DNA of 64,000 nucleotides, taken from contig NZ_JACLQD010000002.1 in assembly GCF_014243445.1 (NCBI RefSeq), positions 1 to 64,000 on the forward strand. Reading direction: 5' to 3'. Positions within the stretch are counted from its first letter, which is position 1, and each line of letters starts with the position of its first letter. Positions 1 to 64,000 of this stretch are shown here, piece after piece. Below the pieces are notes generated by a model. It ran no database searches. It had not been told where the DNA came from and worked only from the letters and a program-made list of their open reading frames with translations. This DNA is from Paragemmobacter straminiformis (lineage in GTDB: Bacteria; Pseudomonadota; Alphaproteobacteria; Rhodobacterales; Rhodobacteraceae). Position numbers and translations under genes: made by a program.

Positions 1-242
1 TCGACACGCACGAGATCGTCTATGCCGAAGGCGCACCGTCGGAATCCTTCCACCCCGGACAGCAAGGCTGGGGCGCCCTCGCCGAAGAGGCAAAAGACGA
101 AATCCTGACCCTCTTCCCCATGCTCGCGGACGCAAACTTCCAAGCCTACGGACCCGCCGCACGCAGAAGCCTTACCGCGAGAGAGGCGAAGGCCCTGTGG
201 GGATGGATGCAGGCACCGCAGGGGCGGGCGTCCTGCGCGTGA
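1..242 (+). CDS. Hint domain protein, C-terminal end only
   Basis: The left edge cuts this gene; the last 79 codons are read in frame 3 and end at TGA 240-242. The visible residues include VYAEGAPSESFHPG, then an acidic helix with ILTLFPML, and YGPAARRSLTAREA. This is the usual ending of the Hint_2 (hedgehog/intein-like) proteins common in Rhodobacteraceae, where the His and Glu-Ser-Phe residues belong to the self-cleaving fold. The N-terminal part, which would show any secretion or calcium-binding repeats, lies outside the window. The family call is from remembered motif similarity; the function of these proteins is not settled. Confidence 0.7.
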   Translation, partial: DTHEIVYAEGAPSESFHPGQQGWGALAEEAKDEILTLFPMLADANFQAYGPAARRSLTAREAKALWGWMQAPQGRASCA

Positions 243-247
243 CGAAA

Positions 248-271
248 GCGGGCGGTTGACGGGCCGCCCGC
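248..271 (+). terminator. hairpin after the Hint gene
   Basis: An 8-bp perfect GC stem (GCGGGCGG / CCGCCCGC, loop TTGACGGG) begins six bases after the stop codon. No T-run follows, so it is only a weak candidate for an intrinsic terminator. Confidence 0.35.
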
Positions 272-394
272 GCCCCGCCGCCCGGGCCTTTACGGATGCC
301 ATCGGCTAGGGTCGGTGCATATGGCGCTGGAAAGCCGCGCGCGGATCGGGAATGATTTGCCGCGGGATGAAGGTGGCAAAGGCGGGCAGGTTGC

Positions 395-2116
395 ATGGTC
401 AGGACGAGTGGGGCGGCGGCGGGCCTGCCTGAGGCGAAGCGCGGCTATCTCAAACTGACCATGGGGCTGGGCCTCGGGCTATTGCTGGTGGGGGTGGTGC
501 TGTTGCGGCTGGGGGGGCTGTCGTTCCTGACGCAATGGTTCCTGCTGCGGCAGGATATTCCCTTGCTGACGCTGGGGCTTGTCATCGCCCGTTTCGCCGC
601 GGTGCGTTTGCGCGACGGGGGCGGGCCACCTGTGCCGGTCGGCGGCGGGCTGGTTCTGTCGCTGGCCGCGCTGCTGGTGCTGGGCGGGTGGCTGGGCCAC
701 CGCTTCCTGCTGATGGGCTATGACATGAGCCGCGACGAGCAGATGGCGACCTTTGACGCCGTGGTTTTCGCGCAAGGCCGGTTGGTCGAGCCGCTGGCCG
801 CGATGTGGCGCGAGAATGCCGCCGCGCTGAACCTGTTGTTCATGTATACGGCGCAAGAGCGTGTTGCGTGGATTTCCAGCTATCTGCCGATGAATTCGGC
901 GATACGCGCCGTCTTTGCGGTGTTCGATATGCAGGCGCTTGCAAGCCCGGTGCTTTCGGCTGTCGGGCTGGTTGCGCTGTGGCGCTGCGTCCGGCGTCTG
1001 TGGCCGCAAGACAGCGGGGCTTTGGCAATCGCGCTTGTGCTTTACTGCACCTCGGGCGCGGTTCTTGTGAATGCGATGACGAGCTATGCCACGACCGCGC
1101 ATCTGGCGCTGAATCTGGTCTGGCTGGCGCTTTTGCTGCGCGGCGATGCGCGGGGCGATCTGGGGGCCATCCTTGCGGCTTTCGTGGCGACCGGCCTGCA
1201 CCAGCCCTTGCCGCATCCGCTTTTCGCGCTGCCGGTGCTGCTTTTGGTGGCGCGCAGGGATTGGCGGCGTGGCGCGGTCTTTTTCGTCGCCTATTGCGGC
1301 ATCTGCGGCTTCTGGCTCTGGTGGCCGCATCTGGTCGGGCCGATGGTCACAGAGGGCGCTGCGGCAGCGCCGCAAGCGGGCCTTGGCTTCCTGTCGCGCC
1401 TTGCCGGACTTTTCGCGCAACGCGACGGGCTTGGCCTGTCCGAGATGGGGGCGAACCTTTTGCGCTTCGTGGCATGGCAGCATGTGCTGCTGGTGCCGCT
1501 GTGCTGTCTGGCCCTGCCGCTGATCCGCAAGGAGCCGATGGCGCTGGCGCTGGCGGGCGGGGTCGGTCTGACGGTGTTCGCGATGGCGGTGATCCTGCCC
1601 TATCAGGGGCATGGCTTCGGTTATCGCTATCTGCACGGGCTGATCGGCAATATGGTTCTGCTTGCCGTTTACGGATGGCGGCAGGTGCGGGGCGATGGCG
1701 TGGCGTGGCGCGGCTATGTCCGGTCGGCCACCGTTTTGACGGCGGTCGTCCTTTTGCCCTTGCAGGCGTGGATGGCGCACCGGTTCTATGCCCCCTATGC
1801 CCAGACGCGGGCGGCGCTGCTGGCGACCGATGCCGATTACGTCGTGGTGGGGGTGGCCGATGTGCCCTTTTCAGCTGATCTGGTGTTCAATCCGCCCGCG
1901 CTTGACCATCGCCCCGTGCTTTTGCTGCGCGAAGGGCTGAAGCCCGAGGGGCGCGCGGCGATTTGCGCATCAGGCCCGACGGTTGCCTTTGCCGGTGCGG
2001 CGATGCTGGGCGGGATCGCGGCCTATTACGGTGTCGCGCCCCGGCCCGGGACCGAAGCGAAGAACGTGGAAGCGGCGCGCCTGCTGGAAGCGGAAGGGTG
2101 CTGGATCTTGCCCTGA
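395..2116 (+). CDS. polytopic membrane protein, GT-C glycosyltransferase-like
   Basis: This 573-residue protein has about ten to twelve hydrophobic segments from residue 23 onward. After the second or third segment comes an Asp-Glu pair (residues 114-115, in MSRDEQMATFDA), in the place where ArnT/PMT-type GT-C transferases carry their catalytic acidic residues in the first external loop. A HQPLPHP motif follows in a later loop. GT-C enzymes move sugars from polyprenyl-phosphate carriers on the outer face of the inner membrane; that role here is inference. The ATG at 395 is taken; Met23 (ATG 461) is an alternative. The neighbouring GT2 enzymes and GtrA protein support a surface glycan role. 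Confidence 0.6.
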   Translation: MVRTSGAAAGLPEAKRGYLKLTMGLGLGLLLVGVVLLRLGGLSFLTQWFLLRQDIPLLTLGLVIARFAAVRLRDGGGPPVPVGGGLVLSLAALLVLGGWLGHRFLLMGYDMSRDEQMATFDAVVFAQGRLVEPLAAMWRENAAALNLLFMYTAQERVAWISSYLPMNSAIRAVFAVFDMQALASPVLSAVGLVALWRCVRRLWPQDSGALAIALVLYCTSGAVLVNAMTSYATTAHLALNLVWLALLLRGDARGDLGAILAAFVATGLHQPLPHPLFALPVLLLVARRDWRRGAVFFVAYCGICGFWLWWPHLVGPMVTEGAAAAPQAGLGFLSRLAGLFAQRDGLGLSEMGANLLRFVAWQHVLLVPLCCLALPLIRKEPMALALAGGVGLTVFAMAVILPYQGHGFGYRYLHGLIGNMVLLAVYGWRQVRGDGVAWRGYVRSATVLTAVVLLPLQAWMAHRFYAPYAQTRAALLATDADYVVVGVADVPFSADLVFNPPALDHRPVLLLREGLKPEGRAAICASGPTVAFAGAAMLGGIAAYYGVAPRPGTEAKNVEAARLLEAEGCWILP

Positions 2117-2124
2117 CGCGGGCC

Positions 2125-2514
2125 TCAGCGACGGGCGCCACGGTTGAAGGTGGTGGCGAGTTTCGTGACGGCGTAATTGTAGACGACCATCAGAACCGTC
2201 AGCGTCGGCGCGGCGATCCACATCGGCAGACCGACCATGTCGTAAAGCACGTGCATCAGCGCGACCGAGACGGGCAGGCCGAAGAAGATGCCGAACATGT
2301 AGAGCAGATAGGATTTCCAGCGCAGGTCCTGCCGGAAGGTGAAGCGGGCGTGGAAGGCATAGGCGAAGGTGCCTGTGACCAGAAAGCAGGTGACCGAAAG
2401 CCCGACATAGCCGAAGCCCAAGGCATCGCCGCCGATCAGGATGACGTTGTTGATCGCGGCGCAAAGACCCGCGCCGAGCAGGTAGCGGAGTTTGCGGTTG
2501 TCGAGCGCCTGCAT
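2125..2514 (-). CDS. GtrA-like family membrane protein
   Basis: The 129-residue product has four predicted transmembrane segments, and its length, layout and internal FLVTGTFAYAFHARFTFR stretch are typical of the GtrA-like family (PF04138). GtrA proteins are thought to flip polyprenyl-phosphate-linked sugars across the inner membrane for O-antigen, teichoic acid or arabinogalactan decoration. The ATG at 2514 lies two bases after the stop of the upstream glycosyltransferase gene. A longer in-frame extension upstream is rejected because it overlaps that gene. Together with the two GT2 genes it forms a gtr-like cassette, in which the GT2 enzyme loads the carrier, GtrA flips it and a GT-C enzyme transfers the sugar. 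Confidence 0.82.
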   Translation of the reverse strand: MQALDNRKLRYLLGAGLCAAINNVILIGGDALGFGYVGLSVTCFLVTGTFAYAFHARFTFRQDLRWKSYLLYMFGIFFGLPVSVALMHVLYDMVGLPMWIAAPTLTVLMVVYNYAVTKLATTFNRGARR

Positions 2515-2516
2515 GG

Positions 2517-3461
2517 TCAGATCCCGCCGAGCCGCTTGAGACGCAGGCGCGGCAGCGCCCTGTCGACCAGCCGCGAGCGGTGCAGGTAGCGCGCAAGGCC
2601 GGCAGGGCCAAGGCCGAGCAGCATCGCCACAAGCCGCAGCGGATGCCTTTCGGCCTTGTGCAGGGCGGCGGCGAGAAAACAGTTCACCTCGACCGAGGCA
2701 CGGGCAAGGCGTGTGTCGCGCCGCGCCTGCGCTGCGGGCAGATGGGGCAGGTGCCGCGCCAGCACGCGTTCGAGTTGGTCGCGGAAGGCGGCGGCATCTT
2801 TGGCCCCCTTGACCGTCAGCGACGCGCCGTGCAGCCGGAAGGCCGTGGTTGCTTTTTCCCGAATGAAGAAAGGCCCTTGGCGGGCGATCTTCAGGTAAAG
2901 ATCCCAATCCGCCGTATACCAGAGCGCGTCATCCAGCCCGCCGCAGGCGATCCAGTGGTCGCGGCGGATCACCGGAGAGGGGATCGCGATGGAGTTCTGC
3001 ACGATCAGCGCCGAAAGCACAGTATCGGGCGTCTGGGAACCCGTGGCGAAAGGCAGGTTCCATGCCCCGATCGCGCGGCCCGCATCGTCGATGAACTGCG
3101 ACGGCCCGACCGACAGGCTGGCATCGGGGGCGCGGCCCATCGCATCGCGGACCGAGGCGAGATGGCCCGGAAGCCAGAGATCATCCTGATGCAGCATGCA
3201 GACATGGGGGGCGCGGGCTTCGGTGACGGCACGGTTGGTCTTGGCCGTCCAGGAAACGATCTCTGGTGTTGCGACCCAGCGCAAGGCCAGACGGCCCGAA
3301 TAGCTTTCGGCGATGCGGCATGTCGGCCCGGGGTCGGGGCTGGAATCGAACAGGATGAATTCCACGCCTTCGGGCCTTTCGCGGGCGGCGCTTTCCAGTG
3401 TCGCGGGCAAAAGGCTTGCGCCGTTGTGCAGCGGCATCGCGACACTGAGCCAAGGGGTCAT
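2517..3461 (-). CDS. family 2 glycosyltransferase, soluble
   Basis: The 314-residue protein opens with the GT-A fold start LSVAMPLHNGASLLP, has FILFDSSPD at residues 35-43 and the metal/nucleotide-binding acidic pair HQDD (Asp93-Asp94), followed by a DWDLYLKIA segment typical of GT2 enzymes. There are no clear membrane segments. It probably transfers a sugar from a nucleotide donor to a lipid or glycan acceptor at the cytoplasmic face; donor and acceptor cannot be read from sequence. Its ATG (3461-3459) overlaps the TGA of the preceding gene by one base, so the two are probably translationally coupled. Confidence 0.82.
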   Translation of the reverse strand: MTPWLSVAMPLHNGASLLPATLESAARERPEGVEFILFDSSPDPGPTCRIAESYSGRLALRWVATPEIVSWTAKTNRAVTEARAPHVCMLHQDDLWLPGHLASVRDAMGRAPDASLSVGPSQFIDDAGRAIGAWNLPFATGSQTPDTVLSALIVQNSIAIPSPVIRRDHWIACGGLDDALWYTADWDLYLKIARQGPFFIREKATTAFRLHGASLTVKGAKDAAAFRDQLERVLARHLPHLPAAQARRDTRLARASVEVNCFLAAALHKAERHPLRLVAMLLGLGPAGLARYLHRSRLVDRALPRLRLKRLGGI

Positions 3462-4684
3462 CAGGCGCGGCCCTTGCCGGGTCCGGCCGTGTCGGGGGCG
3501 CGTTCGAAGAAGCTGGCCTTGTGCCCGCCGATGATGGCGAGAAGGAAGCCGCCCAGCATGTTCTGCATCCCGAGCGTCAGGCACAGCGTGCCGAGCGTGG
3601 GCAAAAGCACGTTGGCGAGGCTTTGGTAATCGCGATTGATCCATTGCAGATAGACAAAGCCGAGGATCACCGCCCCGAGGCCGAAGAGGCCAAGCCCCGA
3701 AAGCAGCATGGTTTCCAGATTGGCGACCCGTGCGGCGAGGCGCGTCACACCTGTCGGGGCGCGGTATCCCGCGCGGATGCCGTAAAGATGCGCCGAAAGC
3801 GCCAGCAGGAACGAGAGATGCCCGATCGAGACGAGCGCCGAGCCGAGCAGGGTCCAGTAAGACCCGATCTGCGGCGCCGTGCCCGGAACGAGGTATTGCA
3901 GCAATGCGACAGCCAGAAGCGCAAGGCCCGCCGCCATCGACATCATCGCTGGCAGGCCGAAAAGCCAGGTCGGGCTGAGCATCAGCAGGTAGCGCAGATG
4001 CCGCCAGCCGTCGCGCCACGGGCGCAGATGCGGCGGGCGGTCGCGCAGGTCGGGCGACAGGGTGGCGGGAACCTCGTCGATCCGCACGCCGCGCAGGCTG
4101 GCCTTGATCAGCATTTCGCTGGCGAATTCCATCCCCGTGCCGGACAGGCCAAGGTTCAGGAAGGTGTCTTTGCGGATGGCGCGCAGGCCGCAATGGGCAT
4201 CATCGACGCCACTGCGGAAGAACAGGTTCAGGATGCCGGTCAGGACCGGATTGCCGATATAGCGGTTCTTCCACGGCATGGCGCCCGGTTTGATGCCACC
4301 CTTGAAGCGCGATCCCATGCACAGCTCGGCCCCGTCGAGGAGTTTGCCGATCATCGCCACGCTGTCGCGGAAATCGTAGCTGCCATCGGCATCGCCCATG
4401 ACAAGAAAGCGCCCCTGCGCCTGGGTGAAGCCGCCGATGATGGCGGCCCCGTATCCCTTTTCGGCCACATCGACGACGCGCGCGCCCAAGGATGCCGCAA
4501 GCGCCTGACTGCCATCGGTCGAGCCGTTGTCGGCGATCACGATCTCGCCCGAAAGGCCGTATTCCGCCTTGATCCGGTCAAGCGCCTCGGTGGCATTGGC
4601 GATGCAATGGGGAAGCGAAAGCTCTTCGTTGAGGCAGGGCATGACGATGGACACATCGAGGGGCCAGGCCGGATTGGTGTTCAT
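3461..4684 (-). CDS. GT2 glycosyltransferase with C-terminal membrane domain (DPM1/polyprenyl type)
   Basis: The 407-residue protein has a GT2 domain in residues 8-230: DVSIVMPCLNEE at the start, the DNGSTDGS motif (52-59) and the catalytic GDADGSYDF motif (97-105). About four hydrophobic segments follow between residues 255 and 400. This is the dolichol-phosphate-mannose-synthase/GtrB arrangement, which charges a polyprenyl phosphate with a sugar. The start is the ATG at 4684 (MNTNPAW), just before the first beta strand; the open frame runs further upstream without family-like sequence. It is the first gene of a three-gene minus-strand operon ending with the GtrA protein. Confidence 0.82.
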   Translation of the reverse strand: MNTNPAWPLDVSIVMPCLNEELSLPHCIANATEALDRIKAEYGLSGEIVIADNGSTDGSQALAASLGARVVDVAEKGYGAAIIGGFTQAQGRFLVMGDADGSYDFRDSVAMIGKLLDGAELCMGSRFKGGIKPGAMPWKNRYIGNPVLTGILNLFFRSGVDDAHCGLRAIRKDTFLNLGLSGTGMEFASEMLIKASLRGVRIDEVPATLSPDLRDRPPHLRPWRDGWRHLRYLLMLSPTWLFGLPAMMSMAAGLALLAVALLQYLVPGTAPQIGSYWTLLGSALVSIGHLSFLLALSAHLYGIRAGYRAPTGVTRLAARVANLETMLLSGLGLFGLGAVILGFVYLQWINRDYQSLANVLLPTLGTLCLTLGMQNMLGGFLLAIIGGHKASFFERAPDTAGPGKGRA

Positions 4685-4975
4685 CGACTGAAGCCTTTCG
4701 CGGGAAACTCTTGCAGCGCCCGTCTTTCGGATGCATCGAAAGGTTACGCGCTTCGTTGCGGCGTTTTCAAGTCGGGCAAGTCGGCCGGGCGGCGGGCGTG
4801 GCAATAGGGACTCAGGTCGCGCGACAGGCGTGGCAGGGCGGGGCGGAAAGCACTGGCGGGCGCTGTGGCCTGCGGATAGCGTCCGCTGCGTTAAGGTTCA
4901 TGAAGGGGCGGTGGCGCCTTGGCACATCCTGCACAAAGCATCGGACCGGCCCGGGGCGAACCGCCTGCGCCGGAC
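4685..4975. other. divergent intergenic region between two glycan operons
   Basis: This 291-bp stretch separates the minus-strand GT2/GtrA operon from the plus-strand membrane protein, so it should hold both promoters. No gene, strong repeat, hairpin terminator or clear -35/-10 pair could be picked out by eye. Confidence 0.4.
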
Positions 4976-6874
4976 ATGGGGGGCGGTGTCGTGCGGGCTG
5001 CGGTCTGCGCGCTTCTGGTCGTGGCACTTTGGGCCGTGACGCGCCCCTATGAAGGCTATGTCCATGACGCGCAGCTTTATCTGGTGCAGGCCCTGCACCG
5101 GCTGGAGCCTGCGCGCTATGCGGCCGACCTGTTCTTTGCCTATGGCTCGCAGGACGGGTATTCGGTGTCCTCGGCGCTTTATGCGCCCCTTGTCGCGGCA
5201 TTGGGAGAAAGCCGGGCGCATCTGGTGGCGCTGGTCGTCGGCTATGCCCTGTGGCTTTCGGGGCTGTGGGTTCTGGCGCGGACGATCTTTGCAAGCGGAA
5301 GCGCGGCGGCGGCGGCGGTTCTTGCGGTCATAGCGCTTGTGCCGATCTACAATCCGGGCGCCTTGCACTACGGGGAATCCAGCGTAAGCCCAAGGCTTTA
5401 CGTCGAGGCGACCAGCTTCTTTGCCATTGCGGCCATCTGTCTGGGTCGCAACCTTGCGGCCGGGGTGCTGCTGGTCTGCGCCTTTGCGTTGCACCCGATC
5501 ATGACGCTGCCGACGCTGGCACTGGTGGCGGTGCTGCGCTTTCGTCTGACCGTCTTGCTGGCCGTTGCGGCGGCTGGTCTGGGCGCGGTGCTGGCGCTGG
5601 CCTTTGCCGGCATCGATCCTTTTGTGCGCATCCTGCAACGGATGGATGCCGAATGGTTCGGCGTGGTGCAGGTGCGGACCCCTGCGGCGCTGGTGCAGAA
5701 CTGGATTCTGCCTGCCTGCCTGCTTCTGGTGTTTCCGGTGGTCTCGTGCGGGCTGGTCGCGCTGCGCGGCACGCCGATGCAGGCGCGTCTGGCGCGGGCG
5801 GTGCTGCTGCTTTGCCCCGCGCTGGTGCTGACGAGCTGGCTTGCGGGCGAAGTTCTGATGAACCTTCTTTTCCTGAACCTGCAACTCTGGCGGGGCCTCT
5901 GGCTGTTGACGCTGGCGGGAAACTGTCTGGTTCCGGCCGCCTATGCGCTGTTGCCGCGCGAAGGGGGCAGCCGCGGGCTTTTTCTGGCGGCGGTGGTCGT
6001 GAACCTGTGCGAGGCGCGCTTCGGCATTGCGGTGATGCCCTTTGCCTCGGCCGGTTTTGCGCTGGCATCGGCTTGCACGCTGGCCGCGACAGGGGGGGGG
6101 CGGTGGTTCCATTCGGCGGCGCGGATCGGCGGCTCCGCCTTTGCGGCGGTTGCGACCTTGCTGTTTCTTGGAGAGGTCGCCGCCGTCGCCTTGCAGCCAA
6201 GGCTTCTGACCGTGCTTGACGTGTTGCAGCGCGTGGCGCTTGTGCTGGCGGGGGGGGCGCTGTTGGTGCTGGCCGCGCGGCGCGGGCGGCAGATCGGTGT
6301 CGTGCTGCCGGTTCTGGCCTTGGGCGTGGCGGTCTGGGCGGGCTTGCTGGCGGACCAGCGCACCAATCGCATGGCCTTTCTGACGGGAGCGGCGCCGGTC
6401 GATCCGGCCTTTGTGGCGGCCACCGAAGGCAAGACCGTCTATTGGGAGGGGGGGCTTGAATTCCTGTGGTTCCGGCTGCGGCAGCCCAGCTATTTTTCAT
6501 GCTATCAGGCGGCGGGGTCGATGTTCTTTCGGGGAACGGCGATCGAACATGCGCGGCGTGCTGCGGTGCTGCGGCGGCTGAACACCTCGGATTTCGCGCT
6601 CGAGCCGGACGCCTTTTGCCCGCAACGTGCCGACCCGCTGTTCGAGGGGCCGGCCAGAGGGGCGCAGCTTGCCGATGTCTGCCGCGCCTTGCCCGAGCTT
6701 GACGTGCTTGTCCTGCGGGCCGATCTGCCCGATGTGCCGCATCTGCGCTGGCAACCGGGGTTCGATGTGCCCGCCTCGGGTATGCCGGTGCCGCCCAAGG
6801 ATGCGCGGCCCGTCTATGTGCCGGGCAAGCCAAGGGGGTTCTACAACCTTTACCGCTGCGCCGACCTGCGCTGA
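4976..6874 (+). CDS. large polytopic membrane protein, glycosyltransferase-like
   Basis: A 632-residue protein beginning with a hydrophobic signal-anchor-like segment (VVRAAVCALLVVALWAV) and carrying roughly a dozen membrane segments, with a soluble C-terminal domain from about residue 470. The first periplasmic loop contains the acidic YEGYVHDAQLY motif, reminiscent of GT-C proteins, and there is a YWEGG segment near the C-terminal domain. It is not assigned to a named family. The ATG at 4976 is preferred over a TTG at 4919 because the hydrophobic segment follows it directly, but no strong ribosome site supports either. Its position opposite a GT2/GtrA cassette suggests a surface glycan or O-antigen polymer job. 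Confidence 0.55.
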   Translation: MGGGVVRAAVCALLVVALWAVTRPYEGYVHDAQLYLVQALHRLEPARYAADLFFAYGSQDGYSVSSALYAPLVAALGESRAHLVALVVGYALWLSGLWVLARTIFASGSAAAAAVLAVIALVPIYNPGALHYGESSVSPRLYVEATSFFAIAAICLGRNLAAGVLLVCAFALHPIMTLPTLALVAVLRFRLTVLLAVAAAGLGAVLALAFAGIDPFVRILQRMDAEWFGVVQVRTPAALVQNWILPACLLLVFPVVSCGLVALRGTPMQARLARAVLLLCPALVLTSWLAGEVLMNLLFLNLQLWRGLWLLTLAGNCLVPAAYALLPREGGSRGLFLAAVVVNLCEARFGIAVMPFASAGFALASACTLAATGGGRWFHSAARIGGSAFAAVATLLFLGEVAAVALQPRLLTVLDVLQRVALVLAGGALLVLAARRGRQIGVVLPVLALGVAVWAGLLADQRTNRMAFLTGAAPVDPAFVAATEGKTVYWEGGLEFLWFRLRQPSYFSCYQAAGSMFFRGTAIEHARRAAVLRRLNTSDFALEPDAFCPQRADPLFEGPARGAQLADVCRALPELDVLVLRADLPDVPHLRWQPGFDVPASGMPVPPKDARPVYVPGKPRGFYNLYRCADLR

Positions 6875-6958
6875 GGGGGCGGTTGCGACAGGGCGCGCAC
6901 TTGTGCCGGGGTGGGGTCGCTTCTAGGCTTTCGGCCAAAGCGAGGGGGCGGGGGTGCA

Positions 6959-7699
6959 ATGCGGATCGCGATCCTGACGGATATTCATGCCAACCGCGAG
7001 GCGTTCGAAGCCGTTCTGTCCGATGTCGCGGCGCGCAAGCTCGACCGGATCATCTGCCTTGGCGATATCGTCGGCTACGGGCCGGACCCTGTCTGGTGTG
7101 TCGAACGGGTGATGCGGCTGGTCGATGAGGGGGCCTTTTGCATCAAGGGCAACCATGACAGCGCGGTGGGGCGAAGCGACGAGCATCTGAATGTCACGGC
7201 GTTGCGGGCGATCAACTGGACGCGGCCCCTGCTGTCGGAGGACCACAAGACCTTTCTGGCCGGGCTGCCGATGCGGCACGAGGAGGGCGAGCTTCTGTGC
7301 GTGCATGCCAGTGCCAATGATCCGGCGGACTGGATCTATGTCACCAACGAAAGCAGCGCGATGGGATCGTTCCGCGTGTCCGAGGCGCGGGTGATCCTTG
7401 TCGGGCACCGCCATGTTCCGGCGCTTTACAGCTGCGACATGGGCGGGCGGGTCAAGGGCCAGCGGGTGGTGGCGGGGATGGCGATGCCGCTGATCCGGTC
7501 GCGCCGCTGGCTGGGGGTTGTCGGTTCGGTGGGCCAGCCGCGCGACGGGGTGGCGCAGGCGAATTACGCGATACTTGATCTGGCGCAGAACGAACTTTCA
7601 TTCCGCCGTGTACCCTATGACGTGCAAAGGACCGTGGGAAAGCTGCGGGCGGCGGGTCTGCCCGAGTCCCTTGCCATGCGGTTGAACTGGGGGACGTGA
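6959..7699 (+). CDS. calcineurin-like metallophosphoesterase (YfcE/MJ0936 type)
   Basis: The 246-residue protein shows the full two-metal phosphoesterase signature: Asp8-x-His10 in LTDIHAN, GDIVGYGPDP (Asp36), GNHDSAVG (residues 64-71), a VHAS histidine and a GHRHVP motif. The family hydrolyses phosphomono- or diesters, and some members remove phosphate from proteins. ATG 6959 follows an AGGGGGCGGGGG ribosome site; a longer reading from 6911 adds 16 residues before the first beta strand and is rejected. The next gene, a Ser/Thr kinase, starts only four bases after the stop, so the two are almost certainly co-transcribed, raising the possibility of a kinase/phosphatase pair. Confidence 0.88.
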   Translation: MRIAILTDIHANREAFEAVLSDVAARKLDRIICLGDIVGYGPDPVWCVERVMRLVDEGAFCIKGNHDSAVGRSDEHLNVTALRAINWTRPLLSEDHKTFLAGLPMRHEEGELLCVHASANDPADWIYVTNESSAMGSFRVSEARVILVGHRHVPALYSCDMGGRVKGQRVVAGMAMPLIRSRRWLGVVGSVGQPRDGVAQANYAILDLAQNELSFRRVPYDVQRTVGKLRAAGLPESLAMRLNWGT

Positions 7700-7703
7700 C
7701 GCC

Positions 7704-9119
7704 ATGATGATACGCCCGAGCGAGGGTCTCGAGATCGACGGCTTCGCGCTGGGGGCCTGCCTGCACAAGGGCGGGTTCGCCACGATCTGGAAGGTGACGC
7801 ATCCCGACCACGCACAGGCGATGGTGATGAAGGTGCCGACGATCCTTGACGGCTATGACGCGCCGACCATCGTGGGGTTCGAGGTGGAGCAGATGATCCT
7901 GCCGCGCCTGTCGGGCCCCTATGTGCCCAAGCTGATCGCGGTGGGCGATTTTCGGGTCATGCCCTATGTGGTGACCGAAGAGATCGAGGGCAATTCGCTT
8001 CTTGCGCTGTTCGATGCGGCACCTTTGCCGCTGTCGGAACTGATCGAGACGGCGGCGCGGATGACCGAGGCCGTCCACGAGTTGCACAAGCAGCATGTGG
8101 TGCATCTGGACCTGAAGCCCGCGAATTTCCTGCAACGGCCAACGGGCGAGATGGTCTGCATCGATTTCGGCCTGTCGCGGCACGACCAGTTGCCCGATCT
8201 GCTGGACGAGGAATTCACCATTCCGATGGGGACGTTTCCCTATATCGCGCCCGAGCAGTATCTGCGGCAGCGCGACGATCTGCGCAGCGACATCTTCGCG
8301 CTGGGCGCGATCATCTACGAAGGGGCGACGGGCAAGATGCCCTTTGGCAAGCCCGAGCGGCTGCGGGCCGTGCGCAAGCGGTTGTGGCGCGATCCGGTGC
8401 CGCCGCGCGCCATCGACCCGCGCATTCCGGAATGGTTGCAAGAGATCATCCTGCGCGCTCTCGAGGTGGACCCCGCCAGACGCTACCAGTCGGCGGCGCA
8501 GATGTTGTTCGATTTGCAGCATCCCTCGCAGGTGCGGCTGACCGAACGCGGGCGCAAGATGAAGCAGGACGGTGCCCTTGCCGTTTGGCGGCGCTGGCGG
8601 GCGATGCGCAAGCTGCGCGGCTTTGCCCCGCCCGCGGGGATGAGTGCGCAGATCAGCAAGGCGCCGGTCATGATGGTCGCGGTGGACCTGTCGCCCGAGA
8701 TGGAGGGGCTGAGCCTGCTTTTGCTGTTGCAGGTGAAACGGATGCTGTCGAGCCAGCCGGATGCGCGGGTGGCTTGTGTCAATGTCATCAAGACGGCGCG
8801 GATCGGGATCGACCCGACCACGACCGAGGATGGCGACCATCTGCATGTCTCGCGGCTGATCGCGCTGCGGGCCTGGGCGCAAGACCTCGACCTGCCTGAC
8901 GAGCGGCTGACCTTTACCATCCTCGAGCATTCCAACCCCGCGCAGGCGATCGTGGAACATGCGGCCAAGAACCAGATGGACCATATCGTGATGGGTGCGC
9001 GCAGCCATTCCGCCTCGCGCCGCTATTTGGGGTCGGTTTCCTCGCAGGTGGTTGCGGAATCGTCGTGCAGCGTCACGGTGATCCGTCTGCCGGCCGTTGC
9101 GGCGGCCGAGGCGGCCTAG
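7704..9119 (+). CDS. cytosolic Ser/Thr protein kinase fused to a UspA domain
   Basis: The 471-residue protein has an N-terminal Hanks-type kinase (about 10-300): an atypical nucleotide loop (HKGGFATIWK), Lys43, Glu60, catalytic HLDLKPAN (Asp136, Lys138, Asn141), metal-binding DFG (Asp154) and IAPEQY. All catalytic residues are present. HLD replaces the usual HRD, so it is not an RD-type kinase. From about residue 318 a universal stress protein domain follows, ending with the nucleotide-binding pattern MGARSHSASRRYLGSVS. There is no transmembrane segment or external sensor, unlike PknB kinases, so the UspA part may be the sensor. ATG 7704 or 7707 could be the start. The partner phosphoesterase lies four bases upstream. 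Confidence 0.9.
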   Translation: MMIRPSEGLEIDGFALGACLHKGGFATIWKVTHPDHAQAMVMKVPTILDGYDAPTIVGFEVEQMILPRLSGPYVPKLIAVGDFRVMPYVVTEEIEGNSLLALFDAAPLPLSELIETAARMTEAVHELHKQHVVHLDLKPANFLQRPTGEMVCIDFGLSRHDQLPDLLDEEFTIPMGTFPYIAPEQYLRQRDDLRSDIFALGAIIYEGATGKMPFGKPERLRAVRKRLWRDPVPPRAIDPRIPEWLQEIILRALEVDPARRYQSAAQMLFDLQHPSQVRLTERGRKMKQDGALAVWRRWRAMRKLRGFAPPAGMSAQISKAPVMMVAVDLSPEMEGLSLLLLLQVKRMLSSQPDARVACVNVIKTARIGIDPTTTEDGDHLHVSRLIALRAWAQDLDLPDERLTFTILEHSNPAQAIVEHAAKNQMDHIVMGARSHSASRRYLGSVSSQVVAESSCSVTVIRLPAVAAAEAA

Positions 9120-9122
9120 GCG

Positions 9123-10010
9123 CTACCGCACCGTGCTGAGCCGGACACCGGCAAGGGTGACGGCAAGGCCAAGCCCCATGGGCAGGGTGAGAGGTTCCGC
9201 GAACAGTGCCCAGGCCCAGATCATGGTCACCGGCGGGCTGAGGTAGATCGCGCTGCTGACCTGCGCTGCGGGATAGATGCGCAGGGCGATGAAATAGGTG
9301 CTGTAGCAAAAGAAGGTGGCGAAAAGCACCAGCCAGCCGACGCCGAACCAGAAATGCGGATCGGACGGCGGGGCCAGTCCGCCCGAGACATGCAGGCAGA
9401 TGCCGAAAAGCCCCGCCGCCGTCAGGCATTGGATCGCAAGGCTTTGATGCACAGGCATATGCACCGCGCCGATCTTCTTTTGCAGCACGCTCGCCACGGC
9501 AAAGACCAGCATGGCGGCGACCGTCAGCAGATAGGCCCAAAACGGCGCGGTCCCGAGGCGCAGCCCGCCCGCCGAGGCGATGACCACGCCTGCGGCGCCA
9601 AGCGCGGTTCCGAGCCATTGCCGCCCCTTCAGCGGCTGGCGCAGCACCGGCGCGGACAGAACCGCGATGGCAAGGGGAACAAGGTCCGAGATCAGCGCGA
9701 CAAGGCCGGTCGGCACGCGCTGCCCGATGGCAAGGGCGAAACCGCCAAGGTACAGGAACATGATGGCGCAGCCGAACCCCATTTGCTGCAAAAGGGCGCG
9801 CAGGCCGATGCGCGGGCCGATCATCAGCGCGGGCAGAAGCAGCAGCGCGCCCGCCAGAAGATTGCGCCAGAACAGCACCTGAAACACCGTCGCATGGTCG
9901 CTGGCATAGCGTATGCCTATGAAGCCCGAAGCCCAGCTTGTGACCAGCGCCGCCGCGAGCAGCGGCCACAAAAGCCGGCGCAGCACGGGCGCAGAGGGGG
10001 CGGTGGTCAT
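9123..10010 (-). CDS. EamA/RhaT-family exporter (DMT superfamily)
   Basis: The 295-residue protein has ten hydrophobic segments arranged as two EamA repeats. Family-typical stretches include FIGIRYASDHATVFQVLFWRN in the first repeat and AIYLSPPVTMIWAWALFAEP in the second. Such proteins export amino acids or other small metabolites, and the substrate cannot be told from sequence. The gene converges on the kinase gene with only three bases between stop codons. ATG 10010 begins right before the first membrane helix and no longer start is plausible. Confidence 0.85.
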   Translation of the reverse strand: MTTAPSAPVLRRLLWPLLAAALVTSWASGFIGIRYASDHATVFQVLFWRNLLAGALLLLPALMIGPRIGLRALLQQMGFGCAIMFLYLGGFALAIGQRVPTGLVALISDLVPLAIAVLSAPVLRQPLKGRQWLGTALGAAGVVIASAGGLRLGTAPFWAYLLTVAAMLVFAVASVLQKKIGAVHMPVHQSLAIQCLTAAGLFGICLHVSGGLAPPSDPHFWFGVGWLVLFATFFCYSTYFIALRIYPAAQVSSAIYLSPPVTMIWAWALFAEPLTLPMGLGLAVTLAGVRLSTVR

Positions 10011-10160
10011 GGTCGGTCAACCTGCGGGGCGGTTTCGGCCCGACGGGGCCGGGCCTTGGTGGCCGGGGCGATAGGATCGCGTCGCGTCAGGAAAGGCTGG
10101 GCCAGCAGCGGCACCCTGCGCCGCCAACGCGACGCCTGCGGTCTTTTCCAGCGGCGCGCC

Positions 10161-11798
10161 CTAGTGGTGGTGCCGGTGCCGATGTTCGGGGCGTGGCTTG
10201 TGACGCCGGTCGGGGGCCTGCGGGTGCAGGGCCGCCGCCATGCGGGCGATCAGCTCGGCGCGGGCCGCATCGTCCGGGCAGCGGGCCAGCGCCTCGGACA
10301 GGGCGAGGGACAGGCGCGAGGCGTCATTGTGCCAGTCGTCACAGGCGATGCAGGCCGGGTTCACGCGCGGTGCGGCACCTTCGGTCAGGCGGGCGCGGGT
10401 CGGGCCAAGGGCGTAGGTCGCGTCCAGTGCGGGGATGACGACGGCATCGGGACCAAGCGACGGGCGCAGGCGGTCGGCCAGACCCTCGATCGCGGCGGGT
10501 TCGCCGTGGACCAGAAAGATCTGCGCGGCCAAGGGTTTGCGGGCTTCGATCCAGGCCTGCAATTCAGGCCCGTCGGCATGGCCCGAGTAAAGGTCGATCG
10601 AGCGGATGCGCGCGCGCACGGCATAGTCGCGCCCTTGGATCCGCACCTCGGGGGCGCCGTCTTGCAGGATGCGGCCCAGCGTGCCTGCGGCCTGAAAGCC
10701 GACCAGAAGCACCGTGGCCGCATCGCGCCAGAGCCAGTTCCTGAGCCGGTGACGGATGCGCCCGGCCTCGCACATGCCCGAGGCCGCGATGACGATGTGA
10801 AAGCCCTGAAGCCTGTCAAGCGCCATGCTTTGCTCGACGCTTTCGGTGAAATGCACATCGGTGGCGCGCAGTCCTTCGAGAAAGGTCTTGCCGCCTTCGA
10901 GTGATTTCGCATGGCGGGCAAAGACCCGGGTGGCGGCGGTGGCCATCGGGCTGTCGATGTAGATCGGAATGCGCGGCAGGTCGCCTTGCGCCATCAAGAG
11001 GCGCAGGTCGGACAGCAGTTCCTGCGCGCGCTCCACCGCGAATGAGGGGATGAGCAGCACGCCTTCGGGGTTCATGGCGGCCAGAACCTCGTCGCGCAGC
11101 AGGGCGCGGCGGGCGGGGGCGGTGGTGTCGTCGCGGTCGGTGTCGCCATAGGTCGACTCGCAGATGATGTAATCGACGCCGGCCGGTCCGGTGGGGTCGG
11201 GTTCCATCAGTTTGCTGTTGGGGCCGATGTCGCCGGAAAAGAGCAGGCGGCGGGTTGTGCCGTCGACCGCGAGTTCGATTTCGACCGAGGCCGAACCGAG
11301 GAGGTGGCCCGCATTCCAGAAGCGCGCGCGCAAATCCGGTAGGACCGTGAACCAGTCGCCATAGGGATGGTGGTCGAAAAGGCCAAGGCAGGTCATCGCG
11401 TCGGCCTGGTCATAGATCGGCTGGACCTGCGGGCTGTGGCGTTCGACCTTGCGGCGGTTGAGGTGTTCGACCTCGGAGGACTGGATATGGGCGCTGTCGG
11501 GCAGCATCACCTCGCACAGGTCGGCGGTGGCGGGGGTGGCGTGGATCGGGCCGGAAAAGCCGTCGCGGACCAGTTTGGGCAAGAGGCCCGAGTGGTCGAT
11601 ATGGGCATGGGTCAGCACCACCGCCCTGATGCGGCGGGCGTCAAAGGGGAAGGGGCGGTAGTTCAGTTCCTTTTCGGTCTTTGGCCCCTGGAACATGCCG
11701 CAATCTATGAGGATTTCGCCCGAAGCCGTCTGGAGCCGGAAGCAGGAGCCGGTGACGCCGCGTGCGGCACCGTGGAAGCTGAGCCTAGGGTCGGACAT
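10161..11798 (-). CDS. MBL-fold/beta-CASP RNA-processing exonuclease (YSH1/CPSF type)
   Basis: The 545-residue protein has the metallo-beta-lactamase core with HAHIDH (64-69), the metal Asp in FSGDIG and the downstream histidines, an inserted beta-CASP domain (about 210-370), the YSGHAD motif and a late FLVHGEP motif. This is the YSH1/CPSF73-like branch, whose members cut single-stranded RNA at the zinc site. A zinc-rich tail (PEHRHRHHH) closes the protein, and about 75 residues precede it containing Cys-x2-Cys (ACIACDD). ATG 11798 starts at MSDPRLSFHGAARGVTGSC, the normal beginning of the family. Confidence 0.88.
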   Translation of the reverse strand: MSDPRLSFHGAARGVTGSCFRLQTASGEILIDCGMFQGPKTEKELNYRPFPFDARRIRAVVLTHAHIDHSGLLPKLVRDGFSGPIHATPATADLCEVMLPDSAHIQSSEVEHLNRRKVERHSPQVQPIYDQADAMTCLGLFDHHPYGDWFTVLPDLRARFWNAGHLLGSASVEIELAVDGTTRRLLFSGDIGPNSKLMEPDPTGPAGVDYIICESTYGDTDRDDTTAPARRALLRDEVLAAMNPEGVLLIPSFAVERAQELLSDLRLLMAQGDLPRIPIYIDSPMATAATRVFARHAKSLEGGKTFLEGLRATDVHFTESVEQSMALDRLQGFHIVIAASGMCEAGRIRHRLRNWLWRDAATVLLVGFQAAGTLGRILQDGAPEVRIQGRDYAVRARIRSIDLYSGHADGPELQAWIEARKPLAAQIFLVHGEPAAIEGLADRLRPSLGPDAVVIPALDATYALGPTRARLTEGAAPRVNPACIACDDWHNDASRLSLALSEALARCPDDAARAELIARMAAALHPQAPDRRHKPRPEHRHRHHH

Positions 11799-11995
11799 GG
11801 GAAACCTTCCTTGCTTTGGGAAAGATTAACAGCATTCGCGCCGGGCGCGAGCGCGAGTTTCGGGGCCGGGCGCATGATTTACAGATGCGGGCAAGCGGGC
11901 TAGCCTGCGACAATACCCTTGGTGACGCGATGCACAGTTGATGCACGCTTTTTTGCATGTCGGGCAAAACTGCCCGTTTGACGGAGGGACCATCC

Positions 11996-13012
11996 ATGAA
12001 CCGGTTGCACACACCGCTTTGCGACCTTTTGGGCTGCGACGTTCCGATCCTTTTGGCCGGCATGGGCGGGGTCGCGCGGTGGGAGCTGGCGGCGGCGGTG
12101 GCCAATGCGGGCGGCTTTGCGATGCTTGGCATGGTGCGCGAAAGCCCCGACCTGATCGAGGCCGAGGTGACGGCGCTGCGGGCGGCGACGAACCGGGGTT
12201 TCGCGGTCAACGTGATTCCGTCGGCGACCGAGGCGGGGTTGCTCGACCGGCAGATCGGGCGATGCCTCGAGCTTGGCGTGTCGCGCTTCACTTTTTTCTG
12301 GGATGTGATGCCCGAGGTGATCGGGCGGGTGAAGGCGGCGGGCTGCACGGTGCTGCATCAGGTGGGCGACAGCGAAAGCGCGCGGCGGGCCGAGGGCGCG
12401 GGGGCCGATGTGCTGATTGCCCAAGGGGTCGAGGCGGGGGGCCATGTGCATGGGCGGGTCGGCACTTTCGCGCTGCTCGAGGAGGTGTTGCGAGGGGCAG
12501 GGGTGCCGGTCGTCGCCTCGGGCGGGATCGCAAGCGGGCGGGCGGTGGCTGCGGCGCTGGTGATGGGCGCGCAGGGGGTGCAATGCGGCACGGCCTTTCT
12601 GGCGACGCCCGAGTCATTCGCGCATGACTACCACAAACAGCGCATCGTCGAAGCGGGGGCGGGCGATACCGTGCTGACCGATATCTACGTGCTGAACTGG
12701 CCCGCCCATGCTGCGGTGCGGGTGCTTGCCAACAGCGTGACCAAGCCCCTTGGCCTTGATCTGCTGGGGCATGACCCCGCCGATCTGCCGCGCGAGACGG
12801 TTGCGACCTTCGAGGGGCAGCGCCTGCTGCGCTATGGCACGGATTCGCCGCAGCGCGGGACGACCGGCGATCTGGAAGCGATGGCGCTTTATGCCGGGCA
12901 GGGTGCCGGGGCGATCGAGGCCGTGGTTCCGGCAGGCGAACGTCTGGCGCGTCTGGTGGCCGAGGCGCAAGACTGCCTGCGCGGCGGGGCGCGGATGGTC
13001 GCGGGCGGCTGA
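11996..13012 (+). CDS. nitronate monooxygenase / 2-nitropropane dioxygenase family
   Basis: The 338-residue TIM-barrel flavoprotein has the family hallmarks PILLAGMGGVA near the start, HQVGDSESA in the middle and the FMN-phosphate site GVEAGGHVHG followed by VVASGGIASG and GAQGVQCGTAFLAT. The family oxidises alkyl nitronates using FMN and oxygen, although many bacterial members have unknown substrates. ATG 11996 is chosen over the in-frame ATG at 11957 because ACGGAGGGACC lies directly upstream at the right distance. About 100 bases separate it from the MttB-like gene, which points in the same direction, so the two could share a transcript. Confidence 0.85.
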   Translation: MNRLHTPLCDLLGCDVPILLAGMGGVARWELAAAVANAGGFAMLGMVRESPDLIEAEVTALRAATNRGFAVNVIPSATEAGLLDRQIGRCLELGVSRFTFFWDVMPEVIGRVKAAGCTVLHQVGDSESARRAEGAGADVLIAQGVEAGGHVHGRVGTFALLEEVLRGAGVPVVASGGIASGRAVAAALVMGAQGVQCGTAFLATPESFAHDYHKQRIVEAGAGDTVLTDIYVLNWPAHAAVRVLANSVTKPLGLDLLGHDPADLPRETVATFEGQRLLRYGTDSPQRGTTGDLEAMALYAGQGAGAIEAVVPAGERLARLVAEAQDCLRGGARMVAGG

Positions 13013-13116
13013 ACGGGGCGTGCAACCGTCCCGATCCGACCGTCAGGGGTCGCTGCCGGACATACACGGGGCGGGCGGCGGTCCTAGCCTTGGACCAGGG
13101 CAGGGAGGGCGCGACG

Positions 13117-14673
13117 ATGGCCGATGGACAGCCGGACGGGCAAGAGACGAAGCGCCAGCGCAGCGGGCGGACGCAGCGGCGCGAGAGCCGGATGCACGGG
13201 ACCGAGGGCGTGGGGCGACCCTATATCGTCCGCAACATCCCGACCTATGACATCCTGTCGGAAGAAAACCTGATCCGCATCGAAACCACCGCCGACCGTA
13301 TTCTGGCCGAGGTGGGCATCGAATTCCGCGACGATCCCGAGGCGCTGGAGCTGTGGCGCAAGGCGGGGGCGCAGATCGACGGGCTTCTGGTCAAGTTCGA
13401 GCCGGGGATGCTGCGCGAGGTGCTGAAGACCGCGCCTGCCGAATTCACCCAGCACGCCCGCAATCCTGCCCGTTCGGTGCGGATCGGCGGCAGGAACGTG
13501 GTGTTCGCGCCGGCCTATGGCTCTCCCTTCGTGATGGACCTCGACAAGGGGCGGCGCTACGGGACGCTTCAGGATTTCGAGAATTTCGTGAAGCTGGCGC
13601 AGGCCTCGCCGTGGTTGCACCATTCGGGCGGGACGGTGTGCGAGCCGACGGATGTTGCGGTGAACAAGCGGCACTTCGACATGGTCTACGCGCATCTGCG
13701 CTATTCGGACCGGCCCTTTCTTGGATCGGTCACGGCGCAAAGCCGGGCCGAGGATTCCATCGACATGGCGCGGCTGGTCTTCGGCGCCGATTTCGTGGAC
13801 CGGAACTGTGTCATCATGGGAAACGTCAACGTCAATTCGCCGCTGGTCTGGGATGGCACGATGACCACGGTGTTCCGTGCCTATGCGCGGGCCAATCAGG
13901 CGTCGGTCATCGTGCCGTTCATTCTGGGCGGGGCGATGGGGCCGGTGACCAATGCGGGGGCGATTGCACAATCGCTTGCCGAAACGATGGCGGGATGCGC
14001 GCTGACGCAGTTGGAACGGCCCGGCGCGCCGGTGATTTTCGGCAACTTCCTGTCGTCGATGTCGCTGCGGTCGGGCAGCCCGACCTTTGGCACGCCCGAG
14101 CCTGCCATCGGGTCGATGGTGATCGGGCAGCTTGCGCGGCGGCTGAACCTGCCGCTGCGCTGTTCGGGGAATTTCACCACCTCGAAACTGCCCGATGCGC
14201 AGGCGATGACGGAAAGCACCATGTCGATGCTGGCCGCCGTGCATTGCGGGGCGAATTTCCTGTTGCATTCGGCGGGGTTCCTCGACGGGCTGCTGTCGAT
14301 GTCTTACGAGAAATTCGTAATGGATACAGACCTTTGCGGGGCGTTGCATTCCTATATGGACGGGGTGAAGATCGACGACAACGAATTGGCGCTGGACGCG
14401 TTCCGCGAGGTCGGGCCGGGGAACCATTTCTTCGGTTGCGCCCATACGATGGCCAATTACGAGACCGCTTTCTGGGACAGCCAGACCGCCGATAACGAGC
14501 CCTTCGAGAAATGGGAGGCGGCAGGGTCGGTCGATGCCGCGACGCGGGCCAATGCGCGGTGGAAGAAGGTGCTTGCCGAATACGAGGCGCCGCCGCTGGA
14601 CGAGGGCACGGACGAGGCCCTGCGCGACTTTATCGAGCGGCGGAAGGCCGGCATGCAGGACGCCTGGTATTGA
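13117..14673 (+). CDS. MttB-superfamily (trimethylamine methyltransferase-like) protein, non-pyrrolysine
   Basis: The 518-residue protein matches the trimethylamine:corrinoid methyltransferase superfamily: IRNIPTYDILSEENL-like start, GTVCEPTDV, GNVNVNSPLVWDGTM, GGAMGPVTNAGA and SGNFTTSKLPDAQAM segments. It has no in-frame stop, so it lacks the amber-encoded pyrrolysine of true MttB. Characterised non-Pyl members demethylate glycine betaine, proline betaine or carnitine onto a corrinoid protein. No corrinoid-binding protein is encoded in the window, so the methyl acceptor is unknown. ATG 13117 follows AGGGAGG; a TTG at 13090 is rejected. The 25-residue Arg/Gln-rich head precedes the domain. 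Confidence 0.82.
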   Translation: MADGQPDGQETKRQRSGRTQRRESRMHGTEGVGRPYIVRNIPTYDILSEENLIRIETTADRILAEVGIEFRDDPEALELWRKAGAQIDGLLVKFEPGMLREVLKTAPAEFTQHARNPARSVRIGGRNVVFAPAYGSPFVMDLDKGRRYGTLQDFENFVKLAQASPWLHHSGGTVCEPTDVAVNKRHFDMVYAHLRYSDRPFLGSVTAQSRAEDSIDMARLVFGADFVDRNCVIMGNVNVNSPLVWDGTMTTVFRAYARANQASVIVPFILGGAMGPVTNAGAIAQSLAETMAGCALTQLERPGAPVIFGNFLSSMSLRSGSPTFGTPEPAIGSMVIGQLARRLNLPLRCSGNFTTSKLPDAQAMTESTMSMLAAVHCGANFLLHSAGFLDGLLSMSYEKFVMDTDLCGALHSYMDGVKIDDNELALDAFREVGPGNHFFGCAHTMANYETAFWDSQTADNEPFEKWEAAGSVDAATRANARWKKVLAEYEAPPLDEGTDEALRDFIERRKAGMQDAWY

Positions 14674-14788
14674 GAGGCCACCGCGCAGGCGGGTCGCCAC
14701 CCCGCAGCCGATGCCTGATCTGGCCCCGTGCGACGGGCGGGCGGCGCTGTCGGGCGGGTCATGGCGGGTTTGAAAAAACTCCCGAAAT

Positions 14789-14808
14789 GATTGCGCAAGC
14801 CGCAATCC
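14789..14808 (+). promoter_or_regulatory. candidate operator dyad GATTGCG-N5-CGCAATC
   Basis: A perfect 7-bp inverted repeat with a five-base spacer lies about 125 bases before the ABC importer's first gene. It contains ATTGCGCAA, which recurs upstream of the carnitine operon (20666-20685); 14 of 20 positions agree when the two are aligned. It may be the binding site of the GlxA/CdhR-type regulator. This is inference from two sites. Confidence 0.45.
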
Positions 14809-14932
14809 ATGCTTGCCGAGCGGGGGCATCCTCTCCTAGCTTTCCGATACGGTCCGGGCTGCGTGACTTTGGTCGCAGGGCGGCTTGGCTGCGGGAAAGC
14901 CGGACGGGAATTTGACCCAGGGAGAGAGAGAA

Positions 14933-16036
14933 ATGACGCTTCGCAAAACGCTGATGGCAACGGCGGGGATCGCCGGATTGCTGGTCGCGCCGGTGGCTTC
15001 GGCGCAGTCGCTGGAAGAGATCGAGGCTGCGGCAAAGGCCGAGGGCACGCTGACCACCATCGCCCTGCCGCACAGCTGGTGCAATTACGGCGGGGTGATC
15101 GAGGGGTTCAAGGCGAAATACCCCGAGATTTCGGTGAACGAGCTGAACCCCGATGCCGGATCGGCCGACGAGGTGGAGGCGATCCGCGCCAACAAGGACA
15201 ACAAGGGACCGCAGGCGCCCGATGTGATCGACGTGGGCTTCTCGTTCGGGGCTTCGGCGCAGGCCGAGGGGCTGTTGCAGCCGCACAAGGTTGCAACTTG
15301 GGACACGATCCCCGCCGATGTGAAAGACCCCGACGGGCATTGGTATGGCGACTATTACGGCGTGCTGGCCTTTGTGGTGAACAAGGAGCTTGTGCAGAAC
15401 GTGCCGCAGGACTGGGCTGATCTGCTCAAGCCCGAATATGCGGCCTCGGTGGCGCTGGCGGGCGACCCGCGAGCGTCGAACCAGGCGATTCTGGGGGTGA
15501 TGGCGGCGGGCCTGTCGACCGGCGCGGAACCCGGTGCGGCGGCTGCGGAGGCGGGGCTGAACTTTTTCAAGCAGATGAACGACGCGGGGAATTTCGTTCC
15601 GGTGATCGGCAAGGCGGGGACCATCGCGCAGGGGGCGACGCCCATCGTGATCGCCTGGGACTACAACGGCTTGTCGTGGCGTGACGAGCTGGCGGGGAAC
15701 CCCGACCTTGAAGTCGTGGTGCCGAAGTCGGGCGTGCTGGCGGGGGTCTACCTGCAGGCGATCAGCGCCTATGCGCCCCAGCCCAATGCCGCCAAGCTGT
15801 GGATGGAATATCTTTACAGCGACGAGGGGCAGCTTGGCTGGCTGAAGGGCTACTGCCACCCGATCCGCTTCAACGACATGGTCGCGCGCGGGGTTGTGCC
15901 GCAAGAGATGCTCGACGCGCTGCCGCCCGCCGAAGGCTATGCGAAAGCCGTCTTCCCGACGCTGGACCAGCTGACCGCCAATGCCGATGCGGTGAAGGCC
16001 GGTTGGGATACGGTCGTCGGCGCGAACGTGCAGTGA
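14933..16036 (+). CDS. ABC importer periplasmic binding protein, polyamine/quaternary-amine type
   Basis: The 367-residue protein starts with a Sec signal peptide (RKTLMATAGIAGLLVAPVASA, cleavage after residue 24) and continues as a type-II periplasmic binding fold of the PotD/AfuA-like group, with PDVIDVGFSFGASAQAEG, GDYYGVLAFVVNK and WMEYLYSDEGQ segments. ATG 14933 follows GGGAGAGAGAG. Relatives bind spermidine/putrescine, thiamine, phosphonates or iron. Placement between an MttB-like gene and the carnitine operon, plus a shared upstream dyad, suggests a quaternary amine ligand, but that is inference. A stable hairpin separates it from the permease genes, which usually leaves the binding protein in excess. 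Confidence 0.85.
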   Translation: MTLRKTLMATAGIAGLLVAPVASAQSLEEIEAAAKAEGTLTTIALPHSWCNYGGVIEGFKAKYPEISVNELNPDAGSADEVEAIRANKDNKGPQAPDVIDVGFSFGASAQAEGLLQPHKVATWDTIPADVKDPDGHWYGDYYGVLAFVVNKELVQNVPQDWADLLKPEYAASVALAGDPRASNQAILGVMAAGLSTGAEPGAAAAEAGLNFFKQMNDAGNFVPVIGKAGTIAQGATPIVIAWDYNGLSWRDELAGNPDLEVVVPKSGVLAGVYLQAISAYAPQPNAAKLWMEYLYSDEGQLGWLKGYCHPIRFNDMVARGVVPQEMLDALPPAEGYAKAVFPTLDQLTANADAVKAGWDTVVGANVQ

Positions 16037-16044
16037 TGTGACAA

Positions 16045-16078
16045 GGCCCGCCCCCTGCGCGGGGCGGGCCGCTTTTCT
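16045..16078 (+). terminator. attenuating hairpin between binding protein and permease genes
   Basis: A perfect 10-bp GC stem (GGCCCGCCCC / GGGGCGGGCC, loop CTGCGC) is followed by GCTTTTCTTG, an intrinsic-terminator layout. In ABC operons such a hairpin allows partial read-through and stabilises the upstream mRNA. Confidence 0.75.
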
Positions 16079-16093
16079 TGCGAGGGACGCCAG

Positions 16094-16966
16094 ATGCAGC
16101 CGACCAAAGCGCCGCGCCGACCGGCCCATCTGTGGAACTGGCTGGGCGTGGTGCCGTTTTTCCTGTTCGCGGCGCTGTTCCTGATATTGCCGACGATGCA
16201 GATCGTGCTGGGCGCGTTCCGCAGCCCCGACGGGGGCTTGACGCTGGCGAACCTGCGCGGGCTGTTCACGCCGAACATCATGGCGTCATACATGATTTCG
16301 ATAAAGATTTCATTGGCTTCGGCGATCATGGGGTGCGTGATCGGCTTTTGCATCGCCGCCGCCGTCACGCTGGGGGGGCTGCCGCGCTGGATACGGGGGC
16401 CGCTGCTGACCTTTTCGGGGGTGGCGTCGAATTTCGCGGGCGTGCCGCTGGCTTTTGCCTTTCTGGCCACGCTGGGGCGGTTGGGGTTGGTGACCATCGT
16501 GCTGCGCGACTGGTTCGGGGTGAACCTTTACGCCACGGGGTTCAATATCCTGTCCTTCTGGGGGCTGACGCTGGTTTACCTGTTCTTCCAGATTCCGCTG
16601 ATGATCCTGATCATCACGCCCGCGCTCGACGGGTTGAAGCGGGAATGGAAGGAGGCCGCGCTGATCCTTGGCGCGACGGGGCCGCAATACTGGCGGATGA
16701 TCGCGCTGCCGATCCTGTTTCCGGCGCTGCTCGGGACATTCGCGCTGCTGTTTGCCAATGCCTTCGGCGCGGTGGCCACGGCGATCGCGCTGACAGGATC
16801 GTCGCTGTCGATCGTGCCGATCCTTCTGTTCGCGCAGATCAGGGGCGATGTGCTGGGGGACCCCGGTCTTGGCTATGCGCTGGCCTTCGGGATGATCGTG
16901 GTCACAGGTGTGGCCAATGCGGTCTATGTCTGGCTTCGGGCACGCAGCGAGAGGTGGATGAAATGA
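16094..16966 (+). CDS. ABC importer permease 1 (PotB type)
   Basis: The 290-residue inner-membrane protein has six hydrophobic segments. Its cytoplasmic EAA loop, which contacts the ATPase, is KEAALILGATGPQYWRMIALP, as in PotB-like permeases. It pairs with the second permease whose ATG overlaps its stop codon (ATGA at 16963-16966). The start at 16094 gives a short Arg-rich cytoplasmic head before the first helix. The two permeases and the ATPase are tightly coupled, whereas the binding protein is set apart by a hairpin. Confidence 0.88.
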   Translation: MQPTKAPRRPAHLWNWLGVVPFFLFAALFLILPTMQIVLGAFRSPDGGLTLANLRGLFTPNIMASYMISIKISLASAIMGCVIGFCIAAAVTLGGLPRWIRGPLLTFSGVASNFAGVPLAFAFLATLGRLGLVTIVLRDWFGVNLYATGFNILSFWGLTLVYLFFQIPLMILIITPALDGLKREWKEAALILGATGPQYWRMIALPILFPALLGTFALLFANAFGAVATAIALTGSSLSIVPILLFAQIRGDVLGDPGLGYALAFGMIVVTGVANAVYVWLRARSERWMK

Positions 16967-17745
16967 ACCGCGTCTGGTCATGGCTCGCGCTGGGCGTGGG
17001 GCTTTTGTATTTCTTCCTGCCGCTGCTCGGGACGCTGGAATTCTCGTTGCGCAAGCGGAAGGGGGAATATTCGCTTGACGCCTATACGGCGGTCTTTGCC
17101 GACCCCGCCTTCCGCGCCACGTTGGGCTATTCGGTGGGAATGGCGCTGTTGACCATCGTGTTCGGCGTTCTTCTTGTCGTGCCAACGGCTTACTGGGTGC
17201 GGTTGAAGTTGCCGCGTCTGCGCCCTTGGGTCGAGTTCATCACGCTTCTGCCGCTGGTCATTCCGGCCATCGTGATCGTTTTCGGCTATATCCGGCTTTA
17301 CAACACATCCAGCTTTCTGCCGCTGACGGGAAGCGCCTCGGGGACCAATCTGCTGTTGATGTTCGGCTATGCCACGCTTGCGCTGCCCTACATGTACCGC
17401 GCGGTGGATACGGGGTTGCGGACCATCGACATCGGCACGCTGACCGAGGCCGCGCAAAGCCTTGGCGCGGGGTGGGTCACCATTCTGGGGCGGATCATCC
17501 TGCCCAACGTGCTGGTCGCGGTGCTGTCGGGGGCGTTTCTGACCTTTGCCATCGTGATCGGGGAATTCACCCTTGCGGCGCTTTTGAACCGGCCTGCCTT
17601 TGGCCCCTACATGCAGCTTCTGGGGGCGAACAAGGCATATGAGCCGGCGGCCTTGGCGGTGATCGCCTTTGCCATCACATGGGCCTGCATGGGGTTGATC
17701 CAGCTGGTCACCCGATTTTCCAATCATACGCGAGTGAACGCATGA
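16963..17745 (+). CDS. ABC importer permease 2 (PotC type)
   Basis: The 260-residue protein has six hydrophobic segments and a clear EAA loop (TEAAQSLGAGWVTILGRIILP), matching the PotC half of spermidine/putrescine-type importers. Start ATG 16963 overlaps the upstream stop as ATGA, and its own stop overlaps the ATPase start the same way (17742-17745), so the three membrane-complex genes are translationally coupled. A hydrophobic segment rich in Ile/Val (LLPLVIPAIVIVFGYIRL) precedes the EAA loop. The transported compound is unknown; see the binding protein. Confidence 0.88.
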   Translation: MNRVWSWLALGVGLLYFFLPLLGTLEFSLRKRKGEYSLDAYTAVFADPAFRATLGYSVGMALLTIVFGVLLVVPTAYWVRLKLPRLRPWVEFITLLPLVIPAIVIVFGYIRLYNTSSFLPLTGSASGTNLLLMFGYATLALPYMYRAVDTGLRTIDIGTLTEAAQSLGAGWVTILGRIILPNVLVAVLSGAFLTFAIVIGEFTLAALLNRPAFGPYMQLLGANKAYEPAALAVIAFAITWACMGLIQLVTRFSNHTRVNA

Positions 17746-18782
17746 CCTTTCTGTCGATTTCGCATCTGGAAAAATCCTTCGGGGCCAACAGGGTGGTCAA
17801 GGATTTCAACCTGCCGATCGAGAAGGGCGAGTTCGTGTCGCTGCTTGGCCCGTCAGGCTGCGGCAAGACGACGGTGTTGCGGATCGTGGCGGGGTTCGAG
17901 AGCCCCAGCTCGGGGTCGGTGACCATCGACGGGCAGGATGTGACGGGGTTGCGCCCCAATGACCGCAACATCGGGATGGTGTTTCAGGCCTATGCGCTGT
18001 TTCCCAACCTGACCGTGGCGCAGAACGTCGCCTTTGGCCTGAAGGTCAAGGGCGTGGCAAAGGCCGAGGCCGAGGCGCGGGTGGCCGAGATGCTGCGGCT
18101 GATCGGCCTGCCCGATCTTGGCGGGCGCTACCCCTATCAGCTTTCGGGGGGGCAACAGCAGAGGGTGGCGCTGGCGCGGGCGCTGGCGGTGCGGCCAAGG
18201 GTGCTGCTTCTGGACGAGCCGCTGTCGGCGCTGGACGCGAAGATACGCGTCTCGTTGCGGTCGGAGATCAGGGAGATCCAGCGCGAATTGGGGATCACCA
18301 CGGTTTTCGTGACCCATGACCAGGAAGAGGCGCTGTCCATGTCGGACCGCGTGGTGGTGATGAATGGCGGGATCGCGGAACAGGTGGGCACGCCCTTCGA
18401 GGTGTATAACCGGCCGACGACGCGTTTCGTCGCCACCTTTGTCGGCACGCTGAACCTGTTCGAGGCGGAAGCGGATGGACAGGGTTTGCGCATCGCGGGC
18501 GTGCCCGTGCGGCTGCCCGAGGCGGTCGAGGCCGCGCGGGGCGGGCGGCTGAGTGTGGCCTTGCGGCCGGAATCGCTGCATCTGGGCGGGGGCGAGGTGA
18601 CCTTGCCCGCCACGGTCGAGGCGGTGGAGTTCCTCGGCTCGATCCTGCGGTTGCGGTTGCGGGTGGCGGGGGTTCTGGTGGCGCTGGACACGTTCAACCG
18701 CGCCGATGCGCCGCCGCCTGCCTTGGGACGTGCTGTCGAGGTCGGGTTTTCGGCCCGCGATCTGGTGGTGCTGAACGGCTGA
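17742..18782 (+). CDS. ABC importer ATP-binding protein (PotA/FbpC type)
   Basis: The 346-residue ATPase has Walker A GPSGCGKTT, Q-loop VFQAYALFPN, signature LSGGQQQRVALARAL, Walker B VLLLDEPLSALD and switch histidine FVTHDQ. The C-terminal hundred residues form the TOBE/MOP regulatory domain (SVALRPESLHLGGG and after) found in PotA, MalK and FbpC. ATG 17742 overlaps the stop of the second permease. It energises the importer encoded just upstream. An in-frame extension to 17679 lies within the permease gene and is not used. Confidence 0.92.
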   Translation: MTFLSISHLEKSFGANRVVKDFNLPIEKGEFVSLLGPSGCGKTTVLRIVAGFESPSSGSVTIDGQDVTGLRPNDRNIGMVFQAYALFPNLTVAQNVAFGLKVKGVAKAEAEARVAEMLRLIGLPDLGGRYPYQLSGGQQQRVALARALAVRPRVLLLDEPLSALDAKIRVSLRSEIREIQRELGITTVFVTHDQEEALSMSDRVVVMNGGIAEQVGTPFEVYNRPTTRFVATFVGTLNLFEAEADGQGLRIAGVPVRLPEAVEAARGGRLSVALRPESLHLGGGEVTLPATVEAVEFLGSILRLRLRVAGVLVALDTFNRADAPPPALGRAVEVGFSARDLVVLNG

Positions 18783-18861
18783 GGCGTCTTTCCGCGCGTA
18801 TTTTGCCGCGATGGGGCCTGTTTTCAAGTATTAACGAGGGGTGATTTTAGCGGAGTTCATT

Positions 18862-19635
18862 ATGACGCGACGTGTTGCGGTGTTGGTGGATGGTGACAAC
18901 GTGCCCCCGTCGAAGGCCGCGCGGATCGTGGCCGAGGCCGAGAGGATCGGCCGTATCGACGTGTCGCGGGTTTACGGCGCGGTGAGCCGCACCCCCGGTT
19001 GGGACGCCGCGGCGGGGTTTCGCATGATGCATGCGGGGGCGGGCAAGAACGGCGCTGACCTTTTGTTGACCATCGACGCGATGGAACTGGCGCTGCTGGG
19101 CGGGTTCGAGGATTTCGTGCTGGCGACCTCGGACAGGGATCTTTCGCATCTGGCTTTGCGGCTGCGCGAGCGGGGGTGCCATGTGCTTGGCATCGGCGAG
19201 GCCAAGGCCACGGCCGATTTCCGGGCCGCTTGCAGCCGGTTCGTGGTGTTTCCCGATGAGGCGCCGGTCAGGGCGGATGCGCCTGTGGCGGTGGTGCCGG
19301 TTGTGCCGAAGCCCGCGCCCAAGCCCGCGCCGCCGAAGGTTGCACCACCAAAGGCTGTCGCTGCACCTGTGGCCGGACCGGCGGCGGGTGATCTGGATTT
19401 GAAGATCCGGGATATGATCGCGAAGTACAGCACGGGCGGCAAAGGCATAAAGTTGACCGAACTTGCCCCGAAGATGCATCAGACGCATCGGGTCATGATC
19501 AGCACCTATCCGGAGCGGACCTGGCGGGCCTATCTGATCAAACGGCCCAATCTTTACGAGGTCGATCCGCGCGGGGCCGAGGCGATGGTGCGCTTTCGTC
19601 CGGCGGGGTTCGGCCCCTGGGAGGCGGCGGGCTGA
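18862..19635 (+). CDS. NYN-domain (LabA/DUF88) protein with C-terminal LOTUS/OST-HTH domain
   Basis: The 257-residue protein starts with a PIN-like NYN domain: VLVDGDNVPPSKA, then KNGADLLLTIDAMEL and VLATSDRDLSHLA, which supply the four acidic residues of a metal-dependent RNase site. A Pro/Ala/Lys-rich linker (about 145-175) leads to a LOTUS/OST-HTH winged helix (residues 180-245, with GKGIKLTELAPKMHQ and YLIKRPNLYEV), a domain that binds RNA. NYN-LOTUS proteins are thought to cleave or regulate RNA. ATG 18862 is preceded by AGCGGAG; GTG 18841 is possible. Its 3' end overlaps the opposite-strand regulator gene by 82 bases. Confidence 0.82.
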   Translation: MTRRVAVLVDGDNVPPSKAARIVAEAERIGRIDVSRVYGAVSRTPGWDAAAGFRMMHAGAGKNGADLLLTIDAMELALLGGFEDFVLATSDRDLSHLALRLRERGCHVLGIGEAKATADFRAACSRFVVFPDEAPVRADAPVAVVPVVPKPAPKPAPPKVAPPKAVAAPVAGPAAGDLDLKIRDMIAKYSTGGKGIKLTELAPKMHQTHRVMISTYPERTWRAYLIKRPNLYEVDPRGAEAMVRFRPAGFGPWEAAG

Positions 19636-20648
19636 TCGGGCGGGGCGGCTCTTGCCGTCGCGGGGCGCAGCAGGCCGTTTCCGGCGTATTTGCCGTTCTT
19701 GCGGCGGAAGGCGAGGGCGCTTTCGCCGAAGCGGCGGGTGAAGGCGCGCGATAGCACGCTGGCCGAGCTGAAGCCGGTGCGGATGGCGATGTCGGTCATG
19801 GGGGCGCTGCCGGTGGCGAGGATGCGGCGGGCGGCTTGCAGGCGCAGTTCGGAGTAGAAGGCGCCGGGACTGTAGCCGAGGCTGGACTGGAACAGGGTTT
19901 CCAGCCGCCGGACCGAAAGCTGCACGCGTTTGGCAAGGGCGGCGGTGGCAAGGGGGGTGGCGATGGTCGCCTCCATCAGGCGGATGGCGGCGGCGACCTT
20001 GTCATGCACGGCGATACCGCCGTATTGCGAGCGGCGTTGCGGGGTGGCGTGGTCGATGGTCGAGGTGATGAAGCTTGACGCCACCTCATGCGCGAGTTGC
20101 GCGCCGAAGCGGTTGCGGATCAGGTCGACCATCATGTCGAAGGCGGGGCCGGCACCGCCCGCGGTGATGACCCGCTCGCCTGTCACGTAGCGGTCGGGCA
20201 GCACGTCGAGGTCGGGGTATTCGAGGGCGAGGGCCTCGATATCCTCCCAATGCACGGTGACGCGCGCGCCTTTGAGCAGCCCTGCCTTGGCAAGGATCCA
20301 TGTGCCGGTGTCGATGGCCCCGATGACGGGAACCGAGGCGGCGGCCTTGCGGATGTCGCGCAGGAGGGGGGCGGTCGTCACCTCGGCCACGCGGAAGCCT
20401 GCGATGACGATCAGCATGTCGAAGCCGCGCACCGCCGTCAGGTCCGGCCCGCCCGGCAGGTCGAGCCCGCAGGTCAGGGCCACAGACTCGGCGCCGGGCG
20501 AGATGACGAGCCATTGGAACGCCTCGTATCCCAGATGGCGGTTTGCCGAACGCAGCGGGTCGAGCGTCGAGGCGACGGTCAAGAGCGAGGCATGGGGCAG
20601 CACAAGGAAGCCCACGCGGAAGGGGTTCGGCGGTTTGGTCGGGGTCAT
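19554..20648 (-). CDS. cdhR: GlxA-type AraC-family regulator, likely carnitine catabolism activator
   Basis: The 364-residue protein has an N-terminal DJ-1/PfpI-like domain (about 10-190; GFLVLPHASLLTVASTLDPLR at the start) and a C-terminal AraC helix-turn-helix pair (about 215-320; RRLETLFQSSLGYSPGAFYSELRLQAARRIL). This is the architecture of Pseudomonas CdhR, GbdR and ArgR, which sense carnitine, betaine or arginine. The symbol rests on its position, divergent from dehydrocarnitine-cleavage and carnitine dehydrogenase genes as in Pseudomonas cdhR-cdhC. ATG 20648 is used; an earlier frame extension would run through the promoter. About 45 poorly conserved residues follow the DNA-binding domain and overlap the NYN gene. 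Confidence 0.8.
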   Translation of the reverse strand: MTPTKPPNPFRVGFLVLPHASLLTVASTLDPLRSANRHLGYEAFQWLVISPGAESVALTCGLDLPGGPDLTAVRGFDMLIVIAGFRVAEVTTAPLLRDIRKAAASVPVIGAIDTGTWILAKAGLLKGARVTVHWEDIEALALEYPDLDVLPDRYVTGERVITAGGAGPAFDMMVDLIRNRFGAQLAHEVASSFITSTIDHATPQRRSQYGGIAVHDKVAAAIRLMEATIATPLATAALAKRVQLSVRRLETLFQSSLGYSPGAFYSELRLQAARRILATGSAPMTDIAIRTGFSSASVLSRAFTRRFGESALAFRRKNGKYAGNGLLRPATARAAPPDQPAASQGPNPAGRKRTIASAPRGSTS

Positions 20649-20665
20649 GACGAATTTGCCCGTTT

Positions 20666-20685
20666 CATTGCGCAAAATGCAAAGC
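20666..20685 (+). promoter_or_regulatory. candidate CdhR operator between divergent genes
   Basis: CATTGCGCAAAATGCAAAGC contains the palindromic core TTGCGCAA (20668-20675) and sits in the 86-bp gap between the regulator and the carnitine operon. It shares ATTGCGCAA and a following GCAA with the dyad at 14789-14808 before the ABC importer. Confidence 0.45.
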
Positions 20686-20734
20686 AGACCCCGTTTTAGC
20701 GGTTTATCAAGGGATGGCAATGAGGGAGGACGCG

Positions 20735-21649
20735 ATGCCGCTAGCCATGAACCGCGAGGTTTTCATCACCTGTGCCGTGACAGGATCGGGTGGCACGCAG
20801 GACCGAAGCCCGCATGTGCCGCGTTCGCCCCAGCAGATCGCCGACAGCGCGATTGCGGCGGCCAAGGCCGGGGCGGCGGTGGTGCATTGCCATGTGCGCG
20901 ACCCTGAAACGGGCAAGCCCTCGCGCGATCCGGCACTTTACCGCGAAGTGACCGAACGCATCCGCGACAGCGCGACCGATGTGGTGCTGAACCTGACGGC
21001 GGGCATGGGGGGCGACATCTATTTCGAAGGCTCCGAGGACATGGGCCGGATGGGGCCGCGCAGCGACATGGCGGGGGCGACCGAGCGTGTGGCGCATGTG
21101 GTCGATTGCCGTCCCGAGATCTGCACGCTCGATTGCGGGACGATGAACTTCAACGAGGCCGATTACGTCATGGTCAATACCCCCGGCCTGCTGCGCGACA
21201 TGGCGCGGCGGATGACGGCGGCGGGCGTGCGGATCGAGATCGAGGCCTTTGATACCGGCCATCTGTGGCTGGCCAAGGAACTGGTGAAGGAAGGCGCGAT
21301 CCCCGAGCCTGTGCTGGTGCAGCTGTGCATGGGCGTGCCGTGGGGCGCGCCCGACGACCTGAACACCTTTATGGCGATGGTCAACAACGTGCCTGCGGGC
21401 TGGCATTATTCGGCCTTTTCCATCGGGCGGAACCAGATGGCCTATGTCGCCGCCGCCGTGCTGGCGGGGGGCAATGTGCGTGTGGGTCTGGAAGACAACC
21501 TCTGGCTTGAGAAGGGCGTGCTTGCCACCAACGCGCAACTGGTCGAGCGGGCGGCAAGCATCATCGAGAACATGGGCGCGCGGGTCATTACCCCCGCCGA
21601 GGTGCGCGCGCGGCTGAAGCTCGAGAAGCGGCCGCCGTTGCCGCGCTGA
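20735..21649 (+). CDS. cdhC: 3-dehydrocarnitine cleavage enzyme (BKACE/DUF849 family)
   Basis: The 304-residue protein belongs to the beta-keto acid cleavage enzymes: a TIM barrel with the zinc-binding HCH motif (His51, His53 in VVHCHVRDPETG), a later EIEAFDTGHLW segment with acidic and His ligands, and the family phrase QLCMGVPWGAP. In carnitine degradation this enzyme joins 3-dehydrocarnitine and acetyl-CoA to give betainyl-CoA and acetoacetate. The assignment to that substrate comes from adjacency to carnitine dehydrogenase. The ATG at 20735 is chosen because GGGAGG lies five bases upstream; ATGs at 20714, 20720 and 20747 are alternatives. Confidence 0.85.
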   Translation: MPLAMNREVFITCAVTGSGGTQDRSPHVPRSPQQIADSAIAAAKAGAAVVHCHVRDPETGKPSRDPALYREVTERIRDSATDVVLNLTAGMGGDIYFEGSEDMGRMGPRSDMAGATERVAHVVDCRPEICTLDCGTMNFNEADYVMVNTPGLLRDMARRMTAAGVRIEIEAFDTGHLWLAKELVKEGAIPEPVLVQLCMGVPWGAPDDLNTFMAMVNNVPAGWHYSAFSIGRNQMAYVAAAVLAGGNVRVGLEDNLWLEKGVLATNAQLVERAASIIENMGARVITPAEVRARLKLEKRPPLPR

Positions 21650-21663
21650 CCGGGGCCGCGCCG

Positions 21664-22089
21664 ATGGACCCGATCCGCCCCACGGCCGCGCCCGTGCCGC
21701 CGCAAGCGGTGGCCAAGGTGATGCCGCTGGGGCGGGGATGGATGCTGCTGGCGCTCGAGACGGGGTTTGCGTTGCGCAACACCGCCGAAGGCGTGGAGCA
21801 GCGCCTGCGACCCGAAGAGGCCGAGGCCCTGCGCAAGGGCGAGATCACGCCCGAGGCGCTGGCCGCCCGCTTCGGCGGGGCGCATCACCAACCGGCAGCG
21901 GGTGCGGTGACAGTGGCCTTTTCGGCCGAGGCGATGCGGCTTTCGGGCCAGACGGGGCCAAGGGCCAAGGCACGGGCCAAGGCAGGGGCCGAAGCGCCGC
22001 CGCCCGCGCAAGGCGGGCGCTGGCGGATGGAATGGATCGGGGTGGCGCTGGCCGCCCTGCTGGTTCTGGTCCTGATCTGGGCCATGTGA
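21664..22089 (+). CDS. small unknown protein with C-terminal membrane anchor in the carnitine operon
   Basis: This 141-residue protein is not recognised. Residues 15-72 look like a small folded domain (LGRGWMLLALETGFALRN and an acidic helix RPEEAEALRKG), residues 90-118 are an Ala/Pro/Lys-rich linker, and the last 20 residues (WIGVALAALLVLVLIWAM) form one hydrophobic helix ending at the C-terminus, a tail-anchor layout. It lies 14 bases after the cleavage enzyme gene and ten before carnitine dehydrogenase, so it is in the operon. It might tether the enzymes to the membrane or assist the transporter; neither can be shown here. Confidence 0.65.
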   Translation: MDPIRPTAAPVPPQAVAKVMPLGRGWMLLALETGFALRNTAEGVEQRLRPEEAEALRKGEITPEALAARFGGAHHQPAAGAVTVAFSAEAMRLSGQTGPRAKARAKAGAEAPPPAQGGRWRMEWIGVALAALLVLVLIWAM

Positions 22090-22099
22090 GGAGAAGAAG

Positions 22100-23554
22100 A
22101 TGGCACGCAAGGCAGGGATTATCGGCGGTGGTGTGATCGGCGGCGGTTGGGCCGCGCGCTTCCTGCTGAACGGGTGGGATGTGGTGGTCTTTGACCCCGA
22201 CCCCGAAGCCCCGCGCAAGGTGGGCGAAGTGATCGCCAATGCCCGCAAGGCGCTGCCCGCGCTGTCGGACGGGCCGATGCCCGCCGAGGGGCGGCTGTCC
22301 TTTGCCGGGACCATCACCGAAGCGGTCGAAGGGGCGGATTACATTCAGGAAAGCGTGTCCGAGCGGCTTGACCTGAAGCACCGCGTTTTCGCGCAGATCC
22401 AGCAGGTGGCCCCCGACACGCCGATCGGGTCATCGACCAGCGGTTTCAAGCCGAGCGAGTTGCAGCAGAACGCCGCCAACCCCGCGACGATCTTTGTCGC
22501 CCATCCGTTCAACCCCGTCTACCTGCTGCCGCTGGCCGAGGTCGTGCCTTCGGCCAAGTCAGACCCTGCGCTGATCGAGGCGGCGAAAGAGACGCTGCGC
22601 GAGATCGGGATGTTCCCGCTGCATGTCAGGAAAGAGATCGACGCGCATATCGCGGACCGCTTCCTCGAGGCTGTCTGGCGCGAGGCGCTGTGGCTGGTCA
22701 AGGACGGTATCGCCACGACCGAGGAAATCGACGAGGCGATCCGCATGGGCTTTGGCCTGCGCTGGGGCCAGATGGGCCTGTTCGAGACCTATCGCGTGGC
22801 GGGCGGCGAGGCGGGGATGAAGCATTTCATGGCGCAGTTCGGGCCCTGCCTGACATGGCCCTGGACCAAGCTGATGGATGTGCCCGAGTTCAACGACGAA
22901 CTGGTCGACCTGATCGCGGGGCAGTCCGATGCGCAATCGGGGATGTATACGATCCGCGAGCTTGAGCGCATCCGCGACCAGAACCTGATCGGCTTTCTGC
23001 GCGTGCTGAAAGAGCGCAACTGGGGTGCGGGCAAGGTGCTGCTTGAGCATGACGCGCGCCGCAAGGCGGCGCTTCCCGCGCCTGCGGCGGGGGACGGGCC
23101 GATGGAGACGGCGCGGATGACCGTGCTGCCCGGCTGGATCGATTACAACGGGCATATGACCGAAAGCCGCTACCTCTTTGCGGCCTCGGAAACCTCGGAC
23201 GCGTTCTTGCGGCATATCGGGGCGGATATCGCCTATGTCGGGACGGGCTACAGCTATTACACCGCCGAGACGCATATCATGCATCTGGGCGAGGCGCGGT
23301 TGGGCGATGCGCTGACAGGCACGGTGCAGGTGCTGGCCGCCGATGAGAAGCGGCTGCACATCTTTATCCGCATCCTCAAGGACGGAGAGGCGGTGGCCAC
23401 GCTGGAGCAGATGCTGCTGCATGTGGATATGAAGGCGGGCAAGACCTGCGCCGCGCCGCAGGCGATCCGCGACCGTCTGATGCCGATTGCCGCAGCCCAT
23501 GCCGGTCTGCCGCGTCCCGAGGCTGCGGGGCGGGCCGTGGGGCAGCGCAAGTGA
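22100..23554 (+). CDS. lcdH: L-carnitine dehydrogenase fused to betainyl-CoA thioesterase
   Basis: The 484-residue protein has two parts. Residues 1-320 are a 3-hydroxyacyl-CoA-dehydrogenase-like fold with the NAD-binding GIIGGGVIGGGWAARF, IGSSTSGFKPSE and VAHPFNPVYLLPL motifs, as in L-carnitine dehydrogenase, which oxidises carnitine to 3-dehydrocarnitine. Residues 335-470 are a hotdog thioesterase (WIDYNGHMTESRYLFAAS with the usual Asp-x-x-x-His), matching the betainyl-CoA thioesterase that is a separate gene (cdhB) in Pseudomonas. Fused versions are known in rhizobia. ATG 22100 follows GAGGAGAAGA. Together with the cleavage enzyme this gives carnitine to glycine betaine. Confidence 0.9.
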   Translation: MARKAGIIGGGVIGGGWAARFLLNGWDVVVFDPDPEAPRKVGEVIANARKALPALSDGPMPAEGRLSFAGTITEAVEGADYIQESVSERLDLKHRVFAQIQQVAPDTPIGSSTSGFKPSELQQNAANPATIFVAHPFNPVYLLPLAEVVPSAKSDPALIEAAKETLREIGMFPLHVRKEIDAHIADRFLEAVWREALWLVKDGIATTEEIDEAIRMGFGLRWGQMGLFETYRVAGGEAGMKHFMAQFGPCLTWPWTKLMDVPEFNDELVDLIAGQSDAQSGMYTIRELERIRDQNLIGFLRVLKERNWGAGKVLLEHDARRKAALPAPAAGDGPMETARMTVLPGWIDYNGHMTESRYLFAASETSDAFLRHIGADIAYVGTGYSYYTAETHIMHLGEARLGDALTGTVQVLAADEKRLHIFIRILKDGEAVATLEQMLLHVDMKAGKTCAAPQAIRDRLMPIAAAHAGLPRPEAAGRAVGQRK

Positions 23555-24303
23555 AACGCGTTCTGGTCACGGCGGGGGCGAATGGCATCGGGCTGGTGAT
23601 GGCGCAGGCCTTTGCCGGCGCGGGCTGTCGCGTCTGGGTGACCGATGTCGATGCGGCGGCGGTGGAGCGGGTGCCCGCAGGCATCCGCGCCACGCTGTGC
23701 GACGCGGGGGACGAGGGCGCGATGGCGCGTCTGTTTTCGGCCATCGCGGCGGATTGGGGCGGGCTGGATGTGCTTTGCGCCAATGCCGGGATCAAGGGGC
23801 CGACGGCGGCGATCGAGGATATGCCGCTGGAGGACTGGCACCAGTGCCTTGGCGTCAACCTCGACGGGGCGATGCTGGCCGCGAAATACGGCGCAAGGCT
23901 GATGAAACCGGCGGGGGCGGGGGTGATGATCTTCACCTCGTCGACCAGCGGTCTTTACGGAACGCCGTTCCGTGCGCCCTATGTGGCGGCGAAATGGGGC
24001 GTGATCGGGTTGATGAAGACGGTGGCGATGGAGCTTGGGCCGCACGGCATCCGCGCCAATGCGATCTGCCCCGGTTCGGTGAATGGCCCGCGCATCGACC
24101 GCGTGATCGAAGCCGAGGCCGCGGCCAAGGGCATGACGCCCGACGCCGTGCGGCAGGGCTATGCCAGCGGCACGGCGATGAAGCGGCTGACCGATGCGGG
24201 GGATGTGGCGGCGATGGCGCTTTTCCTCGCCTCGGACGGGGCGAAGATGGTGTCGGGACAGGCGCTGGCTGTCGACGGCATGACATATAACGTGGACCCA
24301 TAG
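23551..24303 (+). CDS. short-chain dehydrogenase/reductase
   Basis: The 250-residue classical SDR has the cofactor loop TAGANGIG (7-14), CANAG (77-80 region), the catalytic Ser130/131 and Tyr144-x3-Lys148 pair, and ends with ALAVDGMTYNVDP. Asp32 after the second strand favours NAD(H). It begins with GTG at 23551 overlapping the TGA of the dehydrogenase gene, indicating translational coupling. Within a carnitine operon it might reduce or oxidise acetoacetate, another keto/hydroxy intermediate, or the alternative carnitine enantiomer. The substrate is not shown by the sequence. Confidence 0.85.
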   Translation: MKRVLVTAGANGIGLVMAQAFAGAGCRVWVTDVDAAAVERVPAGIRATLCDAGDEGAMARLFSAIAADWGGLDVLCANAGIKGPTAAIEDMPLEDWHQCLGVNLDGAMLAAKYGARLMKPAGAGVMIFTSSTSGLYGTPFRAPYVAAKWGVIGLMKTVAMELGPHGIRANAICPGSVNGPRIDRVIEAEAAAKGMTPDAVRQGYASGTAMKRLTDAGDVAAMALFLASDGAKMVSGQALAVDGMTYNVDP

Positions 24304-24313
24304 GGGATTGGCG

Positions 24314-25477
24314 ATGCATTTCGGTTTGACCGATGAACAGAAGATGATCGTCGAGACGACGCGCGCCTTCGTCGAGAACGAGCTTTACCCGCACGAGATC
24401 GAGGTGGAACGCACGGGCCATCTGCGGATGGAGCTGATCCGCGAGTTGCAGGCCAAGGCCATCGCGGCGGGGCTTTATGCCGCCAACATGCCCGCCGAGG
24501 TGGGGGGCGCGGGGCTCGATACGCTGTCGTGGCTGCTTTACGAGCGCGAGCTGGGGCGGGCGAACTATGCGCTGCACTGGACCTGCGTGGCGCGGCCGTC
24601 GAACATCCTGCTCGCCGGAACCGGGGCGCAGCGGGAGAAGTATCTTTACCCCTGCATCCGGGGCGAGAAATGGGACTGCCTTGCCATGACCGAACCGGGG
24701 GCGGGGTCGGATCTGCGGGGGATGAAGGCCAGCGCGCGGCAAGAGGGCAGCGATTGGGTGCTGAACGGCACCAAGCATTTCATCAGCCACGCCGACCTTG
24801 CCGATTTCGCCATCGTCTTCATGGCGAGCGGGGAAGAGGACACGCCGCGCGGCAAGAAGAAGCTGATCACGGCCTTTTTCGTCGACAAGGGCACCCCCGG
24901 CTTCACCGTGCGGGACGGATACCGCAACGTGAGCCATCGCGGCTATACCAACGCGGTGCTGGAGTTCGACAATTGCCGCATCCCCGCCGATCAGGTGCTG
25001 GGCGAGGTGCACAAGGGCTTCGAGGTGGCCAACACATGGCTCGGGGCCACGCGGTTGCAGGTCGCGGCCACCTGTCTTGGCCGCGCGGACCGTGCGCTGG
25101 GCCATGCGGTGCAATACGCCGCCGAACGCCAGCAATTCGGGCAGAGCATCGGCAAGTTCCAGGGCGTCAGCTTCAAGCTTGCCGATATGGCGATGGAGCT
25201 GAAGGCGGCGGAGCTGCTGACATGGGAGGCGGCGTGGCGCTTTGACGAGGGGTCGGTCACGGAAGCCGACATGTCGATGGCCAAGCTGAAGGCGACCGAG
25301 GTGCTGGCCTTTGTCGCGGACGAGGCGATCCAGATCCACGGCGGCATGGGGCTGATGGATGACCTGCCCCTGGAACGCATCTGGCGCGATGCGCGTGTCG
25401 AGCGGATCTGGGAAGGCACGAGCGAGATCCAGCGCCATATCATCAGCCGCCAGATGCTGCGGGCCTATGGCGCGTGA
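24314..25477 (+). CDS. acyl-CoA dehydrogenase, possibly gamma-butyrobetainyl-CoA/crotonobetainyl-CoA type
   Basis: The 387-residue flavoenzyme shows the family motifs in order: FGLTDEQKMIVETTRAFV, AMTEPGAGSDL, RQQFGQSIGKFQ, QIHGGMGLMDDLPLERIWRDARV and IWEGTSEIQRHI, the last containing the catalytic-base Glu position of medium-chain enzymes. It would introduce or remove the alpha-beta double bond of an acyl-CoA. Its neighbours (acyl-CoA ligase, CaiD-like hydratase, carnitine genes) suggest trimethylammonium C4-CoA substrates, by inference. ATG 24314 follows TAGGGG; the TTG at 24308 is less likely. A repeat element with two hairpins follows the stop codon. Confidence 0.85.
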   Translation: MHFGLTDEQKMIVETTRAFVENELYPHEIEVERTGHLRMELIRELQAKAIAAGLYAANMPAEVGGAGLDTLSWLLYERELGRANYALHWTCVARPSNILLAGTGAQREKYLYPCIRGEKWDCLAMTEPGAGSDLRGMKASARQEGSDWVLNGTKHFISHADLADFAIVFMASGEEDTPRGKKKLITAFFVDKGTPGFTVRDGYRNVSHRGYTNAVLEFDNCRIPADQVLGEVHKGFEVANTWLGATRLQVAATCLGRADRALGHAVQYAAERQQFGQSIGKFQGVSFKLADMAMELKAAELLTWEAAWRFDEGSVTEADMSMAKLKATEVLAFVADEAIQIHGGMGLMDDLPLERIWRDARVERIWEGTSEIQRHIISRQMLRAYGA

Positions 25478-25490
25478 CGTCCGGCGCAGC

Positions 25491-25546
25491 AAGGGGGGCT
25501 TTCCGCCCCCCTCGGGGCTTTGCCCCTCACCCCCCGAGGATATTTG
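25491..25546 (+). repeat. intergenic hairpin element, copy 1 (plus orientation)
   Basis: Two hairpins (GGGGGGC-TTTCC-GCCCCCC at 25493-25511 and GGGGC-TTT-GCCCC at 25514-25526) are followed by CCCCCCGAGGATATTTG (25530-25546). It starts 14 bases after the acyl-CoA dehydrogenase stop. The terminal 17-mer and the AAGGGGGGCTTTCCGCCCCC 20-mer both recur exactly, inverted, in copy 2. Confidence 0.75.
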
Positions 25547-25634
25547 AGAAAAGAAGAAACCGGATGTTAACTTTTGGCTGCGACTCTGGAGGCACGGTAC
25601 AGGCGGGGACGCCGATGACCGTAAAAGGAGAAGG

Positions 25635-25670
25635 CACCCTGTCCTGCCCCGCAGGGCAGGGTGTTTCCTT
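25635..25670 (+). terminator. terminator-like hairpin between repeat copies
   Basis: A 13-bp stem with one T-G pair (CACCCTGTCCTGC / GCAGGGCAGGGTG, loop CCC) is followed by TTTCCTT. It would stop plus-strand transcription arriving from the carnitine operon before the ligase gene. Confidence 0.6.
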
Positions 25671-25686
25671 GCCCTTCTTCTTTTTC

Positions 25687-25746
25687 CAAATATCCTCGGG
25701 GGGAGGGGTGCGGCACGCGCCCCGTGGGGGGCGGAAAGCCCCCCTT
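25687..25746 (-). repeat. intergenic hairpin element, copy 2 (minus orientation)
   Basis: CAAATATCCTCGGGGGG (25687-25703) is the exact reverse complement of the 17-mer ending copy 1, and 25727-25746 is the exact reverse complement of the 20-mer starting copy 1. The two copies form a long imperfect inverted repeat separated by about 140 bases. Confidence 0.75.
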
Positions 25747-25831
25747 CGGAGACAAACGGCGCCTTGCGCCGTGCAGGCGACAGCAAGGGCGTCTGCGCGG
25801 AACGCGCAGGCTTTCGGGTTGGAGCGGCGCC

Positions 25832-27823
25832 ATGCGTGATCTTTCGCGGCTGCTGCGGCCGAAGTCGATTGCGGTGCTTGGCTCGGGCTGGGCGAAGAAT
25901 GTGATCGAGCAATGCCAGAAGATGGGGTTTCAGGGTCCGGTCTGGCCCGTCCACCCCTCGCGCGAGGAGATTGCAGGGGTGCGGTGCTACCGCGCGCTGT
26001 CCGACCTTCCGGCACCGCCGGATGCGACCTTTATCGGGGTGAACCGGCATGCCACGCTGGATGTCGTGGCGGAGCTTGCGGCGATGGGGGCGGGGGGGGC
26101 CACCTGTTTTGCGAGCGGATGGGAAGAGGCGGGCGAGGCGGATTTGCAGGCGCAGCTCGTGGCGGCGGCGGGGGATATGCCGATCCTCGGGCCGAATTGC
26201 TACGGGGTGATCAACTACCTCGACGGGGCTTTGCTTTGGCCCGACCAGCATGGCGGGCGGCGGGTGGAGCGGGGGGTGGCGCTGCTGTCGCAATCCTCGA
26301 ACATCGTGATCAACCTGACCATGCAGGCGCGGGGTTTGCCGGTCGCCTATGTCGCCTGCCTTGGCAATGCGGCGCAGGTCGGGCTGGCAGAACTTGCCGG
26401 GGCGTTGCTGGCGGATGATCGGGTGACGGCGCTTGGCATGTATGTCGAAGGGATCGACGACGCGGCGGGCTTTGCGGCGCTGGCCGACGCGGCGCGGGCT
26501 GCGGGCAAGGGGATTGTCTGCATCAAATCGGGCAAGACGGAGTTGAGCCGCACGGCGGCGGCGTCGCACACGGCCTCGCTTGCCGGAGGGGGGGCGGCGT
26601 CTTCGGCCTTTCTGCGGGCATGCGGGGTGGCAGAGGTCAGCACGCCTGCCGAATTGATCGAGACGTTGAAGATATTCCACCTGTGCGGGCCGCAGATCGG
26701 GGGCCGCTTGTGTTCGCTGTCCTGTTCGGGCGGCGAGGCGGGGTTGGTGGCGGACCTTGCCGCGCCCTTCGGGTTGGACTTCCCGCCGCCGTCCGAGGCG
26801 CAGCGGCAGCGGCTGGGGGACATCCTTGGCCCTATCGTCGCCATCGCCAACCCGTTGGATTACCATACGTTCATCTGGGGCGACGGGCCGCGCACGACGG
26901 ATGTCTTTACCACGATGCTTGCGGGGTATGACGCGGGTATCTTCATCATCGACCCGCCGCGACCGGACCGCTGCGATCCGTCGAGTTTCCAGCCCGCGCT
27001 GGATGCCATCGTCTCGGCCGCGCGCAGCACGGGAAAGCCCGCTTTCGCCGTGGGGTCGCTCCCTGAGAATTTCGACGAGGATCGGGCGATTGCGATGATG
27101 GAGCGCAATGTCGTGCCGATGATGGGCCTCGAGACGGCATTGGGCGCGATACGGGCGGCGCAGACGGGGCCGAACCGTGGCGGCTGGCGGCCTTGGGCCG
27201 TGGTGCCTGCCCGGCCCTTGCGGATGCGCGACGAGGCTTCGGCCAAGGCGCTTTTGGCGGCAAGCGGGGTGGCCGTGCCGAAGGGGGGGACCTCGGCCAC
27301 GCTTGCGGGGCTGGATGTGGCGGGGCTGGAGGCGCCTTTCGTGCTGAAGGGGCTGGGCTTCGCGCATAAGACGGAAGCCGGGGCCGTGCGGCTGGGGCTT
27401 GCCTCGCTTGACGGGCAAGCCGCGATGGCGGGGGCCACGGGATATCTTGTCGAAGAGATGGTCACGGGGGTTGTGGCCGAAATGCTGGTCGGGCTGCGGC
27501 GCGATCCGGTTTACGGGGCCACGCTGACGCTGGGCTTCGGCGGGGTGACGGCGGAAGTGCTGGCCGATACGGTGACGCTGGTGCTGCCCGTGACCGAAGA
27601 CGCGGTGGTGGCGGCGCTGCGCGGATTGCGGCTGTGGCCGCTGCTGGACGGCTATCGCGGGCGGGCGCGGGCGGATGTTGCGGCGCTGGTGCGGGCCGTG
27701 ATGGCGTTGCAGGCGTTGATGGCCGCAAGCCCGGCTTTGGACGAGATTGAAATCAACCCGCTGATGCTGCGCGAGGCGGGTGCCGTGGCGGTGGATGCGG
27801 TGATCTGGGAGGAGGCGAGATGA
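25832..27823 (+). CDS. NDP-forming acyl-CoA synthetase (acetate-CoA ligase family)
   Basis: The 663-residue protein has the fused layout of ADP-forming acyl-CoA synthetases: CoA-binding domain (10-130; RPKSIAVLGSGW, ILGPNCYGVIN), succinyl-CoA-ligase-like domains (150-440) with the SHTASLAGG phosphohistidine region and LSCSGGEAGLVADLA, and a C-terminal ATP-grasp domain (480-660; VLKGLGFAHKTEAGAVRLGL, LDEIEINPLML). It makes an acyl-CoA from a carboxylate, CoA and a nucleoside triphosphate. By context the acid may be carnitine, crotonobetaine or gamma-butyrobetaine, replacing the AMP-forming CaiC or the CoA-transferase CaiB. ATG 25832 follows GGAG; the frame extends upstream into the repeat and is not used. 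Confidence 0.83.
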   Translation: MRDLSRLLRPKSIAVLGSGWAKNVIEQCQKMGFQGPVWPVHPSREEIAGVRCYRALSDLPAPPDATFIGVNRHATLDVVAELAAMGAGGATCFASGWEEAGEADLQAQLVAAAGDMPILGPNCYGVINYLDGALLWPDQHGGRRVERGVALLSQSSNIVINLTMQARGLPVAYVACLGNAAQVGLAELAGALLADDRVTALGMYVEGIDDAAGFAALADAARAAGKGIVCIKSGKTELSRTAAASHTASLAGGGAASSAFLRACGVAEVSTPAELIETLKIFHLCGPQIGGRLCSLSCSGGEAGLVADLAAPFGLDFPPPSEAQRQRLGDILGPIVAIANPLDYHTFIWGDGPRTTDVFTTMLAGYDAGIFIIDPPRPDRCDPSSFQPALDAIVSAARSTGKPAFAVGSLPENFDEDRAIAMMERNVVPMMGLETALGAIRAAQTGPNRGGWRPWAVVPARPLRMRDEASAKALLAASGVAVPKGGTSATLAGLDVAGLEAPFVLKGLGFAHKTEAGAVRLGLASLDGQAAMAGATGYLVEEMVTGVVAEMLVGLRRDPVYGATLTLGFGGVTAEVLADTVTLVLPVTEDAVVAALRGLRLWPLLDGYRGRARADVAALVRAVMALQALMAASPALDEIEINPLMLREAGAVAVDAVIWEEAR

Positions 27824-28617
27824 TGCAGATGCGCACGGACGGGCCGATCAGGACGCGGCGCGAGGGGGCCATTCTTGAGGTCACGCTGGACCGGCCCAAG
27901 GCCAATGCCATCGATCTGGTGACAAGCCGGATCATGGGCCATGTTTTCCGCGACTTCCGCGACGATGATAGCCTGCGCGTGGCGATCCTGCGGGCCGAGG
28001 GGGAAAAGTTCTTCTGCCCCGGATGGGACCTCAAGGCCGCGGCGGCGGGGGATGCGGTCGATGGCGATTACGGGGTGGGCGGTTTCGGCGGCTTGCAGGA
28101 ATTGCCGAACCTGAACAAGCCGGTGATTGCCGCCGTGAACGGCATTTGCTGCGGGGGAGGGCTGGAGCTTGCGCTGTCTTGCGATCTGATCCTTGCCAGC
28201 GGGAACGCGACCTTTGCGCTGCCGGAGATCCGGTCGGGGACGGTTGCGGATGCGGCGAGCATCAGGCTGCCGAAGCGGATACCCTATCACGTGGCGATGG
28301 ACCTTTTGCTGACGGGGCGCTGGTTCGATGCCGACGAGGCGCTGCGCTGGGGGCTGCTGAAAGAGATCACCACCCCCGCCGATCTGCTGCCCAAGGCATG
28401 GGATCTGGCGCGGCTTCTGGAAAGCGGGCCGCCGCTGGTTTACGCCGCGATCAAAGAGGTCGTGCGAGAGGCGGAAGCCATGCGGTTTCAGGACGCGCTC
28501 AACCGTATCACCAAGCGGCAGATGCCGACGGTGGACCGGCTTTATTCCAGCGAGGACCAGCTTGAGGGGGCGCGGGCCTTTGCCGAAAAGCGCGATCCGG
28601 TGTGGAAGGGGAAATAG
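27820..28617 (+). CDS. caiD: crotonobetainyl-CoA hydratase-like crotonase
   Basis: The 265-residue crotonase resembles E. coli CaiD closely by memory: LDRPKANAID near the start, EKFFCPGWDLKAAA, oxyanion-hole GGGLELALSCDL with the first catalytic Glu, FALPEIRSG with the second Glu, and the identical-looking ending AFAEKRDPVWKGK. CaiD interconverts crotonobetainyl-CoA and L-carnitinyl-CoA. The usual PDSGG segment is ADAAS here, so substrate preference may differ. ATG 27820 overlaps the ligase stop as ATGA, with GGGAGGAGG just upstream; ATGs at 27823 and 27829 are close alternatives. It converges on the racemase gene three bases later. Confidence 0.78.
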   Translation: MMQMRTDGPIRTRREGAILEVTLDRPKANAIDLVTSRIMGHVFRDFRDDDSLRVAILRAEGEKFFCPGWDLKAAAAGDAVDGDYGVGGFGGLQELPNLNKPVIAAVNGICCGGGLELALSCDLILASGNATFALPEIRSGTVADAASIRLPKRIPYHVAMDLLLTGRWFDADEALRWGLLKEITTPADLLPKAWDLARLLESGPPLVYAAIKEVVREAEAMRFQDALNRITKRQMPTVDRLYSSEDQLEGARAFAEKRDPVWKGK

Positions 28618-28620
28618 GCG

Positions 28621-29652
28621 TCAGAGGTCGCCCACCTGCGGGCCCCATGTGTCTGACAGGGCGAAGCCCGTGGCGAAGGGGTCGTCGGGGGATAGGCGCA
28701 ATTCCTCGCGGCCATAGACCCATGCGCTGCCAGTGATGCGGGGCAGGACGGCGCGGTAGGGGCCGACGGAGGTTTCGCCGATGGCCTCGGCCGTGAAGGT
28801 GCCGCCGATGATGCTGCACGAGGTGCGCAAACCGCCCAAGGCGATTTCGCCGCGCGCGAACATGCAGGCGAGGTTGGCCGATGATCCCGTGCCGCAGGGC
28901 GAGCGGTCGACACGGCCGGGTTTCAGCGTGGTGCAGGTGCGGATGGTGCCGCCCCCTTCGCGCGCGCGGAACATGACATAGGCGACCTCGTCGAGACCCG
29001 CGATCCCGGGGTGGTGGATGTCGATCTGGCCGCGCAGGTCGGATTTGATGGCGATGCCCGCTTCGGCCAGGGCGCGGGCGTTGGCGGGTTCGATGGTCAG
29101 GCCGATCTGGTCTACATCGACAAGGGCGTAGAACACGCCGCCAAAGGCTATGTCGGCGCGGATCGTGCCGAAGGCGGTGGTGCGGACGGGGGCGTCGAGG
29201 GCAAGGGCAAAGGCGGGGACATTGTCGAGGCTGACCGAAAGGCAGCGCCCGTTCTTGCAGCGCGCGCGGGCGATGACAAGGCCTGCGGCCGTGTCGAGGC
29301 GCAGCGTGGTTTCGGGTTCGACCATCCTGACGCGGCCCGATTCCAGCAGGGCGGTGACGACGCAGATGCAGTTCGACCCGCTCATCGGATGGGCGCGGTC
29401 GGGTTGCAGGACGATGAAGGCGGCGTCGGCGTCCGCACGGCAGGGTGGCAGCAGAAGGTTCGTCGTCATCGCCACATGGGCGCGCGGCTCGAAGGTGACA
29501 AAGCGGCGAAGGCTGTCGTCTACCTGATTGATATGGTTCATCTTCTCAAGGATCGTCGCGCCGGGGATATCGGGGGCGCCGCCGATGATGACGCGGCCGA
29601 TCTCGCCCTGGCAATGGACTTGAAGCAGGTCGAGGGAGCGTTCGAATTTCAT
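28621..29652 (-). CDS. proline racemase family, Ser/Cys type (hydroxyproline 2-epimerase-like)
   Basis: The 343-residue protein has the two half-site motifs of the proline racemase superfamily. The first, HPMSGSNCIC, carries Ser91 where racemases have the catalytic Cys of MCGH; the second, DRSPCGTGSSAN, keeps Cys253. Ser/Cys members include hydroxyproline 2-epimerases, whereas trans-3-hydroxyproline dehydratases are usually Cys/Thr, so a hydroxyproline epimerase is favoured. The ATG (29652) overlaps the stop of the eroded oxidase frame upstream as ATGA. The deaminase-like gene and GntR regulator upstream fit a hydroxyproline catabolic operon. Confidence 0.75.
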   Translation of the reverse strand: MKFERSLDLLQVHCQGEIGRVIIGGAPDIPGATILEKMNHINQVDDSLRRFVTFEPRAHVAMTTNLLLPPCRADADAAFIVLQPDRAHPMSGSNCICVVTALLESGRVRMVEPETTLRLDTAAGLVIARARCKNGRCLSVSLDNVPAFALALDAPVRTTAFGTIRADIAFGGVFYALVDVDQIGLTIEPANARALAEAGIAIKSDLRGQIDIHHPGIAGLDEVAYVMFRAREGGGTIRTCTTLKPGRVDRSPCGTGSSANLACMFARGEIALGGLRTSCSIIGGTFTAEAIGETSVGPYRAVLPRITGSAWVYGREELRLSPDDPFATGFALSDTWGPQVGDL

Positions 29653-29984
29653 GTGATGGCCAAGCCCCGCGTTGCAGTTCCGGCCCCGTGGCCGCTGTGG
29701 TTTCGACCTCGGCCCAAGTGCCGAGGGTGGGTTGGGCAAGGGTCGATGCGACAGGGCTTCAGGTCAAGCGAAGGCTTGGCCCCCGTGATCCGCTCGCCCG
29801 TGATCCGTTGGCCCGTCAGCCGCGCCGTGCTCGCGGCACGGGTCGGGCCAAGGTGGCGGTGGCCCGTGGCGCAGGGCAGGCCCTTTCTTTCCGATGCCGG
29901 AAAGACCGGCACGGTATCGGGCAGGGCGGGGCGTGTAATCGGACGGTTCAGGCTGATGCCCGCCCCGGTGACGACCGTAACCAT
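29649..29984 (-). pseudogene. eroded FAD-dependent D-amino acid (hydroxyproline) oxidase remnant
   Basis: A 111-codon frame starts at ATG 29984 with a good GGAGAG site and reads MVTVVTGAGIS, like the FAD-binding start of DadA-type oxidases, then jumps directly to RPALPDTVPVF and GLPCATGHRHLGPTRAASTARL, which match the C-terminal RPMTPDGLPVIG and ATGHGHLGWT motifs of the same family. About 300 central residues are missing, and the last 30 residues look frame-shifted. The intact family is about 410 residues and oxidises cis-4-hydroxy-D-proline between the epimerase and deaminase steps. The identification rests on motif resemblance only. Confidence 0.6.
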
Positions 29985-30060
29985 GCGTCTCTCCAAAGGC
30001 CGCCACCCCGCGCCGCGCGATCCTGACCCGCGTCTGCGGCTTTGCCTGTTCATCCTTGTT

Positions 30061-30104
30061 CAAATACTCCGGGGGGTGCGGGGGGCTGGCCCCCCGCTGC
30101 CAAA
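30061..30104 (-). repeat. intergenic hairpin element, copy 3 (minus orientation)
   Basis: CAAATACTCCGGGGGG (30061-30076) is followed by a perfect 8-bp hairpin GCGGGGGG-CTGG-CCCCCCGC (30078-30097). Read on the minus strand this is hairpin then CCCCCCGGAGTATTTG, the same layout as the copies near 25.5 kb, and it lies just after the deaminase gene's stop. Confidence 0.65.
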
Positions 30105-30109
30105 GGCCG

Positions 30110-30994
30110 TCATTTCCAGGTGATGATCCCTTGCATCGCGGCGGCGAATTCGGCCTTTTCCGCATCGGTCAGGGGGCCGAAGGGCAGGCGGCATTCGCCG
30201 ACGGGAGTGCCCTGCAATTCGCAGCCGTATTTCAGCTTTTGCACGAACTTGCCCGATTCAAGCACGTTCATCGCGGGCCAGAGCGCCTGCATGATCTCTT
30301 TGGCACGGGCATGGTTTCCCGCGCGGAAGGCCGCGTCCATGTCGCAGACGGGTTTGGCCATGCAATTGGCCGGGCCGCAGATCCACGAGTCGGCGCCCCA
30401 TTGCATGAAATCCCAAGCGATGTCGTCAGAGCCTGAAACAAGCTGGATGCGTTCCGCGTAGCGGGTAGAAATGCCGATGGCGCGTTGCAGCACGCCCGAG
30501 GATTCCTTGATGCCGATGATATGCGGATTGTCGGCCAGCGCGTCGAGCGCCTCGTATCCGATTTCGACCCCGTCTTTGCCGGGGTAGGAGTAAAGCACGA
30601 TGTCCATGCCGGTAGCACTGGTCACCGCGTTGAAATGGTTGACGATTTCTGCCTGAGACGGTTTGGTGTAGAAGGGCACGGCCAGAAGGACGGCGTGGTA
30701 GCCCATGTCCCTGGCCCGCAGCGTGTTGGCGATGACGCCCGCGGTCGAGGGGGCGTTGGTGCCGGCGATCAGGGTTTCCGAGGGAAGGGCGAAATCCTTG
30801 ACGAAGCGCAGCACGCTGTCGCGTTCGGCATCGGTCATCAGGTTGTATTCGCCCGACGATCCGCAGGGCACCCAGCCTGCGACACCTGCCGCGCGCAGGG
30901 CCGCGAGATGGGCGCCGAAGGCTGCGAAATCGATCTGGCCCGCTGCATCGAAGGGGGTGACGAGAGCGGGCAGCACGCCCGAGAGTTTCAGCAT
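30110..30994 (-). CDS. DHDPS-family lyase, probable 1-pyrroline-4-hydroxy-2-carboxylate deaminase
   Basis: The 294-residue class I aldolase-fold protein has GVLPALVTPFD at the start, the pyruvyl-binding WVPCGSSGEYN motif, the YSYPGKDGVEI region with its Tyr, and the Schiff-base lysine in IGIKESSG. The overall pattern resembles the bacterial deaminase that turns 1-pyrroline-4-hydroxy-2-carboxylate into 2-oxoglutarate semialdehyde in hydroxyproline breakdown. Dihydrodipicolinate synthase is less likely given the catabolic neighbours. ATG 30994 follows AGGACC. It is the first gene of the minus-strand operon and is divergent from the GntR regulator. Confidence 0.75.
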   Translation of the reverse strand: MLKLSGVLPALVTPFDAAGQIDFAAFGAHLAALRAAGVAGWVPCGSSGEYNLMTDAERDSVLRFVKDFALPSETLIAGTNAPSTAGVIANTLRARDMGYHAVLLAVPFYTKPSQAEIVNHFNAVTSATGMDIVLYSYPGKDGVEIGYEALDALADNPHIIGIKESSGVLQRAIGISTRYAERIQLVSGSDDIAWDFMQWGADSWICGPANCMAKPVCDMDAAFRAGNHARAKEIMQALWPAMNVLESGKFVQKLKYGCELQGTPVGECRLPFGPLTDAEKAEFAAAMQGIITWK

Positions 30995-31092
30995 GGCGAG
31001 GGTCCTTTGCGGGGGAAGTGCGTGATCGTGTCGCCACGCTGTCGACGTATTTCTGCCTGCGGGGCAGGGGTCCGTCAACACAAAAATAATCT

Positions 31093-31102
31093 GTGTCGAC
31101 AC
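31093..31102 (+). promoter_or_regulatory. candidate GntR operator palindrome
   Basis: GTGTCGACAC is a perfect 10-bp palindrome between the divergent deaminase and GntR genes, 47 bases before the regulator's ATG. Related half-sites (GTGTCG, TGTCGAC) occur at about 31028-31050. It is a plausible autoregulatory site. Confidence 0.4.
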
Positions 31103-31149
31103 GATGCGCCGATGGGGCTAGCCTTGCCGGGGGCGATGCAGGAGTGCCG

Positions 31150-31869
31150 ATGGAAGAGGAAAGCGAGACCCGTCGCGCCAAGGGAACCGGCGCGCGCTTT
31201 GCCTACGAGACGATCCGCGACGAGATTCTTGCCCTGACGCTGGGGCCGGGGCAGTTGCTGGACGAGACCTCGCTTGCCGAAAGGTTCGGCATGTCACGCT
31301 CGCCCGTGCGCGAGGCGTTGATCCGGCTGGCGGGCGAGGAGCTGGTGGTGATGCTGCCCAACCGGTCAACCATCGTGGCGCCGATCGATGTGCAGGCCTT
31401 TCCGAAATATGTCGAGGCGCTGGATCTGGCGCAGCGGGTGAACACGCGGCTTGCGGCCGAATTGCGCAGCGATGCCGATTTGCGGGCGATCGCGGCGCGG
31501 CAGCGGGAATTCGAGATGGCGGTGAAGTCGGGCAAGCATCTTGCGATGTCCGAGGCGAACAAACGCTTTCACATGGCCATTGCCGAGGCGGGGCGGAATG
31601 CGTTTCTCGCCTCGTTCTACGAGCGGTTGCTCGATCAGGGGCGGCGCATCCTGCACCTGCATTTCGACTATCTGGAGCGGACGCGGAACGGTTCTTTACT
31701 GACCGACGAGCATGGCGAGATGCTCGAGGCGATCCGCAAGCGGGATGTGGCGCGGGCCGATGCGCTGGCCCATGCCCATACGCGGCAGTTCCGCGACAAT
31801 TTCTTCGACTTCATGAAGGAAAACCACGCGCAAGGCATGTCGCTCGAGGCGCCCGCGCCTTTGACGTGA
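31150..31869 (+). CDS. GntR/FadR-type transcriptional regulator
   Basis: The 239-residue protein has an N-terminal winged helix (about 18-85; YETIRDEILALTLGPGQLLDE, SRSPVREALIRLAGEELV) and an all-helical FCD ligand domain (95-220) with the metal-binding Asp/His pattern. FCD-type GntR proteins usually repress neighbouring catabolic genes until an acid ligand binds. It is divergent from the hydroxyproline-type operon and is its likely regulator. ATG 31150 is preceded by AGGAGTGCC; a longer frame to 31093 would start inside the operator region and is rejected. Confidence 0.85.
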   Translation: MEEESETRRAKGTGARFAYETIRDEILALTLGPGQLLDETSLAERFGMSRSPVREALIRLAGEELVVMLPNRSTIVAPIDVQAFPKYVEALDLAQRVNTRLAAELRSDADLRAIAARQREFEMAVKSGKHLAMSEANKRFHMAIAEAGRNAFLASFYERLLDQGRRILHLHFDYLERTRNGSLLTDEHGEMLEAIRKRDVARADALAHAHTRQFRDNFFDFMKENHAQGMSLEAPAPLT

Positions 31870-32002
31870 GCGTGGCCTGCGCTGCGGGCCCTGCCGCTTT
31901 CGGGCGGCGGGGCGCGCGGCGTCGGGGCCGTATCTGCCTGCGGGGCAGGGGCAGCACCGTCTGACCGGGCGGGGCTTTGGCGTGCCGCGAGAAACTTCTT
32001 GT

Positions 32003-32037
32003 AACTTCACAAAATTATGCAAAGTTGTGTTGCAAGG
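32003..32037 (+). promoter_or_regulatory. repeated operator-like block A, before the isomerase gene
   Basis: AACTTCACAAAATTATGCAAAGTT has inverted ends (AACTT / AAGTT) and is followed by GTGTTGCAAGGAG. The first 23 bases agree at 15 positions with 33041-33063, and GTGTTG plus the ribosome site recur there too. It is a likely binding site for the RpiR regulator encoded at 36677. Confidence 0.45.
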
Positions 32038-32045
32038 AGAATCGC

Positions 32046-33041
32046 ATGCTTGGAAACCGCTTTGCCACCCGCATCAATTCCTTTGCCTCGGCGGCCCATG
32101 ACTATTGGGCCGGCCAGCAGGCGAAGCCGTCGCTCGAGCAGATGATCCGGCGTGCCGCCACTGTTCCGGGGTTGACGGAGCTGGACCTGAACTATCCCGA
32201 CCACGTGGGCGGCGACCCTGCCGCCGTGGCGGCGATGGTGCGGGATTGCGGGTTGCAGATCAGCGGTCTGGCGATGCGATACTATACCAATCCGGCCTTC
32301 AAGCGCGGGGCCTTTACCAACCCCGACCGTGCCGTGCGGCGCGAGGCGATTGATCTGACCAAGCGCGGGATCGATGCCGCCCGCGCCATGGGCGCGCCGA
32401 TGATGACGCTGTGGCTGGGGCAGGACGGCTTTGATTACGCCTTTCAGTGCGACTATCAAAGGTTGTGGGCGGATGAGGTCGAGGGGATTGCGGAAGTTGC
32501 CGCGCATGACCCCGATTGCCTGATTTCCATCGAATACAAGCCCAACGAACCCCGGTCCTACAGCCTTTTGCGCGATGCCGCGACGACGCTGCTCGCCATC
32601 GACGAGGCGGGGGCAGACAACCTGGGCGTGACGATCGATTTCGCCCATGCGCTTTACGCCGACGAGCAGCCCGCCAATGCGGCGGCGATGGTGATGCGCC
32701 GGTCGCGGCTGTTGGGGCTGCACCTGAACGACGGCTACGCCAAGCGCGATGACGGGCTGATGGTGGGGGCCGTGCATATGCAGGCGACGCTGGAACTGCT
32801 GGCCGAGGTGAAGCGCGGCGGCTTTGACGGGGCGGTCTATTTCGACACGTTCCCCGATGCCTCGGGTCTTGATCCGGTGGCGGAATGCGCGGCGAACATC
32901 CGCACCGTGCGCCGGATGCTGGCGGCAGTGGAACGGATGGAGGGCGATAACCGGATGGCCGATGCCAAGGCGCGCCACGATCCGGTGACGGCGCAAGAGA
33001 TCGCGCAGCTGGCCCTTTCCGGAGGTGTCTTGGCAGCCTGA
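32046..33041 (+). CDS. TIM-barrel sugar isomerase/epimerase family protein
   Basis: The 331-residue protein is of the xylose-isomerase-like TIM barrel group (AP endonuclease 2 family). Candidate metal ligands are Glu in ISIEYKPNEPR, Asp and His in VTIDFAHALYAD, His in GLHLNDGYAKRDD and Asp in VYFDTFPDASG. Relatives interconvert sugars such as rhamnose/rhamnulose or epimerise ketoses; this substrate is unknown. ATG 32046 follows AAGGAGAATCGC. The ABC importer binding-protein gene follows after 43 bases with its own operator copy, and a PfkB kinase lies in the same gene run, which together suggest uptake, isomerisation and phosphorylation of a rare sugar. Confidence 0.75.
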   Translation: MLGNRFATRINSFASAAHDYWAGQQAKPSLEQMIRRAATVPGLTELDLNYPDHVGGDPAAVAAMVRDCGLQISGLAMRYYTNPAFKRGAFTNPDRAVRREAIDLTKRGIDAARAMGAPMMTLWLGQDGFDYAFQCDYQRLWADEVEGIAEVAAHDPDCLISIEYKPNEPRSYSLLRDAATTLLAIDEAGADNLGVTIDFAHALYADEQPANAAAMVMRRSRLLGLHLNDGYAKRDDGLMVGAVHMQATLELLAEVKRGGFDGAVYFDTFPDASGLDPVAECAANIRTVRRMLAAVERMEGDNRMADAKARHDPVTAQEIAQLALSGGVLAA

Positions 33042-33077
33042 ACTTTACGAAACTACATGAAATCGTGTTGATAGGGA
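33041..33077 (+). promoter_or_regulatory. repeated operator-like block B, before the binding-protein gene
   Basis: AACTTTACGAAACTACATGAAAT, followed by CGTGTTGATAGGGAGG, mirrors block A at 32003-32037 in order and spacing up to the ribosome site. It overlaps the stop codon of the isomerase gene by one base. Confidence 0.45.
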
Positions 33078-33084
33078 GGAAACC

Positions 33085-34134
33085 ATGCAACAGATTCTGA
33101 AAGGCGGCCTTGCTGCCGCAGCCCTTGCCCTGACCGTCGGGATGGTGCAGGCGCAAGACCTTGCACCGCTGAATTCCGACTCGGAGCCTGACCGGATGGA
33201 CTGGTCCGAGCTGGACGCCAAGTTCGGCGCCTTGCCCGCCGTTCCGGCAGGGACCAAGGTCGGCGGCGTGTCGAAAACGCTGACCAACGAATACTGGCGC
33301 TCGCTCGGGCAGGGTTACCAGAACGTGGCCGACAAGCTGGGCATCGAATTCGTCTATCAGGCGGCGCAGTCCGAAGGCGACCAGTTGGGCCAGCTTGCGA
33401 TTGCGGAAAACCTGATCAGCCAGGGGTTCAACGCGCTCTTGTTCTCGCCCCAGACCGACGCCAACCTGATCCCTGCGATGGAAAAGGCCACGGCCGCCGG
33501 GGTTCCGGTGCTAAACGTCAATGACGCGGTGATCCCTTCGGCCGCGCATTACGTGGGCAACGTGCAAAAGGGCAATGGCGTGAACGTCGCCAACTGGTTC
33601 ATCGCCAACCGCCCCGATGGCGGCAAGGTCGCGGTGATCGAGGGCCAGCCCGGTGTTTACGCCGCAGGCCAGCGCACGGCGGGCTTTACCGAAACCATCA
33701 CGGCGGCGGGCAAGTTCGAGGTCGTCGCCTCGGTTCCCGCGAACTGGAGCCGTGAAGAGGCGTTCAACGCGGCGGCGACGATCTTGCAGCAATACCCCGA
33801 CCTGATCGGTTTCTATGCCAACAACGACGGCATGGCGCTGGGTGTGGTCGAGGCGGTCAAGGCCGCTGGCAAGCAGGAGCAGGTCGCGGTTTTCGGAACC
33901 GACGGCATCTCGGACGCCTACGCCGCCGTGCGGGCGGGTGATCTGACGGGAACGGTCGACAGCTTCCCCGTGCTGACGGGCGAGGTGGCGATGGAAGTGG
34001 CGCTGCGTCTGATGGCGGGCCAAGCCCTGCCGCGTGTGGTCGCAACGCCGCAGGCGCTGATCACCAAGGACAATGTGGAAACCTTTGCCACATCGGACAT
34101 GGCCGCGCTGCGCGCCGCTTTGCTGGCCCAATAA
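33085..34134 (+). CDS. ribose-type sugar ABC importer binding protein
   Basis: The 349-residue protein begins with a signal peptide (KGGLAAAALALTVGMVQA, cut near residue 23) and has the type I periplasmic fold of RbsB-like proteins: VSKTLTNEYWRSLGQGY, LISQGFNALLFSPQTDANL, GVPVLNVNDAV and FYANNDGMALGVVEAVKAAG. ATG 33085 follows AGGGAGGAAACC. It delivers a monosaccharide to the RbsA/RbsC-like proteins encoded next. A strong hairpin follows its stop codon, as expected for a binding protein that must be made in excess of its membrane partners. Confidence 0.88.
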   Translation: MQQILKGGLAAAALALTVGMVQAQDLAPLNSDSEPDRMDWSELDAKFGALPAVPAGTKVGGVSKTLTNEYWRSLGQGYQNVADKLGIEFVYQAAQSEGDQLGQLAIAENLISQGFNALLFSPQTDANLIPAMEKATAAGVPVLNVNDAVIPSAAHYVGNVQKGNGVNVANWFIANRPDGGKVAVIEGQPGVYAAGQRTAGFTETITAAGKFEVVASVPANWSREEAFNAAATILQQYPDLIGFYANNDGMALGVVEAVKAAGKQEQVAVFGTDGISDAYAAVRAGDLTGTVDSFPVLTGEVAMEVALRLMAGQALPRVVATPQALITKDNVETFATSDMAALRAALLAQ

Positions 34135-34146
34135 CGGCCAAACCAT

Positions 34147-34185
34147 CGTCCCGCCCGCCGCTTTCGCGGGCGGGACGACCCTTTT
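34147..34185 (+). terminator. attenuating hairpin after the binding-protein gene
   Basis: A perfect 12-bp stem (CGTCCCGCCCGC / GCGGGCGGGACG, loop CGCTTTC) is followed by ACCCTTTTC. It sits 13 bases after the stop codon and 27 before the ATPase gene, so partial read-through is expected. Confidence 0.75.
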
Positions 34186-34211
34186 CACGTCCTTTCCCAG
34201 AGTCGCACCCC

Positions 34212-35699
34212 ATGACGCCGCGCCTTGTGCTTTCGCAGATCGACAAATCCTTCGGGCCGTTGCAGGTGCTGCATGGCGTGACGCTGACGGTCGGCGCGGG
34301 CGAGGTGCATGGCCTGCTGGGCGAGAATGGCGCGGGAAAATCGACGCTTCTGAACATTCTTTCGGGCGTGTTTCGCGCCGATGCGGGGCGGGTCGAGATC
34401 GACGGGCAGGCCCGCACGATCACCTCGCCGCGCGATGCGTCGGATGCGGGGATCGCGATGATCCATCAGGAATTGCAGCAGGTGCCGGAACTGACGGTGG
34501 CGCAGAACATGTTCCTTGGCGCGTCGCTGCGCCATCTGGGGGGGCTGTTCGTCGACCGCGCCGCGCAAGAGGCCGAGGCGCGGCGACTGCTTGCGCCGCT
34601 CGATCCGTTGATCGATGTGACAGCGCCGATCCGCACCCTGCGCGTGGCGCAGCGCCAGATCGTTGAGATCGCCAAGGCGTTGCGCGCCCGCGCGCGGATC
34701 ATCGCGATGGACGAGCCGACCTCGAGCCTGACGCCAAAGGAATTCGACCGCTTGGTCGAGGTGATCCGTGGCCTTCAGGCGCAGGGGGTGTCGGTCATTT
34801 ATGTCTCGCACAAGATGGACGAGGTTTACCGCGTCTGCCAAAGCGCCACGATCCTGCGGGACGGGCGCCTGATCGGGCGGGTCGAGTTGCCGCAGACGCC
34901 GGTTGCCACGGTGATCGAGCGGATGGTCGGGCGCGAATTGGCGCATGGGGTGCATCACGGCTTTGCGCGCGAGCGCGTGGTCCTCGAGGCGCGTGGCCTG
35001 ACGCGGGGCAGGGCGGTGGTCGATGCCTCGCTTTCGCTGCGCGAGGGCGAGGTGCTGTGCATCGCGGGGCTGGTCGGATCGGGGCGGACCGAGCTTTTGC
35101 GCCTGATCGCGGGTGTCGATGCCGCCGATGCGGGCGAGGTTCTGGTCGATGGCAAGGTGATTGCCGGAGGCGATCCGCGCCGCCGTATCCGTGCGGGGCT
35201 GGGGCTGTTGCCCGAAGAGCGCAAGCGCGACGGGATCATCCGGCACCGTCCGGTGACGACGAACATCGCCCTTCCGGCGATGCGAAGGTTTTCCCGCTTT
35301 GGCATCATCCGCCGTGCCGCCTTGACGGCGCGGTCCGAGGAACTGATGCGCGATGTGCAGTTGCGCCCGCTGGACGTCGCGCGCCCCATCGGGAGTTTCT
35401 CGGGCGGGAACCAGCAAAAGGCGATCATCGGGCGCTGGCTGGCCGCCGACACGCGGATTTTCCTGTTCGACGAACCGACACGGGGCATCGATGTCGGGGC
35501 CAAGGCCGAGATCTACGCGCTGATCGAGCGGCTGGCCAAGGAGGGGCGGTCGATCCTTGTCGTCTCGTCCGAACTGCCCGAGGTGATCCGCCTTGCCGAC
35601 CGCGTTCTGGTGATGCGCGAGGGGCGGATTGCCGCCGAACTCGGCCCCGGCGAGATCACCGAAGAGAACATCGCCCGCCACGCCATTCCCGCCGCCTGA
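34212..35699 (+). CDS. sugar ABC importer ATPase with two nucleotide domains (RbsA/MglA type)
   Basis: The 495-residue protein contains two ABC domains in tandem. The first has Walker A GENGAGKST and Walker B RIIAMDEPTSSL. The second has the degenerate Walker A GLVGSGRTE, the ribose-family signature SGGNQQKAIIGRWL and IFLFDEPTRGIDVGAK. This degenerate second site is normal for RbsA, MglA and XylG. ATG 34212 follows the hairpin and a CTTTCCCAGAG stretch, with no strong ribosome site visible. The permease gene starts 15 bases later. Confidence 0.92.
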   Translation: MTPRLVLSQIDKSFGPLQVLHGVTLTVGAGEVHGLLGENGAGKSTLLNILSGVFRADAGRVEIDGQARTITSPRDASDAGIAMIHQELQQVPELTVAQNMFLGASLRHLGGLFVDRAAQEAEARRLLAPLDPLIDVTAPIRTLRVAQRQIVEIAKALRARARIIAMDEPTSSLTPKEFDRLVEVIRGLQAQGVSVIYVSHKMDEVYRVCQSATILRDGRLIGRVELPQTPVATVIERMVGRELAHGVHHGFARERVVLEARGLTRGRAVVDASLSLREGEVLCIAGLVGSGRTELLRLIAGVDAADAGEVLVDGKVIAGGDPRRRIRAGLGLLPEERKRDGIIRHRPVTTNIALPAMRRFSRFGIIRRAALTARSEELMRDVQLRPLDVARPIGSFSGGNQQKAIIGRWLAADTRIFLFDEPTRGIDVGAKAEIYALIERLAKEGRSILVVSSELPEVIRLADRVLVMREGRIAAELGPGEITEENIARHAIPAA

Positions 35700-35714
35700 T
35701 CGAGGACGCCCAAG

Positions 35715-36677
35715 ATGACCGCCCCCACCCGCCCCGCCTTTCTGTCGCGCATCCGCTTTCGGGATGCGGGAACGCTGCTTGGCCTTGTGCTGATCGGCGT
35801 GGTGTTCTCGGCGCTGACGCCGGTGTTCCTGACCACGCCGAACCTGATGAACATCTTGCAGCAATCGGCCATCAACGCCTGTATCGCGCTGGGGATGACG
35901 CTGGTCATCATCTCGGGTGGGATCGACCTGTCGGTCGGCCCCGTGGCCGCGCTGTCGGCGGTGCTGGGGGCTGCGATGATGGTGGCGGGGGTGCCCGCAC
36001 CCCTTTCCGTGATGGTGGCGCTGGCGGTGGGCATGGCCTGTGGGCTGTTCAACGGGGTGCTGATCACCTGGGGGGGCTTGCAGCCGTTCATCGTCACGCT
36101 GGGGGGGTTGTCGCTGTTCCGGGCCTTTGCGCTGATCTATACGGGCGGCACCCCGATCTTCGGCATTCCCGACGGTTTTCGCGCCTTTACCAACGGCACC
36201 GTGCTGGGGGTGCCGAACCCCGTGGTGATCGTGATCGTGCTGGCCCTGGCGGCATGGATCATCCTGAACCGCACGCCGCTGGGCGAATACATGATGGCGG
36301 TGGGCGGAAACGAGGAAGCGGCGCGGATCTCGGGCGTTCCGGTGCGGCTGACGAAGCTTGCGGCCTATATGATCTCGGGGCTGATGGCCTCGGTCGCGGC
36401 GATGATCCTGATCGGTCGGCTGGGGGCGGCCGAGCCGACGCTTGGCACGCTGTGGGAGCTTGACGCCATCGCCGCCGCCGCCATCGGGGGGGCGTCGCTG
36501 ATGGGGGGGCGCGGGTCGATCATGGGAACCTTGATCGGATGCGTCATCCTAGGCGCTTTGCGCAACGGTCTTACGCTTATGAACGTGCAAGCCTTCTACC
36601 AATTGCTTGCCACAGGTATCATCATCATCGTCGCGATGCTGATCGACCGGGCGACAAGTGGCAAGCAGGGGGGCTGA
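35715..36677 (+). CDS. sugar ABC importer permease (RbsC type)
   Basis: The 320-residue inner-membrane protein has eight to ten hydrophobic segments and the RbsC-family motifs [40 protein letters not shown] and GGNEEAARISGVPV, plus a late GGASLMGGRGSIMGTLIG. It forms the channel of the importer with the binding protein and ATPase upstream. Its TGA shares its last base with the ATG of the RpiR gene (TGATG), so regulator and permease are translationally coupled. Confidence 0.9.
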   Translation: MTAPTRPAFLSRIRFRDAGTLLGLVLIGVVFSALTPVFLTTPNLMNILQQSAINACIALGMTLVIISGGIDLSVGPVAALSAVLGAAMMVAGVPAPLSVMVALAVGMACGLFNGVLITWGGLQPFIVTLGGLSLFRAFALIYTGGTPIFGIPDGFRAFTNGTVLGVPNPVVIVIVLALAAWIILNRTPLGEYMMAVGGNEEAARISGVPVRLTKLAAYMISGLMASVAAMILIGRLGAAEPTLGTLWELDAIAAAAIGGASLMGGRGSIMGTLIGCVILGALRNGLTLMNVQAFYQLLATGIIIIVAMLIDRATSGKQGG

Positions 36678-37531
36678 TGAACGATCCTAGGGCCGTGGGG
36701 CCGCAGATACGGATGAGGCTGCCGAGCCTTACGCCGCTGGAAGGCAAGGTTGCCGCCGATATCCTTGCCCGGCGCGACATCACCGAGGACACGGCGCTGC
36801 GCGAGGTGGCCGAAGGGTCGGGCGTGTCGGAAGCGATGGTGGTCAAGGTCGCAAAGAAGCTGGGCTTCGCGGGGTTCCGCGATTTCCGCGCCGGATTGAT
36901 CGAGTATTACGGATCGGAAAGTGCCAGCCTGCATTCCGAGATCTCGGCCGAGGATACGGCGGGCGAGGTGGTGCAGAAAGTGTTCCGCACCGCGATGCAG
37001 GCGCTGGAAGAGACCTTTGCCATCCTCGACCTCGAAGCCTTTGAACGGGCGGCGGATTATCTGCACCGCGCAAGGCAGCGCGATTTCTACGGGCTGGGCG
37101 GATCGGCGCAGATCGCCCGCGATGTGAGCCACAAGTTCCTGCGGATCGGCATACGCACTTCGGTTTTTGACGACGCGCATATGATGATGATGTCGGCGGC
37201 GCTGCTGACGCCCGATGATGTCGCGGTGGCCTATTCGCATTCGGGCACCACAAGCGCGGTGATCGAGGCGCTGGAGCTGGCGCGCAAGAACGGGGCGCGG
37301 ACGATCGCGGTGACGAATTACGCCGACAGCCCGCTGGCCCGCATGGCGGATGTGGTGCTGTGTTCCACGGCGCAGAACTCGCCGCTTCTGGGCGAGAATG
37401 CCACGGCGCGGATCGCGCAGCTGAACCTGCTCGACGCGCTGTTCGTCGCGACCGCGCAGCGCGACCGCAAGACGGCCGATGCCAACCTGTCCCGCACGAT
37501 GCGGGCCGTACAGTCGAAACGAAGGGGCTGA
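36677..37531 (+). CDS. RpiR/MurR-family regulator with SIS domain
   Basis: The 284-residue protein has an N-terminal RpiR helix-turn-helix (about 10-85; REVAEGSGVSEAMVVKVAKKLGF) and a C-terminal SIS sugar-phosphate-binding domain (115-260; FYGLGGSAQIARDVSHKFLRIG, AYSHSGTTSAVIEAL). Such proteins sense a phosphorylated sugar produced by their own pathway. Located between the permease and the PfkB kinase, it probably controls this importer cluster through the repeated blocks at 32003 and 33041; that link is inference. ATG 36677 overlaps the permease stop; the open frame upstream of it is not used. Confidence 0.87.
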   Translation: MNDPRAVGPQIRMRLPSLTPLEGKVAADILARRDITEDTALREVAEGSGVSEAMVVKVAKKLGFAGFRDFRAGLIEYYGSESASLHSEISAEDTAGEVVQKVFRTAMQALEETFAILDLEAFERAADYLHRARQRDFYGLGGSAQIARDVSHKFLRIGIRTSVFDDAHMMMMSAALLTPDDVAVAYSHSGTTSAVIEALELARKNGARTIAVTNYADSPLARMADVVLCSTAQNSPLLGENATARIAQLNLLDALFVATAQRDRKTADANLSRTMRAVQSKRRG

Positions 37532-37534
37532 TCC

Positions 37535-38401
37535 ATGCCGAACCCGCCGGTCGTTCTTGTCGTCGGTTCCTTGCACCATGACATCATGGTCGAGGCCGAC
37601 CACCTGCCACGGCGGGATGAAACGGCGGTGGGGAGCCGCTGGTATCCGAAATTCGGCGGCAAGGGGGGCAATCAGGCGGTTGCGGCCCGTGCGGCGGGGG
37701 CGGGGGCGCGGATGTTCGGCGCTGTCGGCAAGGACGGGTTCGGTGATTTCATGCTGGCGGCGCTGGACCGGGGCGATGTGGACCGCCGCTTCCTGCGCGT
37801 GATCGAGGGCATCGGCACGGGGATGAGCGTGGCGATACAGGATGCGGCGGGTGATTATGCCGCGACCATCGTCTCGGGGGCCAATCTGGCGCTGGATCCC
37901 GCATGGCTCGGGGATGCCGCGCTGTGGGACGGGGTGGCGGTGCTGGTGTTGCAGAACGAGATTCCGGTCGAGGTGAATATCGCCGCCGCGCGGGCGGCCA
38001 AGGCGCGCAAGCTGCGTGTCGTGCTGAACGCCGCACCCGCGCGCGAGGTGCCCACAGAGTTGCGCGAGATGGTCGATGTTCTGATCGTCAACGCGGTCGA
38101 GGCCGAGATGTTCGGGGCGGAGCCTGTCGGGGACCTGACCTCGGCGCTTGCGGCGGCGCGGCATCTGGCGGCGCGCTACGAGAGCGTGGTCGTCACGGCA
38201 GGCGGCAAGGGGCTGGCGGTCTGGACCCTCGAGGATGAAGAGATCGCCATTGCGGCAAAGCCCGTCACGGTCACCAGCACCCACGGGGCGGGCGATTGCT
38301 TCACGGGCGCGCTTGCCGCTGCCATCGCGCGGGGCGAGAGCCTAGCCACGGCCTGCCGGATCGCATCGGAGGCCGCCGCGGCGCATGTGTCGCGCCGCTA
38401 G
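37535..38401 (+). CDS. PfkB-family sugar kinase (ribokinase-like)
   Basis: The 288-residue protein has the PfkB N-terminal motif GGKGGNQAVAARAAGAGA (from residue 41), a VLNAAPAREVP segment typical of ribokinases and the C-terminal catalytic motif THGAGDCFTGAL with the base Asp. It phosphorylates a sugar with ATP; the fit to ribokinase suggests a pentose or similar. Only three bases separate it from the RpiR gene. In this cluster it would trap the imported, isomerised sugar and create the ligand of the regulator. Confidence 0.87.
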   Translation: MPNPPVVLVVGSLHHDIMVEADHLPRRDETAVGSRWYPKFGGKGGNQAVAARAAGAGARMFGAVGKDGFGDFMLAALDRGDVDRRFLRVIEGIGTGMSVAIQDAAGDYAATIVSGANLALDPAWLGDAALWDGVAVLVLQNEIPVEVNIAAARAAKARKLRVVLNAAPAREVPTELREMVDVLIVNAVEAEMFGAEPVGDLTSALAAARHLAARYESVVVTAGGKGLAVWTLEDEEIAIAAKPVTVTSTHGAGDCFTGALAAAIARGESLATACRIASEAAAAHVSRR

Positions 38402-38411
38402 CGGGCGCGGA

Positions 38412-38555
38412 TCAGGACGGCACGCAGAGAACGAGCAGCGCCAAGAGCGCCGTCACCGAAAACGCGGCCCATTCCAGACGGCCGGGGGCGCGGCTGTCAT
38501 CGGGTGCGGTTTCCGCAAGGAATACGGCCAAGCCGGGATCATGGGCGCAGAACAT
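38412..38555 (-). CDS. small membrane protein, 47 residues, unknown
   Basis: This short frame reads MFCAHDPGLAVFLAETAP, then one hydrophobic helix (WAAFSVTALLALLVLCV) ending three residues from the C-terminus. A strong ribosome site (AAAGGAG, six bases before the ATG) argues that it is translated. It overlaps the end of the other small frame by 17 bases. It is not assigned to any family; it may be a membrane accessory subunit or regulatory peptide. Confidence 0.45.
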   Translation of the reverse strand: MFCAHDPGLAVFLAETAPDDSRAPGRLEWAAFSVTALLALLVLCVPS

Positions 38556-38718
38556 CGGCATCTCCTTTCGGGGCGAAGATCGGGGCGGCCCCGCCGCCGG
38601 AAGCGCCGCGCAGGCTTTCGGGGGCAATGACGATGGCAAGGGCCGCGATGTAGACAAGGCCGAAAAGCATCAGCGCCGGATAGCTGGTGCGTCGGGCGGT
38701 GCGGATGGTCGGGGTCAT
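38539..38718 (-). CDS. small membrane protein, 59 residues, unknown
   Basis: The frame begins MTPTIRTARRTSYPALMLFG, continues as one hydrophobic helix (about residues 14-32) and ends in a Gly/Ala/Pro-rich soluble tail. Its ATG overlaps the stop codon of the hydrolase gene as ATGA, and the second small frame follows, so the three probably form one transcript. Basic residues before the helix suggest the C-terminus faces the periplasm. No family is recognised. Confidence 0.45.
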   Translation of the reverse strand: MTPTIRTARRTSYPALMLFGLVYIAALAIVIAPESLRGASGGGAAPIFAPKGDADVLRP

Positions 38719-39281
38719 GCGATGGCCCTTTGCAGGTCACGAGAGGGGCGGTGCTGTTGCGCCCGCGCGGCAAGGGCGTCGCGCAGGGCGAGGGCGGCAG
38801 GCCAAGGCCCGTAGCCGCTGGCGGAATTGATGTGGCCCGCAAAGCCGAGGTCGACGAGGTCGGCCCGCCACGTCGTGGCCAATGCGCTGCTTTGGGCAAA
38901 GCCCATCCACGGGTCGTTGCGGCTGGCCACGACGGTTGCGGGCACGCCGAGCGGGCAGTCGGGCAAGCCGGCAAAGGCGGCGAGGCGCTGGCTGGTTTCG
39001 GGGTTGGCGGGGGCGACGAGGAGGGCCGCCGACACCCTGAGTTGCGGCCAGCGTGTCAGGATTCGCGCGGCGAGGATCGCGCCGAGGCTGTGGCCGACCA
39101 GGATGCATCCGGGATGGTTCAGGATGGCGCCTGCGAGTTCGGTTTCCCATGCCTCGGGGGTCGGGTTGGACCAGTCATACTGCTCGACGGTCAGCGCCGA
39201 GGGGTCGATCGTGGCCCACCAATGCTGCCAGTGCGGGGCGGGCGAGCCGTCGAGGCCGGGCAGAATCAGGGTTTTGGGCAT
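38715..39281 (-). CDS. RBBP9/YdeN-type alpha/beta hydrolase
   Basis: The 188-residue serine hydrolase matches the RBBP9/YdeN group: LILPGLDGSPAPHWQHWW at the start, the nucleophile in LVGHSLGAILA, the acid in VVASRNDPWMGF and the histidine in FAGHINSASGYGPWP. These small hydrolases have poorly known natural substrates. ATG 39281 follows AAGGAGC. Its stop overlaps the ATG of a small membrane protein gene. It is divergent from the FMN reductase gene, with matching inverted TGTCGTGATT sequences near each. Confidence 0.85.
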   Translation of the reverse strand: MPKTLILPGLDGSPAPHWQHWWATIDPSALTVEQYDWSNPTPEAWETELAGAILNHPGCILVGHSLGAILAARILTRWPQLRVSAALLVAPANPETSQRLAAFAGLPDCPLGVPATVVASRNDPWMGFAQSSALATTWRADLVDLGFAGHINSASGYGPWPAALALRDALAARAQQHRPSRDLQRAIA

Positions 39282-39318
39282 GGCATGCTCCTTGGTTGCA
39301 GGAAAAGACTACCACGTT

Positions 39319-39549
39319 TGTCGTGATTGGGATTCCAAACTTGGGGTGCAAAAGAGAAAATGCCTATTGCGCCGCAGGGCGGGGCGGACGGGCGCGCGGG
39401 TCGCGGCCGTGTATTCCGTGCGCGCGGGGAAAGGGTGGGGCGGGGAATTATCCTTTCCCGGCTGTCGCGCGCGGCAGGGGTTTCCTTCTGTTTCGGGCCA
39501 AGGTTTGGAATGGCCGGAGGGCGGAATTGCGGGCATCTTAATCACGACA
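39319..39549. promoter_or_regulatory. divergent control region with inverted TGTCGTGATT sites
   Basis: TGTCGTGATT at 39319-39328 recurs as its reverse complement AATCACGACA at 39540-39549. One copy is 38 bases from the hydrolase start and the other 26 bases from the FMN reductase start. Such placement suggests a common regulator binding near both starts. The rest of the 293-bp gap shows nothing else. Confidence 0.35.
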
Positions 39550-39574
39550 GATCATATCGAGATAAGGCCCGACC

Positions 39575-40138
39575 ATGACAAGCACCATCATCGGAGTTTC
39601 CGGAAACCTTGACCGCCCGTCCAAGACCCGCGCGCTGGTCCAGACCGCGGTTGCCACCGCGGCAAGCCGGTTCGAAGCCTTGGGGGCGGTCTTCGATCTT
39701 GCGGATTTCGGGCCGTCGCTTGGCACGGCGCGGCGGGCCGCCGATCTGGCCCCGCCCGCGCGGTCGGCGTTGGATGTGATCCTGTCGGCAGATGCGCTGG
39801 TGGTGGCAAGCCCTGTCTACAAGGGCAGCTATACGGGCCTGTTCAAGCACCTGTTCGACCTGATCGACCCCGAGGCGCTGCGCGACAAGCCGGTGTTGCT
39901 CGCGGCGACGGGGGGCGGCGACCGCCATGCGCTGGTGATCGAGCATCAGCTGCGCCCGCTGTTCGGCTTCTTCGAGGCGCGCACGCTGCAAACCGGCGTC
40001 TATGCGTCGGAGCGTGATTTCGTTTCGGGCCAGCCCGCCTCGTCCGCTTTGACCGACCGGCTGGAGCGGGCGGTGGGCCAATTGTCGCCCTACTTCACCC
40101 GCCGGACCCAGCCCGAGGTGTTCGTACTGAGCGCATGA
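39575..40138 (+). CDS. NAD(P)H-dependent FMN reductase (SsuE/MsuE type)
   Basis: The 187-residue flavodoxin-fold protein has the FMN phosphate loop GVSGNLDRPSKTRAL (residues 7-21) and the family motif SPVYKGSYTGLFKHLFDLI. It supplies reduced FMN to two-component monooxygenases such as those that desulfonate alkanesulfonates, although no such monooxygenase is visible nearby. ATG 39575 follows GATAAGG. The start of the inositol regulator lies 169 bases downstream with its own promoter. Confidence 0.87.
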   Translation: MTSTIIGVSGNLDRPSKTRALVQTAVATAASRFEALGAVFDLADFGPSLGTARRAADLAPPARSALDVILSADALVVASPVYKGSYTGLFKHLFDLIDPEALRDKPVLLAATGGGDRHALVIEHQLRPLFGFFEARTLQTGVYASERDFVSGQPASSALTDRLERAVGQLSPYFTRRTQPEVFVLSA

Positions 40139-40203
40139 TCCGCAGGGGCGGCCCCGGTTTTGCGGACCTGTCCCGCCTGCGGGCCGGGTCTTGCAACAGG
40201 GTC

Positions 40204-40241
40204 TGCAATGCAGCGATAAATGCATTGCAATCCGTTTGACA
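40204..40241 (+). promoter_or_regulatory. IolR-type dyad and -35 box upstream of the inositol regulator
   Basis: TGCAATGCA (40204-40212) and TGCATTGCA (40221-40229) are perfect inverted repeats separated by GCGATAAA. A TTGACA -35 hexamer follows at 40236-40241, so binding could autoregulate the RpiR gene. Related TGCAAT/ATATTGC sequences occur at 44841-44885 and 52124-52151. Confidence 0.6.
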
Positions 40242-40307
40242 AGTTTTGCTGCGGGTGGTGGACTGCGGGGCGCGGGCAGCTTTTGCCCTTACGTCTGGAT
40301 GTGACAC

Positions 40308-41177
40308 ATGGTCTCTTACCGCCCGCCCGAATCCTATGAAGAACTGATAAAGCTGATCCACGACCGTTACGAGGACATGAGCAAGTCCTACCAGCGGATC
40401 GCGCTTTACCTGACGCAGAACCCCAACGATGTGGCTGTGCTGTCGGTCAATGCCATCGGGCAGAAATGCGGGATCCATGCGTCGAGCTTCGTGCGCTATG
40501 CGCAGTCGCTGGGCTACAAGGGGTTCAAGGAGTTGCAGGCCGTGTTCCAGCGGCGTCTGTCGACCGCAGCGCCGGGCTTCGATGCGCGGGTGCGTGCGCT
40601 CGAGGCCGAACTTGGCGGGGCGCGGGAAGGGGAGTTGGGTTTCCTTGCCGATCTGGTGACGCGGGATGTCGCGTCCTTGCAGGATTTGCTGTCGAACATG
40701 GATGCAGGCCAGCTGGCCGAGGCGGCGGCGCTGATGGAGGCGTCGGATACGATCTATCTGCTGGGGCAATTGCGTTCGGCCCCTGTGGTCGAGTTGCTGC
40801 GCTATGTGCTGACGATGCTGGGCAAGCGCACGGTGCTTCTGGATGCGGGCGGGGGGCTGGCCACGCATATGGCCAAGGTTGCGCGGCCCACGGACATGCT
40901 TTTCGTGGTGTCCTTCCGGTTCTATGCGACCGAGGTGGTGAACGTGGCCGAGGAAACCGCCGGACGGGGCGTGCCGATCATCGCCATCACCGACAGCACG
41001 CTGTCGCCCTATGCCAAGATGGCCAAGATCATGTTCGCGGTGCCGGAACATGAATACACCTTCTCGCGCAGCCTTGCCGCGCCCATGTGTCTGGCGCAGG
41101 CGTTGTGCGTGGCGCTGGCCTCGCGGTTGCAAAAGAACAGCGACGACCCGCGTATTCCGGTGGTGACGGGGCCGTAA
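40308..41177 (+). CDS. RpiR-family regulator of the inositol block
   Basis: The 289-residue protein has an RpiR helix-turn-helix (about 10-85; LSVNAIGQKCGIHASSFVRYAQSLGYKG) and a SIS domain (about 130-265; IYLLGQLRSAPVVELLRYVLTML, VVSFRFYATEVVNVAEE). Alphaproteobacterial inositol regulators (IolR) belong to this family and respond to a phosphorylated intermediate. It is the first gene beside iolE and iolD on the other strand and carries a perfect TGCAATGCA dyad in its promoter. Direct control of the block is inference from shared motifs. Confidence 0.85.
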   Translation: MVSYRPPESYEELIKLIHDRYEDMSKSYQRIALYLTQNPNDVAVLSVNAIGQKCGIHASSFVRYAQSLGYKGFKELQAVFQRRLSTAAPGFDARVRALEAELGGAREGELGFLADLVTRDVASLQDLLSNMDAGQLAEAAALMEASDTIYLLGQLRSAPVVELLRYVLTMLGKRTVLLDAGGGLATHMAKVARPTDMLFVVSFRFYATEVVNVAEETAGRGVPIIAITDSTLSPYAKMAKIMFAVPEHEYTFSRSLAAPMCLAQALCVALASRLQKNSDDPRIPVVTGP

Positions 41178-41184
41178 GGGAACA

Positions 41185-41206
41185 GGGCGCGGTTCGGGCC
41201 GCGCCC
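41185..41206. terminator. bidirectional hairpin between convergent genes
   Basis: GGGCGCGG-TTCGGG-CCGCGCCC is a perfect 8-bp stem in the 37-bp gap between the RpiR stop and the SDR stop. It has no T-run on either side. Confidence 0.4.
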
Positions 41207-41214
41207 CGACCGGT

Positions 41215-42033
41215 TCAGGCTGGCAGTTGCATCGGCCCGTCCGGCACGGGCATTCCGCCCGCGACCGCGCCCCAGACCGACTGGTCGAAATTGACGATTG
41301 CGCCCGTCATCAGGCCCGCGTCGTCCGAGACGAGGAAGTTGACGGCGCGCGCTGTCTCGGCCGGATCGACGAGGCGACCGAAGGGCAGGGCGGCGGCGGC
41401 CTTGGCCTCCCAGTCGGCATCGCCGCCGGCTGCCTGAATCTCGCGTTCGTGGTCGGATGCCATCCAGCCGACGTTGAGCTGGTTGACGCGGATGCGGTTG
41501 GCCATCACCGAAAAGGCGGTGTTGGAGGTCAGCGTCGTCAGCGCCCCTTTGGAGGCGCAATAGGCGTTGATGAAGGGCTGGCCCGCGAGGGCCGAGATCG
41601 AGCCGATGTTACAGATCGCGCCTTCGATCCCCTTGGCGATCATCAGCTTGATCGCTTCCTGCATCAGGAAATAGGGGCCGCGCACGTTGGTCGAGAACAG
41701 CTCGTCAAAGGTTTCGGGCGTGGTGTCGACGATGGTGCCGCGCGCGGTCGAGGCTCCGGCGTTTACCAGCACGTCGATACGGCCGAAGAGGCGGTCGGTT
41801 TCGGCGATGACCCTGCGGCAATCTTCGATCCGGCCGAAGTCGGCTTGCAGGAAATGCGCCCAGATGCCATGCGCCTCGGCGATCTCGCGGGCGACATGGG
41901 CGCCGCGTTCGGCATTGCGGCCGGTGATGACGATGCCTGCCGCACCCGCCGCGGCAAGGCGGCGGGCAATGGCGGCCCCGAGACCCTGCGTCGCCCCCGT
42001 GACGACGCAGACTTTCCCGTCCATGCGGTTCAC
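41215..42033 (-). CDS. short-chain dehydrogenase of the inositol operon
   Basis: The 272-residue SDR has the cofactor loop TGATQGLG (12-19), VNAGAS, Ser145 and the catalytic Tyr158-x3-Lys162. An Arg after the second strand (TGRNAERG) favours NADP(H). It starts with GTG 42033, overlapping the iolE stop, or with ATG 42024 three codons later. It lies last in the iolD-iolE-SDR minus-strand operon and probably acts on a cyclitol, keto-inositol or derived polyol. The true substrate cannot be read. Confidence 0.78.
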   Translation of the reverse strand: MNRMDGKVCVVTGATQGLGAAIARRLAAAGAAGIVITGRNAERGAHVAREIAEAHGIWAHFLQADFGRIEDCRRVIAETDRLFGRIDVLVNAGASTARGTIVDTTPETFDELFSTNVRGPYFLMQEAIKLMIAKGIEGAICNIGSISALAGQPFINAYCASKGALTTLTSNTAFSVMANRIRVNQLNVGWMASDHEREIQAAGGDADWEAKAAAALPFGRLVDPAETARAVNFLVSDDAGLMTGAIVNFDQSVWGAVAGGMPVPDGPMQLPA

Positions 42034-42923
42034 TGCACCACCTCGTATCCGGCGGCGGCCATGACGCGCATCAACTCTTTATGGCCCTTGATCGCCATTT
42101 CGAGCGGGGGCGAGACCTTGGGGTCCTGTTCGGCTTCGACGACGAACCAGCCTTCGTAGCCCTTGCCCGCCAGCGCCTTGACGATGGCTTCGAAATCGAG
42201 CGAGCCGTCGCCCGGAACGGTGAAGGCCCCTTTTACCACCGCATCGAGGAAGGACTCTTTCGAGCGGTCCAGACCGTCGACGACCGAACGGCGGATGTCC
42301 TTGGTGTGGACATGGGTGATGCGTTTCCAGTGGTTTTCGATGACGCGCAGGTTGTTGCCGCCCGCGAATGCCATATGGCCCGCGTCGAACAGCAGCGGCA
42401 CGGTGGAGTGTTTCATGAACAGGTCGAGTTCGGCTTCGGTCTCGATCGCGGCGGCCATGTGGTGGTGGTAGCTGATCGGCATGCCGTTGGCAGCGCACCA
42501 GTCGGCAAAGTCGCTGATCTTGCGGCCATAGGCGGCGACCTCGGCCTCGGCCAGTTTCGGCTTGGTGGCGAGGGGCGCGGATTTGACGCCCTGGATCGAG
42601 CGGGCGGTTTCACCGTAGACGATGCAGGGGGCGCCCGCCGCCTTGAAGAAGGCGTGCTGCGCGGCGATGCGGTCTTTCTCGACCTCGATATCCCCGTCGA
42701 GCAACAGGCCCGAGAACCAGCCGCCGCAGACGCTGATGCCGTATTTCTTGAGGATCGGGCCCAGTTCGGCCATGTCCATCGGGAAGCGGCGTCCGGTCTC
42801 CATGCCGGTGAAGCCCGCGACCGAGGCTTGCCGGAGGCATTCCTCGAGGCTCACATCGTCGGAGAGTTCGGCAAGATCGTCGTTCCACCATGCGATGGGG
42901 GCGATACCAAGTTTGGCTTTCAT
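42030..42923 (-). CDS. iolE: inosose dehydratase (IolE)
   Basis: The 297-residue TIM-barrel protein starts KLGIAPIAWWNDDLAEL and has the IolE landmarks TGMETGRRFP, SYHHHMAAAIE, LLFDAGHMAFAGG and HVHTKDIR, which provide the metal-binding Glu/Asp/His residues. IolE dehydrates 2-keto-myo-inositol to 3D-trihydroxycyclohexane-1,2-dione, the substrate of IolD encoded upstream with three bases between them. ATG 42923 fits the family start. Confidence 0.9.
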   Translation of the reverse strand: MKAKLGIAPIAWWNDDLAELSDDVSLEECLRQASVAGFTGMETGRRFPMDMAELGPILKKYGISVCGGWFSGLLLDGDIEVEKDRIAAQHAFFKAAGAPCIVYGETARSIQGVKSAPLATKPKLAEAEVAAYGRKISDFADWCAANGMPISYHHHMAAAIETEAELDLFMKHSTVPLLFDAGHMAFAGGNNLRVIENHWKRITHVHTKDIRRSVVDGLDRSKESFLDAVVKGAFTVPGDGSLDFEAIVKALAGKGYEGWFVVEAEQDPKVSPPLEMAIKGHKELMRVMAAAGYEVVQ

Positions 42924-42926
42924 AGG

Positions 42927-44798
42927 TCAGACTCCAATGCGCTGTTTGGCGCGGATGGCGATTTGGCTGTCGCGGGCTTTCTGCACGCTCTCGCGGGTGG
43001 ATACTTCGGGCACACCTACATCCCAATCGGCATCTCCGGGAACCCATGAATAGGCATCGGTGGTGATCGAGATGACGGTGGTCCGGTCGTTGGATTTGGC
43101 CCAGGTCATGGCGGCTTCGAGATCGGTCAGGCTTTCGACATGGCGCGTTGCCGCCCCCATCGCCGCGGCATGGGCCGCGAAATCGACGTGCAGCGGGGAA
43201 TCGGCGTTCTGGATGCGGCAGTCTTTCAGCAGGTTGTTGAAGCCGGGCACGCCCTTGAACTGTTGCAGGCGGCTGATGACGGCGTAGCCGCCGTTGTCGC
43301 AGACGATGACGATCATCTTATGGCCCGACAGCACGGCAGAGTAGATGTCGGAGTTCATCATCATGTAGGTGCCGTCGCCCAGCATCACGATGGGCGTGCC
43401 GCCGACCGCGCCGGGGCCGGATTGCGCCATCGCGCAGCCCCAGCCCGCGGCGATTTCGTAGCCCATGCAGGAAAAGCCGAATTCGAGGTCGAAGCTGTTC
43501 GGGGCCTTGACGCGCCAGCCCTTGGCAACCTCGCCGGGGATGCCGCCTGCGGCGGCGATCAGGGTGTCTTTCTCGCCCGCCGCGCGGTTCACGACATTGA
43601 CCACCTGCGCATAGGTCGGGATGGCGGTGTTGGTCGGGGCCTGATGGCTGTCGAGAAGGGCGTCCCATTCGGCGAAAAGCGCCTTGGCGCGGGGCATGTG
43701 GTCGGCCGGGGCTTTCCATGCCGCAAGTGCCGCGTCGAGTTCCTCGACGCTTTCCAGCGCATCGCCCACGATGGCGAGGGCGCGGTGCTTGACCGCGTCG
43801 AAGCGGGCGGCGTTGATCGAGATGAAGCGCGCGTCCTTGGAGAAGGCTGTCCAGGAGCCGGTGGTGAAATCTTGCAGGCGGGTGCCGATGGCGATGATGA
43901 CATCGGCCTCGGCGGCGAGTGCATTGGCCGAGGTCGACCCGATGATGCCGAGGGGGCCAGCGTGGACGGGGTGGTAATGGGTCAGCCCGCCCTTGCCGGC
44001 GAGGGTTTCGACAACCGGGATGCCGCGTTCGGCGGCAAAGCGGGCGACCACGGTTTCGGCGCCCGAATAGCGCACGCCTCCGCCTGCGATGATCAGCGGT
44101 TTCTTCGCGGTCTTGAGCAGGGCTGCCGCATCGGCGATGGCGCGGCGGTCGGGGCGCGGGCGCGGGATCGACCACAGACGCTCCTCGAAGAAGACGGCGG
44201 GATAGTCGAAGGCGATTTCCTGCGTGTCCTGCGGCAGGCCGATGAAGGCGGGGCCGCAATCGGCCGGGTCGAGCATGGCGGCCACGGCCTGCGGCAGGGA
44301 CGAGATGATCTGCGCGGGGTGGGTGATGCGGTCCCAGTAGCGGGTCACGGATTTGAAGGCGTCATTCACCGTCACGGTCGGGTTGTTGAAATGTTCGACC
44401 TGTTGCAGCACCGGATCGGGCAGGCGGTTGTTGAAGGTGTCGCCCGCGATCAGCAGGATCGGCAGGCGGTTGGCGTGGGCCGTGCCCGCGGCGGTGACCA
44501 TGTTCAGCGCGCCCGGCCCGATGGAGGAGGTGGCGATCATGATCTGGCGGCGGCGTTTGGCCTTGGCAAAGCCCACGGCGGCAAGGGCCATCGACTGTTC
44601 GTTCTGGCCGCGCCATGTGGGAAGCTTGTCCTGCACCGATTCGAGCGCCTCGGACAGGCAGGTGACGTTGCCGTGGCCGAATATGCCGAAGACACCCGCA
44701 AACAAAGGCACGCGCTGGCCATCGATTTCCGTGACCTGCGCCGTCAGCCAACGCACCACGGCCTGTGCCATGGTCAGGCGAATCGTCGAGTGTTCCAT
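42927..44798 (-). CDS. iolD: 3D-trihydroxycyclohexane-1,2-dione hydrolase (IolD)
   Basis: The 623-residue ThDP enzyme opens the cyclitol ring to 5-deoxy-glucuronate. It has the acetolactate-synthase fold with an extended N-terminal pyrimidine-binding domain (AGVFGIFGHGNVTCL, WRGQNEQSMALAAVGFAK), a central domain (GGGVRYSGAETVV) and the C-terminal ThDP-Mg motif starting GDGTYMMMNSDIYSA and ending CDNGGY. ATG 44798 is chosen because GGGAGGA lies seven bases upstream; the extra six residues from 44816 are rejected. It is the first gene of the minus-strand operon and diverges from the inositol dehydrogenase operon. Confidence 0.92.
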   Translation of the reverse strand: MEHSTIRLTMAQAVVRWLTAQVTEIDGQRVPLFAGVFGIFGHGNVTCLSEALESVQDKLPTWRGQNEQSMALAAVGFAKAKRRRQIMIATSSIGPGALNMVTAAGTAHANRLPILLIAGDTFNNRLPDPVLQQVEHFNNPTVTVNDAFKSVTRYWDRITHPAQIISSLPQAVAAMLDPADCGPAFIGLPQDTQEIAFDYPAVFFEERLWSIPRPRPDRRAIADAAALLKTAKKPLIIAGGGVRYSGAETVVARFAAERGIPVVETLAGKGGLTHYHPVHAGPLGIIGSTSANALAAEADVIIAIGTRLQDFTTGSWTAFSKDARFISINAARFDAVKHRALAIVGDALESVEELDAALAAWKAPADHMPRAKALFAEWDALLDSHQAPTNTAIPTYAQVVNVVNRAAGEKDTLIAAAGGIPGEVAKGWRVKAPNSFDLEFGFSCMGYEIAAGWGCAMAQSGPGAVGGTPIVMLGDGTYMMMNSDIYSAVLSGHKMIVIVCDNGGYAVISRLQQFKGVPGFNNLLKDCRIQNADSPLHVDFAAHAAAMGAATRHVESLTDLEAAMTWAKSNDRTTVISITTDAYSWVPGDADWDVGVPEVSTRESVQKARDSQIAIRAKQRIGV

Positions 44799-44840
44799 AG
44801 AGCATTCCTCCCTCAATCTTGGTCGTGACCATAATATCGC

Positions 44841-44885
44841 GCATTGCGTGTTGACAATAGGTGTTTAACGCAATGAATATTGCAA
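44841..44885. promoter_or_regulatory. IolR-type operator and promoter between iolD and the inositol dehydrogenase gene
   Basis: GCATTGCGT (44841-44849) and ACGCAATGA (44868-44876) form an 8-of-9 inverted repeat, and GCAATGAATATTGC (44870-44883) is a second dyad. A TTGACA -35 (44851-44856) and GAATAT -10 (44875-44880, 18-base spacer) on the plus strand lie inside it, so bound regulator would block transcription. Confidence 0.6.
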
Positions 44886-44908
44886 AGACTGAATCGGGAG
44901 GAAAAAAC

Positions 44909-45916
44909 ATGATCCGGATCGCTGTGCTCGGCTGCGGGCGCATCGGCGTGATGCACGCCGCAAACATCGCGGCCCATCCGCGTGCGGTGCTTGCGGGTGT
45001 GTTCGACATTCACGCCCCTGCGGCGCAGGCCGTTGCGGCCAAGACGGGCGCGCCGGTCTTTGCCTCGGCCGAAGCGGTCTTTGCGTCGAAGGACGTGGAT
45101 GCGGTGCTGATCGCCACGGCGACCGATACCCATGCCGACCTGCTGGAACTGGCCGTTGCGGCGGGCAAGCCCGTGCTGTGCGAGAAGCCCATCGACCTGA
45201 GCCTTGCGCGCGTGAACCGCTGTGCAACGACCATTGCGGGCGCCAAGGTGGCGATCCAGCTCGGGTTCGTGCGCCGGTTCGACCCCGGCCATGCCGCCGT
45301 GCGCCGCGCCATCGAGACGGGCGAGATCGGCGAGTTGCATCAGGTCGTCATCACCTCGCGCGATCCGGGAATGCCGCCGCCGGCCTATACCGCCGTTTCG
45401 GGGGGGATTCTGCGCGACATGACGATCCACGATCTGGATATGGCGCGGTTCATCCTGGGCGAGGAGGTGACCGAGGTTTTCGCCACGGGCTCGCGTCTGG
45501 TGGACCCTGCGCTGATGGACCGCTTGGGCGATTACGACACGGTGACGGTGGTGCTGAAAACCGCAAGCGGCAAGCAGGCGATCATCAACAACTCGCGTCA
45601 GGCGGTTTACGGCTATGACCAGCGAGTTGAAGCCCTTGGCACCAAGGGGATGGCCCTGTCGGAAAACCGCCGCGCGCACGGGATGACGCTGCACAAGGCC
45701 GAATTCACCGACCGCGCCGAACCGCTGCTCAATTTCTTCATCGAACGCTACCGCGAGGCTTTCGACGCCGAAATCTCGGAATTCGTCGATGCGGTCGAGA
45801 CGGGCCGCGCCCCTTCGGTCGGGTTCGAGGACGGGCGTCTGGCCCTCGTTCTGGCGGAAGCCGCTTTGAAATCGATCGCCGAAGGGCGTGTCGTCGCCGT
45901 CAAGGAGCTGAACTGA
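44909..45916 (+). CDS. iolG: inositol 2-dehydrogenase (Gfo/Idh/MocA family)
   Basis: The 335-residue NAD enzyme has the Rossmann loop VLGCGRIGVMHA, the conserved CEKPIDLS lysine and the catalytic GGILRDMTIHDLDMARF with its Asp and His, the pattern of IolG. It oxidises myo-inositol to 2-keto-myo-inositol, feeding IolE. ATG 44909 follows CGGGAGGAAAAAAC; the in-frame start at 44861 lies inside the operator. It begins a seven-gene operon, each junction being overlapping or only a few bases long. Three more members of the same family are encoded downstream, so the exact split of substrates is uncertain. Confidence 0.87.
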   Translation: MIRIAVLGCGRIGVMHAANIAAHPRAVLAGVFDIHAPAAQAVAAKTGAPVFASAEAVFASKDVDAVLIATATDTHADLLELAVAAGKPVLCEKPIDLSLARVNRCATTIAGAKVAIQLGFVRRFDPGHAAVRRAIETGEIGELHQVVITSRDPGMPPPAYTAVSGGILRDMTIHDLDMARFILGEEVTEVFATGSRLVDPALMDRLGDYDTVTVVLKTASGKQAIINNSRQAVYGYDQRVEALGTKGMALSENRRAHGMTLHKAEFTDRAEPLLNFFIERYREAFDAEISEFVDAVETGRAPSVGFEDGRLALVLAEAALKSIAEGRVVAVKELN

Positions 45917-47355
45917 TGTATTCCCGCTTCGGTCTTTTCATCGCAGGTGCGTGGCGTGCCAGCGTCACGGGCGCGACCGCACCCGTGTTCAGCCCTGTCA
46001 CCGAACAGTCGCTGGGCGAATGCCCCGTAGCATCGGTCGCAGACACCGAGGCGGCGATTGCCGCGGCGGGGCAGGGGTTGAAGGCATGGGCCGCCACCCC
46101 CGCCTTTGACCGTGCCGATGCGCTGCACCGCATCGCGGACGAGATGATCCGCCGCACCGACGAGGCGGCGCGGATGATCAGCCTTGAAACCGGCAAGCCG
46201 ATTGCCCAGTCGGGCCGCGAATGGGGCCTTAGCATCGACCAGTTCCGCTGGTATGCCGAAGAGGCCCGCCGCATCTATGGGCGCATCATCGAAAGCCGCG
46301 TGCCGAATGGCCGCTTCGAGGTGCACCATGAGCCGGTCGGCATCGTCGCGGCCTTTACCGCGTGGAACTTTCCCGCAGCCCTGATCGCAAGGAAGGTGGC
46401 TCCCGCCCTTGCCGCAGGCTGTGCGACCATCCTGCGCCCCTCCTCCCAGACTCCGGGTGTGGCGATGGTCATGGTTGACTGCTGCCGTGCGGGGGGCTTG
46501 CCCGCCGGCGCAGTCAATCTGGTTGTCGGGCCGACGGGTGCCACCTATGCGCCGATCATGGCGGCGAAATCGGTGCGCAAGGTGTCCTTGACCGGATCGA
46601 CCCGCGTGGGCCAGCAGATGATCCGCGACGCGGCGGCGACGCTGAAGAAGGTGTCGATGGAGCTGGGCGGGAATGCCCCCGTGATCGTCTATGACGATGC
46701 CGATCTGGAAGGCGCGCTGAACCTTGCCGTGCCGACCAAGTTCGCCAATGCGGGGCAGGTCTGCGTCACGGGTGACCGCTTCTATGTGCATGAAAGCCTG
46801 CACGATGCCTTTGTCGACGGTTTCGTGACCCGCGCCCGCGCGATCAAGCTGGGCGACGGGCTGGATGCGAGCGTGGGCATGGGGCCGCTGATCAACGCGG
46901 GCCGTCTGGCCGAGATGGAGAAGATCGTCGCCGGTGCCGTTGCGGCAGGGGCGAAGGTTGCGACCGGCGGGGCGCGGGCTTCGGGCTTCAACGCGGGGCA
47001 TTTCTTTGAACCCACGGTGCTGACCGGTTGCACCGACGAAATGGGCGTGATGGCCGAGGAAAACTTTGGCCCCATCGCCGCGATCACCCGCTTTTCCTCG
47101 GAGGACGAGGTGCTGGCGCGGGCCAATGCCTGCGACATGGGCCTGTCGGCCTATGCCTTTACCACCAACCCCGCCCGCGCGCGGCGGACGGTGCAGACGC
47201 TCAAGGCGGGGATGGTCGGGATCAACTCGTTCGCGATGGCGGCTTCGGAAGCGCCCTTTGGCGGGACCAACCATTCGGGCATGGGCCGCGAAGGCGGGAT
47301 CGAAGGCATCCGCGATTACCTTGACGTGAAATCAAGCCAGATGGTGTGGGCATGA
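45916..47355 (+). CDS. NAD(P)-dependent aldehyde dehydrogenase (succinate-semialdehyde type)
   Basis: The 479-residue enzyme has the family motifs AFTAWNFPAALIARKVAPAL, SLTGSTRVGQQMI, catalytic Glu in MELGGNAPVIV, the nucleophile in FANAGQVCVTGDRF and the EENFGPIAAI region. It most resembles succinate-semialdehyde dehydrogenases, not the methylmalonate-semialdehyde type IolA. Its ATG overlaps the preceding stop as TGATG. By context it may oxidise an aldehyde released by the aldolase encoded next. Substrate unknown. Confidence 0.85.
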   Translation: MYSRFGLFIAGAWRASVTGATAPVFSPVTEQSLGECPVASVADTEAAIAAAGQGLKAWAATPAFDRADALHRIADEMIRRTDEAARMISLETGKPIAQSGREWGLSIDQFRWYAEEARRIYGRIIESRVPNGRFEVHHEPVGIVAAFTAWNFPAALIARKVAPALAAGCATILRPSSQTPGVAMVMVDCCRAGGLPAGAVNLVVGPTGATYAPIMAAKSVRKVSLTGSTRVGQQMIRDAAATLKKVSMELGGNAPVIVYDDADLEGALNLAVPTKFANAGQVCVTGDRFYVHESLHDAFVDGFVTRARAIKLGDGLDASVGMGPLINAGRLAEMEKIVAGAVAAGAKVATGGARASGFNAGHFFEPTVLTGCTDEMGVMAEENFGPIAAITRFSSEDEVLARANACDMGLSAYAFTTNPARARRTVQTLKAGMVGINSFAMAASEAPFGGTNHSGMGREGGIEGIRDYLDVKSSQMVWA

Positions 47356-48161
47356 TACCGAACAAGCTGAAGGCGCTCTGGGCGGAAGGAAAGCCCACGA
47401 TCAACGGGTGGTGCAGCATCGGCAACCCCTTTACCGCCGAGATCATGGCGGCGCAGGGGTTTGACAGCATCACCATCGACATGCAGCACGGGGCTTTGGA
47501 CTATTCCAGCGTCTTGCCGATGTTTCAGGCGATGCGGGCAAGCGGGGCCACGCTGATGGCCCGCGTGCCGTGGCTGGAACCCGGCATCATCATGAAGGCG
47601 CTGGATGCGGGGGCCTATGGCATCATCTGCCCGATGGTGAACAGCGCCGAGGAGGCCGCGCGCTTCGTCAGCTACATGCGCTATCCGCCCCACGGGCAGC
47701 GCAGCTTTGGCCCGACCCGCGTCTCGTTCGCGGCGGGGGCGAATTACGCGGGCGAGGCGAATGACAACATGCTTGCCTTTGCCATGATCGAAACGGCCGA
47801 GGGCATGGCGAACCTTGACGCCATCGCCGCGACGCCGGGGCTGGATGGCATCTATGTCGGCCCCGCCGATCTGACGCTGTCGCTGACGCAAGGCCGCCTT
47901 GCCCCCGGTTTCGACCGCGAGGAACCCGAGATGATCACGGCGCTGCAAACCATCGTCGCGGCCTGCAAGAGGAACGGCATCCGCGCCGCCCTGCATTGCG
48001 GCACGCCGGACTATGCCGCCCGCGCCATCGGCTGGGGTTTCAATATGACAACCGTGGGCGGCGACAGCCGCTTTCTTGCCGCTGCCGCAGGCGCCGCCGT
48101 CGCGGGCTTTCGCAAGCTGACGGATGGCGCGACCGGAAAGACGGAAAAGGGGGCTTACTGA
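47352..48161 (+). CDS. HpcH/HpaI-type class II aldolase
   Basis: The 269-residue protein has the pyruvate-aldolase landmarks ITIDMQHGALDY with the catalytic His, MARVPWLEPGIIMKALD, PMVNSAEEAARFV and the metal-binding MIETAEGMANLDAI followed by GIYVGPADLTLSL. Members cleave 4-hydroxy-2-oxo acids such as 2-keto-3-deoxyglucarate to pyruvate and an aldehyde. ATG 47352 overlaps the aldehyde dehydrogenase stop (ATGA), an arrangement that suggests aldehyde transfer between the two. It is not the class of aldolase normally seen in inositol degradation (IolJ). Confidence 0.87.
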   Translation: MIPNKLKALWAEGKPTINGWCSIGNPFTAEIMAAQGFDSITIDMQHGALDYSSVLPMFQAMRASGATLMARVPWLEPGIIMKALDAGAYGIICPMVNSAEEAARFVSYMRYPPHGQRSFGPTRVSFAAGANYAGEANDNMLAFAMIETAEGMANLDAIAATPGLDGIYVGPADLTLSLTQGRLAPGFDREEPEMITALQTIVAACKRNGIRAALHCGTPDYAARAIGWGFNMTTVGGDSRFLAAAAGAAVAGFRKLTDGATGKTEKGAY

Positions 48162-49141
48162 TGCCGCATATCCTGATCGCCGGAAAGCTGCATCCGGCTG
48201 GGCTGGCGCTTTTGGATGCCACGGCGGGGGTGACCTATACCCATGTCGAGGAGATCAGCGAGGACAGCTACCAGCCCTATCTGGAGCAGGCCGACGGCAT
48301 GGTGATCCGCACCCAGCCGATGACGGCGGCCAGCGTGGCCAAGGCCGCGCGGGTGAAGATCGTGTCGCGCCACGGGGTGGGCTATGACGCGGTGGATGTG
48401 GCTGCGCTGAACGCGCGCGGCATTCCCCTGTGCATCGTGGGCGATGTGAATTCCGTCTCGGTCGCGGAACATGCGATGATGCAGATCCTTGCCTGTGCCA
48501 AGCAGTTGATCCGGTCGGACCGCGCTGTTCGGAACGGGCCCTGGGGCTGGCGCAACAGGCTGGAACAGGGCGAGGTGTCGGGCAAGGCGCTGCTCATCAT
48601 CGGATACGGCCGGATCGGGCGGCATCTGGCGGTGATGGCCGCGGCCTTCGGCATGAAGATCGTGGCGCATGACCCCTATCTTGCGGCGAAGGGCTGGCCC
48701 GAGGGGCCGGTCGCCTGCGCCGACGATCTGTCTGCCGCGTTGGCGGTGGCCGATTTCGTTTCGGTCCATATCCCGAAAGCCGACAGGCCGATCATCGGGG
48801 CCGCCGAGATCGCGTCGATGAAGCGCGGGGCGATCATCGTCAACACGGCACGCGGCGGGATCGTGGACGAGGCGGCGCTGTGCGATGCGTTGCGGTCGGG
48901 CCAGATCGCGGCGGCCGCACTCGACGTCTTCGATGCGGAGCCGCCGAGCGCGGACCATCCGCTTCTGGCCTTTGACCAGGTGATCCTGACACCCCACACC
49001 GCCGGCCTTACCGCCGAGGCTGCCGAGCGGATGGCCGTGTCATCGGTGCAGAATGTGCTCGATTTCTTTGCCGGAAAGCTTGATCCGGCGCTTGTCGTCA
49101 ATGCTGCGGCCCTGAGGGGCGCGAAGGAACTTGTGAAATGA
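48161..49141 (+). CDS. D-isomer 2-hydroxyacid dehydrogenase
   Basis: The 326-residue enzyme has the family motifs VSRHGVGYDAVDV, the NAD loop GYGRIGRHLAVMAAAFG, the catalytic Arg in NTARGGIVDEAAL, Glu in DVFDAEPPSADHPL and the catalytic His in LTPHTAGLT. It reduces 2-oxo acids or oxidises D-2-hydroxy acids, as PGDH and glycerate dehydrogenases do. ATG 48161 overlaps the aldolase stop (TGATG). It may process a hydroxyacid made by the aldolase branch; the substrate is not apparent. Confidence 0.87.
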   Translation: MPHILIAGKLHPAGLALLDATAGVTYTHVEEISEDSYQPYLEQADGMVIRTQPMTAASVAKAARVKIVSRHGVGYDAVDVAALNARGIPLCIVGDVNSVSVAEHAMMQILACAKQLIRSDRAVRNGPWGWRNRLEQGEVSGKALLIIGYGRIGRHLAVMAAAFGMKIVAHDPYLAAKGWPEGPVACADDLSAALAVADFVSVHIPKADRPIIGAAEIASMKRGAIIVNTARGGIVDEAALCDALRSGQIAAAALDVFDAEPPSADHPLLAFDQVILTPHTAGLTAEAAERMAVSSVQNVLDFFAGKLDPALVVNAAALRGAKELVK

Positions 49142-50256
49142 CCAAACCCAAACTGCGTATCGGCCTGATCGGAACGGGCTTCATGGGCAAGGCCCATGTC
49201 TTCGGCTTCACCTCGGCGCCGCGCGTGTTCGAACTGCCGTTCGATCTGGAACTGCATACCGTGGCCGACATCACCGATGCCGCCGCCGAACGCGCCCGCC
49301 AGACGCTGGGCTTTGCCCATGCGACAAGCGACTGGCGGACGATCATGGCCAACCCCGAGATAGACCTTGTGTCGATCACCGCGCCCAATGCGCTGCACAA
49401 GGAAATGTCGCTGGCGGCCATCGCGGCGGGCAAGCATGTCTATTGCGAAAAGCCGCTTGCGCCGCTGGCCGCCGACGCGCTCGAGATGACGCTCGCGGCG
49501 GAAGCCAGGGGCGTGAAGACGCAGGTGGGTTTCAACTACCTGTGCAACCCGATGCTGGGATTGGCGCGGGATATGATCGCGGCGGGCGAGCTGGGCGAGA
49601 TCCGCGGCTATCGCGGCATCCACTGCGAAGATTATATGGCCGATCCGGCAGGCAATTACACGTTCCGCCACGATCCGGCGGGCGGCGGGGCGCTGGCCGA
49701 TATCGGCAGCCACGCGCTGGCGACCGCCGAATTCCTGTGCGGTCCGGTCACCCGCGTGATGGGCGATTGCGTGACCATGATCGCCGAGCGCCCCGACGGG
49801 CGTGGCGGGCGCAAGGCGGTGACCGTCGATGACGTGGGCCGCGCCTTCCTGCGCTTTGCCAACGGGGCCACGGGCAGCATCGAGGGCAACTGGATCGCCA
49901 CGGGCCGCAAGATGCAGCATGACTTCGAGATTTACGGCACCAAGGGCGCCTTGGCCTTCAGTCAGGAGCGGTTCAACGAGCTGCACTTCTTCTCGACCGC
50001 CGATGCCAAGGGCCGTCAGGGCTTTCGCCGGATCGAGGCAAGCCCCGACCATGCGCCCTATGGCCTGTTCTGTGTCGCGGCGGGCCACCAGATCGGGTTC
50101 AACGATCTGAAGGCCATCGAAGTGGCAGGCTACATCAACGCCATCGCGGGCAAGGCCCCCGAGCCGTTCAACTTCCGCGCGGGGCTTCGCATCCAGACGC
50201 TGGTCGAGACCATCCAGCGGTCGTCGGCCGCGCAAGAGTGGCTTGACGTGAAATGA
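49138..50256 (+). CDS. Gfo/Idh/MocA-family oxidoreductase, second copy
   Basis: The 372-residue NAD(P)-dependent protein has the Rossmann start GLIGTGFMGKAHVFGF and CEKPLAPLAADAL with the conserved Lys, and GGGALADIGSHALATAEF with the catalytic Asp and His. It is clearly longer than the inositol dehydrogenase gene product and has a distinct C-terminal half (GSIEGNWIATGRKMQHDFEIYGT). ATG 49138 overlaps the preceding stop. Relatives act on scyllo-inositol, levoglucosan or other polyols. Confidence 0.85.
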   Translation: MTKPKLRIGLIGTGFMGKAHVFGFTSAPRVFELPFDLELHTVADITDAAAERARQTLGFAHATSDWRTIMANPEIDLVSITAPNALHKEMSLAAIAAGKHVYCEKPLAPLAADALEMTLAAEARGVKTQVGFNYLCNPMLGLARDMIAAGELGEIRGYRGIHCEDYMADPAGNYTFRHDPAGGGALADIGSHALATAEFLCGPVTRVMGDCVTMIAERPDGRGGRKAVTVDDVGRAFLRFANGATGSIEGNWIATGRKMQHDFEIYGTKGALAFSQERFNELHFFSTADAKGRQGFRRIEASPDHAPYGLFCVAAGHQIGFNDLKAIEVAGYINAIAGKAPEPFNFRAGLRIQTLVETIQRSSAAQEWLDVK

Positions 50257-51227
50257 CGCTGTCGGTCGGGGTCATCGGTCTGGGCGTGATGGGGGCAGAG
50301 CATCTGCGCCTGCTGCGCGAGGAAACGGGCGGCGCGCGTGTCGTGGCGGTTTGCGATGCCGATGCGGATCGGGCGCAGGCGCTGGCACAGGGCGCGCAGG
50401 TCTTTTCCGACCCGATGGCCCTGATCGCGGCGCAGGGGGTCGGGGCGGTCGTGATCGCCTCGCCCGATGCGACCCATGCGGGGCTGGCCTTGGCCTGTAT
50501 CGCGGCGGGCAAGCCTGCGCTGTGCGAAAAGCCCTTGGCCGCGACCGCCGCCGAGGCGCTGCGGATCGTCGATGCCGAAGTGGCGGGCGGCAGGCGGCTG
50601 TTGCAGATCGGCTATATGCGCCGGTTCGACCCCGCCTATGCCGAGATGCTGGCCGTACGGCAGGCGGGCGGGATCGGCGCGCCGGTGCTGCTGCACAACA
50701 TCCACCGCAACGCGGCAGCACCCGACTGGTTCACGGGGCCGATGGCGGTGACCAATTCCTTTGTGCATGAAATCGACATCAGCCGCTGGCTTCTGGGGTC
50801 CGAACTCGCTTCGGCCATCGTCCATGCCGCGCCCGGGGGCGATCCGTTGATGGTCACGATGGAGACCGACAAGGGCGAGATCGTCTCGACCGAGGTCTTC
50901 ATGAATGCCCATTACGGCTATCACGTGCATGCCCAGATGGTCGGGCGCGAAGGCACGGTCGAGATGGCAGCGCCTGCGGTCACGCTGGCCAACCGCGCGC
51001 GACAGCATGGCCACGGCTTTCCCGCCAACTGGGTGCCGCGCTTTGCCGATGCCTATCGCATCCAGATGCGGGCATGGGTGAATGCGGTCGCCACGGACCA
51101 ACCGGTCGGGGCTTCGGCCTGGGACGGCTATGTTGCAACGGCTGTTGCCGAGCAGGTCGTCACCGCATTGCAGACCGGGGCCAAGGCGCAGCTTTTCCTC
51201 GGGTCGCGGCCCGCTCTTTACACCTGA
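50253..51227 (+). CDS. Gfo/Idh/MocA-family oxidoreductase, third copy
   Basis: The 324-residue protein has GVIGLGVMGAEHLRLL, CEKPLAATAAEALRIV and a VTNSFVHEIDISRWLLG segment with the catalytic Asp/His pair placed as in inositol dehydrogenases. It is closest in length to IolG and may handle another inositol isomer. ATG 50253 overlaps the preceding gene's stop (ATGA); 24 bases separate its stop from the next start. Confidence 0.85.
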   Translation: MTLSVGVIGLGVMGAEHLRLLREETGGARVVAVCDADADRAQALAQGAQVFSDPMALIAAQGVGAVVIASPDATHAGLALACIAAGKPALCEKPLAATAAEALRIVDAEVAGGRRLLQIGYMRRFDPAYAEMLAVRQAGGIGAPVLLHNIHRNAAAPDWFTGPMAVTNSFVHEIDISRWLLGSELASAIVHAAPGGDPLMVTMETDKGEIVSTEVFMNAHYGYHVHAQMVGREGTVEMAAPAVTLANRARQHGHGFPANWVPRFADAYRIQMRAWVNAVATDQPVGASAWDGYVATAVAEQVVTALQTGAKAQLFLGSRPALYT

Positions 51228-51251
51228 CACCAAGAACAGAAAGCCAGCCCC

Positions 51252-52076
51252 ATGCCGATCCGTTTCGCCCTTAACCGCACCTGCGCGCCGCAACTGGCGC
51301 TGGACGAGTTTATCCAGATTGCCATGGCGGCGGGGGTCCATGCGGTGGAAATCCGCAACGATATCGAAGGGCGCGAATTTGCCGATGGCACGCCTGCGGC
51401 CGAGGTGAAGGCGCGGCTCGATGCGGCGGGGCTGGCGGTGGCTTCGGTCAACGCGCTGCAACGCTTCAACGAATGGACGCCCGAGCGCGCGAAAGAGGCC
51501 GAGGCGATCATCGCCTATGCCGCGGCCCTTGGTGCGCCGGGTGTGGTGCTGTGCCCCGTGCATAACGAGGACCACGGCTGGACCGGGGCCGAGGCCGAGC
51601 GCAACCTGCGCGACGGGTTGCGCCAGTTGCGCCCGATTTTGCAGGCGCATGGCGTGACGGGCTATGTCGAACCGCTCGGGATGAAGGGCTCGACCATGAA
51701 ACGGCAGGACATGGCCGTTGCGGCCGTGACCGATATCGACGGCTGGGACGCTTACGAGCTGTGCTACGACACGTTCCAGTTCTTCCGCTGCGGTGACACG
51801 CAGCTGTTCCCCGAGCGGATCGGCCTTGCGCATATGTCGGGCATCTCGCGTGGCGATCTTGGCCCTGCCGAGCTGACCGAACCCGATCGCGGGCTGATCT
51901 TCATCGACGACCGCGTTGGCAATGTGGCGCAACTGCGCAGTCTGTTTGCCGCCGGATACAAGGGTTTCGTGTCGATGGAGCCATTCAGCCCCGCCGTCCA
52001 GCAAGACCCCGACCTGATGTCGCGGTTGCGGGCGAGCCTTGAATATGTGGGTGCGCTGCTGCCGAAAGCGGCCTGA
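51252..52076 (+). CDS. iolI: IolI-like TIM-barrel inosose isomerase
   Basis: The 274-residue protein is of the IolI/hydroxypyruvate-isomerase-like group: ALNRTCAPQLALDEFIQIA, AVEIRNDIEG, GYVEPLGMKGSTMKR with the metal Glu, LCYDTFQFFR with Asp, IGLAHMSGIS with His and SMEPFSP with Glu. IolI interconverts 2-keto-myo-inositol and 1-keto-D-chiro-inositol. The symbol is moderate confidence because this superfamily is broad. It ends the operon that begins with the inositol dehydrogenase gene. Confidence 0.72.
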   Translation: MPIRFALNRTCAPQLALDEFIQIAMAAGVHAVEIRNDIEGREFADGTPAAEVKARLDAAGLAVASVNALQRFNEWTPERAKEAEAIIAYAAALGAPGVVLCPVHNEDHGWTGAEAERNLRDGLRQLRPILQAHGVTGYVEPLGMKGSTMKRQDMAVAAVTDIDGWDAYELCYDTFQFFRCGDTQLFPERIGLAHMSGISRGDLGPAELTEPDRGLIFIDDRVGNVAQLRSLFAAGYKGFVSMEPFSPAVQQDPDLMSRLRASLEYVGALLPKAA

Positions 52077-52123
52077 GGGACGATGCAGCGCGTCAGGCCC
52101 CTGCGGTTCGGGTCTGGCGCATC

Positions 52124-52205
52124 TTGCAATGCAGTGAATATTGCTATGCAAGAAAAATTGCCAAAAACAAAAATTGACAAAACAATTGGAACCGCATTTG
52201 ATACT
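52124..52205 (+). promoter_or_regulatory. IolR-type operator and promoter of the second sugar importer
   Basis: TTGCAATGCAGTGAATATTG, continuing as CTATGCAA to 52151, has matching TTGCA/TGCAA ends and contains GTGAATATTGC, nearly identical to the ATGAATATTGC at 44873-44883. Downstream lie TTGACA (52174-52179) and TTTGAT/GATACT (from 52197), a plausible sigma-70 promoter for the binding-protein gene. Confidence 0.6.
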
Positions 52206-52263
52206 CGCAGGCGAAAGTCGCCATCCGGCCAAGGGAGCCGGTGATTCCAAGGGAGGAATACGA

Positions 52264-53289
52264 ATGAAAAAGACTCTGCTGCTTGCATCCGTTGCGATTG
52301 CGAGCCTGACCTCGATGGCCTCGGCGGCCGACCTCAAGGTCTGCGTGAGCTGGTCGAACTTCCGCGAAGAGCGCTGGAAAACCGACGAAGCCGCGATCAA
52401 GGGCGCGCTTGATGCCGCCGGTGCGGAATACATCTCGGCCGACGCCCAGACCTCGGCCACCAAGCAGCTTGCCGACATCGAAGGCATGATCACCCAAGGC
52501 TGCTCGGCGCTGATCATCCTCGCGCAGGACTCGGCTTCCATCGGGCCGGCCCTCGATGCCGCGCAGGACGCCGGCATTCCGGTTGTCGGCTATGACCGCA
52601 TGATCGACGACCCGCGCGCCTTCTACCTGACCTTCGACAACGTCGAAGTGGGCCGGATGCAGGCCCGCGCCGTTCTGGAAGCCGCCCCCAAGGGCCGCTA
52701 TGTCATGATCAAGGGCTCGCCCGTCGACCCGAACGCGGATTTCCTGCGGGGCGGCCAGCAGGAAGTGCTGCAAGCGGCGCTTGACGCGGGCGACATCACC
52801 ATCGTCGGCGAAGCCTATACCGAGGACTGGCAGCCCGCCAACGCCCAGAAGAACATGGAACAGATCCTGACCGAGACGAACAACGGCGTTGACGCCGTGG
52901 TCGCTTCGAACGACGGCACCGCCGGTGGCGTGGTCGCGGCGCTGACCGCGCAGGGCATGGCCGGCATTCCGGTTTCGGGTCAGGACGGCGACATGGCCGC
53001 GCTGAACCGCGTGGCGCTTGGCACCCAGACCGTTTCGGTGTGGAAAGACAGCCGCGCGCTGGGCAAGGCCGCGGGCGAGATCGCCGTGGCGCTGGCCGGC
53101 GGCACCGCGATGGACAAGGTCGAAGGTGCGGCCATGTTCAAATCGCCGGGCGGCAAGGACCTGACCTCGGTCCTGCTGAAGCCGGTTCCGATCACCAAGG
53201 ACAACCTGAATGTCGTTCTCGACGCGGGCTGGATCACCAAGGACGTGCTTTGCGCCGGGGTGACGGGCGACGTCGCTGTCTGCAAATAA
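52264..53289 (+). CDS. xylose/inositol-type sugar ABC importer binding protein
   Basis: The 341-residue protein has a signal peptide (MKKTLLLASVAIASLTSMASA) and resembles XylF and the inositol-binding proteins: LKVCVSWSNFREERWKTDE, AQTSATKQLADIEGMI, GYDRMIDDPRAFYLTFDNVEVG and a late MAALNRVALGTQTVSVWKD. ATG 52264 follows GGGAGGAATACGA. Its promoter has a dyad like that before iolD and the inositol dehydrogenase gene, so inositol or a related cyclitol is the favoured ligand, with xylose as the alternative. A hairpin follows the stop. Confidence 0.87.
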   Translation: MKKTLLLASVAIASLTSMASAADLKVCVSWSNFREERWKTDEAAIKGALDAAGAEYISADAQTSATKQLADIEGMITQGCSALIILAQDSASIGPALDAAQDAGIPVVGYDRMIDDPRAFYLTFDNVEVGRMQARAVLEAAPKGRYVMIKGSPVDPNADFLRGGQQEVLQAALDAGDITIVGEAYTEDWQPANAQKNMEQILTETNNGVDAVVASNDGTAGGVVAALTAQGMAGIPVSGQDGDMAALNRVALGTQTVSVWKDSRALGKAAGEIAVALAGGTAMDKVEGAAMFKSPGGKDLTSVLLKPVPITKDNLNVVLDAGWITKDVLCAGVTGDVAVCK

Positions 53290-53308
53290 GCTGACAGGCT
53301 GAAAGATT

Positions 53309-53338
53309 GCGGCGTCCCGTGCAACAACGGGACGCCGC
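53309..53338 (+). terminator. strong hairpin after the binding-protein gene
   Basis: A perfect 12-bp stem (GCGGCGTCCCGT / ACGGGACGCCGC, loop GCAACA) is followed by GCTTAACG with no T-run. It probably stabilises the upstream mRNA or attenuates the permease genes rather than ending transcription. Confidence 0.65.
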
Positions 53339-53390
53339 GCTTAACGGGCGGGACCCCCTGCAGGGTGGCCCGAGGGGAGGAGAGACTGAC

Positions 53391-54692
53391 ATGACTGACA
53401 CCGGGCAGGTTGCCACTGCGCCCGCGCCGAAGCGTGGCATCATCGACACGCTGGAACTTGATGTCCGGCTGCTCGGGATGCTGGTGGCTTTCGCGGCGAT
53501 TGCGCTTGTTTTCACAATCTGGACGGGCGGCACCTTTGTCAGTCCGCGCAACGTCTTCAACATTTCGGTTCAGGCCGTGCCGGTGGCGATCATGGCTTGC
53601 GGGATGGTCTTCGTGATCGTCGCGCGCCAGATCGACCTGTCGGTCGGCTCGATGCTGGCCATGTGCTCCGCCGTCATGGCGATGAGCCAGGCCACATGGT
53701 TGCCGCAGGCGATGGGGCTGGAATACGGCAATCCCTATATCCTCGTGATCACCATCCTGCTTGGCTTTGCGGTGGGGACGGGCATGGGGGCGATCACCGG
53801 CTGGCTGGTCGGCTACCAGCGCATCCCGTCCTTTATCGTCACGCTGGGCGGTCTGTTCGTCTGGCGCAACGTCAACTGGTATACGACCAACGGCCAGTCG
53901 GTTTCGCTGACCGACCCGCATCTGCTGATGTTCGGCGGCACCGAAGGCGTGCTGGGCGCGCCGATCAGCATGGTGCTGGGGGTTATCGCCTCGGTCGCGG
54001 CGGTGCTGGGGCTGATGTCGGCACGGCGCAACAAGCAAAGCCACGGCTTCGTCGTGAAGCCCGCCTGGGCCGAGGGCGTGATGATGGCGCTTGTCGTGGG
54101 GGCGATCATGCTTTTCGTCACATGGCTGTCGCGCTATCCGGTGCCGGAGGCCAAGCTCAAGCGCCTGTTCGAGGCGCGGGGCGAGGTGATGCCCGAAGGC
54201 TATTCGGCCATGCACGGTCTGCCGATTTCGGTCATCATCCTGATCGTCGTCGCGGTGGGCATGACGATCACCGCCCGCAAGACGCGCCTTGGCCGCTATA
54301 TCTTTGCCATGGGGGGCAACCCCGATGCGGCGGAGCTGTCGGGCATCAACACCCGTGCGCTGACCGTCAAGATCTTCGCGCTGATGGGGTTTTTGTGCGG
54401 GTTGGCGGCGCTGATCGCGCAGGCCCGCCTGCAAAGCCACGGCAATGACATCGGGATGCTGGAAGAACTGCGCGTGATCGCCGCTGCAGTCATCGGCGGC
54501 ACGGCCCTTGCCGGTGGTGTCGGCACGATCTACGGCGCGGTGCTTGGCGCGCTGATCATGCAATCGCTGCAATCGGGCATGGCCATGGTGGGCGTGGACA
54601 CGCCCTTCCAGAACGTCGTCGTGGGGCTTGTCCTTGTGATCGCCGTCTGGGTCGACATCATCTATCGCAAGCGCATGGGGCTGACGAAATGA
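53391..54692 (+). CDS. sugar ABC importer permease (XylH type)
   Basis: The 433-residue permease has about eleven or twelve hydrophobic segments and the family motifs [45 protein letters not shown] and [19 protein letters not shown]. The length and the extra central region (residues 200-275) match XylH more than the roughly 320-residue RbsC. ATG 53391 follows GGGGAGGAGAGACTGAC; a longer frame from 53307 runs through the hairpin and is rejected. Its stop overlaps the ATPase start (ATGA). Confidence 0.88.
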
Positions 54693-55447
54693 GCAACACC
54701 GCACGCACTCCGCTTGTCGAGATGCGCGACATCTCGATCGCCTTCGGTGGCGTCAAGGCCGTGGACCACGTGTCGATCGACCTTTACCCCGGCGAGGTCG
54801 TGGGGCTTCTGGGCCACAACGGCGCGGGCAAATCGACGCTGATCAAGATTCTGGCCGGTGCCTATCAGGCCGACCACGGCGAGATCCTGATCAATGGCGA
54901 AAAGGTCGAGATCCGCAACCCGCGCGACGCAAGGGCGCAGAACATCGAGACGATCTACCAGACGCTTGCGCTGGCCGACAACCTCGATGCGGCGTCGAAC
55001 CTGTTCCTTGGCCGCGAGATCATGTCCAACGGGCTGATGAACGACGCCAAGATGGAGGCCGAGACGCGCAAGATCATGGGGCGTCTGAACCCCAATTTCC
55101 GCAAGTTCAGCGTGCCGGTTTCGGCCCTGTCGGGCGGGCAGCGCCAGTCGGTCGCCATTGCGCGGGCGGTCTATTTCAACGCCAAGATCCTGATCATGGA
55201 CGAGCCGACCGCAGCCCTTGGCCCGCACGAGACGCAGATGGTGGCCGAACTGATCCAGGAGCTGAAGGCGCAGGGCCTTGGCATTTTCCTGATCGAGCAT
55301 GACATCCACAACGTCATGAAGCTGTGCGACCGTGCCTGCGTGATGAAGAACGGGCAACTGGTCGGGACCGTCAAGGTCGACGAGGTCACCGATGACGACA
55401 TTCTTGGCATGATCATCATGGGCAAGAAGCCGGCCAAAGCGGCCTGA
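54689..55447 (+). CDS. sugar ABC importer ATPase, single-domain
   Basis: The 252-residue ATPase has Walker [17 protein letters not shown], the sugar-importer signature [15 protein letters not shown], Walker [13 protein letters not shown] and switch region [10 protein letters not shown]. Unlike the RbsA-type protein at 34212 it has one nucleotide-binding domain only, so the complex would use two copies. ATG 54689 overlaps the permease stop. It completes the three-gene importer for the inositol/xylose-type ligand. Confidence 0.9.
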
Positions 55448-55448
55448 C

Positions 55449-55470
55449 GGGTGCGCCGCAAGGCGCGCCC
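55449..55470 (+). terminator. hairpin after the importer operon
   Basis: A 9-bp stem with one T-G pair (GGGTGCGCC / GGCGCGCCC, loop GCAA) lies two bases after the ATPase stop and is followed by ATCCCCAATTTTCCC. It may reduce expression of the oxidoreductase gene downstream. Confidence 0.5.
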
Positions 55471-55496
55471 ATCCCCAATTTTCCCAAAGGCTGAAT

Positions 55497-56567
55497 ATGA
55501 TCAGATACGCCGTTGTCGGTGCGGGATGGATTTCGCAAGAAGCCTTTCTGCCCGCAGTCGCCACGACCGGAAACTCGCGCCTGCAGGCCATCGTTTCGGG
55601 CAGCGCCGAAGCCGCGCGCAAGCTGGTCGATTTCCACGGCGCGCCCGAGGTTGTGGACTATGCGGGATATGATGCGCTGCTGGCCAGCGACCGGATCGAC
55701 GCGGTCTACATCGCGCTGCCCAATTCAATGCATGCCGATTACACGATCCGCGCGCTTCGGGCGGGCAAGCATGTGATGGTGGAAAAGCCGCTTGCGACCA
55801 GCATGGCGGAAAGCGAGGCGATGGTGGCCGCCGCGCGCGACAGCGGGGCCTTCCTGATGACAGCCTACCGGCTGCACAACGAACCCGGCACCCATGCGAT
55901 GATCGAGGCGGTGCGGGGCGGTGCGATCGGGGATGCGGTCTATTTCGCCGCGACCTTCGGCTTTCAGACGCAACTGGGCAACCACCGCCTGAAGGCGGGC
56001 CATTGGGGCGGGGCGCTGCCCGATGTCGGGGTTTATTGCCTGAACGCGGCGCGCCATGTCTTTGCCGCCGAACCCGTGGCCGTGCAGGCGATGGCCAGCC
56101 GCCCCGCCGCCGACCCGCGCTTTGCCGAGATCGATGCAAGCCTTGCCGTCACGCTGCGCTTTCCCGGTGACCGTCTGGCGCAGTTCTTCTGCTCTTTCGG
56201 TTCGGCCGAGACGGAGACCATCCGCATCGTGGGATCGGAGGCCGAGCTGATCCTTGACCCCGCGTTCAAGTTCGACTCGGTCCTGCAGATGACCATCCGC
56301 ACGCCGGGCCACGAACAGCGCCGGACATTCCGGCAGGTTGACCATTTTGCGGGGCAGATCGCCTATTTCTCGGATTGCATCGCGCAGGGCGTGGCACCCG
56401 AGGCGGATGGCGCCGAAGGGCTGGCCGACATGCGCGCGCTTCTGGCGATAGACGAGGCGGCGAGAACCGGCGAGACCGTGCGGCTGGCACCTATGGACTT
56501 TGGCCGCGGGATCGACGCGGGGATGGTGCGGCGCTTGCCGGTGACGGACCGGCGTTTGCTGCTGTGA
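55497..56567 (+). CDS. Gfo/Idh/MocA-family oxidoreductase, fourth copy
   Basis: The 356-residue protein has the Rossmann start [32 protein letters not shown], and [21 protein letters not shown], which resembles glucose-fructose oxidoreductase and related sugar dehydrogenases. Here the position of the second catalytic residue reads Tyr-Cys rather than Asp/His-x-x-x-His, as in the GFOR subgroup. It follows the importer with a 49-base gap containing a hairpin. It probably oxidises an imported sugar or cyclitol. Confidence 0.83.
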
Positions 56568-56844
56568 CCCGCGCGACCTAAGGCGCGGGGAACCGGGCGG
56601 GGCAGCCGCCAACCGCGCCCTGTCAGGGCGACGGGGTGGCGGGCGCCAAGCGCCTTTAGCCTTGTTCAGGCCGGGCGTGACAGGCCGCCTGTGCGGGCTG
56701 GGCGCATATCGGGGGTATCGACGGCCTTGCCGCGGCCCTGTATGAGCGCAGGCGAAATGTCCGTCTGTCGCCAGATCATGGGCGGACGGACGCGTCGGGT
56801 CATGGTGCTGTGTCGCCATTCGCCATGCAGTTGAAGGACAGGTT
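56568..56844. other. intergenic region before dusA
   Basis: This 277-bp gap begins with a 7-bp hairpin (CCCGCGC / GCGCGGG, 56568-56589) without a T-run. No gene or clear promoter could be identified in the rest by eye. Confidence 0.4.
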
Positions 56845-57825
56845 TTGAACAACAGGCCACATCTTCTGTCGGTCGCGCCGATGATGGATTGGACCGACCG
56901 TCATTGCCGGTTCTTTCACCGGCTGATGACGCGGCGGGCGATGCTTTATACCGAAATGGTGACGGCCCCTGCGGTGGTGCATGGGCCGAAGGACCGGCTT
57001 TTGGGCTATTCGGGGGCCGAGCATCCCGTCGCGCTGCAATTGGGCGGGTCCGATCCGGCGGAACTGGCGGCGGCGGTTCGGCTTGCGGTGCCTTTCGGCT
57101 ATGACGAGATCAACCTGAATGTCGGCTGCCCGTCGGATCGGGTGCAATCGGGCTGTTTCGGCGCGGTGCTGATGGAGCGCCCCGCGCTGGTGGCCGATTG
57201 CGTGGCGGCGATGCGGGACGCATCCGACGTGCCGGTGACGGTGAAATGCCGCATCGGGGTCGATGACCAGAACCCCGAGGAGGTGCTTCCCGATTTCCTC
57301 GAACGCGTCAGCGCGGCAGGGGTGACGCATTTCGTGATCCATGCGCGCAAGGCGTGGTTGCAGGGGCTGAGCCCCAAGGAAAACCGCGAGGTGCCGCCGC
57401 TCGACTATGATCTGGTCAAGCGGATGAAGGCGGCCTATCCGCAGCTGACCATCTGCATCAACGGTGGCGTGACCTCGCTTGCGCAGGTGCGCGACTTGCT
57501 GGCGGCGGGGCTGGACGGGGTGATGCTGGGGCGCGCGGCCTATCACGATCCGGGATCGGTGCTGATCGGGGCGGATGCCTTGTGGGGCGATGGCGACGGG
57601 CTGGATGCTTTTGGCGTGGTCGAGGCGATAAAGCCCTATATTGCCGCCCATCTCGAGGGGGGCGGACGTTTGCACCAGATCACGCGGCACATGCTGGGGC
57701 TGTTTCACGGACGGCCGGGGGCGCGGGGCTGGCGGCGGGTTCTGTCGGAAGGGGTCGCCAAGCCCGGGGCGGGGCTTGGCCTTCTTGATCTGGCGCTGGA
57801 CGAGGTCAGCCGCGCGGCTGCCTAG
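56845..57825 (+). CDS. dusA: tRNA-dihydrouridine(20/20a) synthase DusA
   Basis: The 326-residue flavoenzyme has the DusA hallmarks: SVAPMMDWTDRHCRFFHR at the start, NLNVGCPSDRVQSGCFGAVLM with the catalytic Cys, and HARKAWLQGLSPKENRE, a DusA-specific signature. It reduces uridine 20/20a in the D-loop of tRNAs using NADPH and FMN. No ATG lies near the family start; TTG 56845 is used, preceded by AAGGA. The gene ends at TAG 57823-57825, which overlaps the stop of the convergent exporter gene as CTAG. Confidence 0.93.
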   Translation: MNNRPHLLSVAPMMDWTDRHCRFFHRLMTRRAMLYTEMVTAPAVVHGPKDRLLGYSGAEHPVALQLGGSDPAELAAAVRLAVPFGYDEINLNVGCPSDRVQSGCFGAVLMERPALVADCVAAMRDASDVPVTVKCRIGVDDQNPEEVLPDFLERVSAAGVTHFVIHARKAWLQGLSPKENREVPPLDYDLVKRMKAAYPQLTICINGGVTSLAQVRDLLAAGLDGVMLGRAAYHDPGSVLIGADALWGDGDGLDAFGVVEAIKPYIAAHLEGGGRLHQITRHMLGLFHGRPGARGWRRVLSEGVAKPGAGLGLLDLALDEVSRAAA

Positions 57826-59000
57826 CGGCGGGCGAGGGCGAAACGCCCGAAGCCGAAAGACAGCACGCCGCAAAGCGCGATCGCCCCCAGCATCGGCGTG
57901 GCGCTTCCGTCGAAGAATGGCCCCGAGGCCGCGATCATCGCCCCTCCGGCCAGCATTTGCAGCGTGCCCCCCAGCGACGAGGCAAGGCCCGCGATGTCGC
58001 CGTGATCGTCGAGTGCCATGACCATCGTCGTCGGGATCACGAGGCCGAGGAAGGCATTGGCAAGGAACAGGCCGCCGATGCAGACGAAAAGCGGCGTGAG
58101 ACCGGCGAGGGACAAGGCGAAAAGCAGGATCGTCGTGGTGGCAAAGCCGATGCTGGCGACGGTCAGCACGGCACGCGCGCCAAAGCGCAGGCCGAAGGGG
58201 CCGGCCATTTGCGAGGCGGCGAAAAAGCCGATGGCATTGACCGCGAAGGCAAGGGAAAAGCCGGTGGGCGACAGGCCGAAAGCCCCCGTATAGACAAAGC
58301 TGGCTGTGGCGATGAAGACGAAGAAGCTGGCCATGCCGAAGCCTCCGAGGAAGGTCAGCCCCATGAAGCTGCGGTTGGTCAGCAGCCGTTTCGCACCGCG
58401 CAGCGTGTCGGCGGCGTCAAAGGGTTGGCGTTGGTCGGGGGGCAGCGTTTCACCTTGCGCGAAGGTCAGGATGGCAAGGCTGACAAGGCTTGCAAGGAGA
58501 AGCACACCGAAGATGCCGCGCCATCCGGTCAGTGCCATCACGCCCGATCCGGCAAGCGGGGCAAGCATCGGCGAGACCGAGATGACCAGCATGACGGCCG
58601 CCATCAGGCGGGTGGCGGCGGGGCCGGTATACATGTCGCGGATGATGGCACGGGGCACGACCATCAGCGCCGCCCCGCCAAGGCCCTGCACCGCGCGCCC
58701 TGCAATGAGCCATTCGACCGAAGGGGCAAAGGTGCACAGGACCGAGCCTGCGATGAAGATCGCGATTCCGGCGTAAAGCGGCGGTTTGCGGCCAGACCGG
58801 TCGGCCCAGGGGCCATAGACCAGTTGGGCAAGGCCGAAGGCGATGAAATAGGCGGTGATCGTCGTCTGCATGTCCTGAATGCTTGCACCGAGGCTTGCGC
58901 CGATGGCAGGCATGGCGGGCAGATACATGTCGATGGCGAAGGGGCCGATGCAGGACAAAAGGCCCAGGACGAGGGCGGGGCGGGCGATGCGGTCTGTCAT
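57822..59000 (-). CDS. Bcr/CflA-family multidrug efflux transporter (MFS)
   Basis: The 392-residue protein has twelve hydrophobic segments and the Bcr/CflA landmarks: IGPFAIDMYLPAMPAIGASL in helix 1, LAQLVYGPWADRSGRKPPL (MFS motif A) after helix 2 and GRAVQGLGGAALMVVPRAIIRDM in helix 4. The family exports drugs such as bicyclomycin and chloramphenicol using the proton gradient. ATG 59000 begins with MTDRIARPALVLGLLSC, a normal start; the long extension upstream is spurious. Convergent with dusA. Confidence 0.9.
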   Translation of the reverse strand: MTDRIARPALVLGLLSCIGPFAIDMYLPAMPAIGASLGASIQDMQTTITAYFIAFGLAQLVYGPWADRSGRKPPLYAGIAIFIAGSVLCTFAPSVEWLIAGRAVQGLGGAALMVVPRAIIRDMYTGPAATRLMAAVMLVISVSPMLAPLAGSGVMALTGWRGIFGVLLLASLVSLAILTFAQGETLPPDQRQPFDAADTLRGAKRLLTNRSFMGLTFLGGFGMASFFVFIATASFVYTGAFGLSPTGFSLAFAVNAIGFFAASQMAGPFGLRFGARAVLTVASIGFATTTILLFALSLAGLTPLFVCIGGLFLANAFLGLVIPTTMVMALDDHGDIAGLASSLGGTLQMLAGGAMIAASGPFFDGSATPMLGAIALCGVLSFGFGRFALARR

Positions 59001-59087
59001 GGGTCGGGCCTTCGGCAAAATGAAGTGCGCGGGATACGCCTTTTCGGCGTGCTGTGCCAGATAAAACGGGGCCTTGGGGAAAAGCGG

Positions 59088-59834
59088 ATGTTCGACCGGA
59101 CAGGATGGCGGCGGGTGACGGGGCAGGGGATCGCGGCTTGGGCTGCGGCGGCGGGGCCGATTGCGGCGCGGGCCGTGGCCGACAGCACCGAGGCATGGCG
59201 CTGCGGCGGGACATGGTTCGTCGGGCTGGACGCCTTGGCCAACGATGCCTCGGGCGCGGTGGGCGGCAGGGTGTTCCCGTGGTCCGAGCTTGGCCTTGCG
59301 CCGGTGGCTTTGCATCGCGGACAGCTTTCGGTCGTGCGGGCAGGCTATCCGCAGCCGTCGGAGGCCGAGACCGAGGCGGCCTTCCGCTTCCGGCTGAACC
59401 GCGATGCCGCGCATCTGGACGGGTTGATCGCGGAAGGCCCCGAAAAGCGGCGGCGCGTGGTTGAGCCGCATCGCTGGATCGTCGGGATGGCGCTGAACGA
59501 TGCCGACGAGGGGGCCTCGCCCCTTGTCCTGTGGGAGGGAAGCCACCGCATCATGCGCGACGCCCTGCTTGCCGCCCTGCGCGGCCTGCCCGAGGCCGAT
59601 TGGGGTAAGGCGGACATCACCGAAGCCTATCAGGCCGCGCGCAAGCGGGTCTTTGCGGAATGTCCGCGTCTTGTGCTGCCGCAGCGGAGGGGCGAGGCCG
59701 TGGTGCTGCACCGCCTTGTCGTGCATGGCGTGGCGCCCTGGGCTGTGGGGGCGGGGGCCGCGGCGCCGGGGCGGATGGTCGCCTATTTCCGGCCGCTGAT
59801 GGGCAGCGTGGCCGAGTGGCTGCTGGCAGAGTGA
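59088..59834 (+). CDS. PhyH-like Fe(II)/2-oxoglutarate dioxygenase family protein
   Basis: The 248-residue protein is not firmly identified, but shows His109-x-Asp111 (AAHLDGL), the phrase PLVLWEGSHRIM typical of phytanoyl-CoA dioxygenase-like proteins, distal histidines at 208 and 213 (VVLHRLVVHGVAPW) and Arg235 (VAYFRP) that could bind 2-oxoglutarate. These match the HxD...H iron facial triad. The physiological substrate is unknown. ATG 59088 is used after AAGCGG; the very long open frame upstream is antisense to the exporter and is rejected. It is divergent from the exporter gene. Confidence 0.65.
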   Translation: MFDRTGWRRVTGQGIAAWAAAAGPIAARAVADSTEAWRCGGTWFVGLDALANDASGAVGGRVFPWSELGLAPVALHRGQLSVVRAGYPQPSEAETEAAFRFRLNRDAAHLDGLIAEGPEKRRRVVEPHRWIVGMALNDADEGASPLVLWEGSHRIMRDALLAALRGLPEADWGKADITEAYQAARKRVFAECPRLVLPQRRGEAVVLHRLVVHGVAPWAVGAGAAAPGRMVAYFRPLMGSVAEWLLAE

Positions 59835-59957
59835 CCTGTCCGCGCGGCGGGGGGCGTTCGGGCAAGGCCCGCAACCGGGCGCCGTGGCGCGCTTTTTCGC
59901 ACGGCGCGGCGATTTCGCTGTAACGTCCGCCTGTCCCGAACGAATTGCACGGATGTG

Positions 59958-60503
59958 ATGCCGTTACCTGATGACGACTGGTCTGTCCTGATGCGCTCTG
60001 CCCTTGGCGGGGATGCGCGGGCCTATGCGCGCCTGCTGCGCGAGGTGACGCCGGTCTTGCGGGGGATCGTCAGCGCCAGGGGGCGCAATCTGGCGCGTGA
60101 CCGTCAGGAGGACATCGTGCAGGAGGTTCTGATGGCGATCCATCGCAAGCGCCACACATGGCAGCCCGATCTGCCGGTGCGCCCCTGGCTTTACACCATT
60201 GCGCGGCACAAGGTGATCGACGCCTTCCGCGCCCGTGTCGGGGCGATCAGCCTGCCGATCGAGGACTTCGAGAACGCGCTGGTGGCCGACGATCCGCCCG
60301 ACGGCTTGGCCGCGCGGGATGTGGCGGGGCTGATCGGGCAGCTCGACCGCCGCTCGGCCCAGATCGTGCGGGCGGTCGGGCTTGAGGACGAGGCGACGGC
60401 ATCGGTGGGGCTGCGCTTGGGCATGTCCGAGGGTGCTGTGCGGGTGGCGCTGCATCGGGCGATGCGGCGGCTGTCGGTGCTGGCGCAGGGGACGAAACCA
60501 TGA
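59958..60503 (+). CDS. ECF-family RNA polymerase sigma factor
   Basis: The 181-residue protein has sigma region 2 (about 12-85; DRQEDIVQEVLMAIHRKRHTW, PWLYTIARHKVIDAFR) and region 4 (about 120-175; LDRRSAQIVRAVGLEDEATASVG, EGAVRVALHRAMRRL). The NrsF-type anti-sigma gene overlaps its stop (ATGA at 60500-60503), as in the SigF-NrsF pairs of alphaproteobacteria. ATG 59958 is preferred to GTG 59955. Targets are not visible. Confidence 0.88.
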   Translation: MPLPDDDWSVLMRSALGGDARAYARLLREVTPVLRGIVSARGRNLARDRQEDIVQEVLMAIHRKRHTWQPDLPVRPWLYTIARHKVIDAFRARVGAISLPIEDFENALVADDPPDGLAARDVAGLIGQLDRRSAQIVRAVGLEDEATASVGLRLGMSEGAVRVALHRAMRRLSVLAQGTKP

Positions 60504-61129
60504 GGACGGATGCCCTGATCGAGCTTTTGTCGCGGGATGCGGTCTGGCCGTTGTTCCGGCCGCGCCGCATCGCTGCGGCCGTGCTGGCGGCGGTGGTGCT
60601 GTGTTCGGCGCTGTTTCTGGCGCTGGCGGGGGTGCGTGCCGATCTGTGGCACAAGGTTCTGGAGCCCGCGATTGCCGCCAAGACGCTTTTGCCTGCGCTG
60701 GTCTGCGCGGTGGCACTGCGCGGGGCGCTGCGGCTAGCCCGCCCCGGGGCGAAGGCGGGCGCGGGCTGGCTGTGGGGTCCGGCGGTCGTGGCGGCGCTTT
60801 TGTGGCTGCGGGCGTTCGCAAGCCTGCCTGCGGGCCAGCGGTTTTCCGAGGTGGGGGTGCTGTCGCTGTCGGAATGCATCGGGCTGATCCTCTGCCTGTC
60901 GGTGGTTCCGGCGGTGGTCGCGCTGCTCACGCTGCGCGAGGGCGCTTCGGTCAGGCCGTGGCAGTCGGCCTTTCTGGCGGGGCTGGCGGCCGGATCGGGG
61001 GCCGCTGCCGGCTATTCGTTCTTTTGCGTTCAGGACAACCCGTTGTTCTACGTGACATGGTATGGCCTTGCGATCCTGCTGGCGGCGGCCGGCACCGCCC
61101 TTGCCGGCGTGCGGCTGCTGCGCTGGTGA
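60500..61129 (+). CDS. nrsF: NrsF-type integral-membrane anti-sigma factor (DUF1109)
   Basis: The 209-residue protein has six hydrophobic segments and the DUF1109/NrsF layout: a short cytoplasmic head (TDALIELLSRDAVWP) and six helices. NrsF proteins hold an ECF sigma factor at the membrane and release it on oxidative or heavy-metal stress, using conserved cysteines. Cysteines are seen at SECIGLILCL and SFFCVQD. The ATG overlaps the sigma gene's stop, giving fixed stoichiometry. Confidence 0.82.
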   Translation: MRTDALIELLSRDAVWPLFRPRRIAAAVLAAVVLCSALFLALAGVRADLWHKVLEPAIAAKTLLPALVCAVALRGALRLARPGAKAGAGWLWGPAVVAALLWLRAFASLPAGQRFSEVGVLSLSECIGLILCLSVVPAVVALLTLREGASVRPWQSAFLAGLAAGSGAAAGYSFFCVQDNPLFYVTWYGLAILLAAAGTALAGVRLLRW

Positions 61130-61237
61130 CAGGGCGGGGGGCGGCTGTGCCCCGTTCTTGCCTTGCCCTGCCATCTTCGCACCATTGACCTGCCCGAAAT
61201 CCTTGCGACAGTCGGCACATCGAGCGAAAGGCATGAA

Positions 61238-61867
61238 ATGGTCGCCCCCGACATCGACGATCCCGTCTGCTTCATCCATCAGATCGTTCCGCGGTCGCTG
61301 CACGACCTTGTCGCCAAGTTGCGGCAAGAGACCGCGCGCGCCGATGTGCTGGGCGAGGGGGGGAACCCGATCATCGTGATCGGGGTGGTGTTCGATCTGG
61401 CGCGGCGCGACGCGGGCCTTGCGGCGGGGTCTGCGGTCAGGTTTCTGGTCGAGGGGCAGGGCGAGGCGCTGTGGCGCCCTTCGGAGCTGTTTGACCGGAT
61501 CAAGGGGACACCCGCCGAGGCGGTGCTGTTCCAGACGCTGCGCATGGTGGCGGACGGTGTGACGCCGCTTGTGGGCTGGATGCCGCCCGATGCGCTTGGC
61601 CTTGGTGCGGCGGGGCAGGTCGATATGACGGTATTGGGCAGTCTGTCTGTGCTGGTCCACGCCTTGCCCGCGGGCGAAGGCCAGCCAGAAGGCGCGCGCT
61701 GCGCGGTCTGTCTGCAAGAGGGGCGCAGCGAGATGGAGGCGCTGGAACTGCCCCTGCGCGCCGCGAGCGATTTCCGCCGCTTCCACGCCCTGACGCCGCG
61801 TTTCAGGCAGGCCGGGGTCGAGCTTGATTTTTCGGGGCTGGAGCCTGTCGCCCGCGACGAGGGGTAA
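61238..61867 (+). CDS. unknown protein, 209 residues
   Basis: I do not recognise this protein. It is soluble, begins MVAPDIDDPVCFIHQIVP, and contains a Leu/Val-rich stretch (NPIIVIGVVFDLARRDAG) and a GWMPPDALGLGAAG loop. The rest alternates helical and strand-like segments with a Cys-x2-Cys (RCAVCLQEG). ATG 61238 follows AAAGGCATGAA; the earlier in-frame extension to 61163 is less likely. It lies 108 bases after the NrsF gene and could share its transcript, but no terminator or promoter could be located in between. Confidence 0.6.
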   Translation: MVAPDIDDPVCFIHQIVPRSLHDLVAKLRQETARADVLGEGGNPIIVIGVVFDLARRDAGLAAGSAVRFLVEGQGEALWRPSELFDRIKGTPAEAVLFQTLRMVADGVTPLVGWMPPDALGLGAAGQVDMTVLGSLSVLVHALPAGEGQPEGARCAVCLQEGRSEMEALELPLRAASDFRRFHALTPRFRQAGVELDFSGLEPVARDEG

Positions 61868-61893
61868 GCCACGCGCCCCTTTCGCCGCCGCCC

Positions 61894-62487
61894 CTAGTGC
61901 GGCGGGGGCAAGAGGGACGGGCCAAGCGTCTGGCGGACGATTGCGATGGCTTCGTCGGGTGTCATCGATCCCGGAGCCAGCCCCAGCCGCAGCCAGAGGC
62001 CGTCGATCAGGGCGCTGATTTGCAGGGCTTTGGCTTCGGCCTCGGCCACGGGCAGAAGCGGGCGCAGGCCGGACATCAGGTTGGACTGCATGCGGGCATG
62101 GATCACCCGCTGGATGCGCGCCAAGGCCGCGTCGCGCGGCACCTGCGCGCAAAGCGACAGCCATGCGTGACAGACGGGCGCTATGAACATGTCGGGCTCG
62201 AAATTCCCCTCGACGATGGCGATCAGCCGCGCCTGCGGGCTGTCCGCGCGGGCGAGACGCGCGTTGACGCGGTCGCGCAGCACCAGATTCGCCTCGCGCA
62301 TCACCTGTTCGAAAAGTTCGGCTTTCGAGCGGAAGTAGTGCAGCACGATGCCCTTCGAGGCCCCCGCCTCGGCGGCGACCTTCTCGAGGGTCGTGCCTTG
62401 CACCCCTTCGCGCTGCAAGACGCGAAAGGCTGCCGCGCGCAATTCCTGACGCCGGATGTCGCTGATGGAACGCAAGGCCAAGGGCAT
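61894..62487 (-). CDS. betI: BetI-like TetR-family repressor of choline/betaine genes
   Basis: The 197-residue protein has the TetR helix-turn-helix (about 12-60; TTLEKVAAEAGASKGIVLHYFRSKAELFEQVMRE) and a C-terminal ligand domain rich in the FEPDMFIAPVCHAWLSL signature of BetI. BetI represses choline import and betaine synthesis until choline binds. The gene is divergent from a choline-type binding protein, the usual arrangement. ATG 62487 is the start, beginning MPLALRSISDIRRQEL. Repeated GGTCAATC sequences in the intergenic region may be its operator. Confidence 0.82.
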   Translation of the reverse strand: MPLALRSISDIRRQELRAAAFRVLQREGVQGTTLEKVAAEAGASKGIVLHYFRSKAELFEQVMREANLVLRDRVNARLARADSPQARLIAIVEGNFEPDMFIAPVCHAWLSLCAQVPRDAALARIQRVIHARMQSNLMSGLRPLLPVAEAEAKALQISALIDGLWLRLGLAPGSMTPDEAIAIVRQTLGPSLLPPPH

Positions 62488-62503
62488 TCTCCGTTTGTTC
62501 GTT

Positions 62504-62574
62504 GGTCAATCATCCGGCGTGGAAACACAAGATTTGACTTTGTGGATTGTTTATTGTCCCATCGGTCAATCCAC
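62504..62574. promoter_or_regulatory. candidate BetI operator in the betI-choX gap
   Basis: GGTCAATC occurs twice in direct orientation (62504-62511 and 62564-62571), and GTGGATTG (62542-62549) with CAATCCAC (62567-62574) forms an 8-bp inverted repeat. Together they fill the 127-bp gap between the divergent genes. Confidence 0.5.
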
Positions 62575-62614
62575 CGTCCAGTTGGGCGAAATCGCATCGC
62601 ACAGGGAGAGCGCC

Positions 62615-63544
62615 ATGATCCGAACCACAGTTGCCACCAGTCTGCTTTTTTGCCTTTGCACCCCCGTTTTCGCCGCCGAAGCCGACAGTTGTGCCACGGT
62701 CCGGCTGGCCGAACCGGGGTGGAACGACCTTGCGTTGACCACGGGGGCGGCCTCGGTCGTGCTTGAGGGGTTGGGCTATACGGTGAAATCCGACCTTTTG
62801 GGCATCGAGGTGATCTACCAGTCGCTCAAGGAAAACGAGCTGGACGCGTTCCTTGGCTATTGGGACCCCGCGATGCAGACCTATGCCGCCCCCTACGAGG
62901 CGGATGGATCGGTCGAGCGGGTGCGCGTCAATCTGGACGAGGCGAAATACACCTTTGCCGTGCCGTCCTATGTGGCCGAGGCGGGGGTGCGGGATTTCAA
63001 GGATCTGGCCCGCTTCGGCGCGGAATTCGGCAAGGAGATGCATGGCATAGAACCCGGATCGAACCAGTTGATGTTCGACGTGATCGCCGATCCCGCCTTT
63101 GGGCTGGAAGGGTGGAACGTGGTGGAAAGCTCGGAGACGGCGATGCTGCTGGAAGTGCAGCGCAAGGTTGACCGCAAGGAATTCGTCGTGTTCCAGGCCT
63201 GGGCACCGCATCCGATGAACAATGCCTTCGATCTGGTCTACCTGACGGGGGGCGATGCGCATTACGGGCCGAACTTCGGCGCGGCGACGGTCAGCACGCA
63301 GGTGCGCAAGGGCTATCTGGCCGACTGTCCGAACGTGGGCAAGTTCCTGCAGAACCTGTCCTTCGACATCGCCTTCGAGAACGAGGGGATGGGCTATCTG
63401 ATCAACGAGTCGATGGACCCGCGCGAGGCGGGGCAGAAGATACTGGCGGCCCGTCCCGAGGTTCTGGACGGATGGCTGAAGGATGTGACCACGCGCGACG
63501 GTCAGCCCGGCCTTGCCGCCGTGAAGGCAGCGCTTGGCCTATGA
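62615..63544 (+). CDS. choX: choline ABC importer periplasmic binding protein (ChoX)
   Basis: The 309-residue protein has a signal peptide (TTVATSLLFCLCTPVFA) and the OpuAC/ProX fold of choline-binding ChoX: VRLAEPGWNDLALTTGAASVV, FLGYWDPAMQ, HGIEPGSNQLMFDVI and FQAWAPHPMNNAFDLVYLTGG. The last segments hold the aromatic and acidic residues of the choline cage. ATG 62615 follows AGGGAGAG; the long upstream frame crosses the operator region. Its stop overlaps the hydrolase start as ATGA. The choW/choV partners would lie outside the window or elsewhere. Confidence 0.88.
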   Translation: MIRTTVATSLLFCLCTPVFAAEADSCATVRLAEPGWNDLALTTGAASVVLEGLGYTVKSDLLGIEVIYQSLKENELDAFLGYWDPAMQTYAAPYEADGSVERVRVNLDEAKYTFAVPSYVAEAGVRDFKDLARFGAEFGKEMHGIEPGSNQLMFDVIADPAFGLEGWNVVESSETAMLLEVQRKVDRKEFVVFQAWAPHPMNNAFDLVYLTGGDAHYGPNFGAATVSTQVRKGYLADCPNVGKFLQNLSFDIAFENEGMGYLINESMDPREAGQKILAARPEVLDGWLKDVTTRDGQPGLAAVKAALGL

Positions 63545-64000
63545 CGCCGCTTGCGCCCATGCCCCCCGCCCGGCGCGTCGCCTTGCCGGGGGGCGGTTGG
63601 CTGAACCTGCACGAACAGGCCGGAGAAGGGCCGACGCTGCTTTTTCTGCACGGGTTCACCGATTGCGCCGAAAGTTTCCGGCTGATGTTGCCGCATCTGG
63701 CGGGGTGCCATGTGGTGCTGCCCGATCTGCGCGGGCATGGCGGGTCGTTCCGCGGGCCGATCCCGTCGCTTGCCACATTGGCCGGGGATATCGAGGCGCT
63801 GGTCGCGGCGCTGGGCTTGCGGCGTCCGGTGGTTACGGGCCATTCGATGGGGGCGCTTGTGGCGGTGACGCTGGCGGCGCGGGGCAAGGTTGATCTGCTG
63901 CGGCTTGTGACACTTTCGGGCAGCCTGCGGCCGGATGGTCCGGCCTTGCAGGCGCTTGCGGCGCAATTCGCGGGCCTGCCCTCGCCGCTGGCGATGGATC
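63541..64000 (+). CDS. alpha/beta hydrolase, cut by the window edge
   Basis: The first 153 codons are present. The protein has the start of an alpha/beta hydrolase: LLFLHGFTDCAESFRLMLPHL, DLRGHGGSFRG and the nucleophile elbow VVTGHSMGALVAV. The His of the triad would lie beyond the edge. It overlaps choX by four bases, so it is in the choline operon, where a hydrolase might release choline from an ester such as acetylcholine. That role is inference. Confidence 0.8.
   Translation, partial: MTPLAPMPPARRVALPGGGWLNLHEQAGEGPTLLFLHGFTDCAESFRLMLPHLAGCHVVLPDLRGHGGSFRGPIPSLATLAGDIEALVAALGLRRPVVTGHSMGALVAVTLAARGKVDLLRLVTLSGSLRPDGPALQALAAQFAGLPSPLAMD

Follow-up and report, generated by a model that had tools for sequence, protein, structure and literature searches.

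Results

The phosphoesterase and kinase genes

The window, which is the whole stretch of 64,000 nucleotides that was analyzed, is part of contig C9 in a genome of 4.1 Mb, the named relatives of which belong to the Rhodobacteraceae (Rhodobacter, Fuscovulum, and Gemmobacter). It contains a gene for a calcineurin-like metallophosphoesterase (MPE) and, directly downstream, a gene for a soluble Hanks-type kinase fused with a universal stress protein (USP) domain, hereafter referred to as kinase-USP (Table 1). The two open reading frames and the four bases between them were found just as an earlier note on this DNA had described. Judging from this spacer and from the short spacing in relatives, the two genes appear to constitute a coupled operon. 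Many long antisense open reading frames cover both genes and look like by-products of the local G+C content of ~66%. No RNA family or tRNA was found in the window.

Table 1. Positions of the genes, domains, and motifs discussed in this study, numbered from the first nucleotide of the window.
Feature	Position	Strand	Remarks
Calcineurin-like metallophosphoesterase, MPE (PF00149/PF12850)	6959..7699	+	246 aa; ATG at 6959, stop ends at 7699
MPE metal motif DxH (D8, H10)	6980..6988	+	Invariant in 26/26 homologues
Spacer between MPE and kinase-USP	7700..7703	+	cgcc, exactly 4 bases
Kinase-USP fusion, soluble	7704..9119	+	471 aa; ATG at 7704, stop ends at 9119
Hanks-type kinase domain, non-RD, ~residues 5-281	7716..8546	+	Pfam PF00069 and structural match
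Kinase catalytic loop HLDLKPAN, Leu for Arg in HxD	8103..8126	+	Alignment, 26 homologues
USP domain, residues 323-461	8670..9086	+	Pfam PF00582
USP nucleotide loop, partial G-AR-S-(8x)-GS, residues 431-444	8994..9035	+	Alignment

The metallophosphoesterase

The MPE matched both Metallophos and Metallophos_2 of Pfam above the curated cut-offs (1.4e-14 for each), and its start codon is backed by homologues. The ligands of calcineurin-like MPEs, i.e., DxH, GD, GNH, H, and GHxH, were all found in 26 of 26 homologues. The earlier statement that both phosphoesterase metal motifs are present was thus borne out by eight metal/catalytic residues, D8, H10, D36, N65, H66, H116, H150, and H152, which are invariant in this set. 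The AF2 model of the enzyme (pLDDT 96.5) was matched best, among solved structures, by 3RQZ, a metallophosphoesterase from Sphaerobacter thermophilus, over the full length with a TM of 0.88 and 38-39% identity. The two proteins also share a C-terminal GQPRDG...GLPESL region, and the title of the 3RQZ entry gives no function. The second match was SapH (Spr1479; 3QFM/3QFN), a streptococcal asymmetric Ap4A hydrolase/phosphodiesterase that has the MPE fold in common with the window protein (TM ~0.74), but the identity of ~23-24% means that the substrate cannot be transferred from SapH. Archaeal proteins of unknown function also match the model after 3RQZ, and 2qjc, a putative diadenosine tetraphosphatase, is likewise a match. 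PPP phosphatases rank far lower (TM ~0.5), and the assignment of the MPE as a PPP phosphoprotein phosphatase was rejected because the GDxVDRG/GNHE signatures are absent; the alignments read GDxVGY and GNHD, and GNHD, not GNHE, is retained in the 26 homologues. Distant homologues on plasmids adjoin unrelated genes in the four records that were examined, and because the wider MPE family is found in such neighborhoods, a small-molecule substrate fits at least as well as phosphoproteins.

A related MPE was also observed behind an N-terminal domain of ~250 aa in family f52 and its relatives (L071-L075, L077, L078, L080, L082, and L085-L101), as exemplified by the fusion at L073:4326-5903 on the minus strand. 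K, E, D-x4-N, and DDD are (nearly) invariant in this domain in 26 proteins, with kinase-like spacings. No significant match was obtained when the domain was compared with the kinase of kinase-USP (hhalign probability 0.2%), with PDB sequences, and with Pfam; the fusion might possibly join an atypical kinase to a phosphoesterase of the family to which the MPE belongs, which we take as a lead only. DUF2252 was considered as a relative of the domain on the basis of one protein compared only by eye, and was set aside.

The kinase domain

The kinase region matched Pkinase of Pfam above the curated cut-off (1.3e-26, residues 22-266) and has the profile, Lys, Glu, HxD, Asn, DFG, and APE that define Hanks-type kinases. 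K43, E60, E62, H134, D136, K138, D154, G156, and E184 do not vary among the 26 homologues, and N141 is Asn in 22 of them. All catalytic residues of both the MPE and the kinase are under constraint in the homologue alignments. The earlier claim that every kinase catalytic residue is present stands for these key residues, but the RD arginine is replaced by Leu and the glycine loop is atypical. Every one of the 26 homologues has L, F, or H at residue 135, just before D136, and the kinase is therefore of the non-RD type. The glycine loop reads HKGGFA in the window, not GxGxxG, and HxGG[FM]A in 25 of the 26 homologues, while the remaining one has P for H. The enzyme accordingly lacks both the arginine and the loop of the canonical RD subtype. 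Because non-RD and glycine-loop variants do occur among active kinases, these departures mark a subtype and do not exclude the protein from the Hanks family. In the activation loop, T172 varies among the 26 sequences, whereas H160, P164, D165, and L166 are invariant. Non-RD kinases are usually independent of activation-loop phosphorylation, and since T172 is not conserved, a phosphatase may not be required for the kinase itself.

No membrane helix was found in kinase-USP, the highest 19-residue Kyte-Doolittle mean being only 1.39 for a segment within the USP domain, which agrees with the earlier view that the kinase has no membrane anchor. With the AF2 model of the fusion protein (pLDDT 87.3), the fold search, which covered only the kinase domain (residues 4-284) even though the full model was used, gave Mycobacterium tuberculosis PknB as the best structural match (Z 28.8, rmsd 2.6, 256 residues aligned). 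The genome holds two Pkinase matches, and the other Hanks-type kinase (G000:C10:563099-568715) is located ~4.3 kb from the sole PP2C_2 match; because both of these lie elsewhere, kinase-USP has no PP2C partner beside it.

The USP domain

The C-terminal region matched Usp of Pfam above the cut-off (1.5e-16, over the residues given in Table 1), which places it among universal stress proteins; the fold assignment rests on Pfam and sequence matches. Its nucleotide loop reads G-2x-S-8x-GS, as compared with the ATP-binding consensus G-2x-G-9x-G(S/T). The nucleotide-binding pattern that had been described as kept is therefore kept in part: the first Gly and the GS are present in the window, but the second Gly is Ser and the spacing is eight residues. 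All 26 sequences have the first Gly and five have the second, and the GS is missing in five members (two of family f57 and three of f81). Residues 436-440, which belong to the loop, have pLDDT values below 50 in the AF2 model. In a survey of 26 USP structures, the second Gly was found in only half, and proteins with incomplete motifs were shown to bind nucleotides: NE1028 binds AMP with an 8-residue spacing (G-SH-G-8x-GST), and KPN01444, whose motif is partly degenerate, binds ATP (PMC3673472). Nucleotide binding by the USP domain of the window is therefore plausible, but, as far as the sequences tell, such binding is not common to the whole family of these USP domains.

Conservation of the gene pair

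The two genes occur in the same order and on the same strand at the window and at 32 related loci from at least eight families of Proteobacteria, with a spacing of -11 to +29 nt, mostly 1-7 nt, at the related loci. They are thus adjacent, co-oriented, and conserved jointly, as would be expected of a kinase-phosphatase operon. The pairing had earlier been deduced from adjacency at a single locus, with common separation of the homologues named as the finding that would speak against it; the opposite was found, and joint presence and absence now adds to adjacency. Six of 19 genomes of the genus carry the kinase, with the MPE adjacent in every one; for G015, one of these genomes, the match covers only MPE residues 75-245, at the end of the sequence. 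When the species-genome collection was scanned, 13 loci were found, and at each of the 12 whose sequence extends to the position of the MPE gene, that gene is directly upstream. A profile search of 299 genomes of the phylum gave 16 more kinase-USP proteins of full or nearly full length from seven further families (f26, f30, f31, f33, f46, f57, and f81); those that were aligned share 34-50% identity with the protein of the window, and the MPE is directly upstream in 15 of the 16. Among the 299 genomes, 16 have both proteins, one the kinase only, and one the MPE only, and the reverse search found the kinase in 16 of the 17 genomes that have an MPE of this clade (at least 338 bits; the next best match had 190). 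The plasmids of Rhodobacter CZR27, Pseudoroseomonas, and Bosea also carry the pair, adjacent and annotated as 'metallophosphoesterase family protein' and 'bifunctional serine/threonine-protein kinase/universal stress protein', that of Bosea spanning the origin of the record; the pair on a Shinella plasmid is unannotated and was detected by profile.

The three departures from joint presence comprise two decayed remnants and one genome lacking only the kinase. In G305 (L048, ~9350-9500), a deletion has left the MPE start, MKIAILSDI, running into kinase DNA from approximately residue 41, with the kinase remnant apparently in another frame. A seventh genome of the genus, G009 (L058, 6661-7120), retains only a relic of the MPE, shortened and frameshifted, whose open frame extends into a different downstream protein, and gave no kinase match. 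G246 (L070, 4600-5425) has an intact MPE with a TTGATATCCATCAA box upstream and no kinase similarity downstream.

The protein distance matrices of the MPE and the kinase are correlated (r 0.89; none of 2000 permutations as high), and the trees largely agree, with eight supported splits in common and one contradicted; the correlation arises partly from the common descent of the hosts, and it therefore shows joint inheritance, not binding. When all open reading frames in stretches of at most 20 kb surrounding 34 loci were compared, no third gene was conserved with the pair across families; what recurs is the pair and its antisense shadows, along with scattered common genes such as those for transporters. 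Chance adjacency, or hitch-hiking of the pair on a conserved chromosomal block, finds a basis in the block shared with the closest relative, L013, and in nothing else. The pair persists while its flanks differ almost everywhere, and the 32 related loci with unlike flanks refute chance adjacency, so that we regard an explanation of this kind as vanishingly improbable. Comparison of the loci strongly supports the pair as a real conserved unit.

Neighboring genes and regulation

Just upstream of the pair, positions 4919-6874 (plus strand) encode a protein of 651 aa with a hydrophobic look and no Pfam match. Larger operons including this presumed membrane protein or the downstream EamA gene were considered and rejected, as neither neighbor is conserved even in most close relatives. 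A box of the FNR/FixK type, TTGA-N6-TCAA, precedes the MPE gene by 58-97 nt in members of f31, f33, and f57, at six loci (L044, L045, L046, L051, L049, and L055) and, by eye, at a seventh in G246; the chance rate estimated from shuffles is 0 to 0.015 per locus. Such control was rejected for the window, where no box occurs within 350 nt upstream, and no box was seen in its genus. In Rhodobacter CZR27, the pair is near nos denitrification genes. The boxes in three families, together with this proximity, suggest that the pair is likely under low-oxygen control in some lineages. The boxes also suggest shared regulation, as would be expected if the MPE and the kinase served one stress response without antagonism and the operon meant co-expression only; the coupling is, however, unusually tight and exclusive, and the order and short spacing are constant over deep divergence, which makes this reading an unlikely one.

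Discussion

The present study describes two genes, with their domains and catalytic residues, whose pairing is deeply conserved. The fusion of a kinase with a USP domain is not new in itself: kinases with a USPA domain were reported in 2005 in Mesorhizobium loti and Bradyrhizobium japonicum (PMC1262709), the combination was listed as Proteobacteria-specific in 2010 (PMC2877116), and 'bifunctional serine/threonine-protein kinase/universal stress protein' is a standard name at NCBI. The proteins in those reports have the same domain combination and come from Proteobacteria, including Mesorhizobium and Bradyrhizobium, as seen in the passages available from the two papers, which do not mention an adjacent MPE, a non-RD loop, or a degenerate USP motif. 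No paper on the MPE/kinase-USP pair was found in the open-access literature, which misses most subscription journals, nor was any characterization of kinase-USP proteins found in the literature searchable. The conserved pairing with the MPE is the new element.

In the PknB/PstP and PrkC/PrpC systems, the gene of a membrane-anchored Hanks-type kinase with outer sensor domains lies next to that of a PP2C (PPM) phosphatase. The pair described here is similar in that a Hanks kinase gene, whose product has a PknB-like fold, lies beside a gene for a metal-dependent phosphoesterase, but the latter is an MPE, not a PP2C, and the kinase is soluble and carries a USP domain. Stress signaling by such a soluble kinase is plausible. 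The best explanation, which we put forward tentatively, is that the two proteins form one signaling unit in which kinase-USP is opposed by the MPE. We infer that the soluble non-RD Ser/Thr kinase would phosphorylate cytosolic targets, that the USP domain would set its activity via adenine-nucleotide binding or dimerization and not via activation-loop phosphorylation, and that the translationally coupled MPE would oppose it. The survival of the MPE without the kinase in G246, when no intact kinase was seen without the MPE, fits the role of an antagonist, although these are single cases.

As for the route of the antagonism, dephosphorylation of the kinase or of its targets might be the likeliest, with a probability somewhat short of even. 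The dedicated phosphatase proposed earlier stays as one of two readings, given that the MPE has no PPP signature and that, among its relatives with a known activity, the nearest hydrolyzes Ap4A. The next likeliest route, rather unlikely in our estimation, casts the MPE as a hydrolase of nucleotides or a phosphodiesterase, acting for example on Ap4A or another adenine dinucleotide and clearing the ligand sensed by the USP domain, thereby controlling the kinase indirectly. The position of SapH as the best solved match after 3RQZ and the match of 2qjc would favor this route, as would the resemblance of the USP loop to the partial motifs of NE1028 and KPN01444, which bind AMP or ATP (PMC3673472). 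The USP domain of KdpD, another sensor kinase, is described as a nucleotide-responsive module and binds c-di-AMP (PMC4686210, PMC8214093). KdpD thus resembles kinase-USP in carrying a USP nucleotide sensor on a kinase, but it is a histidine/atypical serine kinase for potassium homeostasis and not a Hanks kinase. A non-RD kinase is compatible with ligand control. The low identity with SapH, however, argues against the clearing of a ligand, as do the lack of conservation of the second Gly and the loss of GS in f81 and part of f57, whose members still have the MPE. Nucleotide sensing by the UspA domain, as claimed earlier, is likewise possible for the window, but its motif is degenerate and is lost in some relatives. 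A self-contained nucleotide-gated switch, in which the stress signal is an adenine (di)nucleotide sensed by the USP domain and destroyed by the co-encoded MPE, is a doubtful proposal; if true, one operon would encode a sensor, an effector kinase, and a signal eraser.

To our knowledge, the kinase-phosphatase pairs known in bacteria combine a PP2C phosphatase with a membrane-anchored sensor. A soluble kinase-USP that is widespread and has an MPE as its partner would differ from them in design. Such a unit would assign a function to a USP domain located within a Hanks kinase, and the MPE clade, whose nearest solved structure is 3RQZ, would gain a substrate class.
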